Source of the DNA: Methanococcoides sp.
GTDB lineage: Archaea; Halobacteriota; Methanosarcinia; Methanosarcinales; Methanosarcinaceae
Reading direction: 5' to 3'
DNA length: 64,000 bases
Assembly: GCA_021108185.1 (NCBI GenBank)
Contig: JAIORJ010000169.1
Coordinates: forward strand, 1-64,000
How positions within the stretch are numbered: position 1 is the stretch's first letter; the number at the start of each line of letters is the position of its first letter. Both the position numbers and the translations under genes were made by a program. Of this stretch, positions 1 through 64,000 are shown piece after piece. The notes below the pieces were generated by a model. That model saw nothing but the letters and a program-made list of their open reading frames with translations. It had not been told where the DNA came from and did no database searches.

Positions 1-968
1 AGAAAGAGCATCAGTATAACCATTTGAATTATTGATACCTGGTGTGCAAGTATGATGAATATAGATAAAAATATTGCAAGAGATCTGTAAACAGCTTCAT
101 TTTTTTCACTGTGGCCTTTATAAGTTAGATATATCATTATGATAAATCCTACATAGGCTATAGTTCTGGTTATCGCATATGCGCCATAGAGTATTACCAC
201 AGAAGTTACTGAGTATATTAAACATGTAAGGAGCGACATTTGTGAATTACGTGTGGTTAAATTGAATAATTTGTAAATAAAAACAATTAGAATCACATAA
301 AGGGGAATTGCTATCAAGAAAAGAGTGTTTTTGAGATCTAAACCCAATAAATAAGAACTTTCAGCGATCAGTATATGGTATAATGGGAAGTTCGCATATT
401 CTAAAAAGTAATCCATTGGGAGTGTGTGCCCGGATAGATATGTTATCTTAGCGAAAAATAAGTGCGGTAAAATATCAGTCCAACCAAAATATAGTGGATA
501 CTTTAGTGTCATCCCGCAGATAACACTGGCCATAAGGAGTATTATTTCAGACAATATCATCAATGCATTTGCATCTCTTGAGAAGATCTGCGTAAATATT
601 AGGGAATACAATATCAAAATTAGCACAAAATAATACCATGGTCTAAATGGAATTAACAATAATATCAATATAGATACATTGAATAATATCCCAAAAAGCA
701 TCATCAAAGTTCTTTGACCAATCGCTAATGTATTTGACGAAGAAGTTAACTCGATATCTCCTTTACGATAGATCATTACTAAAAAGAATGATGCTAAAAT
801 GGCTGGGAGTCCTGTCGCCAGACCTCTTATTGCATAATCAGGCCGATCTATGGCAAAAGCTAACAAAAATCCACTTACTACCGTCAGAAGTATCACTGCA
901 GGTAATGCAAGCGCAAAAGAGCGTAACTTATTATTTTTTGTTATAAATTTAAATTCATATGATTTCAT
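1..968 (-). CDS. Polytopic membrane protein, incomplete at window edge
   Basis: An open frame runs on the minus strand from an ATG at 966-968 to the window edge, 322 codons without a stop. The product begins MKSYEFKFITKNNKLRSF and then shows at least eight hydrophobic stretches separated by short polar loops, so it is an integral membrane protein. It starts 18 bases after the stop of the glycosyltransferase at 987-2138 on the same strand, suggesting one transcription unit. I see no motif that names it; the context would suit a membrane glycosyltransferase or a polysaccharide polymerase, but that is inference. The 3' part lies outside the window. Confidence 0.75.
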   Translation of the reverse strand, partial: MKSYEFKFITKNNKLRSFALALPAVILLTVVSGFLLAFAIDRPDYAIRGLATGLPAILASFFLVMIYRKGDIELTSSSNTLAIGQRTLMMLFGILFNVSILILLLIPFRPWYYFVLILILYSLIFTQIFSRDANALMILSEIILLMASVICGMTLKYPLYFGWTDILPHLFFAKITYLSGHTLPMDYFLEYANFPLYHILIAESSYLLGLDLKNTLFLIAIPLYVILIVFIYKLFNLTTRNSQMSLLTCLIYSVTSVVILYGAYAITRTIAYVGFIIMIYLTYKGHSEKNEAVYRSLAIFLSIFIILAHQVSIIQMVILMLF

Positions 969-986
969 GTGTGCCTTCTATGCTGA

Positions 987-2138
987 TCATATGTTTATGC
1001 CACGAATATCATCTACTAGTCCAGATTGATCAATGATAGTATCCCACATAAAATTTTTGGATAGGTCTCTGTTGTTTGTGCACATTTTATCATATAGTTC
1101 TTCATTATTCAGGAGTATATCGATCTTTTCAGCCAGGTCCTTCGGATTACCAGACTCGTATAATAGACAGTTTTGATTTTCGATCAACCAGGACTCTCGT
1201 CCCTCTACGTCTGACACTACGATCGGTTTCCCGGCTGCAATGTATTCTTTTGCTTTTCTTGAAGAGAAATAATCTGGATAAAGAGAATGCTTGTCATCTT
1301 TATCATACGGTAGTATGCAAATATCAAATTTGTCTAGGAGCGCATAAACATCTTCCCGCTGAAGTCTCCCGGTAAAAATTATGTTTTCAGTGTCACGATA
1401 TTTGTTCATGATGTGGTCGGCTTTATACCCCCTCCCAACAATCACTCCTGCACAATTATTTGTATATTTTATACAGTCGCACACATCTTCTATTTTCATG
1501 AATTGTTCCCAATTGCCAATAAATCCAATTATCTTTTTATTGCCGGGTAATTTTATTGAACATGTATGATCAGTGTCATTTATTGTATGTATGTCAATAC
1601 CATTGGGTAAGTATATGCATTTATCTTTGTAGTCTTGTATCTGGGCTATAACCCCCCCACTTACCACAATGATCCTGTCTGACAAATATAGTGACAAGCT
1701 TTCAATATGACCAACAAAGAAGGCTCTTAAACATCTATTTTGCTGATTTAATTCATGTTTATAGATTCCATGGTAATCCATATATATTTTGATGTTAAGG
1801 ATCTTTAGAAATGGGTACAGCAAGATGGTATCATATCCTCTGAGAATTACATAATCAACTCTTTTTGAAACTATATGCCATAATGAATGAAGAGTTATTT
1901 GGATTGTAACCACCATGCCCTTCAAAAGCCGAAATCTTTCGGATATTGGAATTATGGGTTTAATTTGGATTAAATTTTCCAAGTCGATCTTTTCTTCCTC
2001 ATTCTTTTGCATAATTATATATGTGTCTGGAAACTGCTCTTTCAGTCCCTTGAATATGTATAGGGCTCTTGAAGATTGAACGATGCTGAATGAAAATTTC
2101 ACCCCCATCAATATAATTATGCCTTTTTTTTGTTCCAT
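987..2138 (-). CDS. Glycosyltransferase, family GT4-like (GT-B fold)
   Basis: This 383-residue protein looks like a retaining GT-B glycosyltransferase of the GT4 type, which moves a sugar from a nucleotide donor to a membrane-linked or surface glycan. The N-terminal half is variable. The C-terminal half has the family pattern: FIGNWEQFMKIED near residue 210, a VGRGYKADHI strand, and KAKEYIAAGKPIVVSDVEG near residue 290, the donor-binding region. The ATG at 2138 gives a full family-length protein. The downstream membrane protein (1-968) lies 18 bases away and the flippase at 2691 is divergent, so the gene belongs to a surface polysaccharide locus. Donor and acceptor cannot be read from sequence. 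Confidence 0.85.
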   Translation of the reverse strand: MEQKKGIIILMGVKFSFSIVQSSRALYIFKGLKEQFPDTYIIMQKNEEEKIDLENLIQIKPIIPISERFRLLKGMVVTIQITLHSLWHIVSKRVDYVILRGYDTILLYPFLKILNIKIYMDYHGIYKHELNQQNRCLRAFFVGHIESLSLYLSDRIIVVSGGVIAQIQDYKDKCIYLPNGIDIHTINDTDHTCSIKLPGNKKIIGFIGNWEQFMKIEDVCDCIKYTNNCAGVIVGRGYKADHIMNKYRDTENIIFTGRLQREDVYALLDKFDICILPYDKDDKHSLYPDYFSSRKAKEYIAAGKPIVVSDVEGRESWLIENQNCLLYESGNPKDLAEKIDILLNNEELYDKMCTNNRDLSKNFMWDTIIDQSGLVDDIRGINI

Positions 2139-2690
2139 GGAATCAGCTTTCTTATGTTATAATTATTAGACTGTACGTATTTATATCTTTTTATTGGATA
2201 TCTATTATATTAGTATACTCTGACAAATCCAATAAATTCAGAAGTGAAATTCTGGAGATGCGGAACACAGCAATTCCTTACCATATTAAGAAAATAATCA
2301 AGCACGATCTCAGAATAGAAGTCCACCAGTCCAAGATGCCTCGGAGTAGTGGAAGGATGTACTCAAGTACGAAAAAGATCCAATATTTCGAGATGATAAA
2401 AATGAACGTTGTTTGCCTTGTAGATCCAGACGTATAAAAAAGGTTATATTTCAGGTAAGCTTTTACATATATACTGACATTGGATGCTGAATTATAAAAA
2501 GCATAATCTCACACTCCATATATTTCACCAAGTATGTGAATCAATCGCCAGAACTTATTCAACTATGGCTGTAGTAGAGTTTTATCTCATCCGACCCCCT
2601 TTCTAGCATCAAGCTGTGAGATATTCTTACAAAAAAACAGTATTGTTTTGACCATTATCAAATATAGATACGCAAAAGCGAGATACTATA
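2139..2690. other. Intergenic region with a short unexplained open frame
   Basis: The 550 bases between two divergent genes contain AT-rich stretches able to serve as promoters on both sides. On the plus strand an open frame at 2258-2437 (59 codons, starting MRNTAIPYHIKKI) reads as plausible protein but has no clear ribosome binding site and resembles nothing I recognise. It may be a remnant of an older gene. I see no repeat, tRNA or insertion-sequence end here. Confidence 0.4.
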
Positions 2691-4151
2691 ATGTCAAGTT
2701 TCATCAACAACGTATTAAAATTGGTATCTGGGAGTTTGCTGGCGCAGGTATTTGGGATCATGCTATATCCGTTCATTGCCAGGATATACTCTCCGGCTGA
2801 TTTTGGGGTATTTCAACTTTTTCTATCGATATCAACTATTATTACAATATTCACTTGTTTTTCTTATCAGCTTTCTATTATGCTCCCTAAAAATGATGAA
2901 GATTCTGCCAATATTGTTGTACTTTGCATAATTCTTCTAACATTTACATCTATTATTATCGGTTCTATATTTGTCCTTATCCCGGAGCAGATAGGAAGTG
3001 TCTTGAATACTCCACAACTTTCTGATTACCTTATATTCGTTCCTCTTATTGTATTTTTAAATGCCCTTTTTTATGTGTTGAATTTCTGGACATCCCGGAG
3101 AGTCAGGTATGGAACTGTTGCAACAGCAAGGGTCGTTAATTCATTATCATCCAGGGTTACGCAAATTGGGTTGGGGTTAGTCAGAACATCACCAGTCGGA
3201 TTGATCTCTGGTTATTTTTTCGGTTATTTGCTGGCAGATCTCCTTATGTTAGTAAAAATAAGATCAGATCTACACCTTTTCAATAACATATCTCTTAAAA
3301 ACATGCGGAGGTTGGCTATCAGGTATAAACGATTTCCAATATTTTCGATGTGGTCTCAAATTGCAAATGTGATCTCCCTTCAATTAACGCCGTTCATGCT
3401 CGTATATTTCTTTAGTTCTACCGTAGTTGGATACTATTCAATGGCAAGTCAATTGTTATTTCTGCCTCTGACACTGGTAGGAGGTGCCACCAGTCAGGTA
3501 TTTTTCCAGAAGGCCAGTGAAGTGAAAAACATTTCCGGGGATCTGAAGGACATACTAACTGATGTTCATAGGAGATTGATATCGATCGGCATATTTCCGA
3601 TGATGATATTCATGATCATCGGTGAAGATCTGTTCAGCTTTTTTTTGGGATCAAACTGGTATACTGCCGGGACCTATGCCAAGATATTGGCACCGTGGAT
3701 TTTTTTGCGATTTATATACGCTCCTATATCATCTGCTTTCAATATACTTGAAAAACAAAATGTAGCATTAGGTTTTAATTTTGTCTTTGTTATTTCGATT
3801 TTTTCTGTGCTCTATATTGGAGGTACCTATGGAGACCCAATCATAGCACTTACTTTACTTTCGGCTACTGCGGTGCTGTTGTGGGGAGCTGCTGATCTCT
3901 ATGTGTTAAGAATGTCTGATGTTCGATGTATCGATGAAATTAAAAATTTAATAGAATACCTGACAATAGCATTTGCAATTTCTCTTCCTCTAATTGTGGT
4001 GAAGTACCTCTCTTTGTCGATATATGTCATCTTCATTGTTGCATTCGCAGTCACGTTTGCTTATTATCTGGTAGTTATGTATAAGGATACTACACTGAGG
4101 GGTTATTTATATGCTACATTAAAGACTATTAAGAACAAGTTACGAATTTAA
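2691..4151 (+). CDS. Polysaccharide flippase, MATE/MVF superfamily (Wzx-like)
   Basis: The 486-residue product is hydrophobic throughout, with about 12 to 14 predicted membrane spans. It starts SSFINNVLKLVSGSLLAQ and continues with YPFIARIYSPADFGVFQLF, typical of the Wzx/RfbX polysaccharide exporters that flip lipid-linked oligosaccharides across the cytoplasmic membrane. Length and span number fit the family. It starts at the ATG at 2691 and ends with TAA. The surface protein at 4233 follows 81 bases later on the same strand and glycosyltransferases flank it, so a role in export of surface glycan or an S-layer glycan is likely. The exact substrate is unknown. Confidence 0.88.
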   Translation: MSSFINNVLKLVSGSLLAQVFGIMLYPFIARIYSPADFGVFQLFLSISTIITIFTCFSYQLSIMLPKNDEDSANIVVLCIILLTFTSIIIGSIFVLIPEQIGSVLNTPQLSDYLIFVPLIVFLNALFYVLNFWTSRRVRYGTVATARVVNSLSSRVTQIGLGLVRTSPVGLISGYFFGYLLADLLMLVKIRSDLHLFNNISLKNMRRLAIRYKRFPIFSMWSQIANVISLQLTPFMLVYFFSSTVVGYYSMASQLLFLPLTLVGGATSQVFFQKASEVKNISGDLKDILTDVHRRLISIGIFPMMIFMIIGEDLFSFFLGSNWYTAGTYAKILAPWIFLRFIYAPISSAFNILEKQNVALGFNFVFVISIFSVLYIGGTYGDPIIALTLLSATAVLLWGAADLYVLRMSDVRCIDEIKNLIEYLTIAFAISLPLIVVKYLSLSIYVIFIVAFAVTFAYYLVVMYKDTTLRGYLYATLKTIKNKLRI

Positions 4152-4232
4152 TATGGCAATCAATAGTTCAATCAAAGAAGTAAGGTATGGATCTACAAAG
4201 TCTTGAGTCATATCTCAATGTTATTGTAGAAG

Positions 4233-6704
4233 ATGATAGTAATGAGAAAAACAACTGTCGCAATATTGTGTATACTAATATTTGTTCTGTTACTGGGCAT
4301 CACAACCACTTTACGTAGTTCTGCTGCATCAACAGTATATGTTGCTACAGATGGCAGCGGTGACCTCAATTGTGATGGTACGGATGACCAGGTTCAAATA
4401 AACCGTGCAATGGATTTCGTAACAAGCCATTCTGAATATACAACTGTTCATCTAAAAAGTGGTACTTACATTATAGGCGATACGATTTTTATTCATAGTA
4501 ATACAATACTTGAAGGTGAGCCAGGTGCTGTGGTCAAATTAAAAGATGAATGTGGATGGCCTGGTCGAAAAGGTTTGATCGAACCATCTAGTATGGGTGC
4601 CCATAATTTTAAAATTCATGATCTTGAAGTGGATGGGAACCTTGACATGCAAACATATGTAGTAACCCAGATGGGTGAGCCAAGCATACATGGTCGGGGA
4701 TACCTTGATCTTTTCAGAGCAGATTCCGATAGCGTGAGTGGTGACCACAGTGGTCCATACGATTTTGAGATCTATAATATGTACTTCCATGATGGTGCAA
4801 ACGATGGTATCAGGATTAGGGGAGACAGATCAAATGCTAATATGAGAATTCACGATAATACGTTTTATAGGACCGGGCATGATGATATATACATTATGTC
4901 TGCAAAGAATGTACATATCTATAATAATGATCTCACATGGATCTATGGCGATTGCGGCGTGCGAATAGAGAACACCGATGATGTCGTCATCACACACAAT
5001 ACGCTGTATACAAACCCGTCCGAACCTCAGGGATTATCTGGGATTTATTTATCCCTTACTAATAACAGATACACATGTCACAATTATACCGTTGCGTACA
5101 ATACAATAAAACAGGTTAGGGAAATGGGTATTGTAGTTTGTAATCGTGTGACTGGAACACCTGGTCTTGACAAAGCCAAAGATCTGTATATTCATCACAA
5201 TTTGATCTATAATGCTATCGGAAATCGTGGATACGGGGGTGGGATCCAGATAAATGGCTGGCATAATACTGTGATCGAGAACAATGTGATAGATGGCGTT
5301 AATGGTGATGGGATCGTTACCAGGAACAGGTTTGAAATGGGTGACACGACTGGCTACAAGCTCTACATCAGAAACAATATCATCACTAACACAGGTTATT
5401 ATAGCGGTTTCTCATCAAGTGGGTATGGTATCAATAATTACCTTGACTCAAGGCATGATCTTATCCTGGAAAATAACAATGTATGGAGCAACGAAAAAGG
5501 TAATTACCGCAATGTAGGCTCATATGCATCCGATCTCAATGTAGATCCATTGTTCGTCGATCGAGCGAATCATGATTACCATCTAAAACCGAATTCATCA
5601 ATCATTGATGCAGGTATGGGTGTGTATGTAAGTGCTGATTCTACACCAGCACCCATTCTGAACACGATCGGCGACAGGACAGTGGATGAAGAAAGGAGCT
5701 TAATCTTTGTGTTCAGCAGGTGGATAATCGATTCTATTACAAGTCTGCTCATCGATGCCGGATACTCGGGATCGTACTACATTAATGCTTCCGCCGGTCT
5801 TGACCGCACAGTTTCTACTGGTGAGATCGTGACCCTGGATGGTTCCGCATCAACAGACGATGTTGGTATTATATCCTATACATGGGACTTCGATGATTCT
5901 GACGGGCTCCAGAAGGATGTCATTGGTATCGTTGTTCAACACTCCTATGGTTCAGCGGGAACATATACAGCAACACTGACGGTGACAGACGCTGAGGGCG
6001 AAATCGATTCGGACACTGTTCTTGTAACTGTACAGGAAATTCTATCGGACACTGACTGCGGATATTTAGACATAGTACGCGGCACAGCTACAATCGATGG
6101 TGATTTAAGTGATTGGCAAAACACAGTCGGGATTACAATTTACGGAGCTTCCGACAGAAATCCAGAAGAAAACAATATAGCAACAATAAAGGCAATGTAT
6201 GATGACACGTACCTTTACTTTGGATGTGATGTGACAGACACCAACCTCCATGCAGATGGGATAAGTGATGACACTAGTCTGCATATAGATGATGGCGTTG
6301 AGATATATCTTGACACTTTGCACAACAATGGGGTCGCAATGCAAACAGATGACTACCACTTTATTATAAACCTGAATGGTGCAGTGGTGGATGATGTGGG
6401 CACCGGTAGTGGGAAGGATTACAATTACACCAGCAATATTCTCAAAAGCGTGAGGTTGCAGGGCAGCAAGAATGATGCCAGTGACACGGATACAGGCTAC
6501 ATGATCGAGGTTGCAATTCCATGGAGTGACATCGGCGGACAACCCTCTAACGACATTATTGGTTTGTTCCTTGCCATAAATGACTTGGATAATGCAGGTG
6601 ATTTATATTTCTTTAATTGGTGTAATCTAACAGGTTCCTACGCTGTACCTGAATACTGGGGAGATGCGATCATTACAGGTATAAACAACACGGCTCCTGT
6701 CTGA
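4233..6704 (+). CDS. Secreted disaggregatase-like beta-helix protein with PKD and CBM9-like domains
   Basis: The product has 823 residues. A signal or anchor segment lies at about 8-29, followed by a right-handed parallel beta-helix at about 35-455 made of short repeats such as IHDNTFYRTGHDDIYI. This half is almost identical to that of the protein at 11593 and resembles the Methanosarcina disaggregatase family. After a broken Ig-like segment near 475-510 comes a PKD domain at about 516-600 (WDFDDSDG) and a CBM9/DOMON-like domain at about 611-815 beginning GTATIDGDLSDWQNT. It is probably exported and acts on surface polysaccharide. The start may instead be the ATG at 4242. It ends at a TGA just after NTAPV, where the paralog continues into an Ig-like domain, so the C-terminus looks truncated. 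Confidence 0.85.
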   Translation: MIVMRKTTVAILCILIFVLLLGITTTLRSSAASTVYVATDGSGDLNCDGTDDQVQINRAMDFVTSHSEYTTVHLKSGTYIIGDTIFIHSNTILEGEPGAVVKLKDECGWPGRKGLIEPSSMGAHNFKIHDLEVDGNLDMQTYVVTQMGEPSIHGRGYLDLFRADSDSVSGDHSGPYDFEIYNMYFHDGANDGIRIRGDRSNANMRIHDNTFYRTGHDDIYIMSAKNVHIYNNDLTWIYGDCGVRIENTDDVVITHNTLYTNPSEPQGLSGIYLSLTNNRYTCHNYTVAYNTIKQVREMGIVVCNRVTGTPGLDKAKDLYIHHNLIYNAIGNRGYGGGIQINGWHNTVIENNVIDGVNGDGIVTRNRFEMGDTTGYKLYIRNNIITNTGYYSGFSSSGYGINNYLDSRHDLILENNNVWSNEKGNYRNVGSYASDLNVDPLFVDRANHDYHLKPNSSIIDAGMGVYVSADSTPAPILNTIGDRTVDEERSLIFVFSRWIIDSITSLLIDAGYSGSYYINASAGLDRTVSTGEIVTLDGSASTDDVGIISYTWDFDDSDGLQKDVIGIVVQHSYGSAGTYTATLTVTDAEGEIDSDTVLVTVQEILSDTDCGYLDIVRGTATIDGDLSDWQNTVGITIYGASDRNPEENNIATIKAMYDDTYLYFGCDVTDTNLHADGISDDTSLHIDDGVEIYLDTLHNNGVAMQTDDYHFIINLNGAVVDDVGTGSGKDYNYTSNILKSVRLQGSKNDASDTDTGYMIEVAIPWSDIGGQPSNDIIGLFLAINDLDNAGDLYFFNWCNLTGSYAVPEYWGDAIITGINNTAPV

Positions 6705-6950
6705 TTCCTATCGAAGCAGGAAAGTGAATGAATGAAGTATTCTAAGCTTTACTGTCAGTGCCTCGGATGCTGACGATGATACCCTCGGCCACTCTGCCAC
6801 GAATATCCCTTCCGGTGCAAGTATTGACAGTTCCACAGGTGCTTTCAGCTGGACAGCATCCGAGGGCCAGGCAGAAGGTCTGGCTGAGATGGTCTTGATC
6901 TGGATGATAGTATCGATGTATTCCTGAATAATGATCAACTGTATGCCCAA
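6705..6950 (+). pseudogene. Decayed Ig-like (He_PIG) domain, lost 3' tail of the preceding gene
   Basis: Directly after the TGA of the 4233 gene a shifted frame (6745-6927) encodes SFTVSASDADDDTLGHSA and then IPSGASIDSSTGAFSW. This matches the He_PIG/cadherin-like domain of the paralog, which has SSTVSATDANGDSLAY and GASIGSSTGAFSWTPS. Loss of one C in GTCCTGA near 6702 would create the TGA; further small indels block the frame between 6710 and 6745. The tail is therefore a broken extension and not a separate gene. Confidence 0.7.
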
Positions 6951-7155
6951 ACAAGTGTAAACAATAAAAATTTAGCAAAAATGTCATGGGTCTCTGCTGT
7001 AAAACAATCGTACACAAAAAATGAAGTATATTCTAGATAAATTCCTTATCTTGAAAGTTCTCATATATCAATGATGTTCAATGTCCCAGTCTGAGCCTTT
7101 GTCAATGTTCCAAAAATAGTGTATGATCTTTAAATTTTGAACGTCCATGCCAGTC

Positions 7156-8277
7156 TTATAGTACTCCTCTATCGGGATCAATGTACGAAGGGATAAATTC
7201 GTGATCTTCATGTCCCTCCAATTCATCATTGTCGTTGACAAATTTGTACAGATATGCAAGCTTGTGCTTTCTTTTTATCTTAATTCGTTTTTTCAGTATT
7301 TCATCCATTTTCTGATCGATCGGCCAGAATACCGATGCAGCAACATTATATATTTTTGCCAGATCCATTGAGAACGCAATTAATGATAGAATGATCCCTT
7401 CTTCGAAATGTGGCACGTATGCATCTTTCAGTTGCATGGTCTTAATGTCTTTTTCAGAACATACAATATCAAATACAAAATATCCAACAAGTTTATCGTT
7501 TCGGGTATCGATACACTTGATCACATATCGCTTCTCAGCGACAGCTTTTGAGAAGTGTATCCATTTAAGTGTCTCTGCATCTCGACACAGTGTTGTTGCA
7601 TTTTCTTTTCTGCTGTTTTTCCACAATTCTGTGAACGAATCATCACAATCTGTGCATAGAGAACATTTGTAATGATTCGGTTGTACCTTAAATGTTCTTT
7701 TATCCTTGAACCATCGAACAAAAGGTGAGATCAACTTTATGGGGACCAATGAAACTTTTCTTAAAGGTAGCAGCCTGTGAGATGTAATGTTCGTTCGTAC
7801 GTATAAATCACACATTTGTCCATAATCTCGAATATACCAGTATTCTAGATTATTAAACGGGACATCGATATCAGAAAAACCCAATTTGGAGAATATTTTT
7901 GTCGCGGTCTTATTTGCCGTGGTGTTGAGCAGGAGCTTAATATTTTTCTGTCTGGCAAATGCCAGTATCGGTTGAAGGCTGGTAACTCCTCGCACTGAAG
8001 GTCGCACATATAATGATGTACCGGCTGCAGCGATATCCTCTCTCCCTTTTATCTGATATTTTACAGGGATATTCCCCATAAAACCAACAATTTCTGATTT
8101 CTCGTCTTCAATGACCCAGCCAAACGGGATGGATCGATCCATCCAGGGATTGTTAATCCACCACATCTCGAAATGACGTTGCCAAATCTCAGGTGAGATC
8201 CGGAATCCCTCTCTCAAAAAATCTGCCAGTTCTGAAAAGTCATTTTCTTCCAGGGGACGTATCTTTGTTGATTGCAT
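7156..8277 (-). CDS. GNAT-type acyltransferase
   Basis: This 373-residue soluble protein begins STKIRPLEENDFSELADFL, the usual start of GNAT N-acyltransferases. A strand at about 60-75 (GFMGNIPVKYQI) leads to LYVRPSVRGVTSLQPIL at about 90-106, which fits the acetyl-CoA pyrophosphate loop. A second, more divergent half follows (residues 180-350), as in two-domain GNAT or FemAB-like proteins. The ATG at 8277 is the first possible start and the stop is TAA. It is the last gene of a minus-strand trio with the unknown gene at 8379 and the polysaccharide deacetylase at 10193, suggesting acylation of a sugar or amino sugar. Substrate unknown. Confidence 0.75.
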   Translation of the reverse strand: MQSTKIRPLEENDFSELADFLREGFRISPEIWQRHFEMWWINNPWMDRSIPFGWVIEDEKSEIVGFMGNIPVKYQIKGREDIAAAGTSLYVRPSVRGVTSLQPILAFARQKNIKLLLNTTANKTATKIFSKLGFSDIDVPFNNLEYWYIRDYGQMCDLYVRTNITSHRLLPLRKVSLVPIKLISPFVRWFKDKRTFKVQPNHYKCSLCTDCDDSFTELWKNSRKENATTLCRDAETLKWIHFSKAVAEKRYVIKCIDTRNDKLVGYFVFDIVCSEKDIKTMQLKDAYVPHFEEGIILSLIAFSMDLAKIYNVAASVFWPIDQKMDEILKKRIKIKRKHKLAYLYKFVNDNDELEGHEDHEFIPSYIDPDRGVL

Positions 8278-8378
8278 GGTATTTCGATTTATTATTAATG
8301 TGATGGATACTTATATAGTGTTCTGATTCCGGTGCGAAGTAAAAGTTTTAAGTTATTCAAACTTCAAAAATGCCAGTA

Positions 8379-10076
8379 TTAATCTGTGATTATTTTATAA
8401 CGATGTTTATTCTCCACCTTGAATGTTATGGAACCGTCCGGTTTCTGCTCCCATTTGACACCCTCTCCTAAGGTATCATCCTAAACTTTGGTGTTCCTGC
8501 TGGCACTTATATTGACATTAATAAGTGCATAAACACCATTTGTAAATGCTTTGAATGTTGTTGTTCTCCCATTAGACTCGATATCATTGAATGTTGCCTG
8601 GTTTGTATTGCTGTTAATGTCCCACCATCTGCCAAATGGTACTATCTTAATATCCCTAGCATTGTAATTGTCCACCCCTGTTATAAAATTGCGATAGCTG
8701 ATTGACCAGGGTATGGCTGGATCCTCGTCAGTTCGATGAGTAAATAGGGGGGAGCTCATCCCGGCACAAGATGCTTTTTCCCACCATTTCCAGGTTCTAT
8801 CATCAAGGTTTCCCACAACGGATTCAGCATGAATGCCTGCATCACCATTCCTCCAGATCATACCGAATTTATCATATGCGTATGCCACATGAATCAGTTC
8901 ATCACCATTGCGCAATGAACACCATGTTGTTGGACTGGATCCGATCTTCTGGCTGATGATTTTGTATTCATTTTCCATGAGTTCATATGATCGTTCCAGT
9001 GGCATACTGTTCAAAGATTCACTGTAATGTATGCCAACCTCCCACGATTCATTGTGTACCAAATCACGCAGGTACTCAATATATGATTCATCATCCAGAT
9101 ATTTAACATCGAACCAGATAGTTCCTTTATTGTCGTTCTTTTCCATATACGAAATCCCATTCTTGATAGTTTCGTAATTATGTGGTCCGTCAATTCCATA
9201 GGGGAGGATCCTCTTATCTCCTATCGGGGTAATGAAATTTCGTTGTGCAGTCTGTGTGATCTCAAATATTTTCGTTTTGATAAAAGTGCCTCTTCCGATA
9301 ACATAATTTGCAAACTTGATCCATCCGCAGGCAAAATCAGGATATGGCAGATCTCTTCTATTGATAGCATAAAATGGAGTGCTTATAGAGCTGTTCCCAT
9401 TGCAATAGATGGTGTTTGTTTTATTCACACCATCAAAAGTGATATTCAATGTCAATCTCTCCGTACCATCTGGGATGAGCATTTCTTTGAACATCGGTGC
9501 CAATGATTGCGAGTTCTGATAATAGCTCGTTATCACCCAGGTATTGTTGTCCAGTATCCGGCACGTTATTTTTGCTCCAGGGCTATTTATCTGAACGTAG
9601 TTGTCAGGATTATCTCTTTCGATGCCAATCGTTATCTGGTAATTGCAACGGTGCATGGGTACGAGTCCACACACATAGCAACATTCAGTTTTCAGCCTCT
9701 GCATCCTGTATGTTATATCTTCCATACGGTGTTTTCGCTTATCACTAATGATATGATCCATGATCGATAGGGCAATATTGTAAGGTCCTCTGAATCCTTT
9801 ACGAGTTGCAGATTCAACATCTTTTGACACGTCATTGAACCTGAGCTGGTTCCTAGGGGTGCCATTAATCATGGTAAAGATCAGATCTGACACACCTAAT
9901 CGCATGCGGCTATATGTGTCTATATTACCAGATCGACTATCATGGTACGGATTTGCGCTGAATATGTTAGCAGGGATATTTTTGTTCTCTGGATAGTCCT
10001 GCCTGAACAGCTCAATAGTGCCTTGATCGATATTAATGCTTACTGTTGGTAGACTGGTTTTGTTGGTCAGGTCCAT
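8379..10076 (-). CDS. Unknown protein with an in-frame UAG near its C-terminus
   Basis: The uninterrupted frame is 8481-10076 (531 residues) and ends in TAG at 8481-8483. The same frame continues for 33 codons to TAA at 8379, adding DDTLGEGVKWEQKPDGSITF and VENKHRYKIITD, which looks like a genuine beta-strand end. In an organism with pylT and pylS the UAG may be read as pyrrolysine or tolerated by read-through. The central part (about 140-240) looks like a beta-sandwich; the part from about 290 (YGIDGPHNYETIKNG, GIHYSES) suggests a TIM-barrel like that of polysaccharide deacetylases, though catalytic residues are not clear. I do not recognise the family. An alternative start at 10121 has a strong GGAGGT site but would add a second in-frame TAG at 10083-10085. 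Confidence 0.65.
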
Positions 10077-10192
10077 GTTTTGCTACACTCCAAATTGATA
10101 TTTTTCAGCATGCTGGCCCATGAATACCTCCTTCCTCTGAGATATTTTGATGTTCTTTGCTGTGGGGAAGTTCAGCTCGAAACAGTGTTATT

Positions 10193-11068
10193 TTATCGTA
10201 GGGATGTCTTTTTTAGATACCACCATAGTCCACTTGCTTTGACAAATAGTTCGTTTATATCTGCACCATCCCGAATACTGAAGCGTTTCAGTTTGAATAT
10301 ATCCGTATCCTGAGAATTGAATCCCACATCAACAGTAATCCCGCACGTATAGCCCTCCTTTTTAGCGATTGAGATATCTCGATCAGAGTAATCACCATTT
10401 GGATAGGACAATGCATATATTTGAAGTCCATATTTTTCCTCAAGGTCCTTCTTTGACTGTGAGATCTCCTTGTATGCTTCCGATGTGGTACAGTTCGGCA
10501 GGACAGGGTGGAATACAGTATGGGATTGGAAGTCTACCATGGCCTTCATATCTTCGATATCATTCTTTGATAATGCCTGTCTGTCATCGAACTCTTTTGT
10601 TTGCTCGAACCCAAATCCTCTCAAGATCTCCAATCTCTCCTTATTGGGAATTTTTTTCAGATATTCACGACTATAATCATTGCCTGTCTTGTGGGACCAC
10701 CAGAAATGGCGGTTTGTGCCTACTATGCCGCTGCACAGGAAAATAGTGGCGGGTATATCATATCTTTCCAGCAGGGGTTTGAGTTCATAATTCCTCTTAT
10801 GTCCATCATCCATTGTTATAATCAATGATTTTGGTGGCAGTTCATCAACTGTTCCTGCTTCCTTTGCTCTGACATAATCCTGCAGGGGGATGATCTTGTA
10901 TTTGGAGCTTAATACTCTTAGGTGCCTGTCTGCTCTGTCAGGACTTATGTCATGAAAATTTACGATTGTTACTTTTTTTCTCTGGATGACTTCTCTGATG
11001 AAGAATGGTATCCCTGTTAGCCGCAACAAAATGAATGGTATTTTTCTAAGCACTCTATTTCTCCCCAC
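10193..11068 (-). CDS. Polysaccharide deacetylase (NodB domain, carbohydrate esterase 4)
   Basis: The 291-residue protein carries a NodB homology domain, which removes N- or O-acetyl groups from polysaccharides with a divalent metal. SLIITMDDGHKRNYELKPLL at about 80-100 holds the two catalytic aspartates, FQSHTVFHPVL at about 175-185 the metal-binding histidine pair, and LSYPNGDYSDRDI at about 215 the third motif. A hydrophobic N-terminus (residues 9-25) may anchor it to the membrane. It starts at the ATG at 11068, ends in TAA, and precedes the unknown gene at 8379 by about 115 bases on the same strand. Position between the two disaggregatase-like proteins supports a role in remodelling the cell's own matrix. 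Confidence 0.88.
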   Translation of the reverse strand: MGRNRVLRKIPFILLRLTGIPFFIREVIQRKKVTIVNFHDISPDRADRHLRVLSSKYKIIPLQDYVRAKEAGTVDELPPKSLIITMDDGHKRNYELKPLLERYDIPATIFLCSGIVGTNRHFWWSHKTGNDYSREYLKKIPNKERLEILRGFGFEQTKEFDDRQALSKNDIEDMKAMVDFQSHTVFHPVLPNCTTSEAYKEISQSKKDLEEKYGLQIYALSYPNGDYSDRDISIAKKEGYTCGITVDVGFNSQDTDIFKLKRFSIRDGADINELFVKASGLWWYLKKTSLR

Positions 11069-11592
11069 ATTTAAAGTTAAGTTCTATGGTATAAATGGTT
11101 TTTTATTATTTTTTGTTGATGTCTAATACCGTCTTGTATGACACCTACGAAAATTGTTTCGGAATGCTTATTTCTAGATTGTATTAATGATAGCATTTCA
11201 CACGTTTTTCACTATTCTTTTCTTAACCTATGAAGTATGGATGTCTTTTGGCAACTATCTGCACTTGTAGAATTTAACTGCCAAGTACTCTCATACTGCT
11301 GTTTTTATCATTGGTATATTTTTGATTTAGTTCTGTAAATAGTTGCTATTTATCGCGATTCTTCTCTTAAACTATAACGTATGGATGTTTTTGACCACGG
11401 TGGGCACGCAACGGGGAAACATGCTCACAAATACTATAATGGTGTGCACAACACTCATGTACGTGTACATCTAAACCGTAATTTGATAACTATTATGGTG
11501 ATGAAACGTTCACAACGCTTATATCGAATAAAAACCCTGAACATCTCATGATATTTATCGAAAACAAATATAAAAGTCTTAAATAAAAATAT
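11069..11592. repeat. Intergenic region with an imperfect direct repeat and promoter of the next gene
   Basis: Two copies of an element of about 36 bases lie at 11214-11250 and 11358-11393. Both read ATTCTT, then CTTAA, then CTAT, then GTATGGATGT, with about 30 matching positions. A TATA-like ATATTTATC at 11551-11559 lies about 40 bases before the start at 11593, and GGTGA at 11585 is the probable ribosome binding site. No open frame worth reporting was seen. The repeats may be regulatory sites or traces of a past insertion. Confidence 0.5.
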
Positions 11593-14500
11593 GTGGTGAC
11601 CATGAAAAAACTAAATTTCTTGTTAATACTATCGTTCATTTTGTTACTAACGATTCCAACTGTTTTGGGTAGTAATGCCCCGATCGTATATGTTGCCACA
11701 GATGGCAGCGGTGATTATAACTCTGATGGGACAGCAGACGAAGTTCAGATCAACCAAGCAATGGACTTCGTAGCAAGCCATTCTGAATATACAACTGTTC
11801 ATCTAAAAAGTGGTACTTACATTATAAGCGATACGATTTTCATTCATAGTAATACAATACTTGAAGGTGAGCCAGGTGCTGTGGTCAAATTAAAAGATGA
11901 ATGTGGATGGCCAAAATTCAAAGGTCTAATTGAACCATCTGTTCAGGATGCTCATGATTTCATACTCCGTGATTTTGCTGTGGATGGTAACCTCTTCAAA
12001 CAATCATATGTAAAAACAGTGATGGGCGAACCATCTGTACATGGTCGAAGCTTTCACGATCTTTTCAGAGCAGATTCCAATAGCGTGAGTGGCGATCACA
12101 GTGACCCATACGATTTTGAGATCTATAATATGCACTTCTATGATGGTGCAAATGATGGTATCAGGATTAGGGGAGACCGATCAGCTGATAATATAAAAAT
12201 TCACGATAATACATTTACCAGGACTGGGCATGATGATATCTACATTATGTCTGCAGAAGGTGTACAGATATATGATAATGATTTCACATGGATATATGGC
12301 GATTGCGGCGTGCGAATAGAGAACACGGACGACGTTGTCATAACACGCAATACCCTCTACACAAACCCGTCTGAGCCCCAGGGGATATCTGGAATCTATT
12401 TGTCCCTTACTGACGGCAGCTATACATCTCAAAACTATGAAATTTCATACAATACGATAAAACAGGTTAGAGAAATGGGTATTGTAGTTTGCAATCGTGT
12501 GACTGGGACACCTAGCCTTGATAAGGCCAAAGATCTGTATATTCATCACAACTTGATCTATGATGCTATCGGAAATCGTGGATACGGTGGTGGGATCCAG
12601 ATAAATGGCTGGCATAATACTGTGATCGAGAACAATGTGATAGATGGCGTTAATGGTGATGGGATCGTTACCAGGAACAGATTTGGAATGGGTAGCACGA
12701 CTGGCTACAAGATCTACGTCAGAAACAATATCATAACTAACACCGATTATTATAGTGGTTTATCGTCAAGTGGGCATGCTATCAATAATTATCTTGACTC
12801 AAGGCATGATTTTATCCTTGAGAACAACAATGTATGGAACAACGAAAAAGGCAATTACCGCAATGTCGGCTCAGCTGTCTCAGATCTCAATGTAAATCCA
12901 TTGTTCGTTGATCAGGCAAATAATGATTACCGTCTAAGATCGAATTCACCGATCATTGATGCAGGTATGGGTGTGTATGGAAGTGATGATTCTACACCAG
13001 CACCAAGTAACACAGCACCCGTCCTGAACGCGATCGGTGACAGGACCGTGGATGAAGGTAGCACCTTAAGCTCTACTGTCAGTGCCACAGATGCTAACGG
13101 TGATAGTCTTGCCTACTCAGCCACTGGTCTGCCATCCGGTGCAAGCATTGGCAGTTCCACAGGTGCTTTCAGCTGGACACCATCCGAAGGTCAGGAAGGT
13201 ACTCATTCTGTCACCTTTGAAGTAACAGATGGTCAGCTCACTGATTCTGAAGAAGTTACCATAACTGTAATTAAAAACACTGCTACAGCACCAAGTCTGG
13301 TGTATGACAACCGACTGCGCGAATCAACTCCTGATACTACCCTTGCAGAGGACAATTATATTGACATAGGGAACTTTGATGGTACAGGTCGTTATAGGGA
13401 TGTCATGTGGTTTAACCTAAGTACGTATAACACCACTGACGCAGTCTCTGATGCAACCCTTTCGTTATATTGGTACTATCCTGATAACAGTCCACGTAAC
13501 CAGGACACGGTTGTAGAGATCTACAGAGCGGGTGACTGGAATCCTGATGATGTAAGCTGGAACAACAAGGCAGCCGGCACTCCATGGAACAACGCGGGTG
13601 GGGATTGGTTCGACGTGAACAATGTAGCCCAGGGCAGTGAGCCTTATGCATCAATAACGTTTGATGCAAACGATCTGCCTGATGACAGGTACTATGAGTT
13701 CGATATCACAGAACTGGTGCAGAATTATGTCAGTGGCGAATACGACAACACCGGGTTCTTCCTCAAGGCACAAGATGAGCATGACAACTATATCGCTTTC
13801 TACAGCTCTGACTGGAGCAATGAGGACCAGAGGCCAAAGCTCACTATCGATCATTTAACAGAAAGCGATTCTGTAATTGGACCTGAGAATCCATCAATCA
13901 CTCCTGTCCACCTTTCAGCTTCATCTGATCAGATAGCTCCTGGTGAAACCTTCACAGTGGACGTTTTGATCGATCCTGCAGTACCAATAACAGGGGCTCA
14001 GTTAGACCTTCTTTTCGATGGTTCAAAGCTGACAGCAGGAAGTGTAGCAGAAGGTAACCTTTTCGATCAGAACGGTGCTTCCACGTTTTTCAGCAGTGGA
14101 ATAATGCTAAACAATAATGGCAAAATCGAAGAAGTCTACTCCTCAATTATCGGGCAGGAAAGTGTCACATCCCAGGGTGTGATGGCTACAATCAGCATGA
14201 CAGCAGGAAGTGCTACAGGCATAGCAGAAATTGATCTGGCCAATGTGGTCATCAGTGATACCAATTCAAATCTCATGCCTTTCACAACTTCAAAAGCAAC
14301 CGTGCTCGTTGATACAGCACCAGTGATTGATCAAATTGGTGCAAAGTATGTTGATGAAACAAGTACGCTTACATTTGCAGTCAGTGCTACAGATGCAGAC
14401 GGCGACATTCTGACATACTCGGCAGCAGACCTTCCGGCCGGTGCAAGCTTTGATTCCGCATCAGGTGAATTTACATGGACACCTGCAGAGGGTCAGGCGG

Positions 14501-14760
14501 GCATTTATGTTGTAACTTCTGAGGCAACAGATGGATATCTTGCTGACTCAGAATCCTTTACTATAAATGTAAATGCTGCCTATCCACGCGCGGATGTGAA
14601 TGAAGATGGAATCGTTAATATTCTGGACATAACACTGGTTGGCCAGGATATCGGCATCTCTGCGGAGAGTAACCCATGCTGTGATGTTAACCAGGATGGT
14701 CTAATAAACATCCTGGATCTCACATTAGTTGCACAGAATTTTGGTGATACTGTAAATTGA
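11593..14760 (+). CDS. Disaggregatase-like surface protein with cohesin and dockerin domains
   Basis: The product has 1055 residues. In order: a signal peptide at about 5-25; a disaggregatase-like parallel beta-helix at about 30-470; a He_PIG/cadherin-like Ig domain at about 476-560; a DNRLRE domain at about 570-755, a unit found in Methanosarcina disaggregatase-related proteins; a cohesin-like domain at about 770-905 (ITGAQLDLLFDGSKL); a second He_PIG domain at about 910-992; and a C-terminal type I dockerin at about 997-1055 with two calcium-loop repeats, DVNEDGIVNILDITLV and DVNQDGLINILDLTLV. It is exported and probably acts on or organises the extracellular matrix. Cohesin and dockerin in one chain would allow self-assembly. 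The ATG follows GGTGA; a hairpin terminator follows directly. Confidence 0.9.
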   Translation: MVTMKKLNFLLILSFILLLTIPTVLGSNAPIVYVATDGSGDYNSDGTADEVQINQAMDFVASHSEYTTVHLKSGTYIISDTIFIHSNTILEGEPGAVVKLKDECGWPKFKGLIEPSVQDAHDFILRDFAVDGNLFKQSYVKTVMGEPSVHGRSFHDLFRADSNSVSGDHSDPYDFEIYNMHFYDGANDGIRIRGDRSADNIKIHDNTFTRTGHDDIYIMSAEGVQIYDNDFTWIYGDCGVRIENTDDVVITRNTLYTNPSEPQGISGIYLSLTDGSYTSQNYEISYNTIKQVREMGIVVCNRVTGTPSLDKAKDLYIHHNLIYDAIGNRGYGGGIQINGWHNTVIENNVIDGVNGDGIVTRNRFGMGSTTGYKIYVRNNIITNTDYYSGLSSSGHAINNYLDSRHDFILENNNVWNNEKGNYRNVGSAVSDLNVNPLFVDQANNDYRLRSNSPIIDAGMGVYGSDDSTPAPSNTAPVLNAIGDRTVDEGSTLSSTVSATDANGDSLAYSATGLPSGASIGSSTGAFSWTPSEGQEGTHSVTFEVTDGQLTDSEEVTITVIKNTATAPSLVYDNRLRESTPDTTLAEDNYIDIGNFDGTGRYRDVMWFNLSTYNTTDAVSDATLSLYWYYPDNSPRNQDTVVEIYRAGDWNPDDVSWNNKAAGTPWNNAGGDWFDVNNVAQGSEPYASITFDANDLPDDRYYEFDITELVQNYVSGEYDNTGFFLKAQDEHDNYIAFYSSDWSNEDQRPKLTIDHLTESDSVIGPENPSITPVHLSASSDQIAPGETFTVDVLIDPAVPITGAQLDLLFDGSKLTAGSVAEGNLFDQNGASTFFSSGIMLNNNGKIEEVYSSIIGQESVTSQGVMATISMTAGSATGIAEIDLANVVISDTNSNLMPFTTSKATVLVDTAPVIDQIGAKYVDETSTLTFAVSATDADGDILTYSAADLPAGASFDSASGEFTWTPAEGQAGIYVVTSEATDGYLADSESFTINVNAAYPRADVNEDGIVNILDITLVGQDIGISAESNPCCDVNQDGLINILDLTLVAQNFGDTVN

Positions 14761-14790
14761 GGCGCAAATCTTGCGCCATCTTTTTTTATT
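14761..14790 (+). terminator. Hairpin followed by a T-run
   Basis: A perfect 7-base stem (GGCGCAA at 14761-14767, TTGCGCC at 14771-14777) with a three-base loop starts right after the stop codon of the surface protein gene. It is followed by ATC and seven T residues. This is a clear transcription end for that gene. Confidence 0.8.
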
Positions 14791-15527
14791 TTACCCAATG
14801 AATTTGAATTATTTTTTTCTCGAGTGATGTTATTGTTGGCTTATTATAGAGATATTTATTAGCTAATCTGAAATCTTCCTTGTCAAAACAATATCCCGGA
14901 TTAATTTTATCTTCAAATGTTCTACCTATTAACATGGCCTATCCAATGGCACATGCTATGTTCTTTGTACTTTGCTTCAGTGCGATTGTGATCTATACAA
15001 CCTTTGCAGCACTCCATCGTAAAGAACTTTCATCCAGAATCCAATAGAGCGATCAGTGTGTCCTCGTATATGGATGTAGGAATTGCAAGGGTTAATTTCA
15101 TTCGCTATCTGCTAGCATCCTATGCATCGGTCTTCTTTATCTGTGCTGTGATTATGATGGCATTGTTTGCATTGAATCATCTTGGTTTTGAGTTCAAGTA
15201 AGGTCAGAAAAGTGATCCTCATCTGATATGAAATTATTACGTGGCCCTGAAAAGAAGCAAAATGATAAGCGACTTTATTAATAATATGTCGTGTCATATC
15301 AAAAAAGAAGGATGTAGGCCAGATCTAATATCCAACAAAAAAATGACAAGGGGTAAAAATATCCTGCATAACTCTGTTTCTATATCTTCACTGTATGTAA
15401 TGGCTGTTCGTATAACTCCTTCCAATTCCTTGTAAACGAAACCCATATTGAAATACTCATCAGAGTCCACAACATCAGCGTCCTAAACAATCGTCTAATA
15501 TCTGTGAAGAAAGTCACTGGTGGTCGA
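14791..15527. other. Region of short membrane-type open frames, probably decayed
   Basis: No full-length gene is present. Plus strand: 14934-15047 encodes 37 residues with one hydrophobic span (HAMFFVLCFSAIVIYTTFAA) and ends in TAG. Another frame at 15070-15201 encodes VNFIRYLLASYASVFFICAV and ends in TAA; the two may be pieces of one frameshifted membrane protein. Minus strand: a frame at 15299-15517, starting with GTG 10 bases after the FabG-like gene, encodes two hydrophobic segments separated by one in-frame TAG at 15380-15382. None has a good ribosome binding site. Confidence 0.4.
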
Positions 15528-16268
15528 TCACATTATCTGACATCCATCCACCACAATGACTTCTCCGCTGACATAACTTCCAAGATCCGAACTCAAAAAC
15601 AATATAACTTTTGCGACATCTTCCGGCGTACCGATACGTCCAAGGGCAATATTGGACATCATTTTTTCTCGAATATCAGTTTTAATCTCTTTTATAAGGT
15701 CGGTCTCAATAAGACCTGGTGCAATAGCATTGACCGTTATCCCATATCTGCCCAGTTCCTTCGCTGCAGATCTTGTAAATCCGACCACTGCCGCCTTGCT
15801 TGCTGAATATACTGTCTGCCCGGCATTCCCTTTGAGTCCTATGGTGGATGATAAATTGATGATCCTTCCCGACCTCTGCTTCCTCATTATATTCGATGCA
15901 TATCTGGTGCACAGGAACGTTCCCTTCAGGTTGATCCCGATGGTACGGTCGAACATTTCCATATTGGTTAGCATCAGAAGGTTGTTTCGCATGATCCCTG
16001 CGTTGTTTATCAACACATCAAGTCTGGAATGTTCCTCCTTGATAGATTCGAACATGGCCTTGACATCGTCTTCGGATGAGATATCAGCCTTGATCATCGA
16101 AGCGTTAAGCCCCTTCCCACGGATCAGGTCCACCAGTTCAGCTGCCTGTTCCTCACTCTTGTTATAGTTAATGATCACGTGTGCCTGGTTCTCTGCTGCC
16201 AGCAAGGCTGTAGCTCTTCCAATTCCCCGGCTCGCTCCTGTGACGAGTACCACTTTGTCGGTAAGCAT
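15528..16268 (-). CDS. Short-chain dehydrogenase, 3-oxoacyl-ACP reductase (FabG) type
   Basis: The 246-residue protein is a classical SDR that uses NAD(P)H. It shows TGASRGIG at 10-17 (cofactor loop), NNAGIMRNN near 87, the catalytic YSASK near 153 and GLIETDLI after the active site, ending in GEVIVVDGCQIM as FabG proteins do. Length is normal. It is the last gene of the minus-strand acyl-carrier block and starts 15 bases after the NAD-synthase-like gene. With an acyl carrier protein three genes upstream, reduction of a 3-oxoacyl or keto group on the carrier is the natural reading, although a sugar or other ketone cannot be excluded. Archaea generally lack type II fatty acid synthesis, so the context is special. 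Confidence 0.88.
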   Translation of the reverse strand: MLTDKVVLVTGASRGIGRATALLAAENQAHVIINYNKSEEQAAELVDLIRGKGLNASMIKADISSEDDVKAMFESIKEEHSRLDVLINNAGIMRNNLLMLTNMEMFDRTIGINLKGTFLCTRYASNIMRKQRSGRIINLSSTIGLKGNAGQTVYSASKAAVVGFTRSAAKELGRYGITVNAIAPGLIETDLIKEIKTDIREKMMSNIALGRIGTPEDVAKVILFLSSDLGSYVSGEVIVVDGCQIM

Positions 16269-16283
16269 TTTTTTTCCCGTGAC

Positions 16284-17252
16284 TCATCTGCCCAGATAAC
16301 AGATGGGTGGAGCTGTTCGCACATATGCGGTAGTATTTCTCATTCTATCGATGTGTCTCTGGGCTTTGTGTATAGTCTCTCTGGACAATTCGGTATTCTT
16401 TTCAATTACCTCTACAGACAGCCGATGTTCCTGAGCATACAGTAGTTGATCCATGATATGGATGGGCATGCGCCAGTAGAAATCCTCATCAGAAGTGTAA
16501 TGGCTCCATGTGTCAGCGCTTGGAGCCCGCTGTATGATCGCTTCATCGACATTGAGAAGTTTTGCAAGGGCATATACCTGGGTCTTATAGCAATCTGCCA
16601 GAGGTTCAATGTCCACGCCCCCATCTCCGTATTTTACGAACTGGCCCAGGGTCAGTTCAGTCTTGTTGGTAGTGCCACAAACGGCATAGTTCATCTTCTC
16701 AGCACACATATACTGGACGAGCATCCTGGACCGTTGTTTGACATTCTGCAATCCGATCAGTTCCAGATAATCGCTTGCCTTCAACCTGTACTTTGCAATC
16801 GCTTCGCCATCCTTTATCAACTGTATATATGGAACGTTCAACAATCCCTGATTCAGGAAATCAGGCAGTACCAGCGATGTCTTGTGTATCCTGGGGTCAT
16901 ATTCCGGGCAGGTCCTCTTTATGATCTGTTCCTTCTTATCATAGATATCAAGTGATTCCAGTATGGGGGAGATGGGGACCTCTTCATATGATACTTCCAG
17001 GCTTTCGCAAATCTCTGCCCCTAGGGATGTGCTGGATGGAGCCGATTCTTTTTCTGGGAGGAGCAGGCCATATACATTATCTTTTCCCAGTTCTTGTACG
17101 GCAATCGTAAGGGCCACAGCTGAATCAATGCCTCCCGAGACTCCTATGACCAATCCTTTTTTCTTAAAACCCGTAACCTGGTCCTTAATAAAAGTCCTGA
17201 TAGTTTCGGCGATCTTTTCAGTATCTCTGTTCAGTTCATCAATTATTCGTAT
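16284..17252 (-). CDS. nadE: NAD synthase-like ATP pyrophosphatase with no standard start codon
   Basis: The protein is of the NAD+ synthase fold, which adenylates and amidates a carboxylate with ammonia. It has SGGIDS at 39-44, NVKQRSRM and TTNKTELTLGQFVKYGDGG. The segment PSADTWSHYTSDEDFYWRMP replaces the usual NadE ending; I recall this variant from surface-sugar loci, so it may amidate a pathway intermediate instead of making NAD. The homologous N-terminus (RIIDELNRDTEKIAETI) extends upstream of any ATG, GTG or TTG. GGAG at 17261-17264 lies nine bases before an ATA codon at 17250-17252, which is therefore the best start. The only upstream in-frame ATG (17288) is separated from it by a TAG at 17265-17267. 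Ends TGA. Confidence 0.75.
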   Translation of the reverse strand: MRIIDELNRDTEKIAETIRTFIKDQVTGFKKKGLVIGVSGGIDSAVALTIAVQELGKDNVYGLLLPEKESAPSSTSLGAEICESLEVSYEEVPISPILESLDIYDKKEQIIKRTCPEYDPRIHKTSLVLPDFLNQGLLNVPYIQLIKDGEAIAKYRLKASDYLELIGLQNVKQRSRMLVQYMCAEKMNYAVCGTTNKTELTLGQFVKYGDGGVDIEPLADCYKTQVYALAKLLNVDEAIIQRAPSADTWSHYTSDEDFYWRMPIHIMDQLLYAQEHRLSVEVIEKNTELSRETIHKAQRHIDRMRNTTAYVRTAPPICYLGR

Positions 17253-17399
17253 GGTATCACTCTCCTACAATGATTGGATGATTGACATTATATCGCAAGG
17301 TAAAGGATTGCATCTGTTGATTTACATGGAATGGTTACCACCAATCTGGATATTCTCTTAACCAGCCATGGAGCAAAAAGCTGCTAATAGTTTCGTGGC

Positions 17400-18410
17400 T
17401 TATTTTAGCTTTAGTTTAAGTTTGTTCGCAGCTTCTTCTATCATTGGCTGTGATAATTCTTGATGGAGTTTTTCCAGACCTTCCTCTCTGGGCATATCTC
17501 CGCTTCTGACAAGTCCTGCTATGTCAAAGGCGTATGGATGAATGTCATATTTATCCAGATGGTTGTAACAGGCAAAGGAATTCAATGTACAGTTGGTCGA
17601 ATTACTATCCTTGATATCTGGGAGGACCCATCCGATCTCCACCAAGGTCTTAATTACTGTATTTTCATTATAATCCCACAGGCATAGGGGGTGCAGCATG
17701 ATTGGAGCATCCTTTCCTATATTTTCAATAACATCCTTTTTTATCAGGAACAACTCATCCTTGTCATCAATGCCCATCTCTTGAAGTTGTTTCTCAAAAA
17801 GCTTCCTCGACCACTGTACAAAATTAGCAGACAGGTTGATTATGGGATTGGGGGACTGTGCCCCTGTGAACGCAAATGCAACGAAAGGTGCTTTCTGAAC
17901 GATGGCATGTTCTATCAACTTCTGTTTGATGATACTGATGCAGGTGTTGCATATGTCACTGGCTCTGTATTTGGCGACCTTAGGGAATACATCGTGGGAT
18001 TCAGCGGCCTTTCGGAATGTATCGTATAGTATATCCTTTTCCATGGTCAGTTTAAAATAGTCACATCCTGTTATCTCACACATTTTTTTTGCATTCGCTA
18101 TTGCGTTCCCAGATGTGAAACCATTATCAAATTGGACGGCCAGTATTTTCAGGAAGGGATACTTATTTTTCAGTTTGTAAAGCGTGTATGAAGAGTCTTT
18201 GCCACCGGAAAGTGCAAAGATCATGTCATATTTGTGTTTGTCCTTGTGTTCCTCAAAGAGTTCTTCCATCCGGGCTATATATTCATCCTTCTCTTCCGAA
18301 GAAAGAGGGGCATACGTCTCACAAAAATGGCAGAGGCCATTCTCCTCATTAATCGTTATGCCCGGAATCTCCGAATCCAGAACACATTTTTCACATACTC
18401 TTTTTGACAT
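17400..18410 (-). CDS. PP-loop amidotransferase of the N-acetyl-sugar (WbpG-like) type
   Basis: The 336-residue protein has an N-terminal cysteine motif (C6, C9, C27, C30; CEKCVLDSEIPGI and GLCHFCETY) followed by the ATP-pyrophosphatase loop ALSGGKDSSYTLYK at 66-79. This is the layout of WbpG/WbuX-type N-acetyl sugar amidotransferases, which form amidino sugars in bacterial O-antigens; related PP-loop proteins modify tRNA. A second CNTCIS near 165 fits a zinc site. It starts at the ATG at 18410, overlapping the end of the ligase gene by 20 bases, and ends in TAA. With two sugar dehydrogenases upstream, a sugar or carrier-bound carboxylate is a likely substrate. Exact reaction not proved by sequence. 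Confidence 0.75.
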   Translation of the reverse strand: MSKRVCEKCVLDSEIPGITINEENGLCHFCETYAPLSSEEKDEYIARMEELFEEHKDKHKYDMIFALSGGKDSSYTLYKLKNKYPFLKILAVQFDNGFTSGNAIANAKKMCEITGCDYFKLTMEKDILYDTFRKAAESHDVFPKVAKYRASDICNTCISIIKQKLIEHAIVQKAPFVAFAFTGAQSPNPIINLSANFVQWSRKLFEKQLQEMGIDDKDELFLIKKDVIENIGKDAPIMLHPLCLWDYNENTVIKTLVEIGWVLPDIKDSNSTNCTLNSFACYNHLDKYDIHPYAFDIAGLVRSGDMPREEGLEKLHQELSQPMIEEAANKLKLKLK

Positions 18411-19869
18411 TTTGATACCCCTCTATGATGGATCTGTTAGATATTTTCCCGTTCTCGCTCAATGGCGGATTATCGATGAATAGTATTTCCTGTGGGCAAA
18501 GATAACCGGGAAGGTTTTTCCGGCAGAATGCATACAGGTTTTCAACATCTGTTCCTGGTTCCGGAATGGCCATGAGGCTAATGGCATTCCCCATAAGCGC
18601 ATGGGGTACCGGTACCACGAAAATATTAGAGACCTCATTGTTGTTCTCTATATATTTTTCAACTTCTCTTGGATTCACGCGGTGGTCACCTATTTTAATA
18701 AGGTCGTCCTTGCGCCCCAGCAGTTTAAAATAACCGTTGGACAATTTCTGTGCCAGATCCCCTGTGTACATCCAACCGTCGATGATTTTCTTCTCAGTGG
18801 CCATCTCATCATCCAAGTAACCTAGCAGAATATTGTCGCCCTTAGCAACCAGTTCTCCCGCGATGTCCGGTCCAACCGGTCTGTTACTGTCATCAAATAC
18901 ATCCAGGATGACGCCAGGTATCGGTTTGCCGATCGTATCTCCGAATTTGTCCACGTCCTCTGGCGGCAGGTAGGCCAGTCTTGCCGTGGCTTCGGTCTGA
19001 CCATACATTGGCAGTATCGTTATATCCGGATTCGACTGCTTTATATTTTTCACTGTGACTCCATCCATGCCACCGCCTGCGGATGCAGCTATCCTGACAT
19101 TACCAAATGCTTTTTTGAACCTCTCTGGATGTCGAAGAAGTATGCGATATGTACTGGGGACTCCATAAAATATCGATATTCCTGATTCTATCAGACTGAA
19201 AGTCGATTCTATAAAGTTCATGTTCCCGACTCCGATGGATCCGCCAGCCATCAGCTGGGAATCGATTATGGAATTTCCAAAAGCATGGTGCGGGGATATC
19301 ACCATTGCTGCCTTATCCTCGGGATTTATGTCAACTACTTCTATTATTGACTCTGCATTTGCTATCAGGTTCCTATCACTTAACATGACACCCTTTGGAG
19401 TGCCTGTTGTACCGGACGTGTACAGCACCAGTCTCGTGTCTGGATTATTGATCTCGCTTACGATCCTTTTACGCAGGGTCTTTACGGAAGTATCATTTGA
19501 AACAACGACCACGGTTTCAAAACACCCAAAAAAGTCCTCTCCAAGCCTTGAATACTGTGTTTCTGTTGCAATTATATTATTTATATGGGCAGTATCAAGG
19601 ATCCGTTCCAGACTGAACATTGGCAATTCGATCGGCAGAGGTATTGCGATGTTGTTTGACCGGTATACCGCCATAAGCATTTTTATATATTGTATGCCGG
19701 ATTCTGCCAGTATTGCAAATCTGCAATGCCCAAAGTCCATCATGTATGAGGTAATACTGTTTATATCCTCATCAAGACAGCTGTATGAAATAGAGTTTTT
19801 GCCTTCTTCAATGGCAACGTTATGAGGAATTGTTCTGGCATATTCTGTGATATAGGTATCAATTCTCAT
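18391..19869 (-). CDS. AMP-forming acyl/amino-acyl ligase (ANL superfamily)
   Basis: The 492-residue enzyme is an adenylate-forming ligase that activates a carboxylic acid with ATP and passes it to a thiol. It shows LVLYTSGTTGTPKGVMLS near 155-172 (ATP loop), YGQTEATARLAYL, MYTGDLAQKLSNGYFKLLGR near 385-404 and KIGDHRVNPREVE (hinge). The start is the ATG at 19869, four bases after the TGA of the acyl carrier protein gene; a TTG eight codons earlier would overlap that gene and is less likely. The stop overlaps the next gene. The gene next door encodes the presumed acceptor, the acyl carrier protein. The acid cannot be named from sequence. Confidence 0.88.
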   Translation of the reverse strand: MRIDTYITEYARTIPHNVAIEEGKNSISYSCLDEDINSITSYMMDFGHCRFAILAESGIQYIKMLMAVYRSNNIAIPLPIELPMFSLERILDTAHINNIIATETQYSRLGEDFFGCFETVVVVSNDTSVKTLRKRIVSEINNPDTRLVLYTSGTTGTPKGVMLSDRNLIANAESIIEVVDINPEDKAAMVISPHHAFGNSIIDSQLMAGGSIGVGNMNFIESTFSLIESGISIFYGVPSTYRILLRHPERFKKAFGNVRIAASAGGGMDGVTVKNIKQSNPDITILPMYGQTEATARLAYLPPEDVDKFGDTIGKPIPGVILDVFDDSNRPVGPDIAGELVAKGDNILLGYLDDEMATEKKIIDGWMYTGDLAQKLSNGYFKLLGRKDDLIKIGDHRVNPREVEKYIENNNEVSNIFVVPVPHALMGNAISLMAIPEPGTDVENLYAFCRKNLPGYLCPQEILFIDNPPLSENGKISNRSIIEGYQNVKKSM

Positions 19870-19873
19870 GATC

Positions 19874-20119
19874 TCACTCTGCCAGTTTGACAATCAGATC
19901 AGTGATTCCTTGTAAAGAGTCAAAATTTTCCGGGGTCAACATGTCTTCAGGAATCTCTATGGAATATTTTTCACAGATATAATCCATCAATTCGATCAGG
20001 CCGATCGAATCCATGATCCCATTCTGGGTGAGGGAATCATTATCATTCAACTGGGTGTTCTCATCCATAAAAGATTTGTTATTCAGGTAGTTAAGTATAT
20101 CTTTTTTTATCGTTTCCAT
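19874..20119 (-). CDS. Acyl carrier protein
   Basis: The 81-residue acidic protein has the carrier-protein four-helix pattern and the attachment motif MDSIGLIELMDY, with Ser38 as the expected site for 4'-phosphopantetheine. The length is typical. A clear GGGGGC/AGAGAGAC leader precedes the ATG at 20119. It lies between the phosphopantetheinyl transferase (upstream) and the acyl ligase (four bases downstream), so the three form an activation and loading set. Acyl carrier proteins are uncommon in methanogens, which points to a lateral origin or a dedicated modification pathway. Confidence 0.93.
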   Translation of the reverse strand: METIKKDILNYLNNKSFMDENTQLNDNDSLTQNGIMDSIGLIELMDYICEKYSIEIPEDMLTPENFDSLQGITDLIVKLAE

Positions 20120-20355
20120 GTCTCTCTAGCCCCCAAGCTCTCCTTTTTTGCGAATCGATGATCGTGGGCAATACACGTTAGTTTTTTGCCATGTATAGTG
20201 TTATTTCTAATGGTATTAATATATTTTCAACATTACTGCTTATATATTTTTATCATTTGTATTATTCCATACTTCATTTTGATCTACAATAATTATGGTG
20301 AGTTTCCGGCACAGGTAATTTCCTGGAGACGACTAATGTTAATCGTATACTGATT

Positions 20356-20985
20356 CTAATCAGTAACAACGGCAAGTATGTATTTGTTGTTTATAATATA
20401 ATTTAAATGACAGATATTGTTAAGATCTAATTCTTTATTCAAATTAGAAAAAATGCTCTTATTCGAAAACTTACAATACGCTTCTTTCAGGGTCCATGTC
20501 ATTAAAAGATCGTGGCCATTCGCATATGTGTCGGTATGTAAAAGTGTTGTGTGCAGGTATTTTGAAACATTTGTAAGAGACCGCAATTTTCTAATTTCGA
20601 CATCAATACCAACCTCGATCTTTGAGATTGCCAAGGTGACAATATTTTCAGTATAGGAGATACAGATATGTACTTCTTCATGGTCACGTACATGGACTCT
20701 TCCATATTTGTCTTTATACATGGATATGTCGGATACGTCTCGTTCTTTGAGGAGATGACGCAGAATATATTTCAAAACCGTTCTGGATGTAATGTATCTT
20801 TTTTTGAAATACTCAGTTTGTAATCTTTCCAGATGTTCCTTTTCAATGTCATCCAGATGATATGTACTCAATGTATCATAGTCATTCAAATCAACTATAA
20901 GGATAAGAATATCATTCTGTTCCCAAAAGTGGAGTATATGTTCCAGAGAAACAGTGGATGGTATTTTTAAATTGTTAGTGTCCAT
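20356..20985 (-). CDS. 4'-phosphopantetheinyl transferase (Sfp type)
   Basis: The enzyme transfers 4'-phosphopantetheine from coenzyme A to the carrier-protein serine. It has VGIDVEIRKLRS (metal-binding GxDxE) at about 115-126 and MTWTLKEAYCKF (WxxKEA) at about 160-171. The start is taken as the ATG at 20985 because GGGGAGC lies seven bases upstream; the ATG at 21030 lacks a good site. This gives 209 residues, a usual size. It ends in TAG, after which the frame runs 20 more codons to TAA; that tail is not obviously conserved. The TAG sits in an inverted repeat (ACTGAT, TAGA, ATCAGT). It probably serves the acyl carrier protein directly downstream. Confidence 0.88.
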   Translation of the reverse strand: MDTNNLKIPSTVSLEHILHFWEQNDILILIVDLNDYDTLSTYHLDDIEKEHLERLQTEYFKKRYITSRTVLKYILRHLLKERDVSDISMYKDKYGRVHVRDHEEVHICISYTENIVTLAISKIEVGIDVEIRKLRSLTNVSKYLHTTLLHTDTYANGHDLLMTWTLKEAYCKFSNKSIFSNLNKELDLNNICHLNYIINNKYILAVVTD

Positions 20986-21080
20986 ACCAGCTCCCCACAT
21001 ATATATGCACACAAAATACCGCAGTTCCATGTTCTCTGGATCACCGCATGACCTCCTTCTAAACTTATTCTCTCATATGC

Positions 21081-22499
21081 TCAGTTAACATCTCCTCTTC
21101 CAATACCCCGATAAACGAACCCTTCCTCAATAAATTCCTCTGGCTTGATCACGTTCCTACCATCTACAACGACAGGTTGATCTTTCCTCATCAATGCTTT
21201 AACATCGGCAGGGTTCAGCTTGAAGTATTCGGAGTGACCGGTTAGAATTATGACTGCATCAGAATCTTTCACTACTGGTCCCATATCCTTCTCTATCTCA
21301 ACATTCGGATAGTTTAACACATGTGGATCGTGCACCATCACATCAGCACCGGCTTCCATAAGGAGGTCCCTGAATGGTTCAGAAGGTGGATTTCTGGCAT
21401 CATCGGAGTCGTTGATGAATGCCCAACCCAATATAGCGATCTTTGAGCCTTTGATCTCTTTGCCGGCACTTGAAAGGGCTTCTTCGGTGAGCTTAAACAT
21501 GTGGGCGGGCATGAAATCGTTTACCTTGCGGGCCAGGACGTAGATGGAGTCAGCATTTTCGGGGTAGTCCAGAGGGGTTTCACCAGCTATCTCTATACCT
21601 CGTTCAAGGTGATAGGTGTCTTTGGTTAGGCAGTGGCCGCCTACACCGGCTCCGGGCCAGAGGATGGCTCTGGTGATTCCTTCGCCTTTCAGGCTGTCTA
21701 TTCCGGCACGTACATCGTAGAAGTTGATCCCCATAGCCTCGCAATAGAGTGCAAGCTGGTTGGCTGCTGCGATCTGGAGGTCACGGAAGGTGTTCTCTGC
21801 GGTTTTGGTGACCTCGGCTGCGGTGGAGGACATGGGTATGATCTTTCCCTTTGTTAGTACCGGGGAGTATAGTTCGATAGCTCGTTTTGTGCTGGCCTCG
21901 TCTATTCCTCCAACTATTCTGTCGTGTTCCTGGATGTTCTTGAGGAGGCGGCCTACCATTACGCGTTCAGGGGCATGGGCCAGGGCGAAATCCTCTCCTG
22001 CTTTAAGACCGGATTCTTCTTCGAGGATCTCTTTGGCCATTCCTTTTGTGGTTCCGGGGGTGACGGTGGATTCAAGGACCACCAGTGTGCCGGGGGTGAG
22101 GTACTTGCCTACATTGCGTATGCCTTCGATGAGTGCTCCGAAATCAGGGATAAGGTCTGCGGGGTTCTCGAACGGAGTTTGGATGGCGAGGGTCACTGCA
22201 TCCATCTCTGCAATTCTTGAGAAATCAGGGGTGCACTCGAACTTTTTGGCATCGGTGACTTTTCTTAAGAGGTCTTCAAGGCCGGGTTCTTCGCCTTTTA
22301 GGGGACTTTCACCGTTGTTGATCATGTCTATCTTGTAGCCGGATGAAGCGGAGTTCCTCTGGAATCCCAGCACTTTATCAAAGTCATCGACATCTGCAAA
22401 AAGAGCAGCAGCAGGAATGCCTACATATCCCATACCAAGCACACCTATCTTTTTGATGGGTCCTCGTGCATCCATAATTTTCTGTAACTTGTCACTCAT
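21081..22499 (-). CDS. wecC: UDP-N-acetyl-sugar 6-dehydrogenase (WbpA/WecC family)
   Basis: The 472-residue protein belongs to the UDP-glucose/GDP-mannose dehydrogenase family, which oxidises C6 of a nucleotide sugar twice to give a uronic acid with NAD+. The N-terminal Rossmann loop is IGVLGMGYVGIPAAALF at 18-34. The catalytic cysteine lies in WPGAGVGGHCLTKD near 285. The central domain has ALYCEAMGINFYDVRAGID and the C-terminal domain ILGWAFINDSDDARNPPS. The length fits the UDP-GlcNAc or UDP-ManNAc branch. It follows the MocA-type oxidoreductase gene by 53 bases on the same strand, a pair that matches WbpA-WbpB of diacetylated uronic acid synthesis. The stop is TGA. Confidence 0.9.
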   Translation of the reverse strand: MSDKLQKIMDARGPIKKIGVLGMGYVGIPAAALFADVDDFDKVLGFQRNSASSGYKIDMINNGESPLKGEEPGLEDLLRKVTDAKKFECTPDFSRIAEMDAVTLAIQTPFENPADLIPDFGALIEGIRNVGKYLTPGTLVVLESTVTPGTTKGMAKEILEEESGLKAGEDFALAHAPERVMVGRLLKNIQEHDRIVGGIDEASTKRAIELYSPVLTKGKIIPMSSTAAEVTKTAENTFRDLQIAAANQLALYCEAMGINFYDVRAGIDSLKGEGITRAILWPGAGVGGHCLTKDTYHLERGIEIAGETPLDYPENADSIYVLARKVNDFMPAHMFKLTEEALSSAGKEIKGSKIAILGWAFINDSDDARNPPSEPFRDLLMEAGADVMVHDPHVLNYPNVEIEKDMGPVVKDSDAVIILTGHSEYFKLNPADVKALMRKDQPVVVDGRNVIKPEEFIEEGFVYRGIGRGDVN

Positions 22500-22552
22500 A
22501 ATATCAACCTGTGTTATCCGTTTTATAAATGTGAATATTTATTTTGTAGCGA

Positions 22553-23485
22553 TCACAATTGGATTGTCTTTTCCTGTTTGTATGACTCAATGGCAGCCAT
22601 GCAGACTTCCAGTGCATGTTTTCCATTCTCACCGTTGGGGTGTATCTTTTCACCTGTGCTCACACATTTGATGAAATACTTCAATTCGTTCCTTAGGGGC
22701 TCGGCCTTTTCCACCTTTGCATCCCTTATCCAGTTTTCATCATGCAGCTCTAATGTCTGGTTGATGTAGTCCAGATATGCCACGCCTTTAATCCCTACGG
22801 CGGTAAGGTTGCGTATCTTGTGAGGGGTCAGCCAGTTGGTATCCACAAGCCCTGTCAGGTCATGGTCGAACCTCAGGTGGATGGAAGCATGGTCCTCGAA
22901 CGGATGGATATTCGCACCTGCAATGGCATGAACGTTGCTCACCTCAAGGCCGTATAAGTATGAAATGATGTCGATGTCATGCACGCCGATATCCAGGATC
23001 ACACCCACATCCCTTATCCTCGGATTGTATGGGCCGACCCTTCGGGTCGAAATGGAGACTATCTTTCCAAGCAGCCCCTCATCTATGATCTCCTTAAGCT
23101 TGATAACTGCCGGATTGAATCTTTCTATGTGTCCGATCATCAATGCTTTCCCTGCATCCTTTGCAGCCTGTATCATAATTTCTGCATTTTCCGGCGTATC
23201 CGCGATGGGCTTTTCCACAAGCACATTAGCCCCTGATTCAAGTGCATCAAGACACACCGGTTTATGGAGCTTTGTAGGAACAACGATGCTTACGGCATCA
23301 AGGTCCTTTCCGAGCAACCTCTTGTAGTCTGTAAATGGCTCGGTTTCGTATTTTCTGGAAAGTTCATTCACCCTTTTCTCATCGATATCTGAGATGCCGA
23401 CAAGTTCCACGCCTTCCATCTCATGATATATCCGTATATGGTTAACACCCATAGCTCCGGTTCCGATCACTCCAACACGTAACAT
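22553..23485 (-). CDS. Gfo/Idh/MocA oxidoreductase, likely UDP-GlcNAcA 3-dehydrogenase
   Basis: The 310-residue protein has the N-terminal NAD loop VGVIGTGAMGVNHIRIY at 4-20 and the family signature LVEKPIAD near 92-99, followed by the C-terminal alpha/beta domain with DIGVHDIDIISYLYG near 165. The length fits the short MocA/WbpB group. It lies just upstream of the sugar 6-dehydrogenase gene; together they can make a 3-keto uronic acid nucleotide ready for transamination, as in bacterial O-antigen and methanogen N-glycan sugars. The aminotransferase and acetyltransferase that would follow are not in this block. Ends TGA. Confidence 0.85.
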   Translation of the reverse strand: MLRVGVIGTGAMGVNHIRIYHEMEGVELVGISDIDEKRVNELSRKYETEPFTDYKRLLGKDLDAVSIVVPTKLHKPVCLDALESGANVLVEKPIADTPENAEIMIQAAKDAGKALMIGHIERFNPAVIKLKEIIDEGLLGKIVSISTRRVGPYNPRIRDVGVILDIGVHDIDIISYLYGLEVSNVHAIAGANIHPFEDHASIHLRFDHDLTGLVDTNWLTPHKIRNLTAVGIKGVAYLDYINQTLELHDENWIRDAKVEKAEPLRNELKYFIKCVSTGEKIHPNGENGKHALEVCMAAIESYKQEKTIQL

Positions 23486-23583
23486 GATAATAATTCCTTA
23501 AAAATATATATAAATGATTCAATTGCAACTAGTGCCAACTATCTTTTAAATTGTCTACACGTCTTTAATGCTGGTTGATCTTC

Positions 23584-23730
23584 TCAAGCCTGCACACAAT
23601 TACTCTGCGAGCTACTGCTCGTACTCTTCAAACAACACCCAAGCGTACAAAACAGGTCTCTCTCAGCTACGCTCTTATCTACCACAAACTTACTGCCACA
23701 TACAGGGCATGTCTTCTCTACACTGATCAT
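23584..23730 (-). CDS. Small cysteine-rich, zinc-ribbon-like protein
   Basis: A 48-codon frame encodes MISVEKTCPVCGSKFVV and then RDLFCTLGCCLKST. The CPVCG knuckle followed 17 residues later by FCTLGCC gives two cysteine pairs suited to bind one zinc ion. GGTGGT lies five bases before the ATG at 23730, and an AT-rich TATA-like TTTAAATATTTATA lies further upstream near 23790-23805. The stop is TGA. It stands alone between the MocA-type gene and coaD. Function unknown; small zinc ribbons often bind nucleic acids or act as partners of larger proteins. Confidence 0.65.
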   Translation of the reverse strand: MISVEKTCPVCGSKFVVDKSVAERDLFCTLGCCLKSTSSSSQSNCVQA

Positions 23731-23919
23731 ATTTACCACCAATTATGGGTGCTAATTTTTGATTACCACCTTCACACCCAATATCTTAAGTGGCCTATAA
23801 ATATTTAAATACACTGGTTGTATTGTTTCAAATGTATTATAAAAGAAATATAAATACTGATAATAATTAGTACATTTGTAGGTGGTTGGGGGATTGCAGT
23901 TCACACCTGAAAAGCCATC

Positions 23920-24411
23920 TCACTTGAATTTCAAATGCCCGTGCACATCGATCTCTCCCTGGCCGATACGGGTGGACGATATGGGAACATCGTCATCCGC
24001 CATTACGTAGTTTATGCTCACTATCTTTATTTCAGCTCTTCCGGCAGCCTTTCTGATCTCGTTGATCTTCAGGGTTACGGGGTGGGTCTCAGGGGATACC
24101 ACGATGAACTCGTAATTTTCCTCAAGGGTCGGGCCGTAAGGGTCTGTCAACGTTTGTATATTGTACCTTTTCTTCGGAATCTTGAGTTTCTCGATAAAGG
24201 CGGTCAGATTCTTCTTACGGGTTGCAATATCGGGGATGTTCCTGTTCTTCTGTCTGGCCATCTCATCGGATGTAAGGCCGATATCCACAATGTCGCCTTC
24301 CGCCATCTCAAAGGCTTTTCTGATCAATGCCATATGGCCATCGTGAAGGAATTCAAAAGTTCCTCCTACCGCTGTTCTTCCCATCGCTTGCAAAAGGGGT
24401 TCGTATGACAT
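23920..24411 (-). CDS. coaD: Phosphopantetheine adenylyltransferase, archaeal type
   Basis: The 163-residue enzyme makes dephospho-CoA from phosphopantetheine and ATP. It carries the nucleotidyltransferase motif VGGTFEFLHDGHMALIRKAF at about 15-34 (HxGH) and ends with PISSTRIGQGEIDVHG, the family's second ATP-binding motif (ISSTRI). The archaeal form lacks the bacterial N-terminus. The start is the ATG at 24411; a start at the second ATG (MGRTAVGG) is possible. The stop is TGA. No operon partner is evident, but its product feeds the coenzyme A needed to load the acyl carrier protein nearby. Confidence 0.9.
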   Translation of the reverse strand: MSYEPLLQAMGRTAVGGTFEFLHDGHMALIRKAFEMAEGDIVDIGLTSDEMARQKNRNIPDIATRKKNLTAFIEKLKIPKKRYNIQTLTDPYGPTLEENYEFIVVSPETHPVTLKINEIRKAAGRAEIKIVSINYVMADDDVPISSTRIGQGEIDVHGHLKFK

Positions 24412-24515
24412 AAGTGTTATGTTGGTTTGACGGGCGTAGGTGTGGCAGCCGGGATGGTGGTGTGGGGATGGACAAATGGTGGGATGTCAGTAATTCGGCA
24501 CACTCTGAATAAATG

Positions 24516-25064
24516 TTATGAATCCTGATCTATCGTATGTGGTACAATGATCCTGAATAGCTGCCAGTATATCACTACTATGAATACTCCAAGTCCGGCA
24601 AGTTCGAACATGTATGTGTTCGAGACCTCAGGTGCAAAACTGTTCGTGGTGACTACGGACAGGTAATGTGAAAATCCTCCATACACAGACCCATGAGGGA
24701 ATTCCCATCCTAGAGCAGGCCACAGGAAAGTCTGTGGTATCGTCCACATACGGTCCTGTAAAAGATGCATGAGGCTGGCAAAAGACAGAACGATCATTCC
24801 TGATCCATTTTCCCTCTGCTGCCTGTAAATAAAGACGCCCAAAAGGAATAGGGCTACTACGAACAAGAATGTGTGGGCAAAGATCCTTCCATTGGCAAAT
24901 ATCTCTTCAAAGAACAATCTCCCTATCGGCTTGTCGATAAGGTCCGGTAGTAGTGCCCCAATGGCAACGAACCGATAATCGATCCTCTTCCTAATGGGCG
25001 GAATAAGAATCGATATGATCAAAAAGATTGCGAATGTAAGCCCCAAATGCCCAATTATAAACAT
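24516..25064 (-). CDS. Membrane protein of the YdjM/metal-dependent hydrolase type
   Basis: The 182-residue protein has about five hydrophobic spans and polar residues conserved in the LexA-regulated membrane hydrolase family: GHLGLTFA at the start, ALLPDLIDKPIG near 37-48, AHTFLF near 62 and HLLQDRMW near 100. These histidines and aspartates could bind a metal at the membrane face. It starts at the ATG at 25064 and ends in TAA. It stands apart from coaD by about 100 bases. Biochemical activity for this family is not established. Confidence 0.7.
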   Translation of the reverse strand: MFIIGHLGLTFAIFLIISILIPPIRKRIDYRFVAIGALLPDLIDKPIGRLFFEEIFANGRIFAHTFLFVVALFLLGVFIYRQQRENGSGMIVLSFASLMHLLQDRMWTIPQTFLWPALGWEFPHGSVYGGFSHYLSVVTTNSFAPEVSNTYMFELAGLGVFIVVIYWQLFRIIVPHTIDQDS

Positions 25065-25451
25065 GATCTTGACTTAATGTGTAATCATATTAAGTGTTAT
25101 GACGGCGTTTTTTGTATTGGTGGGCATAAATTGCGTGAAATTTCATGACATTTGAAAAAACATGGGCACGGGGAAATTTCTGTATACACCAGCTACTAAT
25201 TGTTCAATAGCATCCTTCCATTTGGTTCATATGATGTCAGCTAATCAGGCAATGATGTCTCTTTCTTACGGCCAAAATATCTTGTCAACGGCTAACTTAC
25301 TGCTAAGTATATCTCTGGAATTTCTGACTGTTCTTCACCTATAATACTTTCACCTTGCTTACCTTATGTATATATAGTCCTGGGGGATAAATGAAGAACT
25401 AATGTGCACACATGAACCAAAAAACTGGTGCACCTCAAGGAGTAATTAAAA
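25065..25451 (+). promoter_or_regulatory. Intergenic region with radA promoter and leader
   Basis: A strong TATA box (TATATATA, about 25368-25376) lies about 80 bases before radA, giving a leader of roughly 50 bases. Within the leader the palindrome GTGCAC occurs twice (25404-25409 and 25430-25435), so it can fold into a stem or bind a dimeric protein. AAGGAG at 25436-25441 is the ribosome binding site. The rest of the interval (25065-25360) shows no convincing gene. Confidence 0.6.
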
Positions 25452-26429
25452 ATGACAGAAGTATTATTGGAAGATCTTGATCACGTAGGACCGGCAACAG
25501 CACAGAAGCTCAAGGATGCCGGATTCACTACTATTGAAGCCATCGCTGTAGCCTCTCCGGCAGAACTTGCCAACAGTGCGGAGATCGGGGAATCCACAGC
25601 TGCAAAGATAATCAACGCCGCCAGGCAGTCGGCGGATGTCGGTGGATTCGAGACCGGCGACCTTGTTCTTGAAAGGCGGAAACTTGTGGGCAAACTGTCC
25701 ACCGGGTGCACGGAATTCGATGAGATGATGGGTGGCGGGATAGAGACCCAGTCCATCACGGAAATGTATGGGGAGTTCGGGTCTGGAAAGACGCAGATCG
25801 CTCATCAGCTTGCTGTAAACGTACAATTGCCTCCCGAGCAGGGCGGTCTTGGTGGCTCTGTGATAATGATCGATACCGAGAACACCTTCAGGCCTGAAAG
25901 GATCGCACAGATGGTAAAAGGTATCTCTGATAAGCACGGCATCGAGTACGACCCTGAGGAATTCCTCAAGAACATCCATGTGGCACGTGCCTTCAATTCC
26001 AATCATCAGATCCTTCTTGTGGACTCCGCCAATGAGCTTGCCAACGAGCTCAAAAATACCGAGATGCCGGTCAAACTTCTTATCGTTGATTCCCTCACTG
26101 CTCATTTCAGGGCTGAGTATATCGGCAGGGGTACACTTGCCGACCGGCAGCAGAAGCTCAACAAGCATCTTCATGACATTCTGCGTTTCGGTGATCTTTC
26201 CAACGCATGTGTGGTTGTCACCAATCAGGTCATGTCAAAACCTGACGCTTTCTTCGGCGACCCCACAAAACCAATAGGTGGTCACATTCTCGGCCACACT
26301 GCCACCTTCAGGCTCTACATAAGGAAATCCAAAGGCGAGAAAAGGATAGTCAAGCTCGTGGACTCTCCGAACCTGCCGGATGGTGAAGCACTCATCTCCG
26401 TCACAACAGATGGTATTGGGGATGCCTGA
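25452..26429 (+). CDS. radA: DNA repair and recombination protein RadA
   Basis: The 325-residue archaeal RecA/Rad51 homologue forms ATP-dependent filaments on single-stranded DNA and drives strand exchange. It has an N-terminal helix-hairpin-helix domain ([20 protein letters not shown], about 8-27), Walker [10 protein letters not shown] near 106-114, Walker [13 protein letters not shown] near 208, the L2 region [17 protein letters not shown] and a C-terminal [18 protein letters not shown]. Length and features are complete. It starts at an ATG after AAGGAG and ends in TGA. The phosphatase gene follows 37 bases later on the same strand and could be co-transcribed. Confidence 0.97.
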
Positions 26430-26466
26430 GTAAACAATTATATGTTTCCTCGTCATATCTGATGGC

Positions 26467-27147
26467 ATGGTCCTCAAAGCTATTGTCATTGATATTGACG
26501 GAACTATAACCAATCCTAACAGGTCACTGGACCTCGATGTCGCAAAAAGGTTTCGCGAATTGAACGTACCGGTGGTCCTGTCCACGGGCAATCCCTTGTG
26601 CTATGTCCACGCCGCTGCCAAGCTCATAGGCATCAGCGGGATCGTGATCGCAGAGAACGGGGGCGTGGTTTCCACTGGTTTTGACAGTCCCTCCATCATA
26701 GCCGATGGCAAAGAAGAATGTGAAAAGGCCTATGACTTGCTGTCTCAATATTATGAACTGGTAAAGCTCGATGCTGCATATCGCAAGACCGAGGTCGTAC
26801 TTAACAGGGATGTCGCAGTCGAAGATCTCCGCAGGACCGTCTCAGAACACGGTATCGACATAGAGATCATCGACACCGGTTATGCCATCCACATCAAAAG
26901 CACTGCCATGAACAAAGGCACAGGGCTAGTGAAAGTTGCAGAGCTTATGGGGCTTGAACCCTCAGATTATCTTGCCATCGGCGACTCATGTAACGATGCC
27001 GAAATGATGCAAGTCGCAGGGTTTGGGATCGCAGTCGGCAATGCCGACGATGAAGCTAGGCAGGCTGCAAAATACATGACCTAGGCATCCTTTGGAAAAG
27101 GTACCCTTGAGGCCATTGAGTATGCTATCTCCAATGGCCTGCTCTAA
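26467..27147 (+). CDS. Phosphoglycolate phosphatase-like HAD protein, interrupted by one in-frame UAG
   Basis: This is a HAD-superfamily phosphatase of the archaeal phosphoglycolate phosphatase type. Motif I is IVIDIDGTITNPNR at 7-20, motif II LSTGNPL near 39, and motif III/IV AIGDSCNDAEMMQVAGFGIA near 170-190. The uninterrupted frame stops at TAG (27082-27084) after KYMT, residue 205. The same frame continues with ASFGKGTLEAIEYAISNGLL to TAA at 27145-27147. That tail is the C-terminal helix expected in this family after the G(E/K)G pattern, so the full protein is 226 residues with pyrrolysine, or a read-through residue, at 206. Without it the last helix would be missing. Confidence 0.85.
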
Positions 27148-27160
27148 ATAAAAAAGGGAA

Positions 27161-27430
27161 TTACAGGTTGTTGCGTGGCAGGTTTTTCGCCATGAGCTTA
27201 TCAACAACTATGTAATCCTTGATAGCACTGACCGCATCAAAAGAGACGACGATGTACTGTCCGTCCTTTTGATATTTGGAAGTATCCAGGCCGATATCCG
27301 GCTTAATGATAAGGTTTTCCAACTCACCTGTCTTATTTTCCATCACTATATTGTTCAGTACGCCTAGCTCGGTTCCATCCGTGGCCATTACCTGTTTATT
27401 GGTCAGGTTCTTTGCAAACACTTTTGCCAT
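27161..27430 (-). CDS. PRC-barrel domain protein
   Basis: The 89-residue protein is a single PRC-barrel: AKNLTNKQVMATDGTELGVL near the start, then LENLIIKPDIG and YIVVSFDAVSAIKDYIVVD. Small archaeal PRC-barrel proteins have been linked with RNA processing and cell division; the family binds other proteins through this beta-barrel. It starts at the ATG at 27430, 33 bases after the stop of cdc48 on the same strand, so the two are probably co-transcribed. The stop is TAA. The physiological partner is not visible. Confidence 0.85.
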   Translation of the reverse strand: MAKVFAKNLTNKQVMATDGTELGVLNNIVMENKTGELENLIIKPDIGLDTSKYQKDGQYIVVSFDAVSAIKDYIVVDKLMAKNLPRNNL

Positions 27431-27463
27431 CCTTTATCTCCCTTTGAATATTTAGTAGAATCT

Positions 27464-29680
27464 TTACATGTAACCCATATAAGAACTTGTTTCTTGTTTA
27501 TGAGTTCCACCCTTAAGTTTGTCCTGGACCTTGTTATAGAATTCGGCCATATCCTCTGTAATCGTAGGCTTGACCTTCTCGATCGCAGCAAAGAAATGCC
27601 TTGCCTTTACCTTCTCAGCATCAAAATCCTCGCGCAGTGCAAGCATTGCAGCCTCTCTGCATACGGATTCTATATCCGCCCCCACATACCCCTCGGTCAT
27701 GGCAGCAAGCTCCTGGATACTGACATCGCTATCCAGCGGCACGTTGCGGGTATGGATGTTGAATATACTTTCCCTTCCCTGGATCGTGGAACTGCCTACA
27801 AGCACAAGTCTGTCAAACCTTCCTGAACGCATCAGGGCAGGATCGAGCATATCCGGTCTGTTGGTAGCAGCAATAACTACTACTTCCTTTAGAGGCTCCA
27901 ATCCGTCAAGCTCTGTCAACAATTGATTGACGACCTGTTGTGAGCTTCTTCCGGTCTCACTATCTGCCATCCTCGTTGTAGCAATGGAATCTATCTCATC
28001 GAAGAAGATGATGCAAGGGGATACCTGTCTTGCTTTCTTGAAAGTATCACGTACAGCCTTCTCGGACTCACCCACGAACTTTGACAGCATCTGTGGTCCC
28101 TTTATGCTAATGAAATTAGCATTCGCCTCATTTGCCACAGCCTGTGCAATAAGGGTCTTTCCGGTACCTGGCGGACCATACAGTAAGATCCCCTTAGGTG
28201 CCTTGATCCCCATCTTAATGATCCTGTCCGGATGTTTCAGCGGCCACTCGACAGCTTCGACGATCTCCTGCTTCGCATCATCAAGACCACCAACATCCTC
28301 CCATGAAATGGACGGTATTTCCACAAGCACCTCTCTCATGGCGGAAGGTTCCACTTCCTTAAGTGCTTCTTCAAAATCATCAGCCTGGACAATGAGTTTT
28401 TCCAGTACTTCCTGTGGGATCTCATCCTCATCAAGATTTATCTCTGGGATAATCCTGCGCAGGGACCGCATTGAAGCTTCCTGGACAAGTGAAAGCAGGT
28501 CCGCCCCCACGAAACCCTGGGTATAGGTGGAGAGATGTTCAAGATCGACATCTTCTGCAAGGGGCATTCCGCGAGTATGTATCTGGAGTACTTCCAGCCT
28601 GTCATCGCTATCTGGCACACCTATCTCTATCTCACGGTCGAATCTTCCCGGTCTGCGAAGGGCCGGGTCGATGGAGTCCACGCGGTTGGTAGCTCCGATA
28701 ACGACTATCTGTCCTCTCTCCTCCATGCCATCCATAAGCGTCAAAAGCTGGGCCACCACCCTGCGTTCGACCTCGCCTGTCACGTTCTCACGTTTTGGTG
28801 CAATGGAATCTATCTCATCTATGAATATGATGGAAGGTGCATTCTCTGCCGCTTCCTCGAATATCTTTCTCAGGCGTTCCTCGCTCTCTCCATAGAACCG
28901 TCCCATTATCTCAGGACCTGCAACATAAAGGAAATTCGCCCTTGATTCATTGGCAACTGCCTTTGCAATCAGTGTCTTTCCCGTGCCTGGAGGGCCATGA
29001 AGGATGATCCCTTTGGGAGGTTCGACATTGAGTCTCTGGAAGATCTCATGATGCTTCAGAGGCAGCTCTATCATCTCGCGGACCCTCTGAATCTCGTCCC
29101 CAAGACCGCCAATATCTTCATAAGTGATGCCGCTGGCAGTGTCCTCATAACCTTCCACAGGTTTCTGGCGCAGTTCTATCTCTGTACTCTCATTGACCAT
29201 CAAAATGCCTTCTTCGGGCTCGCTCTTAATGGCAACAAGAGGTATCGCCTGATTTCCAGGTACTGATTGGGTCATCGAACTTGTTATTGGAATGACGTCC
29301 CCCACAACGAACGGCCGTTTCAGTATATTATGCTTGATGATGGCGGTTATGTTGGATCCGAAGTCCATCATCACACCTTCAGGAGGTGCCAGTATGACCT
29401 TCTCCGCCACAAGTACCTCGGTCTTCTGGATGTGAACCCTTTCCCCAATACCTACCCCTGCATTTTGACGGGTGAATCCATCGATACGACCGATCCCCTG
29501 TCCCCAGTCCTGACGGTCTGCACGCCAGACCTTAGCTGCTGTCCTCTTTTTCCCAACGATCTCCACAATATCCCCTGGAGATAGCTGTAAGCTGAGCAAG
29601 GTGCTCGGATCAAGACGTATGATACCCCGTCCAAAATCGATTGGATGTGCTTTCTCTACTTTGATCTGTAGTTCTTCCAT
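27464..29680 (-). CDS. cdc48: Cdc48/VCP-like AAA+ ATPase with two ATPase domains
   Basis: The 738-residue protein is the archaeal Cdc48 (VAT) unfoldase, which feeds proteins to the proteasome. An N-domain (about 1-185, double-psi barrel with [20 protein letters not shown]) precedes D1 ([31 protein letters not shown]) and D2 ([31 protein letters not shown]). Both domains keep Walker A and B and arginine-finger regions ([13 protein letters not shown] and [12 protein letters not shown]), so both should hydrolyse ATP. AAGGATGAG lies before the ATG at 29680, which is preferred to the ATG three codons upstream. It ends [15 protein letters not shown] without a strong HbYX tail. PRC-barrel gene follows. 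Confidence 0.96.
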
Positions 29681-30132
29681 TGGTCTCATCCTTAATTGTT
29701 TTATTATTTTATCTGTTCCAAGACATAAATAATATGTGGTTCTATGTCATGCTTTTATCATTTTTATAATGTTAATATACTTATGATCACATATTTAAAT
29801 ATACAGTTTTAATCGAATTTGTTTTTGGCTCTTCATATTGGATATCTTTTTATCTCTCTTCTGTATTTTTGTCACCATCGATAGTTGCTGATATGCAGAT
29901 CTTAAGGATGTGTGTATCCTTCTACAATTCAGAAACATCAGCTCTGGTAGGTGTCGGGGATGTGTATTGTAACTATCAAAGATATTCTTAAAGAAGAAGA
30001 AGATGGTATCGCAAATAACTCCGCAAATTTGCATTTACAGAGCTAAACTATGGAGGAGTTGCATACCTGTGTAGATCGCATCTCCTATGGGAATTTAATT
30101 TAAAATTTGACCATTCTTAGCCTCATCATATT
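29681..30132. other. Intergenic region, no gene seen
   Basis: About 450 AT-rich bases separate cdc48 from the epimerase gene. TATA-like stretches at 29768-29805 on either strand could drive cdc48. A minus-strand frame at 29795-30034 of 79 codons has a biased composition and no ribosome binding site, so I do not call it. No repeat or hairpin stands out. Confidence 0.5.
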
Positions 30133-31032
30133 TCATTTTTCCAAAAACTGTTCAAGTCCTTTTCTCAAACTCACTTTCGGAGCGAATCCCAGTTTCTCAG
30201 CCTTTGAAATGTCGGCTACACTATGTTTTATATCTCCTGCAATTGGCTCTTTATGGTCTGCCTTGACATCCTTTTCGAATAATTCTATAATGATCTCTGC
30301 AAGCTCATTGATAGTGGTGGCTTTGCCTGTAGCTGCATTGAAAACATTTCCAATGGCCGCTTTCTTCGAGATCATAAGCTCCACCAGATCCACAACATCC
30401 TGGACATGGATGAAATCCCTGGTCTGCTCCCCGTCACCAAAGATCATCGGGGCAGTCCCTCCTGATACTCTATCCATGAACTTTGAGATAACTCCTGAAT
30501 ACGGGTTCGAGGGGTCCTGTCTGGGGCTGTATATATTGAAAGGCCTTATACAGGTCGTTGGTAATCCGTATGCCTTGTTATACATAAGGCAATATTTTTC
30601 TCCTGCAAGCTTACTGGCACCATATGGTGATAATGGTTCTTGCGTATGTGTTTCAGGTATTGGCACTTCCACGGTATTCCCGTAGGTAGCAGCTGAACTG
30701 AAATACACAAATCTTTCAATATCCGCATGGCGTGCTTCTTCAAGCAGGTTCAAAGTACCCATAATATTGTTTTGTGCATCGAAAAGAGGTTCGTTCATCG
30801 ACCTTACAACGCTTATCTGGGCGGCAGTATGTATGATCACATCTGCATTTTGTACGTGTTCTGAAACATCTTCCCTTATATCTGCTTTTATCACAGGTAC
30901 ATCTTCAGGAAGCATCTCTCTTGTCGTGGATGAATAGTTATCGAGTACAGTCACTTCGTTATCTTCATGGAGGTGATCGACAAGATAGCTTCCGACCTGG
31001 CCCAAACCACCGGTAATAAGAACTCTTTGCAT
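30133..31032 (-). CDS. NAD-dependent sugar epimerase/dehydratase (UDP-glucose 4-epimerase type)
   Basis: The 299-residue extended-SDR protein has VLITGGLGQVGSYLVDHL at 4-21 (GxxGxxG), catalytic SSAATYGN near 120 and YGASKLAGEKYCLMY near 145 (YxxxK), followed by RPFNIYSPRQDPSNPYSG. These are the marks of nucleotide-sugar 4-epimerases or dehydratases. It starts at the ATG at 31032 and ends in TGA. It lies alone next to the tandem RNA-like units; decayed copies of its first 50 bases appear inside that array (31380-31430), showing that the gene edge was duplicated with it. Substrate not known. Confidence 0.87.
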   Translation of the reverse strand: MQRVLITGGLGQVGSYLVDHLHEDNEVTVLDNYSSTTREMLPEDVPVIKADIREDVSEHVQNADVIIHTAAQISVVRSMNEPLFDAQNNIMGTLNLLEEARHADIERFVYFSSAATYGNTVEVPIPETHTQEPLSPYGASKLAGEKYCLMYNKAYGLPTTCIRPFNIYSPRQDPSNPYSGVISKFMDRVSGGTAPMIFGDGEQTRDFIHVQDVVDLVELMISKKAAIGNVFNAATGKATTINELAEIIIELFEKDVKADHKEPIAGDIKHSVADISKAEKLGFAPKVSLRKGLEQFLEK

Positions 31033-31096
31033 ATCTCTGAAAATGGTTTTCTTTTATATGGACTTTGTGAATCTGGGTTTAATATATTAACATCCC

Positions 31097-31145
31097 ATTA
31101 TTATGAGTATCATCACTTTTCCCAATCTTTCAGAAAGTTAATATA
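31097..31145 (+). promoter_or_regulatory. Operator and TATA box of RNA unit 1
   Basis: An imperfect palindrome (31097-31118, ATTATTATGAGTATCATC..) lies 41 bases, start to start, before a TATA box TTAATATA at 31138-31145 with an AAAG element in front. The same two elements with exactly the same spacing occur before RNA units 2 and 3. The palindrome is best formed in unit 2. Confidence 0.6.
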
Positions 31146-31167
31146 GTATTGTGCCACTTGTATATAT

Positions 31168-31320
31168 TGAGGACCATTGCAGTTCTCTCCTCTCTACATT
31201 ATATGTGGTGTGGTACAAAATCAAAACAAAGGTTGCGGTGGTACGGCCTTTGTTGGTGTCGATATTATCGAAACCAAAGCGGGCTTTGTGGTGAGGTCCG
31301 CTTACATCCCCTCTTTTTCT
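31168..31320 (+). ncRNA. Structured RNA-like unit 1 of a tandem set
   Basis: About 25 bases after the TATA box begins a segment likely transcribed as a short RNA. It contains a long hairpin at 31248-31279 (CTTT/AAAG, GGT/ACC and TCGAT/ATCGA around a three-base loop). A second stem follows: GCGGGC at 31279-31284 with GTCCGC at 31296-31301, then CTTACATCCCCTC and five T residues at 31313-31317. Bases 31205-31320 are nearly identical to unit 2. The change in stem two (T to C in unit 2) keeps pairing (G-U to G-C) but would alter the amino acid in every possible protein frame, favouring RNA over protein. Start and end are predictions. Confidence 0.55.
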
Positions 31321-31488
31321 TATCCTTTGTTATGGACTATTTTTGTTCATCAAATTGTTCTTTCGAATTCTCTGGCGATCTACAAGATAGCTCCTGAACT
31401 GATCTTCAACAATACCTCATTGGATATCTCTAAAAATGGTTCTCTTCTCATGGCATTTGTGGGTCTGAGATCAATATATTAATTTCAC

Positions 31489-31537
31489 ATTATGATGAGT
31501 ATCATAACTTCTTCAAGTCCTTCATAAAGTTAATATA
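31489..31537 (+). promoter_or_regulatory. Operator and TATA box of RNA unit 2
   Basis: A perfect 7-base inverted repeat (TTATGAT, GAGT, ATCATAA) within 31489-31510 precedes TTAATATA at 31530-31537. Offset from unit 1 is 392 bases at both elements, showing tandem duplication. The palindrome suits a dimeric regulator; NikR is encoded just downstream on the other strand. Confidence 0.6.
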
Positions 31538-31559
31538 GTATTGTACCACTTGTATATAT

Positions 31560-31712
31560 TGAGGACTATTGCAGTTCTCTTCCTTCTACACTATGAGTGG
31601 TGTGGTACAAAATCAAAACAAAGGTTGCGGTGGTACGGCCTTTGTTGGTGTCGATATTATCGAAACCAAAGCGGGCTTTGTGGTGAGGCCCGCTTACATC
31701 CCCTCTTTTTCT
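31560..31712 (+). ncRNA. Structured RNA-like unit 2 of a tandem set
   Basis: This is the second copy, 392 bases after the first. The core hairpin at 31640-31671 is unchanged. The second stem is perfect here (GCGGGC at 31671-31676, GCCCGC at 31688-31693) and is followed by CCCCTCTTTTT, a probable U-rich end. Sequence between the end of unit 1 and the operator of unit 2 has diverged much more than the body, which suggests that the body is under selection. Confidence 0.55.
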
Positions 31713-31833
31713 CATTCTTTGTTGTGGGTAATTTTCGGTCTAATTTGTTCGAGTGGATCTCTTCGATTCTCTGATATTATCTTGGTTGGGTGTCTTTCAC
31801 GCCTTCGATTTTCACTTCGGCACTCAAAACCTC

Positions 31834-31882
31834 ATTATGATTATAATTATAACTTCTAAAAATCATTCCATAAGTTAATATA
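31834..31882 (+). promoter_or_regulatory. Operator and TATA box of RNA unit 3
   Basis: A near-perfect palindrome (TTATGATTATAATTATAA, within 31834-31855) lies 41 bases, start to start, before TTAATATA at 31875-31882. Spacing and TATA sequence equal those of units 1 and 2, although the downstream body differs. Confidence 0.55.
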
Positions 31883-31906
31883 CCATTACTGTATATTTTA
31901 TTTTAT

Positions 31907-32030
31907 TGTGCGCTTAAAGCTACTGAATTGAGCCGGTGGTGATGTCGTACAAGAAATACGATTTGGTTTGTGTCATTACTATGCACCGGACCAGGGGGTA
32001 CACTGTGCCCCCATCATCCCCTCTACTTTT
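31907..32030 (+). ncRNA. Structured RNA-like unit 3, different body
   Basis: After the third promoter comes a body unlike units 1 and 2 but with similar architecture. An outer stem CCGGTG (31933-31938) pairs with CACCGG (31984-31989) and encloses an inner TCGT/ACGA stem (31945-31961). A strong 3' hairpin follows (GGGGG at 31994-31998, CCCCC at 32008-32012), then ATCATCCCCTCTACTTTT, which resembles the end of the other units. No good protein frame with a ribosome binding site is present. Boundaries are predictions. Confidence 0.45.
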
Positions 32031-32111
32031 CTCAATGTCCTTAACTTTCAATAACGTTCAGAAATATCGTTCTGATCGAAAATATATCAAAAAAGAAATG
32101 TGGCAGTATGA

Positions 32112-32534
32112 TCAGATCTTTTCTGCCGGTGGTGCGGTGTTCAATTTCACGTACTTAACACCTTTAAGTGCCATTAACCTCTCGTCCATTTCCTTGATGA
32201 GTTCTCCTTCTCCGTCAAAGATAACGACTTCAAGGCAGTTATCATGGTCAAGGTGGATATGTACTGAGGACTTGATCAGGTCCGAGTAATCATGTTGTAT
32301 GTCGGCAATAGCATTTGAAAGCCCTCTCTTTGTATGGTCGTAGATAACGGTAATAGTTCCTACGCGCCTTCCCCTTATGTCGCTCATCCATTCATACTGA
32401 TTGATGTAGGTGCGTATCGAATCCCGGATGCCTTCTGAACGTGAAGAATACCCTCTGCTCTCTATGATCGAATCGAATTTATTCAACAGATTGTCTGGAA
32501 GTGAGACACCTATTCTCATTAGTTCATGTTCCAT
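32112..32534 (-). CDS. nikR: Nickel-responsive regulator NikR
   Basis: The 140-residue protein is a ribbon-helix-helix repressor with a nickel-binding ACT-like domain. The N-terminal strand and helices ([36 protein letters not shown]) bind DNA; the C-terminal site is [18 protein letters not shown] with the histidines and cysteine that hold nickel, together with HDYSDLI upstream. The start is the ATG at 32534, preceded by AGGTGA; upstream in-frame codons lack a site. The stop is TGA. Methanogens need nickel for F430 and hydrogenases or CODH, so NikR usually controls uptake. Its gene lies about 80 bases from the third RNA unit on the opposite strand, and the palindromes there are possible targets (inference). 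Confidence 0.93.
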
Positions 32535-32709
32535 AATTTCACCTGCATCAAAATAGGCATAAAAGGTAATAACATTTTGTACCACTTTTATTATTTTAGT
32601 TGTTATTTCATATCGAAAAACGCACTAGAATATATATTTATATTTAAGTGTGCTATATGGTATCCATAATTAACAAAATGTAAACTATCCATATTTGGAG
32701 ACCAAATTC

Positions 32710-33426
32710 ATGAAAACGGAAGAACTTTACTCAGGCAAAGCAAAGACCATCTATAAGACCGAAAATCCGAATGAGCTTATCTCAGAGTTCAGGGACAGCC
32801 TCACAGCTTTTGACGGCAAGAAGAAAAGTGAAGCAACGAACAAGGGCTACTACAATGCTCAGATATCAAAGAAGATCTTTGAGATGCTCGAAGAAGAAGG
32901 TATTAAAACACACTACCTTGGTATGGTATCTGGCAATGAGATGCTCGTAAAGAAAGTTGATATAATTCTCATCGAGGTAATTCCAAGGAACATCGCAGCA
33001 GGTTCTATTACTCGCAAATATCCTGTTGAAGAAGGTACGGTCTTCAATGAGCCTGTTCTTGTATTCGATTACAAGAGCGATGAATTCGGAGATCCTATGA
33101 TCAATGATGATATCGCAGTTGCAATGGGTATCGCTACACGTGAAGAGATCGATTTCATTCGCAGCATGGCATTGAAGATCAACGATATCCTCAAGGGCTA
33201 TCTTGAGAGCAATGGTTTCCTGCTTCCTGACTTCAAACTTGAGTTCGGTAGGGTGGACGGCGAGATCGTCCTTGCTGACGAGATATCCTGTGACACCTGT
33301 AGGTTCTGGGACGTTGAGACCGGTGAATCCATGGACAAGGACCTGTTCAGGTTCGATAAAGGTGACCTTTCAAAAGCATATGAAAAGGTTGCACGCAGGC
33401 TTGTCCCTGAAATATTCGAGGAGTAA
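32710..33426 (+). CDS. purC: Phosphoribosylaminoimidazole-succinocarboxamide synthase
   Basis: The 238-residue enzyme joins CAIR and aspartate with ATP in purine synthesis. It shows [20 protein letters not shown] at the N-terminus (ATP loop), [20 protein letters not shown] near 95-114 and [20 protein letters not shown] near 175-194, the SAICAR synthetase signature. GGAG nine bases upstream supports the ATG at 32710 over the earlier TTG. The stop TAA is followed at once by the ATG of the FAD protein gene at 33427, so the two genes are translationally adjacent. Confidence 0.96.
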
Positions 33427-34857
33427 ATGGATAAATATGATGTTATCGTGGTCGGAGCCGGCGTGACCGGTCTTCTGGCCGCACTTACATTATCAAAGCA
33501 TGGCAAAAAAGTGCTGGTGCTTGAAAAACAGGACTCTGTTGGGGGAAACTGCAACAGTTACTCAGTGGATGGTTATCAGGTAGACACTGGTCCGCATGCG
33601 ATCACTCATCTTGCGGAAGGTCCGCTCAGGCGGCTTATGGATAACTATTTTGATTATCAGCCGGTATTCGAGGACTACGGTCAGTATTATGTAAGGACCG
33701 AGGAACGTTTTGTAAAAGTTCCCTCAACGATCAAAGAATTCGTCACATTTGACGTTTTTCCCAAACTTGACCGCCTTGCAATTACTCAGGCCATCACAAA
33801 GTCTCTCACAATGGCTTCCTTTGGTATCGATCTCTCGGACCAATCGGTCTATGATTCCCTTCCTGCAAACCTTTCAAAGGACACTTACGACTTCGCAGAT
33901 GCTATATCCTACTTCCTTTCCGGACGTTGCATGAAAGAGACATCTGCACAGAGGGTGCTGGCAGGAAGCAGTTTTGTAAGGGATAGTGTGACTCAGGAAC
34001 AGTTCGAAGAGATCATCAAACAGGAATCCACTCCTCAAACCGAATCCATACTTCAGTCTGTCCTCCCATCCAATCTCCATCTCTCACTTCATTCAAGGAT
34101 AAACCTATCCTGCCTCGGAAGACTTGCTTCCAACAAGGTCAGTCTTTCCCAGGGATATCCGCGAAAAGGCCTGAAATCCCTGCTCAATGCAATTCTTTAT
34201 TCTCTTCCCTCGACCGTGGAAATTAAGACCGGATGTGAGGTCCATAAGATATTCACTGATAATGGGAAGGCTTGGGGTGTCGAAGCGGACAATGCCTATA
34301 GTGCCGATCTTGTGATATACACAGGATTTGCAACATCCCTTCCCACTCTGGTCGAAGACCTTCCGGCATCTTACAAAGAGTTGCTTGACGGTATCGTTCA
34401 TTCTAAAAGTCTCACATTATGGCTTGGCCTTGACAGAATGATGGATGAGTTCAAATATGTCGGGTCTGAGATATGGTTCAAGGACACCCCTTACTGGGCG
34501 ATGCCCACAAGCAATTATGATCCTTCCCTTGCACCTAAAGGAAAACAGCTGGTAGGCTTTGCTTTCTTCATGGATGAGGGCAATGATGAGTCCAAAGATA
34601 TAAAGAACGCCTATGAGACGATCTTCCGTGCAATTCCAAACATCGAGGATCGCATAGAAATGAAACATCATCAAGTGATCGTTCCTGAAAAAGCTGCAGT
34701 GACGCTCAATGGAAAATTTGCCGATATCCGTACTCCGGTAAAGAATCTTTATGTTGCAGGGACGGATACCGATAAACGCAGCATGGGAGTGACCCGGGCT
34801 GCATATTCTATACTTGAAATGTTAAAAGTGTTGAACGAGGACGGTAATCTTCACTGA
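33427..34857 (+). CDS. FAD-dependent oxidoreductase, phytoene desaturase-like
   Basis: The 476-residue flavoprotein begins DVIVVGAGVTGLLAALTLSK, the FAD-binding Rossmann motif, followed by VLEKQDSVGGNCNSY; near the end LYVAGTDTDKRSMGVTRAAY fits the second FAD contact of the CrtI/amine-oxidase family. In methanogens such proteins desaturate or saturate isoprenoid chains or carotenoid-like compounds; the substrate here is not evident. Start and stop (TGA) are clear and the gene abuts purC. It converges with the DUF47 gene with no space between stop codons. Confidence 0.85.
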   Translation: MDKYDVIVVGAGVTGLLAALTLSKHGKKVLVLEKQDSVGGNCNSYSVDGYQVDTGPHAITHLAEGPLRRLMDNYFDYQPVFEDYGQYYVRTEERFVKVPSTIKEFVTFDVFPKLDRLAITQAITKSLTMASFGIDLSDQSVYDSLPANLSKDTYDFADAISYFLSGRCMKETSAQRVLAGSSFVRDSVTQEQFEEIIKQESTPQTESILQSVLPSNLHLSLHSRINLSCLGRLASNKVSLSQGYPRKGLKSLLNAILYSLPSTVEIKTGCEVHKIFTDNGKAWGVEADNAYSADLVIYTGFATSLPTLVEDLPASYKELLDGIVHSKSLTLWLGLDRMMDEFKYVGSEIWFKDTPYWAMPTSNYDPSLAPKGKQLVGFAFFMDEGNDESKDIKNAYETIFRAIPNIEDRIEMKHHQVIVPEKAAVTLNGKFADIRTPVKNLYVAGTDTDKRSMGVTRAAYSILEMLKVLNEDGNLH

Positions 34858-35544
34858 TCACCGTCTGATTATCATTGTTCTGAGCCTGTCGGCTGCATTT
34901 TCGGTCTTATCTGCAATGTCTGCAATAGTTCTGACAAGTTCGATAAGATAGAACACTCCGACAGCACCAAGTTCCTTTTCATGGGCATATATGTCTTTGA
35001 TAAGGTCCTTCTCTATAAGGTCTGTGATATGCTCCATCTCTTCTATCTGTGGAACGAGTGACAGAGCTTCATCGACATCTCGTTTGCTAAATGATGTTTC
35101 AAGGAGCTCGCTCAACGAATCTACCAGCGTTTCGTATATTTCCACTGTTTTCAATGTCTCTGCACTCAGTTGACAGATCTGGTCCTTTATCCCCTCGGGC
35201 ATGTCGCATTGTCTCAGGGTAAGCATATATGCAGCTTCCTGTGCCACATCGGCGATGGAGTCCTGTGGCTTTAAAAAGTTCAACAGGTCCTCTGCGTTCA
35301 CAGGCAGCATTATAGAAGATGAAAGCTGTCCTCTTATCGTCTGTTTGATAATGTCCGCTTCATGCTCGATGTTGTCGATCTCATGGCTCAGCTCTTCAAC
35401 AAGTGGCATATTAGTGCAATATGCATTGACCGCCTGATCGAGCTTTCTTACTGTCTCCACACCTTTTGATGCGTGCAGGTAAAGCGGTTTAAATGGCGAT
35501 CTTGCAAATACGTTAAGTACCGAACGAATGTATTCCCTTTTCAT
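34858..35544 (-). CDS. PhoU-like DUF47 protein, putative phosphate transport regulator
   Basis: The 228-residue helical protein has the DUF47/PhoU-like pattern: [18 protein letters not shown] at the N-terminus, [19 protein letters not shown] near 48-66 (acidic metal cluster), and [20 protein letters not shown] near 165. These proteins partner with PiT phosphate transporters. The start is the ATG at 35544, which overlaps the stop of the PiT gene (ATGA), so translation is coupled. A longer frame begins upstream but inside the PiT gene. The stop is TGA. Confidence 0.92.
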
Positions 35545-36581
35545 AATCCAACCCCCCTTAATGCTAGGAAAATAAGTGCTGATGTTACTGCTGCTATTGG
35601 CACAGTGATTATCCATGACATGGCTATCTTTCCGATAACACTAAGGTCGACCGCAGCAAGACCGCCTGCAAGTCCGACCCCTATCACAGAACCAACAAGG
35701 GTATGTGTTGTAGATATAGGCAGTGAACTGTAACTATGAAGGACAACAACGGATGCTGTAGCTAATTCTGCAGAGAATCCCCTTGTAGGTGTCAGTTCAG
35801 TTATCTTTGTACCTATGGTCTCTATAACGCGGTATCCCCATGTAGCAAGTCCGATTACCATTCCGACACCACCGACCATTAAGACCCATAGGGGTATAGT
35901 CAGGTCTGCGAATCCGAGGGCGTTAAGTCCTGCGTAGAGTGGTCCGACAGCGTTTGCCACATCGTTAGAACCATGTGCGAATGCAATAAAACATGCAGTA
36001 CCTATCTGAAGTATCACAAATTTCTTTTCTATATTATATGGATTGTCCGTCTTCTGTAATAACGTCAACCGTATGACCGTGAATATGATGTATGCGAGGA
36101 CGGCACCCAATATAGGTGAGACCAACCAGCTGCCCACGATCTTTGTAAGTACTATCCAGTTGATATCGCTATATGCGATAATTCCCTGGTATGCGGACAC
36201 AAGTCCGAAACCAAGTACTGATCCCACAATTGAGTGTGTGGTGGAGACCGGTAGGTTATAAAATGTAGCGAAAGTGATCCAGAAACCGGCTGCAAGGATC
36301 GCTGCCAGCATTCCCACTGCTACAAGGTTCGGATCTAACAGCTTAATACTGTCAATAGGTACGATTCCTTTTGCAATGGTCGATGTGACCTTCTTACCAA
36401 AAAAGACAGCACCAACGAATTCGAAGACACCTGCCACAAGTATTACCTGTTTAATTGAGAGTGCTCCACTCCCTACTGATGTTCCCATTGCATTAGCAAG
36501 ATCGTTCGCTCCGATATTCCAAGCCATGTAAAGGCCTGCGATTACCAAAAGAACCACAATTGGATTTAATAGATCTATCAT
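35541..36581 (-). CDS. pit: Inorganic phosphate transporter, PiT family
   Basis: The 346-residue membrane protein has about ten spans and the two inverted PiT signatures: [20 protein letters not shown] near 20-39 and [18 protein letters not shown] near 195-212. Such proteins carry phosphate or metal phosphate with protons or sodium. A typical length, an ATG at 36581 and TGA overlapping the next start support the call. With the DUF47 protein it forms the standard two-gene phosphate uptake operon. Confidence 0.95.
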
Positions 36582-36638
36582 ATTTCCTTCCTTTGATCAA
36601 GTATTAAAGCTGATATTGTCACATATGTGATAAATGTA

Positions 36639-37586
36639 TCAATCATTATTTTTTGCCATGGAAATGATCTCTTCACGTGCCTTTTTAACATCCCCGTCCT
36701 CGGGGTCCAGCTCGATCAGCATATCGTATGTCTTAATGGCATCATTGTAATTATCTTCCTGTACGCAGAGCTCGGCAGCATTTGATAGTATTGCTTTTGC
36801 TTCCTGTTTGTGCCCAAGCTTGTAAAGCAGTTTACCTCTTGTTCTCCACATGTCGATGTTGGCAACATCGAGCTCAAGGGCATTCTCGATCGCTCCGAGT
36901 GCTTTCTCGTATGTCTCAGTGTTCCTGCTGACAAGTGCTTTCAACTCCCACATTTCGGCTGCTGCATGGAAACATTCTACTGCTTCCTTTACCTGTCCAA
37001 GCTTTCTGTGAGCAATACCTGTAAAGAAGATCGGTTCGACAAAGTCTTCTGTCAGTTCCATTGTCTTCTCAAAAGCTGAAATGGCAGCACCATATCTTTC
37101 AGATTCGAGAAGTAACATTCCCTTACTGTGCCATACATGTGCAATGCTCGGGTCTATCTCTATGGAGCGTTCAAATTCCTCAATACCCTCTTGCGCCCTT
37201 CCCATTTCCGCAAGGATGCCACCTTTCAGGAAATAGCTTTCAGCGTCCTTTGGTGCTATCTCTGTGATATTCGTGAATATCTCCAGTGCTCCCTCAAGGT
37301 CATCCTTGATGGCAAGGATATTACCTTTCAATTTGAGTGCCTCGATATCTTCTCTAAGGTCCAATGCTTCATCGGTGGTTTCAAGGGCATCATCATAGAG
37401 ATGAAGTCCGGTGAGTATCCGCGCTTTGATAAGCAGGGCATGAGTTGGGTCAGGTGCGTGGTTGATCGCCTGTTCCACAACTTCCAGTGCCTGATCGAGC
37501 TGGCTTTCCCTGCACAATGACATTACTTTGTTTATCAGAAAATCTGCCAATTCTTGAGGTGACATATCACTTTTAGGTTCGGACAT
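36639..37586 (-). CDS. Tetratricopeptide repeat protein
   Basis: The 315-residue soluble protein is made of about eight TPR units of 34 residues, for example NILAIKDDLEGALEIFTNIT, AESYFLKGGILAEMGRAQEG, and AHVWHSKGMLLLESERYGAA. TPR proteins act as protein-binding scaffolds; no catalytic domain is seen. GGTGA four bases upstream supports the ATG at 37586. The stop is TGA. Neighbours are the phosphate operon and nreA, which give no firm hint of its partners. Confidence 0.9.
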   Translation of the reverse strand: MSEPKSDMSPQELADFLINKVMSLCRESQLDQALEVVEQAINHAPDPTHALLIKARILTGLHLYDDALETTDEALDLREDIEALKLKGNILAIKDDLEGALEIFTNITEIAPKDAESYFLKGGILAEMGRAQEGIEEFERSIEIDPSIAHVWHSKGMLLLESERYGAAISAFEKTMELTEDFVEPIFFTGIAHRKLGQVKEAVECFHAAAEMWELKALVSRNTETYEKALGAIENALELDVANIDMWRTRGKLLYKLGHKQEAKAILSNAAELCVQEDNYNDAIKTYDMLIELDPEDGDVKKAREEIISMAKNND

Positions 37587-37629
37587 AATCACCAATTGTG
37601 CAATACCATTTTAATGTCTTGCGGCGGAT

Positions 37630-38850
37630 TTAGAAAAAAGAGTCCAGCGTTCTCTGGAAACGAATGTCTGATAGCATCTTGGCCTTTGCCTTCCATTGAT
37701 ACGAAGGCGTTCTCACTCTCGTTGCCATGTCATCCAGTGCTTCTTCAATGGTCTCGAACGTGCGTGGGGTGGACGACAATGCATTTCTGGCAGCCTCGCG
37801 GACCACCCATACTCCAAGCGGTGCCCAGTATTCAGGTGTTATTTCCCGTATCATGAATACCGATGCCTGCCTTTGTATATTCTCAAGATGTTCCAGGGCG
37901 GCTATACGGGCGGCATAATATCCTCCGGCAAGGTTCGAATATCCCTTTTTACCGTTAATATCCTCCATGTCCTGCCCTATCCATGAAGAACCTCCGGACC
38001 AGACCGAGCTTTTCATCCATATCTCAAGCAGCTCGTAAGAATATCTGCGGGGTGTCATGAGTATCTCAAAATAGTTCCCGAAACATCCTCCGCTGAACAC
38101 GGATATCTCACTGATGAGTGGCAGATCTATCACACGGTCGGTGATATTCTTCCCGACCATATCGTCCGTGGCGGTAATTGCCCAGCGGGTAGGTACAAGT
38201 TTCCGTTCCTGTCCCAACAAGCCTATGGAAAGCAATCTTGTGATATGTTCTGTGGGGATATCCCCTTTAAAGAGTTCACACACAGCATCCTTTGCAAGGG
38301 CATCAGTGTCGTATGCCAGATGGTCCACTTTTTTCGGGACCTTCGGATTCTCTGCAATATCAAAGTCCTTCATGGTGCCGGAAGGGCCCATGGGAGTAAG
38401 TACGCTGTCGAACTTCAGGTCCTGTTTCAATGGCTTGGTGAACCAGGCTTCTGTATCGATGGGCGACTTTGACAGTGCGAGCTCCTGCGACTTTTCCAGG
38501 AGTTTATCCGGTCTGTTCGCATTTTTCACATCCATGGTCGTATTTGCCCGGACAAGCTGGCATCTGGCAGATATGATGTCCTGGATATCCATGGAAAGCC
38601 ACTGCTTGGGGTCTTCCAGTGCCATTGCATCCTTAGAATCCACCTGTGGTGGGATCATGGGTCCGGCCTTGACCTGGGGGTAACCATATCTTCCCACAAA
38701 GACCGCTGGTGGGGAAGCTCCAAAAATAGAACCGTCTGAAGATATCGAAGTTGCAGTGTTCTCAGCAGACCTGAACTTCTCAAGAATAGGACACCGAGGT
38801 CTTCCGCAAAGTCCTTTTCCTTTACATTGGATGCATAGACTTTTGCTCAA
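37630..38850 (-). CDS. nreA: NreA DNA repair protein
   Basis: The 406-residue protein matches the archaeal Nre family, implicated in DNA damage tolerance with PCNA. The N-terminus has a cysteine motif CIQCKGKGLCGRPRCPILEK; the middle carries SPPAVFVGRYGYPQVKAGPM; the extreme C-terminus QRTLDSFF is a PCNA-interacting peptide (QxxLxxFF). The start appears to be a TTG at 38848-38850 that overlaps the stop of the upstream regulator gene (TTGA), indicating coupling. The stop is TAA. Confidence 0.92.
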   Translation of the reverse strand: MSKSLCIQCKGKGLCGRPRCPILEKFRSAENTATSISSDGSIFGASPPAVFVGRYGYPQVKAGPMIPPQVDSKDAMALEDPKQWLSMDIQDIISARCQLVRANTTMDVKNANRPDKLLEKSQELALSKSPIDTEAWFTKPLKQDLKFDSVLTPMGPSGTMKDFDIAENPKVPKKVDHLAYDTDALAKDAVCELFKGDIPTEHITRLLSIGLLGQERKLVPTRWAITATDDMVGKNITDRVIDLPLISEISVFSGGCFGNYFEILMTPRRYSYELLEIWMKSSVWSGGSSWIGQDMEDINGKKGYSNLAGGYYAARIAALEHLENIQRQASVFMIREITPEYWAPLGVWVVREAARNALSSTPRTFETIEEALDDMATRVRTPSYQWKAKAKMLSDIRFQRTLDSFF

Positions 38851-39206
38851 TCTTCATCATCTTTACATAATATGCAATATTCTGCTTCCGGTGCATTTTT
38901 GAACAACCAACCCGAACGCTGTACGAACTTGCATACATTGCACATTCCCTCGTTCATGGCCTTTGCAGACATCTCATTGACAAGGTCGGTAGCAAATTTC
39001 CTTATCTCTTCATTGGTCTCTTCTGAAAATCCTACTTCTGCTCCCCTTTTCTCACTCACGTACTGGGAAACGGCAGCTCTGGACAATCCGAGAATGTCGG
39101 CAACCTGTTGCTGTGTGCATCCGTGGTCGAGCATCATGGTACGTGCAAGTCCGGCTCGTATTGCTGGCAAAACTCTCTGAACCATTATCTCGCAGGTAGG
39201 TTTCAT
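38847..39206 (-). CDS. HTH (Xre-type) regulator with C-terminal cysteine motif
   Basis: The 119-residue protein has a helix-turn-helix (HGCTQQQVADILGLSRAAVS, about 28-47) preceded by a conserved start CEIMVQRVLPAIRAGLARTM and followed by a zinc-binding tail with CNVCKF and YCILCKD. GAAGG before the ATG at 39206 supports this start over a longer frame. The stop overlaps the TTG start of nreA, so it is likely co-transcribed with nreA and may control it. Ends TGA. Confidence 0.85.
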   Translation of the reverse strand: MKPTCEIMVQRVLPAIRAGLARTMMLDHGCTQQQVADILGLSRAAVSQYVSEKRGAEVGFSEETNEEIRKFATDLVNEMSAKAMNEGMCNVCKFVQRSGWLFKNAPEAEYCILCKDDED

Positions 39207-39407
39207 AATATTATATCCTTCACTCGTCCTATTTGATTTTTTTGGCAGTATTGATGATAAGCAAATCTGCACTCGAACGGACGCTCATAATTCAAAAAAA
39301 GGACATGGCATTCAATACCAGCATTGGTATGGCCATGTTCCGTTCATTATTAGGTTTTTAATACGAACATCAGGTCTGTCTGGCAGTCCTGTTATTCAAA
39401 GTCAATT

Positions 39408-39716
39408 TCAGTCCTTGATCTGCTCGGGAGAGAACCCTTTCTTTACAAGAACGGCTTTCATGCGACTCAGATGGTTGCCCTGCAATTCTACGGCACTACC
39501 TTTTACAGTTCCGCCACACGCAAACTTTGATTTAAGGTATGTGGACAGTTCGTGGAGGTCGATCTCATTAGCATCGAATCCTTCTACAACTGTAACTTCT
39601 TTGCCGTATCTTCGTCTATTCACTTTCACTGTAATTCTTTGTTGCTCTTTTGCCACTTCTTCACAGATACATAGCTCTGATGGCAAACCGCAAACCGGGC
39701 ACATTTCTGAACTCAT
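39408..39716 (-). CDS. Translation initiation factor SUI1 (aIF1)
   Basis: The 102-residue protein is the archaeal homologue of eIF1, which checks start-codon choice on the small ribosomal subunit. It has an N-terminal zinc-like [13 protein letters not shown] and the SUI1 core [32 protein letters not shown] (the conserved CGGTV loop) and [19 protein letters not shown]. The start is the ATG at 39716 and the stop TGA. It stands alone. Confidence 0.96.
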
Positions 39717-39796
39717 CTTCTAGTTTTTCCTCCGCAAATTGATTGCGTTATAACCATAAATTATTATAATGTATGCTATCTATACGTAATAAATAG

Positions 39797-40171
39797 ATGT
39801 CTGTTATGTATCCCACTATGCTATTAAAATCTAATGGTGATGTTATATCATCTGATATCGAATATGCAAAAAGCATGTTCAAGCAGGCTAAAGGCCTCAT
39901 GTTCAGGCGCTCTATCCCTGATAGCTATGCTATGGTCTTTATCTTTTCCTCTCTCAAGAAAATATCTCTCCACATGCTGTTTGTACCATTTCCTCTGGAT
40001 GTCCTTTTTCTCAACGAAGATAAAAGGATAGTCAAGATCACTACTCTCAGGTCCTGGATCGGTATTACTGATTCCGGTGAAAAGATCAGGTACGTCATAG
40101 AACTGCCTTCAGGTACCATCGCTTCCAACGACCTCAAGGTTGGGGATGATCTGATGTTCGATGAACCTTGA
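39797..40171 (+). CDS. DUF192 family protein
   Basis: The 124-residue protein contains the DUF192 core: KQAKGLMFRRSIPDSYAMVF at 29-48, SLHMLFVPFPLDVLFLNEDK near 56-75, and VIELPSGTIASNDLKVGDDL near 99-118. The family is small, often exported in bacteria, with no agreed function; here no signal peptide is seen. An ATG three codons in is an alternative start. The stop is TGA. purL follows 82 bases later on the same strand. Confidence 0.9.
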   Translation: MSVMYPTMLLKSNGDVISSDIEYAKSMFKQAKGLMFRRSIPDSYAMVFIFSSLKKISLHMLFVPFPLDVLFLNEDKRIVKITTLRSWIGITDSGEKIRYVIELPSGTIASNDLKVGDDLMFDEP

Positions 40172-40253
40172 ACTTCTCTCTCGCTGGAAATCTTTATCTA
40201 ATCTATGGTTTATTTAAGCCTAAATCATACTCCTTATATAATGAGGCGCACAA

Positions 40254-42401
40254 ATGTTACCTGAAAATGACCTGAAGATCATAACAGAAGAGATGGGCAG
40301 AGTACCAAACCTTGTTGAACAGGGATGCTTTTTGAATCTTTGGAGCGAACACTGCTCCTACCGTTCCAGTGCTCCCCTGCTAAAAACGTTTACCACCGTT
40401 GGAGATCGTGTTATCATAGGTCCTGGTGACGATGCAGCAATAATCCGCTTCGGAGAAGGCTGGGTACTTGCCATTGGAATGGAAAGCCACAACCATCCTT
40501 CATATGTCGATCCCTATAACGGATCAGCAACCGGTGTCGGCGGAATTGTGCGTGATATCATTTCCATGGGTGCCCGCCCAATAGCGCTTATGGATCCATT
40601 GTATTTCGGTCCTCTGGACACTCCCAAGAACCTTTACCTTTTTGAGCATATCATTGAAGGTATCGCAGGTTACGGTAACTGCATTGGTGTTCCTGTTGTC
40701 AGGGGTGAAACCTACTTCGATGAATCATACAGTGGAAATCCTCTGGTGAACGTTGTTTGTGTGGGTCTGGCACGCGAAGAGAACATCGTGACCGCATGTG
40801 CACAGAAAGCAGGCAATAAGCTCGTCCTCATAGGTTCTACCACAGGCCGTGACGGTCTTGGCGGTGCATCCTTTGCGTCCCGCGACCTTTCAGAAGAAGC
40901 TGAAGCCGAAGACCGCCCCAGTATACAGATTGGCGATCCATTCACCGAAAAACTTGCGATCGAAGCAACACTGGAAGCTATAGGCGCAGGCTATGTTCTC
41001 TCATGCAGGGACCTTGGTGCAGCAGGGCTTGCAGGTGCAAGCTCTGAAATGGCATCAAAGGGTAAACTCGGTATGCGTCTTGATGCTGACAAAGTTATCC
41101 TCAGGGAAGACGGCATGACCCCTTACGAGATCATGATCGCCGAATCTCAGGAACGCATACTAATGGAAGTCGAACCTGAAAATGTCGATGCTGTCCTTGC
41201 GATCGGAAAGAAGTACGATCTCCATGCAAGCATGATAGGTGAACTTACAGAACGTCTCTATTATACTGTTGAGTTCGAAGGTGAAATGGTAGCTGACATT
41301 CCGGTAATGCTGCTCACCGAAGGTGCGCCAACGTTCGAAAGACCATCCACTGCTCCTCCAGAGCGTGAGGTAGGTGAAAAACCAGACCTTCCTGCAGACC
41401 TGAAGAAGGTCGTTCTCGATATCCTCTCCTCCCACAACATCGCTTCAAAAGAATGGATCTATCGCCAGTATGACCACGAAGTGCAGGTGCGTACCGTGGA
41501 AAAACCCGGCTCAGATGCAGCAGTTCTTCGCATAGGCGATGGAAAGGGACTTGCCATGTCATGCGGATGCAACCCGCGTCACACACTTCTTGATCCATAC
41601 GAAGGTGGAAAGGGCACACTCATTGAGAACAGTATGAACCTTGCAGTAAAAGGTGCAGAAGGTATCGCACTTGTGGATTGCCTGAACTTCGGAAATCCTG
41701 AAAGACCTGACATCTACTGGCAGTTCAAACAGGCCATCCTCGGTCTCGGTGACGCTGCAAGAAGCCTGTCCATTCCGGTGGTCGGAGGGAACGTCTCCCT
41801 TTACAACGAAAGCGGGGAATATGGCACTGCCATCGCACCAACACCGTCCATTGGTCTTATCGGCATCACCGGAGAGCTCGAAACAGTCCCTCAAAGCTAC
41901 TTTGCAGGGGAGGGCAACACCATCATCCTCGTGGGCAACACCCTTGATGAAATGGGTGGCTCGGAATATTACAACATGGTCGGGCTAAGGCTCAACGGTA
42001 ATGTGCCAAAGGTAACCGATGATTCAGTAAAGGTCGTTGAAAAGCTCATCAATGTGGTGAGGGGTGGAGATGTAGTGTCTGCCCACGACGTATCTGCCGG
42101 TGGTCTTGTTGTGGCCCTCTCCGAGATGTGTGACTCCATGGGTGCAAATATCGATCTGACTGCCGTAGGGGACAACCTGCGTGCGGACGATATCCTTTTC
42201 TCCGAATCCCATGCAAGAGCAATCCTTGTAACATCCTCTCCGGAACAGGTAAAAGAAATGCTTGTCGATATCCCTCATACTATCATTGGAACAGTAGGCG
42301 GTAACAACCTGAGTATCAAAGGTGACGGATTCGATATTTCACTCTCCCTTGAGGAGATATCAGATGCAAGGGCATCTCTTACAAAACTGATGATGGAATA
42401 A
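40254..42401 (+). CDS. purL: Phosphoribosylformylglycinamidine synthase subunit PurL
   Basis: The 715-residue enzyme uses ATP and glutamine-derived ammonia (with PurS and PurQ) to make FGAM in purine synthesis. It is the small archaeal/Gram-positive form. Motifs include [19 protein letters not shown] near 27-45, [20 protein letters not shown] near 75-94 with the ATP-binding SHNHP, and the second half [17 protein letters not shown] plus [17 protein letters not shown]. The ATG at 40254 and TAA at the end give the normal length. A plain archaeal promoter lies in the preceding AT-rich stretch. Confidence 0.97.
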
Positions 42402-42569
42402 TTTCCATTATCTTCTTTTACCTTTATTCTTTCATTTTTTCAAGTTTGAGTCATCCTATTGCACAGATGCATGTCACATATTGTTGATTCATCACATGTT
42501 ATCTAAATTTTATATGTATATATTTTTATAATTAAATCACTATATGTTTCCCTATATCAGGGGTACATT

Positions 42570-44678
42570 ATGTTTATTCGACAAAAAACATTGATTGGTG
42601 TAGGGGTCATGCTTATTTTTATGATTTTTGCCATTACTGGAGTTTCTCAACTTCTTGTAGCAGAAAGTTATAGTGAATTGGATGAAGAGCAGGCATCTAA
42701 AGATGCTACCTGGATGGAAGATCTCATTGAGTCTGATATGGATTCATTGGAGTTTCTGAACATTGACTATGCTCAATGGGATGATACTTATGAATATATT
42801 GTATCTCATGATAAAGAATATCTCGAATCCAATATAATGCCAGAAACGTTTCAGCACAGTCGGCTTGATTTTATCGCTTATGTTGATTCTTCCGGGGAGA
42901 TCGTTTATGGCTCATCATATGATAAAATAAATGAAGAGCAAGTACCATTATATGACAGCTTGGTGGAGTTTATTCCGTCTTCAAATTTAAGCGGACCCGT
43001 TTTCATCAATTTGCCGGAAGGTCTGTTTATCATCTCCTCGTCTCCAATATTAACCAGTGCCATGGATGGTCCGTCTCGTGGAATTGTGGTGATGGGGCGC
43101 TTATTCGATCATGATCTAATTGACTCTCTTTCAGAAGGTTCAGGTATTGAAATAGAGCTGCTACCTGCAGATGATCCACAGCTACCTATGGGTATTTGGA
43201 ATGAAGGTTCTTCTGACATTTCCATAGAAACTATTGATAAAGATATGGTTGCAGGCTATTATTCAATTCATGATGTTTTCGGTATTCCTGCAATAGTTGC
43301 CAAAACCACAACCCCTCGTTCGATAACAGCACAGGGGGAGGAAACATTATATTATTTTGCCCTCTCACTTTTCTTTGTGGGGTTTGTTTTTGGATTTATA
43401 CTGCTCTTGTTCCTGGATCGGGTCGTGCTTAGGCGTATACTCCATCTTTGTGTAGATGTAATATCTATTGGAGGCGATAAGGATTTCTCTTCCCGTCTGC
43501 ATATTGGGGGGGATGATGAACTTTTCCGTTTATCTCATTCCATAAACTTGATGTTGGAGAAGCTTGAAGAGATGCACAAAGCTAAGGACAGTGCAGTCAT
43601 GAAAGCTATGCCGGTTATGATCGCTCACATGAAGCTTGATGGTACCATCGTACACCGTAATGATCCCCAGAATGGTGATCTGTTCTTCCTATCCTCCATG
43701 GATTTTAAAAATATCTATGATGTTCTTCCTGAAGATACTGCAAAGCTTATGAGGGGTAAGGTGCAGGATATTGCTAGGTCTAATGAAGTTGGAGTTGTGG
43801 AATACAACTTGCCTGTAGATGGTCGGATAGTCAATCTTGAAGCAAGGGTTCTGGTGTTCGGTGAAGACGATGTGCTTGCGATAATTATGGATAATTCCCA
43901 TCGCAAAGCTGCGGAATCTGCTCTTATTCAGTCAAAACTGGAAGCTGAAGCATCAAGCCGTACAAAATCCGAGTTCATAGCTAACATGAGTCATGAGCTG
44001 AGGACACCTTTGAATTCGATCATTGGTTTTTCGGATGTGATTCACAGTGAAAGTCACGGTCCTTTGAATGAACCTCAGAAGAAATACATATCTAATGTTC
44101 TTAAAAATGGAAAGCATCTTTCAAATATCATCAACGACATACTATCTGTGTCAAAGATCGAATCTGGTAATGTGGAACTTCATGTTGATGAATTCTTTGT
44201 ATCCGATCTTATTAATGAAGTAGAAACAATGATGGCACCTATTGCATTAGAGAAAGATATTGACATGAGCTGTAACATTGATATTGAAATGCCTGCCATA
44301 AAAGCAGATATGATTAAATTCAAGCAGATCGTTTACAACCTCGTGAGCAATGCCATTAAGTTCTCCGATAAAGGGGGTACAGTGGCAATCGGAGGAAATA
44401 TCTCAGAGGACTTCGTGCATATTTCTGTAAAGGACTGTGGCATCGGAATTTCACCAGAGTGTCAGGATAAATTATTCAATCCTTTTTTCCAGGCGGATGC
44501 ATCTGTTTCCAGAAAGTATGGAGGTGTCGGCCTTGGCCTTCCTCTTGTCAAGAACTTTACAGAAATGCATGGTGGTTATGTACGGGTGGAAAGTAAGGAA
44601 GGGGAAGGTAGTACCTTTACGGTCTCCTTCCCACTCGAAAGGGAAGTTGATACCTCCCAAATTAATGAGCAGAACTAA
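42570..44678 (+). CDS. Membrane sensor histidine kinase with CHASE4-like and PAS domains
   Basis: The 702-residue protein has two membrane spans (about 8-30 and 262-288) flanking an extracellular CHASE4-like sensor that contains WDDTYEYIVSHD and LDFIAYVDSSGEIVYGS. A PAS-like segment (about 345-445) leads to HisKA with SHELRTPLNSIIGFSDVI (phospho-accepting His475) and a HATPase domain with NLVSNAIKFSDKGGTVA, DCGIGISPE and YGGVGLGLPLVKNF. No receiver domain is attached and no response regulator gene is adjacent. A TATA-rich leader precedes the ATG. It likely senses an extracellular small molecule; the ligand is unknown. Confidence 0.93.
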   Translation: MFIRQKTLIGVGVMLIFMIFAITGVSQLLVAESYSELDEEQASKDATWMEDLIESDMDSLEFLNIDYAQWDDTYEYIVSHDKEYLESNIMPETFQHSRLDFIAYVDSSGEIVYGSSYDKINEEQVPLYDSLVEFIPSSNLSGPVFINLPEGLFIISSSPILTSAMDGPSRGIVVMGRLFDHDLIDSLSEGSGIEIELLPADDPQLPMGIWNEGSSDISIETIDKDMVAGYYSIHDVFGIPAIVAKTTTPRSITAQGEETLYYFALSLFFVGFVFGFILLLFLDRVVLRRILHLCVDVISIGGDKDFSSRLHIGGDDELFRLSHSINLMLEKLEEMHKAKDSAVMKAMPVMIAHMKLDGTIVHRNDPQNGDLFFLSSMDFKNIYDVLPEDTAKLMRGKVQDIARSNEVGVVEYNLPVDGRIVNLEARVLVFGEDDVLAIIMDNSHRKAAESALIQSKLEAEASSRTKSEFIANMSHELRTPLNSIIGFSDVIHSESHGPLNEPQKKYISNVLKNGKHLSNIINDILSVSKIESGNVELHVDEFFVSDLINEVETMMAPIALEKDIDMSCNIDIEMPAIKADMIKFKQIVYNLVSNAIKFSDKGGTVAIGGNISEDFVHISVKDCGIGISPECQDKLFNPFFQADASVSRKYGGVGLGLPLVKNFTEMHGGYVRVESKEGEGSTFTVSFPLEREVDTSQINEQN

Positions 44679-44683
44679 AAAGA

Positions 44684-45862
44684 TCATGCAAGCATTGTGA
44701 TCTGCTCAACCCCTTTTATTAAAGAATCGACCTCTTCTTTGGTATTGTACAGGGCAAATGAAGCCCGTACGGTACCTTCGACACCGATCAGGTCCACTGA
44801 TGGCATGGCGCAATGGTAACCGCTTCGAACACATATCTTTCGGGTCTCATCAAGGATCATGGCGACATCATGCGGGTTCATGCCCTGCACATTGAAAGGC
44901 ACGACTCCGGTCCTGTCCTTTGGTCCGTATACCTCCACTCCCTCTATCGCTGCAAGGCGTGTTGCAGTATCTTGTGCCAGCTCTTTCTCATGTTTCTCTA
45001 TGGCTTCTACACCAATGTCCTTCACATACTCCACGGCTCGTCCAAGACCTATGATCCCTGGAATATTGGGGGTGCCGGCTTCGAACTTTGATGGGGATGG
45101 CTCAAGCTCATAACTTTCAGTGGTCACTCCATGAACGGTTCCGCCACCTACATAAACGGGCTCAAGGATGTCCGGGTCCTTTATGCAAAGCACGCCAGTT
45201 CCCTGTGGTCCGAGTAATCCTTTATGACCTGGGGTAATGAAAAAGTCACACCCGATATCTTTGATATCCACTGGCATATGTCCGGCAGACTGTGAACCGT
45301 CAACAAGTGTCAATACATCGGATAGGTGTGCTATATGAGTTATCTTCTTGACATCCCTGACAGAACCGAAAACATTTGAAACATGGTTGACACTTACCAG
45401 TCTTGTTCTGTCCGTAATGGCTTCATCGATATCCTTTGGATCGACACGTCCTTCCCTGTCCGACCCGACGATTGTGACTTCAACACCCTGTTCTCTTAGC
45501 CTCATCCATGGGAGAAGATTTGAATGATGTTCGACAACAGTTGTCACCACATGGTCGCCAGTTTTCCATTTCAGTCCAAGTGATACCATATTAATGCTTT
45601 CTGTGGCATTTTTGGTGAATACGGTTCCCTCTGACCCGATATTCAGGAATTCGGCAACTGTGTCCCTTGCATCCTCATAGTGGTCAGTGGTCTGCCGGGC
45701 AAGCCTGTGAGCTCCTCTGCCATGATTTGCAGCATATTTGAAAAAATAATCGTTCATGGAGTTGACGGCTTGTACCGGCGTCTGTGTTGTGGCACCGCTA
45801 TCAAGGTAGATAACTTCCTCAAGAACGGGGAAATCTTTGCGTACAGAAAGAATATCATACAT
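44684..45862 (-). CDS. sufS: Cysteine desulfurase, SufS type
   Basis: The 392-residue PLP enzyme takes sulfur from cysteine for iron-sulfur cluster or thio-modification. It has VIYLDSGATTQTP near the start, TKNATESINMVSLGLKW, DGSQSAGHMPVDIKDI, the PLP lysine in DFFITPGHKGLLGPQGTGV near 218-236, and the active cysteine in RSGYHCAMPSVDLIG near 355. The start is an ATG at 45862; TGA at the end converges with the kinase gene. A 49-residue gene lies 42 bases upstream on the same strand, probably in the same transcript, and YcaO-TfuA genes diverge from there. Confidence 0.95.
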   Translation of the reverse strand: MYDILSVRKDFPVLEEVIYLDSGATTQTPVQAVNSMNDYFFKYAANHGRGAHRLARQTTDHYEDARDTVAEFLNIGSEGTVFTKNATESINMVSLGLKWKTGDHVVTTVVEHHSNLLPWMRLREQGVEVTIVGSDREGRVDPKDIDEAITDRTRLVSVNHVSNVFGSVRDVKKITHIAHLSDVLTLVDGSQSAGHMPVDIKDIGCDFFITPGHKGLLGPQGTGVLCIKDPDILEPVYVGGGTVHGVTTESYELEPSPSKFEAGTPNIPGIIGLGRAVEYVKDIGVEAIEKHEKELAQDTATRLAAIEGVEVYGPKDRTGVVPFNVQGMNPHDVAMILDETRKICVRSGYHCAMPSVDLIGVEGTVRASFALYNTKEEVDSLIKGVEQITMLA

Positions 45863-45904
45863 ATTCGTTTCATACGCAAGATTGCTAAAAATAGGTTTTG
45901 CAGC

Positions 45905-46054
45905 TTATTTAGATAGAAATCCACCGAGCATGAAATTGCAAAGTTCCCGCTCATCAGCATCCAGTCTTTCAGTGGTCTGACCACTTACAACCGCAAAGTA
46001 CCTGTCTTCTCCATTTCTGGCAGATATATCATCTATTTTCATGATATTTCTCAT
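45905..46054 (-). CDS. Small unknown protein upstream of sufS
   Basis: A 49-codon frame starts with ATG at 46054, seven bases after a strong AGGAGGA site, and ends in TAA. The product begins MRNIMKIDDISARNGEDRYF and includes VVSGQTTERLDADERELCN and MLGGFLSK; it has one cysteine and many charged residues. It is too short for a known enzyme. Placement directly before sufS suggests a partner or regulator of sulfur transfer, but this is inference. The second ATG (MKIDD) is an alternative start. Confidence 0.7.
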   Translation of the reverse strand: MRNIMKIDDISARNGEDRYFAVVSGQTTERLDADERELCNFMLGGFLSK

Positions 46055-46222
46055 AATTTAATTCCTCCTGTCTCTTCAATTGTAGTTATAGAATTTGACC
46101 TGCGTAGCAGAGCCAAACTCTTAATAATGATTTAATCTTATTTATATTTTTCTATCGATATGGGAATTTTTGTGTTGTTATTGTCGTAAGGAATATAATG
46201 TTGCAAAAGAGTTCTCCTTACC

Positions 46223-47503
46223 ATGTGTCACATCCTGATCGATCGATCATTGCAATATATAGAAGGTACGCAGCGTGTTCTCGATGAAGGGGCTACTCTT
46301 GAGAATACTCAACCTCATCTTAAAAGAATAGGTGTAACCAGGATCGCAAGCATAACCGAGCTTGATCGTATCGGAATACCTGTTTTTTCAGCCATAAGAC
46401 CTTCCGCAGCCGATGGTGCGATATCCATCTATTCCGGCAAAGGAGCTTCAGAGGCACAGGCAAGGATCTCGGCCATGATGGAAAGCTTCGAAAGATGTCT
46501 TGCTGAACGTGTGAGTGTAAATGCGGACATCGATGAAGAGATCGCAGCAGATGAATTTATCGAGAGCTCAGATAAAGCAAGTGAAGGGTATGAGCTACTG
46601 GACGTAGATTCTTTACTTCTCTTTGAACCGATAGCCTCTGATAAACTGGTCGAATGGACCAAAGGCTGGGATATGTTGCAGGAGAAGGAGATCTATGTTC
46701 CCTCAAATGCTGTCCATCACCCATACGATTCACCGGGAATGTCAGCAAAACTTTTCCGAAGCAATACCAATGGACTTGCTTCCGGTAACGTTATCGAGGA
46801 GGCCATTCTCCACGGCTTGCTTGAAGTGATCGAACGTGATGCTCTGAGCATATCTGAGTTTAACAGGAATCCTGGCAAGGAACTCGTTCTTACTGAAAAC
46901 GATGGTATCAACTATGAGCTCGTAAAGAAGTTCGAAGATGCCGGTGTGCAGATAAAATTATGGTATCTGGGACATGATACCGCTGTCACCACCATCGTAG
47001 CGGCTACCGATGACCTTGAACTGAAAGATGCCGCATTGCTTGTCATGGGTGCAGGCTCCCATCTCAAGCCGGAGATCGCTGTACGAAGGGCGATCACAGA
47101 AGCTGCACAATCAAGGGTCGTACAGATACACGGTGCACGTGAGGATACTGACAGGGAATCATTTGTGAGGCAGATCGGATATGACCGCATGAAAAGGATG
47201 AACCGGTTCTGGTATGATGAAGGTGAGTCCATAACTATCGACCAGATAAATGATATTTCCGCATCAACTCCTGCTGAGAACATTGATGTGGTCCTCAATG
47301 AGCTACGTAAAGTTGCAGACAGCGCAATAGTGGTGGACCTCTCCCGTGAAAGTATAGGTGTTCCTGTGGTGAGGGTCATCATCCCCGGATTCGAACAATA
47401 TACCCTTGACCGCGAACGTGTGGGTAAACGTTTAAGACAAGGTCGCAAGTCCTTGGCTTCATCTGAAAAGCCCTGGAAGAGAAAGTTCGGGCGTAACAAG
47501 TGA
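46223..47503 (+). CDS. ycaO: YcaO-domain protein, likely McrA thioamidation enzyme
   Basis: The 426-residue protein is a YcaO cyclodehydratase-type ATPase that activates peptide-backbone amides with ATP. Visible marks are SIYSGKGASEAQARISAMMESFER near 80-103 (ATP/Mg binding, ending in the conserved ESFER), SNTNGLASGNVIEEAILHGLLEVIERDA near 170-197, and RAITEAAQSR. In methanogens the YcaO-TfuA pair converts a glycine of methyl-coenzyme M reductase to thioglycine; the tfuA gene begins four bases after this stop. The nearby SufS may supply sulfur. The N-terminus (ATG at 46223) is not fixed by a clear ribosome binding site. Confidence 0.93.
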   Translation: MCHILIDRSLQYIEGTQRVLDEGATLENTQPHLKRIGVTRIASITELDRIGIPVFSAIRPSAADGAISIYSGKGASEAQARISAMMESFERCLAERVSVNADIDEEIAADEFIESSDKASEGYELLDVDSLLLFEPIASDKLVEWTKGWDMLQEKEIYVPSNAVHHPYDSPGMSAKLFRSNTNGLASGNVIEEAILHGLLEVIERDALSISEFNRNPGKELVLTENDGINYELVKKFEDAGVQIKLWYLGHDTAVTTIVAATDDLELKDAALLVMGAGSHLKPEIAVRRAITEAAQSRVVQIHGAREDTDRESFVRQIGYDRMKRMNRFWYDEGESITIDQINDISASTPAENIDVVLNELRKVADSAIVVDLSRESIGVPVVRVIIPGFEQYTLDRERVGKRLRQGRKSLASSEKPWKRKFGRNK

Positions 47504-47507
47504 TCCC

Positions 47508-48152
47508 ATGAGAGCAGTTGTGTTTGCAGGTACAAGTATCTGCCATGAAGATGCAAAAGCCATACTTGATGCTATCTATCTTCCTCCTGTGGCAAGGGGT
47601 GATGTGGATAAGGTCATGTCCCAGGGCTATGATATCATCGGTATCATCGATGGCATGTTCTTCGATAGGGCTGCCGTTGCACACAAAGAGATCCTCCATG
47701 CAATGAAGAAAGGCATCACCGTAGTAGGTGGTTGCAGCATGGGGGCGCTACGTGCATCTGAACTTGATGTACATGGCATGATCGGTGTCGGCAAGATCTA
47801 TGAATGGTATCGTGATGGTGTCCTCGAATCTGACGATGAGGTGGCTGTCACCACAAATCCCGAAACCTTTGAACCTGTATCTGTTCCCCTTGTTAACATC
47901 AGGGAGACCTTACAGGCCGCATGCGATGAAGGTATCATCGATGAGAGTACCCGTCTCTCTGTGCTTAATATAGCAATGGACCTCCACTATCCTCTCAGAA
48001 GTTATCTTGGTATTGTGAAAACAGCGGTTGATAAAGGTGTACTTCCCGAAAAAGAGCCGTTATTGGATTATTGTCTGAACAACGAGGTCGATGTCAAAAG
48101 AGCTGATGCGATACTCGTTCTTGAAACCATAAAAGAGCTTATGAAAAAGTAA
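47508..48152 (+). CDS. tfuA: TfuA-like core domain protein
   Basis: The 214-residue protein shows the TfuA core: VVFAGTSICHEDAKAIL at the N-terminus, YDIIGIIDGMFFDRAAVAHK near 42-61, GITVVGGCSMGALRASELD near 70-88 and GMIGVGKIYEWYRDGVLESD. It starts four bases after ycaO and acts with it, presumably aiding sulfur delivery for backbone thioamide formation on McrA. The stop is TAA, two bases from the end of the converging DtxR-like gene. Confidence 0.93.
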   Translation: MRAVVFAGTSICHEDAKAILDAIYLPPVARGDVDKVMSQGYDIIGIIDGMFFDRAAVAHKEILHAMKKGITVVGGCSMGALRASELDVHGMIGVGKIYEWYRDGVLESDDEVAVTTNPETFEPVSVPLVNIRETLQAACDEGIIDESTRLSVLNIAMDLHYPLRSYLGIVKTAVDKGVLPEKEPLLDYCLNNEVDVKRADAILVLETIKELMKK

Positions 48153-48154
48153 GC

Positions 48155-48592
48155 TCATGCGTGGTCTTCATGGTCAAGTCCGCAACTATCATGTTCTATC
48201 CTGCCACAGACTCCGAAAGTTGGATGCCCCATTGAATTGCAGATCGCATCAATGGCATCCTTTGACACAAAACCTTCAAAACGTGCAACCTCTTTGCAGG
48301 ATTCTTCCGGTGTAAGTCCGTAATGGTTCAACATAAGGCTCAAAATACGGTGTCTTCTAAGAATGAAATGTGTGTATTCCTTCCCTTTCTCAGTAAGGCT
48401 GACACCTCTGTAAGGTATATGTTTCACATATCCTGTGGAATCCAGTTCACTGATAGCTTTCGTTGTCGTTGAGGGATCTACTTTCATGTGCCTGGAAATA
48501 TCCGTAGTTCGCACATTATCGCCTTTCTCAAGCAGGAATTTCAGGTACTCTATCTTTTTCGGAGATAGCTCAAGCCCTGTAATGTTCTCCAT
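48155..48592 (-). CDS. Metal-dependent regulator, DtxR/MntR type
   Basis: The 145-residue protein has a winged-helix N-terminus (EYLKFLLEKGDNVRTTDISR, VDPSTTTKAISELDSTGYVK, GVSLTEKGKEYTHFILRRHR) followed by a dimerisation domain (EESCKEVARFEGFVSKDAID AIC in part), the DtxR/MntR pattern. The C-terminus has HPTFGVCGRIEHDSCGLDHE with cysteines and histidines for metal binding. No SH3-like domain is present, as in MntR. The start is the ATG at 48592 and the stop TGA. Target genes are not evident. Confidence 0.88.
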   Translation of the reverse strand: MENITGLELSPKKIEYLKFLLEKGDNVRTTDISRHMKVDPSTTTKAISELDSTGYVKHIPYRGVSLTEKGKEYTHFILRRHRILSLMLNHYGLTPEESCKEVARFEGFVSKDAIDAICNSMGHPTFGVCGRIEHDSCGLDHEDHA

Positions 48593-48650
48593 AGACCTGA
48601 TTGATCCCTTGTTTATTTAAAATTTGCGTACATACCAAAAATAGCCTTTC

Positions 48651-49496
48651 TCATTTTGGACCATGCTTTTCAATGAAGAGTTCGATGAGCGACCCTGTAA
48701 TACTCTTTTTCGAAGGAGGCGTGGGGATCTTATCTATGGGGAACCACTTTGCATCCTCTATCTCATTGGCATCTATCTCTATATCTCCGCTTTCATAGGT
48801 CGCAGTGAATCCTATCATCAAAGAGGAAGGGAATGGCCAGGGCTGGCTCCCAAAATATGAGAGTTCCTTTATGGATACACCAACCTCTTCTTTGACCTCT
48901 CTGTGTACTGCGTGTTCTATGGTCTCCCCGGCTTCCACAAATCCTGCAACAAGGCCGTACATACCTTCCTTGAAATGATGTGACCTTGCCATGAGCAATT
49001 CCTCTTCCTTTTCTATAAGGACCACAACAGCAGGACTTATCCTTGGATATGCTATATGTGCACAACTACCGCATTGCATCCCTGTTTCTTCGGGCACATA
49101 ATGCGTGGAATTTCCACAGAGCCCGCAGTATTGGTGTGTGCGGTAGAAATCTGCCATCTGTACCGCTCTTGAAGTGATGCCAAGCATCTCTTCATCGATG
49201 ATGCCATACAGATCATTCAGTTCAAGGAATTCCATATCCTCGAACTCTGCTTCTTCCGGTATTTCAAAACAATGGCAGGGCATGTCACCAAGCGTTCCGA
49301 TGTAGATGACCTCTGTACTCTCAAGAATACTTCTTTCAGGGATGTACTTAAAATACTCTTCAGCATCGAGACCGTTCTCGACCAGCACCTTCCGGCTTCG
49401 TACCGGGAAATATAGGGCTTTGCCTTCTGAATTCTCTTCCAAGCCGTGAAATTCGAGTTCTTCGGTAGCAAAAGAAGGATTATAATATGGTTTCAT
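48651..49496 (-). CDS. nudC: NADH pyrophosphatase (Nudix hydrolase with zinc ribbon)
   Basis: The 281-residue protein hydrolyses NADH and related dinucleotides. It has an N-terminal domain, a four-cysteine zinc ribbon (YCGLCGNSTHYV, GMQCGSCAHIAYPRISPA near 125-155) and the Nudix box GFVEAGETIEHAVHREVKEE VGV (GX5EX7REUXEEXGU) near 190-212, followed by SQPWPFPSSLMIGF, the SQPWPFPxS motif that marks NudC. The start is the ATG at 49496 and the stop TGA. It seems monocistronic. Confidence 0.95.
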   Translation of the reverse strand: MKPYYNPSFATEELEFHGLEENSEGKALYFPVRSRKVLVENGLDAEEYFKYIPERSILESTEVIYIGTLGDMPCHCFEIPEEAEFEDMEFLELNDLYGIIDEEMLGITSRAVQMADFYRTHQYCGLCGNSTHYVPEETGMQCGSCAHIAYPRISPAVVVLIEKEEELLMARSHHFKEGMYGLVAGFVEAGETIEHAVHREVKEEVGVSIKELSYFGSQPWPFPSSLMIGFTATYESGDIEIDANEIEDAKWFPIDKIPTPPSKKSITGSLIELFIEKHGPK

Positions 49497-49561
49497 AGTT
49501 TCACACCTGTATGGCTCATAGAAGCCCGGTCTCTGGACTATAGCCTTTCGGTAAAAGCTGC

Positions 49562-50869
49562 TTAAAGACCGGTAAGACCGAAGTAGCTCCAGAGGTAGAG
49601 TACGACCGTTCCAACAATTGCTATAAGGACAAAGGTATTCCTTGAATGGTAATAAAGTTCCTTTGAACCTGACATCCTTATAAGCATTATCTTATTAAGG
49701 GTGCTGATGATCCCTGCCATCACAGCGGTCTGAGCAGCCACAGTATAGGGAACATTGCCTGTAAAAGCCAATGCTGCAACGGATGCCACGACAGCGGAAC
49801 TGCTTACAAGTCCTCCGAGTGCTGTTATGTATATACCTGTACTTCCTGCAAACTCTCCTGCAAGACTTGTGATCACCAGGAGTATTGAGAAAAGGACACC
49901 GAATTTGAAGGCAGGTTTCAATGCGAAGGGTGAACCTATTTCCAGTGGTCCTGTCATTAGATCATAGCTCTTCCTTCGTACTGCTATGATTATCAGAACA
50001 ATGACAAGCATGGCGATCTGTGGGGGTATCATTGCCAACATAGTTCTTCCGGTGGGGTCGACTATCAATGCAATAAGGGTGTTACTGATTATCATTGATA
50101 TGTTTGACATGAGGATGCCGATGTAAAGGGCATGGATAAGGCTGGACTGGTTCTTCGACATTGCAGCCAGTGCAGCAGTGGTGGCTTCGCTGCTGACAAA
50201 ACCTCCAAAAAGACCTGAATAGGACATCCCGCCTTTAGTACCGAATCTCTTGAGCGATACATAGCTGATGAATCCTATGAACATCACAAGTACCACAATG
50301 AGTATGGCGGATTTAAGGTTCAGTACACCCATTATTGGCTCTTCTGGCATGAGTGGGTATAGTATAAAAGCAACTGCGAGGAACTGAACACCATTGATTA
50401 TCTCCTCATCTGTAAGATGTTCAGCAAAAGAATGCAAAGGCTTCTTCTCGATAAGCAGGAACGTTATTATGACCCCTATGATTATGGCAAAGAGATAATG
50501 TCCCATTGCTACGATCACTCCCAGAAGGTAGGTCAGAAAAAGGGCGATGGAACTTGTCATTCCCAGCTTACCACTGATCATATATACTCTGTATATCAGG
50601 AAAAAACAGGATGCTGCAATGAGTACTGTGGTTATTAGGAGGATCATTATATCTATCATTTGGGCTACAAATGTCGCAAGCATACCACAGATGCATACTA
50701 TTGCGAAAGTACGTACTCCTGCAAACACTTCCTGATCCTGACGGTGGTGTTCACGTTCGATTCCTATAAGGATGCCTATCATTAAGGACAGCACGACCTT
50801 TGTGAGAAAATCATACAGTATCGGGTCTATGCCCAGATCAAACGCCAACACTGCTACGCCCCTCTTCAT
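49562..50869 (-). CDS. MgtC/DUF4010 family integral membrane protein
   Basis: The 435-residue protein has about 13 membrane spans. The N-terminal third is MgtC/SapB-like (VVLSLMIGILIGIEREHHRQ, FAGVRTFAIVCICGMLATF), the rest is DUF4010 (SGLFGGFVSSEATTAALAAM, ALGGLVSSSAVVASVAALAF). The family is linked with magnesium or other ion homeostasis, but transport has not been shown in archaea. It starts at the ATG at 50869 and ends in TAA. No operon partner. Confidence 0.9.
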   Translation of the reverse strand: MKRGVAVLAFDLGIDPILYDFLTKVVLSLMIGILIGIEREHHRQDQEVFAGVRTFAIVCICGMLATFVAQMIDIMILLITTVLIAASCFFLIYRVYMISGKLGMTSSIALFLTYLLGVIVAMGHYLFAIIIGVIITFLLIEKKPLHSFAEHLTDEEIINGVQFLAVAFILYPLMPEEPIMGVLNLKSAILIVVLVMFIGFISYVSLKRFGTKGGMSYSGLFGGFVSSEATTAALAAMSKNQSSLIHALYIGILMSNISMIISNTLIALIVDPTGRTMLAMIPPQIAMLVIVLIIIAVRRKSYDLMTGPLEIGSPFALKPAFKFGVLFSILLVITSLAGEFAGSTGIYITALGGLVSSSAVVASVAALAFTGNVPYTVAAQTAVMAGIISTLNKIMLIRMSGSKELYYHSRNTFVLIAIVGTVVLYLWSYFGLTGL

Positions 50870-51040
50870 AAATATTCATATTATCAGTTTTCCGAAAGAA
50901 CAGCCATCTATTGTTCTGTGATATGCTTTCTTGTATGTACAAATATATATCTCATGAACCTTTATATTATTTTTTAACATTTGTTGCTTTTTCCGAATAT
51001 TAATTCTTTATACAGTTCAAAGGAAAGATGGGGTTGTAAT

Positions 51041-52468
51041 TTGATAGTTCAGCAGGTATTCGTAAAAGGAATTGCGCACAGTTCCTATTTGCTTGGTGGC
51101 GATAAATTCTGTGCAGTGATCGATCCGTCCCGGGATGTCGACGTATATCTCGATATGGCCTTTGATATGGGATGGAAAATAACTCACATACTGGAAACAC
51201 ATCTTCATGCGGATTTCATCTCCGGGCATATGGATCTGATGAAAAGGACAGGTGCGAACATTTTTGTTCCCGGTTCTGCAGGGTGTGAATTCGATGCAGT
51301 GGGTGTTTCAGAGGGCGATATATTCGAGATCGAGGATATGTCCATTAGAGTAATGGAAACTCCCGGTCACACTCCTGAACACGTATCCTATGTGGTGACC
51401 GATTGCACAAGGGGGGCTGACCCTGTGTGTGTTTTTTGCGGTGACGCTCTTTTTGTTGGGGATGTGGGCAGACCGGATCTGTTCCCGGGTAAAGCTGAAG
51501 AACTGGCTTCAGAACTCTATGATAGTCTTCATGACAAACTTCTTTCTCTCCCTGATTTTTGTGAGGTCTACCCTGCACACGGAGCAGGTTCTCTCTGTGG
51601 CAGGGCAATGGCTGCAAAAAGAAGTTCTACCATCGGTTATGAACGCCTTTACAATCATGCTCTCAACATCGGTGAAAAGGCCGAATTCATTTCATCATTA
51701 ACCAATGAGATGCCTCCTGCACCAGATCACTTCAAACGGTGCAGTAAAGTGAATGCTATGGGTCCCGTTCTTCTTTCACAGCTTGGGCATGCTGAAGCGT
51801 TACCTCCTCTTGAGTTCAAAAAGATGAGTGAATATCCTGAAAATATAGTTATTGATACCAGGTGCTATGAAGCATTTGGTGGCCGACATGTTCCGGGTGC
51901 ATACAGTATTGATATTAACAGCAATTTTGCAACATTTTCGGGCTGGCTTTTGCCTGAGAACAGGACCATTATGCTGGTGGTTGATTCTCCGGAACAAGTG
52001 AACAAAGCATCCTTGTGGCTTCACAGGGTAGGCCTTGACAGGATTGGATACTTCCTCGAAGGTGGAATGGCGGCATGGTCCCTGGCTGGTCTCTCGACAC
52101 AACATGTTTGCCAGCTTTCAGCTGAAGAGCTTCATGATCTTCTCTCCAGTGGTGAAGAACTGGTATTGATAGATGTAAGGTCGGAAGCAGAACACCGGGA
52201 AGGGCATATACAGAACTCCATCAATATCCCTGTTCATGAACTGCGGAATTCCCACAAAGGCCTTGATCCCTGCACAAAGACCGTTGTGATATGTGGAAGT
52301 GGGCAGCGTTCAAGTATGGGTGCCAGTATCTTACAGCAGAATGGATTCAGTGATATCTACAATGTAGCTGGCGGAATGACCGGTTATAATGCTGCAGGTT
52401 ATGGTCCTGAATGCATTATGTGTTCCCTCCCCTGGACAGTTTCAGGTGATCGGGATAAAATAAAATAA
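51041..52468 (+). CDS. Metallo-beta-lactamase plus two rhodanese domains (persulfide dioxygenase-like)
   Basis: The protein has an N-terminal metallo-beta-lactamase domain with ETHLHADFISGHMDL (HxHxDxxxGH), ETPGHTPEHVSYVV and VYPAHGAGSLCG, as in ETHE1-type persulfide dioxygenases. Two rhodanese domains follow: an inactive one at about 270-350 (IDTRCYEAFGGRHVPGAYSI without a catalytic cysteine loop) and an active-looking one at about 370-460 with VVICGSGQRSSMGASILQQN. It probably handles sulfane sulfur or polysulfide. The start is set at a TTG (51041) because family members begin right there (IVQQVFVKGIAHSSYLLGG) and no ATG fits. Ends TAA. Confidence 0.85.
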   Translation: MIVQQVFVKGIAHSSYLLGGDKFCAVIDPSRDVDVYLDMAFDMGWKITHILETHLHADFISGHMDLMKRTGANIFVPGSAGCEFDAVGVSEGDIFEIEDMSIRVMETPGHTPEHVSYVVTDCTRGADPVCVFCGDALFVGDVGRPDLFPGKAEELASELYDSLHDKLLSLPDFCEVYPAHGAGSLCGRAMAAKRSSTIGYERLYNHALNIGEKAEFISSLTNEMPPAPDHFKRCSKVNAMGPVLLSQLGHAEALPPLEFKKMSEYPENIVIDTRCYEAFGGRHVPGAYSIDINSNFATFSGWLLPENRTIMLVVDSPEQVNKASLWLHRVGLDRIGYFLEGGMAAWSLAGLSTQHVCQLSAEELHDLLSSGEELVLIDVRSEAEHREGHIQNSINIPVHELRNSHKGLDPCTKTVVICGSGQRSSMGASILQQNGFSDIYNVAGGMTGYNAAGYGPECIMCSLPWTVSGDRDKIK

Positions 52469-52473
52469 AAAGG

Positions 52474-52854
52474 TCACAATTGATGCTTTGTCATTCCAAG
52501 GCCGTGTTCCTTTTCAAGATTTATGGTCTTTGGCTTGTAGAGCTTTCCTGCTTTCCACGAAGTGATGGCCTCTTTCACAGTTTCATCAGCACCCACGAAT
52601 ATCTCTATTCCGTTCTTGTCAAGAAGGTCAACGATCTTCTGTCCGACACCTGAACAGAGTACGATATCCACTCCTGCACCTTTAAGCAGTTCGGGAGGTA
52701 TCCCCTTTCCACCCATATGCACGCTTGTATTCTCAATTATCTCGACAGTTTCGGTCTCGGTGTCATATATGGTATATGTAGGGGCTTTTCCAAAATGAAG
52801 TTCAACGTAGTCCTCTAATCCCCCGGTCTCTGAAGATGGTATGGCAATTTTCAT
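52474..52854 (-). CDS. NifX/NafY-like cofactor-binding protein (1)
   Basis: The 126-residue protein belongs to the dinitrogenase iron-molybdenum cofactor biosynthesis family. It begins KIAIPSSETGGLEDYVELHF, then has FGKAPTYTIYDTETETVEII and GVDIVLCSGVGQKIVDLLDK. The fold is RNase H-like and binds metal clusters in NifX or NafY. It closes the minus-strand cluster of MinD-type ATPases and is most like the protein at 55915. No nif structural genes are present, so a general iron-sulfur or metal-cluster role is more likely. Ends TGA. Confidence 0.88.
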   Translation of the reverse strand: MKIAIPSSETGGLEDYVELHFGKAPTYTIYDTETETVEIIENTSVHMGGKGIPPELLKGAGVDIVLCSGVGQKIVDLLDKNGIEIFVGADETVKEAITSWKAGKLYKPKTINLEKEHGLGMTKHQL

Positions 52855-52936
52855 ATTTTCAACTCTTCATATCAATATGGAAAACCTGAATGATATACCT
52901 CACCACTGCTCTGCTTCTTCAATATATCAGCATTGT

Positions 52937-53596
52937 TCAGATGCTTATACGATAGCCTGCTTCAATATGAACAAAACTTTTCTTATACTTTTCTTTAATG
53001 GCATCAATGTTCGATGTACAGTGTCCCACACCTATGAGTTCGAGATCCTGCATCGCTTCAATATCCTGGCAGTCGTGTAATCCTCCGATGATGCCACGAA
53101 CATTTCCAATTGAACTTGCAATCTCTATTATCGCTGATAAGCCGGGATGTGCACAGCCGCTTATGATATAGACGCCTTTGTCAGTATCCAGCAATAGTGC
53201 CTGTTCCTTGATGCTGTCTCCCAGTTCTCCGGTGGAATATACTCCTTCTGCGATCTTGCACATTCCATCTATCTCATTGAGTTTTGCACGCTTTTGTATC
53301 TCGTTCTTGAGCTTTTTAGAGAACGATGCCAATGCGTATACCTCTATTTCGGGATTCGCATTCAGAACGGTTGGTAATCCTCCGATATGGTCCCAGTGCT
53401 GGTGAGATAATAGCAGAATATCATATTCTCTTATATCAATTCCAAGAGCTACCATGTTCTCTAACAAAAGCCCGCCATCCCAGCCGGTATCGAACAAAAT
53501 CTTCTGTTCATCGGTCTCGATGGAACAGGAAAATCCCCATCCTTTTCCCAATCCTCTTCCGGCATTGTTGTCATATACAACAGTGATCTCTATCAT
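52937..53596 (-). CDS. Metallo-beta-lactamase fold hydrolase
   Basis: The 219-residue protein has the metal motif LLLSHQHWDHIGGLPTVL near 60-77 (HxHxDH), DTGWDGGLLLENM before it, and IISGCAHPGLSAIIEIA plus IGGLHDC near the end. This matches the family named after a methanopterin intermediate synthase. Its ATG overlaps the stop of the DUF1847 gene (TAATG), so the two are coupled. The activity is unproved; in this cluster it may act on a thiol or sulfur compound. Ends TGA. Confidence 0.88.
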   Translation of the reverse strand: MIEITVVYDNNAGRGLGKGWGFSCSIETDEQKILFDTGWDGGLLLENMVALGIDIREYDILLLSHQHWDHIGGLPTVLNANPEIEVYALASFSKKLKNEIQKRAKLNEIDGMCKIAEGVYSTGELGDSIKEQALLLDTDKGVYIISGCAHPGLSAIIEIASSIGNVRGIIGGLHDCQDIEAMQDLELIGVGHCTSNIDAIKEKYKKSFVHIEAGYRISI

Positions 53597-54168
53597 TACT
53601 TCCCCATCTCAAATACGTTCTTCATATAATATTTTGAATAAATGGCTCCTGCGGGGTTGTGTGCAAGTACCCTGTCCTTAACTATGAATGTTGTGACAGG
53701 TGCTTCACTGTACTTGTTGAAAAGTATGTCGTGACCAAGACACAGGCCAATTATGATGTTCATTTGTGTCCCTGCACGGTTCAGCACATTTGCCTGGGCT
53801 ATAGGGTTGCATGCGATCTCTATACTTTCTTCCCGTATCTTATCCAGTCCATAGGTATCTTTCTCCACGCCACAGACCTTGCAACAAACAGATTCCACTT
53901 TAAGGTGTTTCTCCAGTATCTCACAGAATGACTTCGCTTCCTTTTCAAGCCCTATGCAAAAAGCAACTCCGATTCTTTCATATCCAAGTTCTTTTGTAAA
54001 AAGGAGGATCTCTTCAAGCCTTGTTTTCTGCATGTAGTATTTTGCTTCTATTCCTGAAGCAACTTTCATGATCTCCAGGTCCTCGCCTTCATAATCTGCA
54101 AGAATGTCCTTGGGGGCACAATTCTTCCCCTGGTAACAATCCTTACTGTCACAATCAGAACATCTCAT
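53596..54168 (-). CDS. DUF1847 cysteine-rich protein
   Basis: The 190-residue protein opens with MRCSDCDSKDCYQGKNC, six cysteines suited to bind metal or a cluster, followed by a globular DUF1847 part (YERIGVAFCIGLEKEAKSFC, SVCCKVCGVEKDTYG, NRAGTQMNIIIGLCLGHDIL). The many cysteines suggest a metal-binding or redox role. It lies four bases after the MinD-type gene and overlaps the metallo-hydrolase gene downstream. No function has been assigned to the family that I know of. Confidence 0.85.
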   Translation of the reverse strand: MRCSDCDSKDCYQGKNCAPKDILADYEGEDLEIMKVASGIEAKYYMQKTRLEEILLFTKELGYERIGVAFCIGLEKEAKSFCEILEKHLKVESVCCKVCGVEKDTYGLDKIREESIEIACNPIAQANVLNRAGTQMNIIIGLCLGHDILFNKYSEAPVTTFIVKDRVLAHNPAGAIYSKYYMKNVFEMGK

Positions 54169-54172
54169 ATTA

Positions 54173-55063
54173 TCATCTCGCTGGAAGCAGTGTTACTTCT
54201 TTCTGATCAAGCTCTGAAACAACACGTTCCCATAATGCTTTGAGCCCTTCTGAAAGAACATTCTTCCTGTATTCAACAACGGTTGTCTCTTCCCTCATTG
54301 CCATATTGGGCGATGGGTGGTAAGGAAGCTTTCCTACAACCTCTACCCCTCTTTCATTACAGAACTCTTCTATTTTCCCTGCGTTCTTCTCATTGATATC
54401 GTATTTGTTGATACAGACAATGGCAGGGATCTCAAAGTGTTCCGTAACCTGCAAGACCCTTTCAAGATCATGCATCCCTGATAAGCTGGGTTCGGTCACT
54501 ATCAATGCAAGGTCTGCTCCTGTTATCGTTGCAAGCACCGGACATCCTGTTCCCGGCGGCCCGTCGGTTATTATAAGTTCGTTCTCATTTTCCAGTGCAA
54601 TTGAACGTGCACGTTCTTTGACAGCACTCACAAGTTTCCCGCTTGCCTCTTCTCCGATCCTTAATTCTGCGTGCACCATTGTCCCATGGTTCGTTGCAGA
54701 TCCAAAAACAGCGCCGGATATTTTTTTCACCATGTTTATAGCATCGGTTTCACAAACATATTCGCATACCCCACAGCCCTCACAGATGTGTTGGTTTATT
54801 ATAAGGGCGTCATCTATGGCATCGAAGTTGCAGGCATTTTGGCAATTATAGCACTCGTTACACTTTTCAAGGTCTATCTCTGCTTTATCCATTCCGTAGA
54901 ATGAGTGTGTTTCCATGATCCTTGGTCTTAGGAGGAGGTGAAGGTTGGGTGCATCGACATCACAGTCAGCTATCACTGCATTTTTTGCCATTGCTGCAAA
55001 TGAAGCTGTAATTGTGGTCTTGCCGGTTCCGCCTTTTCCACTGATGACTACGAGTTCCTTCAT
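54173..55063 (-). CDS. MinD/ParA-type ATPase with inserted ferredoxin domain (2)
   Basis: The 296-residue protein has the deviant Walker A motif VISGKGGTGKTTITASF at 5-21, a two-cluster ferredoxin insert (CNECYNCQNACNFDAI and CEGCGVCEYVCETDAI, about 64-115) and the switch DGPPGTGCPVLATITGADLA near 168-187. Such proteins pair with a similar partner and are thought to load or move iron-sulfur clusters. Its ATG overlaps the TGA of the sister gene at 55060 (ATGA). The two share about one third of residues and may form a heterodimer. Ends TGA. Confidence 0.92.
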   Translation of the reverse strand: MKELVVISGKGGTGKTTITASFAAMAKNAVIADCDVDAPNLHLLLRPRIMETHSFYGMDKAEIDLEKCNECYNCQNACNFDAIDDALIINQHICEGCGVCEYVCETDAINMVKKISGAVFGSATNHGTMVHAELRIGEEASGKLVSAVKERARSIALENENELIITDGPPGTGCPVLATITGADLALIVTEPSLSGMHDLERVLQVTEHFEIPAIVCINKYDINEKNAGKIEEFCNERGVEVVGKLPYHPSPNMAMREETTVVEYRKNVLSEGLKALWERVVSELDQKEVTLLPAR

Positions 55064-55905
55064 GCCAGCACCTTTTCATTGACGATCTTCTCGAATAGAT
55101 CTGAGAACCTCTCTTTCCATTCAGGCATTTCCTCGACAAAGGGTATACCTTGCGAATATAGTTCAGCGATCCTTTTATTGAGGGGTATTCTCATCAACAC
55201 ATCGATATTTTCCTTGTCACAATATTCCTCTATGATCAAATTTCCCTCCTCGCTCCGGTTTATGATCACCCCGACGGGTATGTTCATAATCTTCACCATT
55301 TCCACTGCGAGACGCAGGTCATGCAATCCAAATGGGGTGGGCTCTGTTACGAGTATGCAGTGATCTGTGTCTTCCAATGTGGTCATAACAGGACATCCGG
55401 TTCCCGGCGGGGAATCGATTATAGTGACAGCATCCGGCTCTATCCATCTTTTGAGCTCTTTTATTACCGGGGATGCCATACTTTCCCCTATATTGAGCAC
55501 CCCTTCATAGAGTCTGGGATGGTCTTCCATATCGGCAGATCTACTGATAATGCCTGTGCATTTTTCCCTTCCTGAAATGGCATGTTCAGGGCAGTCCAGT
55601 ATGCACCCTCCACAACTGTGACATAGTGTGGGGAATATGATCACTTTTTCTGGAAGAGTTGCTATGGCATTGAAACGGCACATTTGGGAACATTTTCCGC
55701 AATATGTGCAAAGTTCCTCATCGATATTCGGAACCGTTATCTTCGAGCTAGCTATGGGCTCAAGTTCTTTATTCAGAAAAAGATTGCAATTTGGTTCTTC
55801 CACATCGCAGTCTACCAGCTGCGAATTAGGTATTGAAAGGGCAAGGTTAACGGCAACGGTGGTTTTACCGGTGCCGCCTTTTCCACTTGCGATAGCTATT
55901 TTCAT
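55060..55905 (-). CDS. MinD/ParA-type ATPase with inserted ferredoxin domain (1)
   Basis: The 281-residue sister protein begins KIAIASGKGGTGKTTVAVNL and carries the cluster motifs CTYCGKCSQMCRFNAI and CHSCGGCILDCPEHAI (about 65-110) and the switch IIDSPPGTGCPVMTTLEDTD. It is upstream of and translationally coupled to the second ATPase, and nine bases after the NifX-like gene at 55915. ATP-driven cluster transfer is the usual proposal for this family. Confidence 0.92.
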   Translation of the reverse strand: MKIAIASGKGGTGKTTVAVNLALSIPNSQLVDCDVEEPNCNLFLNKELEPIASSKITVPNIDEELCTYCGKCSQMCRFNAIATLPEKVIIFPTLCHSCGGCILDCPEHAISGREKCTGIISRSADMEDHPRLYEGVLNIGESMASPVIKELKRWIEPDAVTIIDSPPGTGCPVMTTLEDTDHCILVTEPTPFGLHDLRLAVEMVKIMNIPVGVIINRSEEGNLIIEEYCDKENIDVLMRIPLNKRIAELYSQGIPFVEEMPEWKERFSDLFEKIVNEKVLA

Positions 55906-55914
55906 ATCTCGATT

Positions 55915-56295
55915 TCAGTGTTGGTGATGGTCTTCGTCATGCCCATGGCCCTGACAGACATTTTCGCTGGTCGGGCTGACAAGATTTCCTTCTTTCCAGT
56001 CATTGATGGCTGTCTCAACAGTTCCCTGTGCACCGATAAAAACATCGATTCCATATTCACAGAACATATTTACTGCCTTTTGTCCAAGACCGCCGCAAAG
56101 CATTATGTTCACGCCAAACTTTGAGAGAAGTTCAGGTGGTAATCCGACACCGCCATTATGCTGGCTTGTGTTCTCTACTATCTCTACAGAGTTATTTTCG
56201 ATATCCAGCACAGTATATGTCGGAACCATTCCGAAGTGCTGACCTACGATATCCTCTAATCCGCCATTATTTTCTGAAGGTACACATACTTTCAT
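55915..56295 (-). CDS. NifX/NafY-like cofactor-binding protein (2)
   Basis: The 126-residue protein (VCVPSENNGGLEDIVGQHFG, ELLSKFGVNIMLCGGLGQKA) is a close paralog of the protein at 52474. It differs by a histidine-rich tail, CQGHGHDEDHHQH, which could bind nickel or another metal. It lies nine bases before the first MinD-type ATPase gene and is thus likely its client or donor. Ends TGA. Confidence 0.88.
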   Translation of the reverse strand: MKVCVPSENNGGLEDIVGQHFGMVPTYTVLDIENNSVEIVENTSQHNGGVGLPPELLSKFGVNIMLCGGLGQKAVNMFCEYGIDVFIGAQGTVETAINDWKEGNLVSPTSENVCQGHGHDEDHHQH

Positions 56296-56349
56296 TTTAT
56301 TGCCTCTTATTTTATTTTGATCCGGAAAGTTTCTGTCTTGACCCGGAGT

Positions 56350-56709
56350 TTATCCGTGTTGAGCAGAAGTGGTGGCATCTTCGATAAGATCCAGCTGTCC
56401 TTGCCTGTATTGTGAAACCGTGTCCTCAACTGCGCCATAAATGCCTGTAAATACTTTGATCCCAGCCGCATTTAGCACTGAGAATGCGTTTGGTCCCATC
56501 TTTCCTGTGAGAAGGGCATCAATGCCAAGGGCGGTCAATGCCTGTGCAGCCTTTATGCCTGCACCTCCTTCTGCTAAGGGTCCCGGGTTCTCAAGAGCCT
56601 CATATTTCATGGTATCATCATCTACAATGACAAAGTAAGGGCATCTGCCAAAACGGGGGTCACACTGGCTGAAAAGGTCAGTTCCTCTGGATGTTATGCA
56701 TATTTTCAT
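56350..56709 (-). CDS. NifX/NafY-like cofactor-binding protein (3)
   Basis: The 119-residue protein has a more divergent NifX-like sequence: KICITSRGTDLFSQCDPRFG, RCPYFVIVDDDTMKYEALEN, and ALGIDALLTGKMGPNAFSVL. It begins the minus-strand cluster, with the other NifX-like gene 54 bases downstream. An AT-rich stretch at 56750-56800 is the probable promoter for the whole cluster. Ends TAA. Confidence 0.88.
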   Translation of the reverse strand: MKICITSRGTDLFSQCDPRFGRCPYFVIVDDDTMKYEALENPGPLAEGGAGIKAAQALTALGIDALLTGKMGPNAFSVLNAAGIKVFTGIYGAVEDTVSQYRQGQLDLIEDATTSAQHG

Positions 56710-56869
56710 TATTTCTCACCACTTTGATATTAATGTATTATGCACATAGGTGAGAAATTATTTAATCTTATTGGGAAACACTTATATATTTACTCTCAAT
56801 GGGCAAAAAAGAATCTTCTTTTTTCAAATAGCGGATATTATTTATACAGATGAATGCTGATTACTTCTC

Positions 56870-57667
56870 ATGTTATCCCTCTCTGAAGCTATCATACTTG
56901 GCATTGTACAGGGTCTGGCAGAATGGCTTCCAATAAGCAGTGAAGGCATGACCTCCCTTGTGATGATTACTTTCTTTGACCGTTCCCTTTCTGAAGCGAT
57001 TCCTATCTCTATCTGGCTTCACCTGGGTACGTTGCTTGCAGCTACTGTTTATTTCAGGGATGATGTGAAAACGCTCCTTTCTGGGGTTCCTGATTATGTT
57101 CGTAGCTTCTCTAAAAAAGAGCCTCATGACCCGATCATCAGTTTTCTCCTTATCTCCACGATACTGACGGGGATCGTGGGACTTCCTTTGTTATTGTTCG
57201 TCACCGACAAGGCTGAGATATCCGGTGGCTCTGCAACAGCTGTGATCGGTATAATGTTGATATTTACGGGTCTTCTACAGAGGACGATCTCAAAGGACGT
57301 ATCCCTTGCCAGAATTCCTGGAATGTCCGACTCTCTGGTCGCGGGAGTTTCACAGGGGTTTGCAGCAATACCTGGGGTCAGCCGGTCGGGTATAACGATG
57401 TCCGCACTATTGTTGCGTAAATTCGATGCTGCAGATGCTATAAGGTTGAGCTTTCTCATGAGTATACCTGCAGTGCTGGTGGCAGAGATAGGTGTTGGAC
57501 TGATGGATATGGTCGAACTGAATGTCTACTCTTTTGTAGCTCTGTTCTTCGCTTTTGCTTTCGGTCTGGTGACCATCGACCTTTTCCTGAAAGTCGCGAA
57601 GAAGGTAGATTTCTCTTATTTTTGCATCGGGCTTGGTATTCTGAGTGTTCTGGCCATTTTCCTTTAA
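56870..57667 (+). CDS. uppP: Undecaprenyl-diphosphatase-like membrane phosphatase (UppP/BacA)
   Basis: The 265-residue protein has seven to eight spans and the BacA motifs: IILGIVQGLAEWLPISSEGM near 8-27 and AAIPGVSRSGITMSALLLRK near 164-183, where the conserved glutamate, serine and arginine form the active site. It recycles a polyprenyl diphosphate carrier after glycan transfer; in archaea this would be a dolichol-type lipid. The ATG at 56870 is clear and TAA ends the gene. It converges with mtbA at a shared terminator. Confidence 0.93.
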   Translation: MLSLSEAIILGIVQGLAEWLPISSEGMTSLVMITFFDRSLSEAIPISIWLHLGTLLAATVYFRDDVKTLLSGVPDYVRSFSKKEPHDPIISFLLISTILTGIVGLPLLLFVTDKAEISGGSATAVIGIMLIFTGLLQRTISKDVSLARIPGMSDSLVAGVSQGFAAIPGVSRSGITMSALLLRKFDAADAIRLSFLMSIPAVLVAEIGVGLMDMVELNVYSFVALFFAFAFGLVTIDLFLKVAKKVDFSYFCIGLGILSVLAIFL

Positions 57668-57737
57668 TGTCAGTCTTCCAAATGCAAAGCTCAGTGTATA
57701 ACTATTTTTGAGAATCTAAAAAAAGAAAGTAAAGAAA

Positions 57738-57775
57738 AAAGAATTGGACTTAGTAAGTCCATTTCTCTTCTTTTT
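57738..57775. terminator. Bidirectional hairpin terminator between uppP and mtbA
   Basis: A perfect stem TGGACTT (57745-57751) and AAGTCCA (57755-57761) with a three-base loop is flanked by an A-rich run on the left and a T-rich run on the right. It can end transcription of uppP (plus) and mtbA (minus) alike. Confidence 0.7.
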
Positions 57776-57789
57776 AATATTTGATCTGA

Positions 57790-58824
57790 TTAGTATTTGT
57801 AGCTCTTTGCGACTTCAACCATTGCACGAAGGTGTGCGGTTGGGGTCTGGCTTACAATACCGCATCCAGGTGCGAGAAGTCCCTTGCCGTCGAGTTCCTT
57901 GAGTACTCTCTCGGACTCTGCTGTGACTGTCTCAACATCTGTGTTCCAGAGGCAGTTGACTGGGTCGAGGTTACCGATGATGAGTGCTTTCTCTACCTTT
58001 GATACAGCGGTTGCTGCATTTACGTTCTGATCAACACTGATTGCGTCTACGCCTGCGGACTCCATGATTGCAAGACCTTCTGTTGTGTCACCACAGACGT
58101 GGAGAACTACAGGAACATTGCGTGCGTGCATTGCTTCAACGAGCTTTGCGTGGAATGGTACAACGAATTTCTTGTAGAATTCTCCGCCAATGAGCTGGTA
58201 GCTTGCTGTTGGGTCGATGATGGACAATGTGTCTGCACCGTTGTCGACCTGTGCATTTGCGTATGCGATTGCGAAGTCGGTTGTGAACTCCATGATTGCA
58301 AGACCATACTCTTCCTTTGTCATGATGTCCATGAACCAGGAGTCGCCGGTGATGTGCTGTGCAAGGGAGAAAGGACCGATCATACTGCCGATGATTGGAA
58401 GCTCTGCTCCATACTCTTCTGCTACGATCTTGATGGACTCGAGGACTGTTGAGATTCTCTTTGATGAGTCATTGATGTCATAGCCTTCGAATGGCTTGAG
58501 GTCGTCAAGGCTGTTTACAACGTGGCTGATGACGGATGGCTGCTGTACTCTTGTACCGTCCTTGATGCCACAGCCGAAGAACTCAGCTTCTGCGGTGATG
58601 TCGAAAGGAACACGGACTGCTTCGAATCCAACTTCGGTATGTCCAGCTGCTGCAAGTCCTGCAAGCATCTTTGCATCGTAGTTTGCTTCTGGCCAGGATA
58701 TTCCGGTTGCGTCCATCTGGTCTACGGTACCGGTCTGTGTAACACAGATAGCTGGCATCCTGTCAACTTTCTCGCTCTGATTAAGTACAGCTGCTAATCT
58801 TGTTTTTGGTGTGTATTCAGTCAT
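57790..58824 (-). CDS. mtbA: Methylcobamide:coenzyme M methyltransferase (MtbA)
   Basis: The 344-residue zinc enzyme moves the methyl group from a methylated corrinoid protein to coenzyme M. It is of the uroporphyrinogen-decarboxylase-like fold, with VVLHVCGDTTEGLAIMESAG near 235-254 (HxC zinc ligands) and LLAPGCGIVSQTPTAHLRAM near 315-334 (second cysteine). MtbA serves methylamines and MtaA methanol; the position next to the pyl genes makes MtbA more likely. AGGAG lies nine bases before the ATG. The TATA box and leader are described separately. The methylamine methyltransferase genes that use pyrrolysine are not in this window. Confidence 0.92.
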   Translation of the reverse strand: MTEYTPKTRLAAVLNQSEKVDRMPAICVTQTGTVDQMDATGISWPEANYDAKMLAGLAAAGHTEVGFEAVRVPFDITAEAEFFGCGIKDGTRVQQPSVISHVVNSLDDLKPFEGYDINDSSKRISTVLESIKIVAEEYGAELPIIGSMIGPFSLAQHITGDSWFMDIMTKEEYGLAIMEFTTDFAIAYANAQVDNGADTLSIIDPTASYQLIGGEFYKKFVVPFHAKLVEAMHARNVPVVLHVCGDTTEGLAIMESAGVDAISVDQNVNAATAVSKVEKALIIGNLDPVNCLWNTDVETVTAESERVLKELDGKGLLAPGCGIVSQTPTAHLRAMVEVAKSYKY

Positions 58825-58900
58825 TTAAATATTCTCCTATTGATCAATCCTTTATAATCACTAAAAAGGTACTTAGGCTATGTACTTAGCATATATATAC
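58825..58900 (-). promoter_or_regulatory. mtbA promoter with a doubled 9-base element
   Basis: On the minus strand an ATATATATA box (58891-58899) precedes mtbA by about 67 bases. Just downstream of it CTAAGTAC occurs twice, at 58881-58889 and 58868-58876, with a 13-base period, overlapping the expected start of transcription. This could be an operator. AGGAG at 58834-58838 is the ribosome binding site. The gap to pylD (58901-59030) holds nothing else visible. Confidence 0.55.
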
Positions 58901-59030
58901 CTTTTTATTTGGAAAAAACGCTTGCAATAGTCGCTTTAGACAAGTTTTTTGGTTTTGTCCTGTCAAAGTTTTCTTCGAGTTTTTTGCAAGCTTTCTTCCC
59001 GTTTGTGAACGTGAAATATTCCTCTCTTTT

Positions 59031-59810
59031 TCAGAACACTGAATAGAGCATTGCTGCGGCACCTATGACCAGTGGTTCCATGACCAGGTCGATATCACCG
59101 TTCTCAGCGAGTTCGGGTGGAAGCGCGCAGGGTATCCCTGGCGTCGATACAAGACATCTTTCTGCTATCATTCCTTCCGATATCGTATTGGCGTTAGGGG
59201 TGGCCTCAAAGACCATGGAGAACTTCTTAGGGTTTGCACTATCATAAGCGTTAACCCCAAGCTCTTCAATTGCCTTTTCCATGAATTCGGTGTTCGGGTC
59301 ATAAGCATACACATTGAACCCTTTCTTCACCAGATGTTCGGTACCGGCATAACCTACACGACCAAGACCGATTACCAGCACATCCTTTGATTCCGTGTGT
59401 ATGAACCTTGATGCTATCTCGGAGTAGATCACACCTGTGCATATATGGTTGGCTGCTACCTTTCCGTTTTTCAGATCGTGGGCGATGAACATGTGGTCAT
59501 CCGCCATTAGAAGTATGTCCGCACCATCGGAAACTGCCTGATAATATCCGGTTATGTCGGGATGTTCTGTAATATAACCCTCAAGTCCGAAATATTCGGT
59601 TATTGCGAGCAATGATGAAGAAAAATTGCCTATTATCCCATTGCCTGCTGTTATGGGCACTATTGCAACCTTTTGCGAGGCTGGGCGTGTGCCATAGACC
59701 TCTTCACATATTTCCGTGATGCCCTTTCCGGTAGATGCCTTGATCGTTTCATCGCTCTGTCTAAGCTTGTTCAAAAGATCTTCCAGATCCTCAGGTGTTA
59801 ATAATGCCAT
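59031..59810 (-). CDS. pylD: Pyrrolysine synthase PylD
   Basis: The 259-residue dehydrogenase oxidises the lysine-ornithine-derived amide to a semialdehyde that closes to pyrrolysine. It has an N-terminal helical domain (LTPEDLEDLLNKLRQSDETI) and a Rossmann fold with VLVIGLGRVGYAGTEHLVKK near 140-159 and AYDPNTEF, ending LVMEPLVIGAAAMLYSVF. It overlaps the end of pylC by 13 bases and ends in TGA. This is the last gene of the pyl operon. Confidence is high because all five pyl genes are in order. Confidence 0.97.
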   Translation of the reverse strand: MALLTPEDLEDLLNKLRQSDETIKASTGKGITEICEEVYGTRPASQKVAIVPITAGNGIIGNFSSSLLAITEYFGLEGYITEHPDITGYYQAVSDGADILLMADDHMFIAHDLKNGKVAANHICTGVIYSEIASRFIHTESKDVLVIGLGRVGYAGTEHLVKKGFNVYAYDPNTEFMEKAIEELGVNAYDSANPKKFSMVFEATPNANTISEGMIAERCLVSTPGIPCALPPELAENGDIDLVMEPLVIGAAAMLYSVF

Positions 59811-60904
59811 AAAGCTCCCCTCTCTCCATCAAAATGATCTTCGATCCGCATTATGCCTCTGCTGCGAACCTCTTCTGTACTCTCTATGTCCTTTCCCCTT
59901 GAGATAAGGGTGAACACATCGTTCTCTCCACTTGAATGGAATATCTCAATGTTCTCTTCCTCATGGAATAATTCGTATCGCTCGCCCATGGAGAGTATGT
60001 GCTCTCCCACGGGTATCAATCCTGAACTATCCCACTTCAGATGTTCGAATATACAATATCCTTTCTCAGGCGCCTTTTCGATCTCGGTCACGCCTTCAGT
60101 GAAAGCCTGCATAAGTAATGCGACAAGGTTGATTCCACTTGTGTGGTAGACCACCGTAGGTGTCTGGCTTGGGAATCGTGCATCTATCTCAAGGACCTTC
60201 AATCCTTTTTCAGAAGCAATGGCTTCCACATCCATGATTCCCTTAAGGTTAAGCCCTTGGGCAAGTTTGTATGATATTTCCCTGAACTTCGGGTCATGCT
60301 CTACCGGGGTTATCCTGTGACAGTCATAAGTATCATCGATATGCACCTTCGTTTCCTTCACCACTGCAAAATTTTTGCCGTCCCCGATAATCTCAAGTGA
60401 GACAACATCGCCTTCAAGGTACTCTTCAACAAGCATATCCGGTCCGACATCGGCAAGTTCGCTAACATCATAGATTATGCGTGTGCCAATACTGCTGCTC
60501 TCGCAGGGTGGTTTTACAAAATAAGGTGGTTGCGAAGGTCTGTCGCCAGGGGTCGGTATGTCGATGGAAACAAAATATTCCTTCGAGCGCTTCTTATCCA
60601 TACTGATATGGTACGCATCGAAATCAAAAAGAACAGGACAATCAAGCTTGTTGCTGATGTCCCTTATATAGTTCAGTGTATCGAGGTTCTCATTTACCGG
60701 AATAATGGCATCGACATTCTTTGATACTTCGATGAACCTCTCCGGCTCCTGAGTTATGTCAAAGCATAAAAGCTCATCAACAACATTGCAAATAAGGGGT
60801 TTCTTGTTCTTGTCTATCAGAACAACTCTCATCCCCGCTTTCTTCGCAAGATAGGTCACTTCGAAGCCCTGAAGTTTCCCCCCTATAAGACATACTGTCG
60901 TCAT
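59798..60904 (-). CDS. pylC: Pyrrolysine biosynthesis ligase PylC
   Basis: The 368-residue ATP-grasp enzyme joins 3-methyl-D-ornithine to the epsilon amine of lysine. It starts TTVCLIGGKLQGFEVTYLAK and shows YFVKPPCESSSIGTRIIYDV near 125-144, VEEYLEGDVVSLEIIGDG and LKVLEIDARFPSQTPTVVYH, the ATP- and metal-binding parts. The ATG at 60904 lies one base after the UAG of pylB, so its translation is tied to pylB termination or read-through. Ends TAA. Confidence 0.97.
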   Translation of the reverse strand: MTTVCLIGGKLQGFEVTYLAKKAGMRVVLIDKNKKPLICNVVDELLCFDITQEPERFIEVSKNVDAIIPVNENLDTLNYIRDISNKLDCPVLFDFDAYHISMDKKRSKEYFVSIDIPTPGDRPSQPPYFVKPPCESSSIGTRIIYDVSELADVGPDMLVEEYLEGDVVSLEIIGDGKNFAVVKETKVHIDDTYDCHRITPVEHDPKFREISYKLAQGLNLKGIMDVEAIASEKGLKVLEIDARFPSQTPTVVYHTSGINLVALLMQAFTEGVTEIEKAPEKGYCIFEHLKWDSSGLIPVGEHILSMGERYELFHEEENIEIFHSSGENDVFTLISRGKDIESTEEVRSRGIMRIEDHFDGERGALWHY

Positions 60905-60905
60905 C

Positions 60906-61967
60906 CTATTGCCCCAACAACTTCTCGAAATCGCTTTGTGTGGCAGGTTCCATTCCCATTGTCTTCAGACGGGCGACAACGCTCTTAACATCCCTGTCCC
61001 TCTCGGCATGTTCTCTGTCGTAGTTCACAACGCCTTCAAGGGCTGAATTGGATGAGATTATGGAGGTGACTACATTGGCACCGGAGTTTAGCCTGTGCAC
61101 CATTCCGTCAATACCTTCAAGGTCCAGTGATGCCGGAATGAGCAGGTTTGGATACATCAATCGAAGTATTGAGATCATCTTGAGTTCCGCTTCACTTCCC
61201 TCAACATCCTTTCCTTCAAGAGGTGTGCCTTTTTGAGGCAGGAATGTCATGACCCTTACCATATCTGGATCGGATGTTCCAAGTCCTCTAAGTGAGATAA
61301 GGGTTGATTCTATGTCCGGTTCCACTGCTGTCAGTATGCCGTCCTCAACGCAATAACCTATCCTCTTTGCATGGTTCCTGGAGTTGATCCTCTCTTCAAA
61401 GGATTGTTCCACCCTCAGCTTTCCATAAAGGTCCTTATCATAGGTCTCTTGGTATAGTGCAAGGAAGTCTGCCCCGTTCTCCTTCAACAGCATAAGGGTC
61501 TCATTATCAACAACTCCCGGGGATACCATTATTGGTTTTCCTACTTCTTCCTTCACTGTTCTGACAAGTTCTGCCAGACGTTCAGGATTGTTATGGAAAT
61601 AGGGGTCCTCTCCCATGGTGAGGTCTACCATGTGTATCTCTTCTGTTTTGAGGACCTGGCATATCTTCTTTATGTCCTCAAGTGTCAGGCGATATCTCTC
61701 GATGTCATTCTCACGGTTGTAATAACAGAAAGCGCAATTGTTCTTGCAGTGTGTGGAAAAGTACACGAAACTGTACATGAACACTTTGTTCCCAAAGAAA
61801 TTATCCCGTATGTGGCGTGCCACATAATGCAGTTTTTCCATCTCATCAGGATCGCTTATCTGCAGCATTTCCCTGAGGTTCTCATCGGAAATCTCTGATC
61901 CGGAAATTAACTGCTCAGCATAGTCTTCCAGATCATTTTGGTCCATTTTCTCAAACAAGATGTTCAC
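60906..61967 (-). CDS. pylB: 3-methylornithine synthase PylB, radical SAM; ends in UAG
   Basis: The 353-residue radical SAM enzyme isomerises lysine to 3-methylornithine. The cluster motif is CKNNCAFCYYNRE (CxxxCxxC) near 71-83, followed by YRLTLEDIKKICQVLK. The start is uncertain: GTG at 61967 directly follows pylS, but a TTG three codons later has GAGGTG eight bases before it and may be used. The gene ends in TAG (60906-60908). If this is read as pyrrolysine the chain runs 42 more residues (to TGA at 60777-60779) through the start of pylC in another frame. The length at TAG matches the family, so termination is the default. Confidence 0.95.
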   Translation of the reverse strand: MNILFEKMDQNDLEDYAEQLISGSEISDENLREMLQISDPDEMEKLHYVARHIRDNFFGNKVFMYSFVYFSTHCKNNCAFCYYNRENDIERYRLTLEDIKKICQVLKTEEIHMVDLTMGEDPYFHNNPERLAELVRTVKEEVGKPIMVSPGVVDNETLMLLKENGADFLALYQETYDKDLYGKLRVEQSFEERINSRNHAKRIGYCVEDGILTAVEPDIESTLISLRGLGTSDPDMVRVMTFLPQKGTPLEGKDVEGSEAELKMISILRLMYPNLLIPASLDLEGIDGMVHRLNSGANVVTSIISSNSALEGVVNYDREHAERDRDVKSVVARLKTMGMEPATQSDFEKLLGQ

Positions 61968-61968
61968 C

Positions 61969-63231
<1,263 letters not shown>

Positions 63232-63332
63232 CTATTGCGAAACACTTCATTCTATCATCTTCCTTTTAAAAATTGATGGGTGTCCATCATCATAAATAAA
63301 ATATAATGTCTTAATGGAAATCCATGTCCATT

Positions 63333-63404
63333 TGGCGGAAACTCCGGGAATCTAACCCGGCTGAACGGATTTAGAGTCCGTTCGATCTACATGATCAAGT
63401 CTCC
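63333..63404 (-). tRNA. pylT: tRNA-Pyl (anticodon CUA)
   Basis: The 72-base sequence folds as the pyrrolysine tRNA. Acceptor GGAGACT pairs with AGTTTCC (one G-U), with G73 and CCA encoded at 63333-63335. The D arm is short, the anticodon arm has CTCTAAA with CUA (rc of 63372-63374) in an elongated stem GAACGGA/TCCGTTC, the variable loop is small, and the T arm is CCGGGTTAGATTCCCGG without the TPsiC sequence. These are tRNA-Pyl hallmarks. It heads the pyl operon. Confidence 0.98.
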
Positions 63405-63735
63405 ATGTAGTTATGGGAACATCGGCTTTCCTGACATCTAATGGCAAACACTCTGTATAAGGTCATACATGTGCCGCCACGTATGTAGTATCTTTGATAG
63501 ATGCGGTCCATATTTAAGAATTTCGGGCTAATTGATACGACATCTTGTAATATTGCCTATGAGGCATTTATGGTGACCCTCATATATTGAAATGGAATTG
63601 CCTGTCGATGTGCCTGTGGTACTCGTTTTTGTCCATCTATCTCTTTCCGGTAATTCTTTGGGCGTATCTCCTAAAGCAAACTTTACATAACTTAATATAT
63701 GTTTTCTTCCTATCTTTGCACGATAAAGCGTGGCG
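63405..63735. promoter_or_regulatory. Divergent promoter region of the pyl operon and the cobD-like gene
   Basis: For the plus-strand gene at 63736 a TATA box TTAATATAT lies at 63692-63700, so its mRNA would start about ten bases before the ATG. For the minus-strand pyl operon TTAAATA at 63511-63517 is the best TATA candidate and would give about 80 bases of leader before tRNA-Pyl. A short hairpin (TGCCTATGAGGCA, near 63557-63571) lies between. No further gene is seen. Confidence 0.5.
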
Positions 63736-64000
63736 ATGAATGTGGACAAAAAAATCAATTTACCCCTCAAAAAGCACATAATAGGTCTTGTGCCTGCATC
63801 CCATGGCGGTCTTGTCCGCAAGGCTTCGCAGGAATACGGGATCGCTGAATCTGATATTATCGATATGAGCGCAAGCCTCAATCCTTATGGCAGTCCTTTC
63901 GATCATCCTGAATACGGTCTTGACCTCAAGGCACTTTTTATCAGTGCAAGAGGCGGTATGTACAATTACCCTGACAACCGCTATCTCGACTACAGGGAAG
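63736..64000 (+). CDS. cobD: CobD/HisC-like PLP aminotransferase or decarboxylase, incomplete
   Basis: The 88 visible residues include VPASHGGLVRKASQEYGIAE, IDMSASLNPYGSPFDHPEYG and GGMYNYPDNRYLDYRE. The HGG, D(M/F)S(A/S)(S/N)xNPxG and YPD patterns mark the class I/II aminotransferase fold of L-threonine-O-3-phosphate decarboxylase (CobD), which makes the aminopropanol linker of corrinoids; histidinol-phosphate aminotransferase is related. Corrinoid synthesis suits the methyltransferase genes beside it. Continues beyond the window. Confidence 0.85.
   Translation, partial: MNVDKKINLPLKKHIIGLVPASHGGLVRKASQEYGIAESDIIDMSASLNPYGSPFDHPEYGLDLKALFISARGGMYNYPDNRYLDYRE

Follow-up and report, generated by a model that had tools for sequence, protein, structure and literature searches.

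Within the window, by which we mean the whole stretch of 64,000 nucleotides analyzed, two copies of a repeated unit lie in tandem on the forward strand. They extend over 31058-31348 and 31450-31740 and align without gaps across 291 nt (88% identity), at exactly the 392-base offset reported in the initial annotation. The core of unit 1 (31216-31322) is 98.1% identical to that of unit 2, with 2 differences in 107 nt, while identity is 96.7% between the TATA box and the start (31138-31167), 85.4% in the 5' part of the unit (31168-31215), and 32-48% in the outside flanks, as expected from the earlier description of a nearly unchanged body and diverged flanks. We assigned the two copies as sRNA unit 1 (31168-31322, +; covariance model, 113.7 bits) and sRNA unit 2 (31560-31714, +; 114 bits), both members of a family designated A; the start of unit 1 was derived from the TATA spacing and its end from the U-run. 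The two units are indeed present, but the array is larger than the tandem pair first described: a divergent third unit (family B; 31904-32034, +; 131.7 bits) follows. Unit 3 adjoins the convergent nikR gene (32112-32540, -), which encodes a nickel-responsive ribbon-helix-helix regulator (Pfam NikR_C, 8e-33; RHH_1, 4e-8). Elsewhere in the window, we detected a tRNA-Pyl with a CUA anticodon (63333-63404, -), as would suit a methanogen that uses methylamines.

An archaeal TATA box (TTAATATA) precedes the start of each unit by approximately 25-30 nt, at 31138-31145 for unit 1, 31530-31537 for unit 2, and 31875-31882 for unit 3 (all +). Further upstream, at a constant position, each promoter carries a palindrome-like element, CATWATNATGAGTATNATNAC, hereafter the operator, located at 31096-31118 (CATTATTATGAGTATCATCACTT), 31488-31510 (CATTATGATGAGTATCATAACTT), and, in a degenerate form, 31833-31855 (CATTATGATTATAATTATAACTT), again on the forward strand; unit 3 follows the same promoter plan as units 1 and 2. 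A genus-wide pattern search found the operator upstream of dispersed sRNA units, with controls giving 0-2 matches per genome and strand, and the operator-bearing promoters of 28 units could be aligned without gaps. The units thus possess their own promoter (TATA box and upstream element) and a terminator (U-run) and contain no conserved ORF, the features by which archaeal trans-acting intergenic sRNAs are recognized. Rfam holds no family for the window, and nothing meaningful was detected at the unit loci under either gathering or permissive thresholds, consistent with the earlier remark that the RNA class is not a recognized one. The initial annotation had correctly read the units as small RNAs but had missed the three promoters with their common upstream palindrome, the relatives scattered over other loci, and the RNA with the complementary loop. 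In six Methanococcoides genomes (L124-L127, L143, L157), we also observed the same operator at a gene for a secreted protein (signal peptide; cohesin-like start ASDVTLxPSSQ..PGE.FTV); the leader of this gene contains a conserved GGGGAUUUU, a possible pairing site for the sRNA tail AUCCCC.

Folding of the 150-nt units yielded z = -3.2 for unit 1 and -4.0 for unit 2, with no shuffle as stable. This result supports the proposal of a folded RNA, but the CTTT...AAAG hairpin put forward for it competes with a better-conserved, loop-presenting hairpin, AACAAAGGUUG/CGGCCUUUGUU (31225-31254, + in unit 1). Its GGUGGUACG motif, which is the complement of the loop CGUACCACC of a second RNA, X (see below), lies at 31237-31245 (+) in unit 1 and 31629-31637 (+) in unit 2. 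These are the only two occurrences of GGUGGUACG on both strands of the window, and GGTGGTACG is likewise restricted, within the window, to the loops of units 1 and 2. In the terminator-like stem (31277-31303, + in unit 1), T at 31297 corresponds to C at 31689 in unit 2, which converts a G-U pair into a G-C pair and, as previously stated, alters the encoded residue, here in two frames that overlap (S/P and V/A). The substitution is real, but it is one-sided and so not compensatory on its own, and the single G-U/G-C difference is therefore weak evidence when taken alone. Among 12 homologues of family A, the same stem showed both-sided changes in 10 cells, a value reached by 0 of 500 shuffles, and 96.7% of the cells were paired, versus 91.7% in the shuffles; the loop G.GGUGGU.CG is invariant while the stem varies. 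A covariance search, named beforehand as a check that could overturn the small-RNA reading, recovered further copies. With homologues in 9 of the 11 genus genomes and both-sided changes above every shuffle, the proposed structured small-RNA family under selection is supported. Open frames of 77-101 aa run through the units, but the chance that they encode a small protein is next to negligible: no Pfam match was obtained for the two frames searched, and in homologues the frames are interrupted by stop codons and by indels whose length is not a multiple of three, so that the stem is kept and the frame is not. The units are almost certainly real, conserved small-RNA genes.

Covariance searches located family B downstream of nikR in 11/11 Methanococcoides genomes and family A at the nikR locus in 9/11. 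The constant presence of nikR beside the units might suggest that they belong to NikR nickel control, as an archaeal counterpart of Helicobacter pylori NikS. We regard this as highly improbable, given that most of the relatives sharing the operator are found at a distance from nikR and that nikR itself occurs in 111 of 112 Methanosarcinaceae genomes, whereas nikR-linked units are confined to Methanococcoides; nikR thus appears to be a neighbor, not an obligate partner. No operator common to nikR and the units was found, the operator-like sites of the window lying only at the three units. A candidate NikR operator drawn from TTGTACCAC/GTGGTACAA, which occur near the units and in the nikR leader, was dropped, as G007, the only other close-clade genome whose leader was read, has GTGATAC.

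Promoter and operator searches uncovered further Methanococcoides units, which were grouped as families C, D, and E. Family C is flanked by a thermosome gene and a bioY-like gene; the loci of families D and E are dispersed elsewhere. These G-type families are built on a common plan, consisting of a promoter, the operator, a first hairpin bearing GGUACG, an A-rich linker, and G-rich repeats, and most units share a AUCCCCUCU tail. Loops containing GUGGUGGU or GGUGGUACG were found in four of the five families (A, C, D, and E). Covariation in the outer stem of families D and E was consistent but did not exceed that of shuffles. Copies of family D have more than 100 nt of common flank at unrelated loci, with at most three copies per contig, as might be expected of a mobile, MITE-like repeat that carries a promoter and a hairpin and has spread without regulatory function. 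Such an origin is quite improbable for the units as a whole, because the position at the nikR locus is kept by family A in nine genomes and by family B in eleven, stems covary and loops are conserved, and neither terminal repeats nor target duplications were recognized by eye. Separately, a small-RNA-like unit Y (GGAAAAACGAAUGUACYACCACCACCAC, with a GAUCCCCCUC tail; L194 and L196-L198, at G000 C23:13663 and relatives) combines skeleton pieces of the G-type RNAs with the opposite, X-like motif; the operator was not seen there.

The operator search also led to X, a small RNA that the operator precedes in Methanococcoides. X consists of an outer stem (GCAAGRCCG/CGGUCUUGC), an inner AU-rich stem, and a fully open 24-nt loop, UAUCGUACCACCACCACCACAAAC. 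All 11 Methanococcoides genomes contain X, in 1-4 copies with one loop; one of the two copies in G007 is without one ACC. A covariance model detected X in 59 of 112 Methanosarcinaceae genomes, representing 8 of 14 genera, and the loop UCAUAUCGUACCACC is near-invariant across six genera. Since X is too conserved within Methanococcoides for a covariation test, the test was performed across genera, and the outer stem covaries over six of them (10 both-sided cells, 0/500 shuffles). In Methanosarcina, loops of the X or G type are essentially absent (the 12-nt motif occurs in 3 of 31 genomes, and the model gave one weak match). X adjoins the same aldolase/ADH-synthase-like gene in the three genera checked (Methanococcoides, Methanolobus-like, and Methanohalophilus-like), and the neighbor on its other side, in one Methanococcoides genome, is a glycyl-tRNA-synthetase-like gene; both gene names were read from the translations.

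Several additional X-like elements were observed. Genome G000, which also contains unit Y, may carry a second X-like RNA (L252, C18:7215), a hairpin, GCGCAGGUA...UACCUGCGC, that presents ACGUACCACCACAC. X-like RNAs are expanded in the Methanohalophilus-like genome G033 (L243, L253, L259, L264), with nine GTGGTGGTACG matches over the two strands together, and their outer stems differ while the loop is the same. The four-copy X array of one genome encloses a transposase-like gene (L201, 2690-3631). In Methanolobus-like genomes (L053, L247), a hairpin directly downstream of a TFB gene has the loop GUACCACCA (UCGUACCACCA in L247), and a U-run follows the hairpin, so that the X motif there seems to form part of an mRNA terminator.

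Families A, C, D, and E contain runs of 10-15 nt complementary to the X loop, and such runs are rare in background windows. Whole-molecule duplex energies span both RNAs and are uninformative; therefore, we used loop-limited duplex energies, compared with 300 shuffled RNAs and with permuted loops. For families A, C, D, and E, 0-2 of the 300 shuffles paired with X as well as the actual RNA did (0/300 for the unit 1 motif), except for one E unit (7/300), and most also outperformed the permuted loops. Complementarity to another sRNA beyond chance, by which an sRNA sponge is recognized, was thus found for these four families and not for family B. The pairing of family B with the X loop was not significant (3-90 of 300 shuffles), and unit 3 is accordingly left outside the pairing claim. 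The ACC/GGU repeats are low-complexity sequence, unlike the GUACG(AUAU) part. In units 1 and 2, the predicted cost of opening the RNA nearly cancels the duplex energy, leaving a net -5 to -6 kcal/mol. Because of this high cost, a kissing contact seems likelier than full invasion, and either such a contact or assistance by a protein would be required.

In Methanolobus-like genomes, matches to the 12-mer TATCGTACCACC proved, on the opposite strand, to be G-type small RNAs, whose hairpins, such as CCAUAU-ACGGUGGUACG-AUAUGG, sometimes occur twice per RNA. In 12/12 G-type units (11 from Methanolobus-like genomes and one from genus g2), an operator-like element precedes the TATA box by exactly 36 nt, the consensus being drawn from these same units. 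The three G-type RNAs tested have a perfect complement of 14-15 nt to the X of their own genome. X in the Methanolobus-like genomes is without the operator; genome G043 has G-type and X units with the upstream element, X lying at 1428420-1428514 (-) and the G-type unit at about 2696150 (+). The retention of the complementary pair in two genera is the strongest argument for a real contact.

A conserved motif upstream of the promoter is therefore present in both Methanococcoides and Methanolobus-like units. For Methanolobus psychrophilus R15, Li et al. (2015, PMC5378194) reported nine conserved sRNAs that are induced by cold and whose promoters are preceded by a 'cold box'. Like those RNAs, as they are presented there, the RNAs studied here are multi-copy and conserved, occur in methylotrophic Methanosarcinaceae, and share a motif upstream of their promoters; the complementary partner RNA and the wider distribution described here are not named in the text of that report. 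The G-type and X RNAs are possibly of the same kind as the nine cold box sRNAs, a likeness of description and not of sequence. Cold is the best lead for the inducing signal, and cold control of the G-type and X RNAs is a plausible but tentative proposal.

The same data can be read differently, with the units as independent cold- or stress-induced sRNAs that act on mRNAs, and with the complement to X reflecting a target motif, in mRNA or protein, that both have in common. In Methanococcoides, each of the two classes is multi-copy and under the operator, the G-type units keep other unpaired conserved pieces (the GAAAAACG linker and the AUCCCCUCU tail), and the operator is shared with the secreted-protein gene, all of which would fit action on mRNAs. 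However, the two classes are perfectly complementary in two genera, the GUACGAUAU part is not repetitive, and the GTGGTGGTACG matches examined in a search of ten genomes that were not sRNA-like lie in open, unrelated sequence. We consider direct action on mRNAs unlikely, albeit deserving of real weight.

We favor the interpretation that units 1 and 2, together with the divergent unit 3, are trans-acting sRNA genes of a dispersed Methanococcoides family with a common operator, in which the loops of four of the five types pair with X in a sponge or antagonist circuit, and assign it a probability of roughly 0.6; transcription and pairing are the parts we infer. What our computations show directly are the genes with their promoters and operator, the structures, the conserved loops, and the complementarity. 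In the proposed mechanism, activity of the operator would lead to production of the G-type RNAs, of which A, C, D, and E would expose G-rich GGUGGUACG and GUGGUGGU, the complements of the open X loop UCAUAUCGUACCACC(ACC)n. A G-type RNA would then meet X loop to loop to form a duplex of approximately 9-15 pairs, and X might thereby be sequestered or cleared. The direction of control, with X as the regulator and the G-type RNAs as its sponges or the reverse, we infer only. More broadly, these RNAs could constitute an archaeal sRNA/anti-sRNA network across several methanogen genera, in which stress-induced multi-copy sRNAs under one operator neutralize, through kissing loops, a family-wide sRNA whose loop is invariant; we put this forward as a conjecture with slightly less than even odds.

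Understanding of archaeal small RNAs is, to our knowledge, still poor, and partners are known for only a few of them. In the present case, the two partners, their site of contact, and the common promoter element are all predicted from sequence alone, and the genera concerned have cultured, cold-adapted members, so that pairing and cold control are directly testable. If true, the circuit would give meaning to the unexplained conserved cold-induced sRNAs of M. psychrophilus.

Among known systems, sRNA154, sRNA162, and sRNA41 of Methanosarcina mazei are stress-linked small RNAs from the same archaeal family as the G-type and X RNAs. The latter are set apart by their distribution, since their loops are essentially absent from Methanosarcina, and not by sequence comparison. 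In protein sponges of the CsrB/RsmZ type, several sRNAs repeat an exposed G-rich motif, as several G-type sRNAs do; we know of no protein partner of the G-type RNAs, and their motif, in contrast, complements the loop of another RNA. Among the papers listed by a literature search, none concerned archaeal sponge RNAs. In bacteria, sRNA sponges, or anti-sRNAs, are co-regulated RNAs in which an exposed segment complements the seed of another sRNA. The G-type RNAs resemble them in being co-regulated and in exposing a segment complementary to another small RNA, and differ in that the G-type/X system is archaeal and multi-copy, both partners can have one operator, and the predicted contact has kissing-loop geometry.
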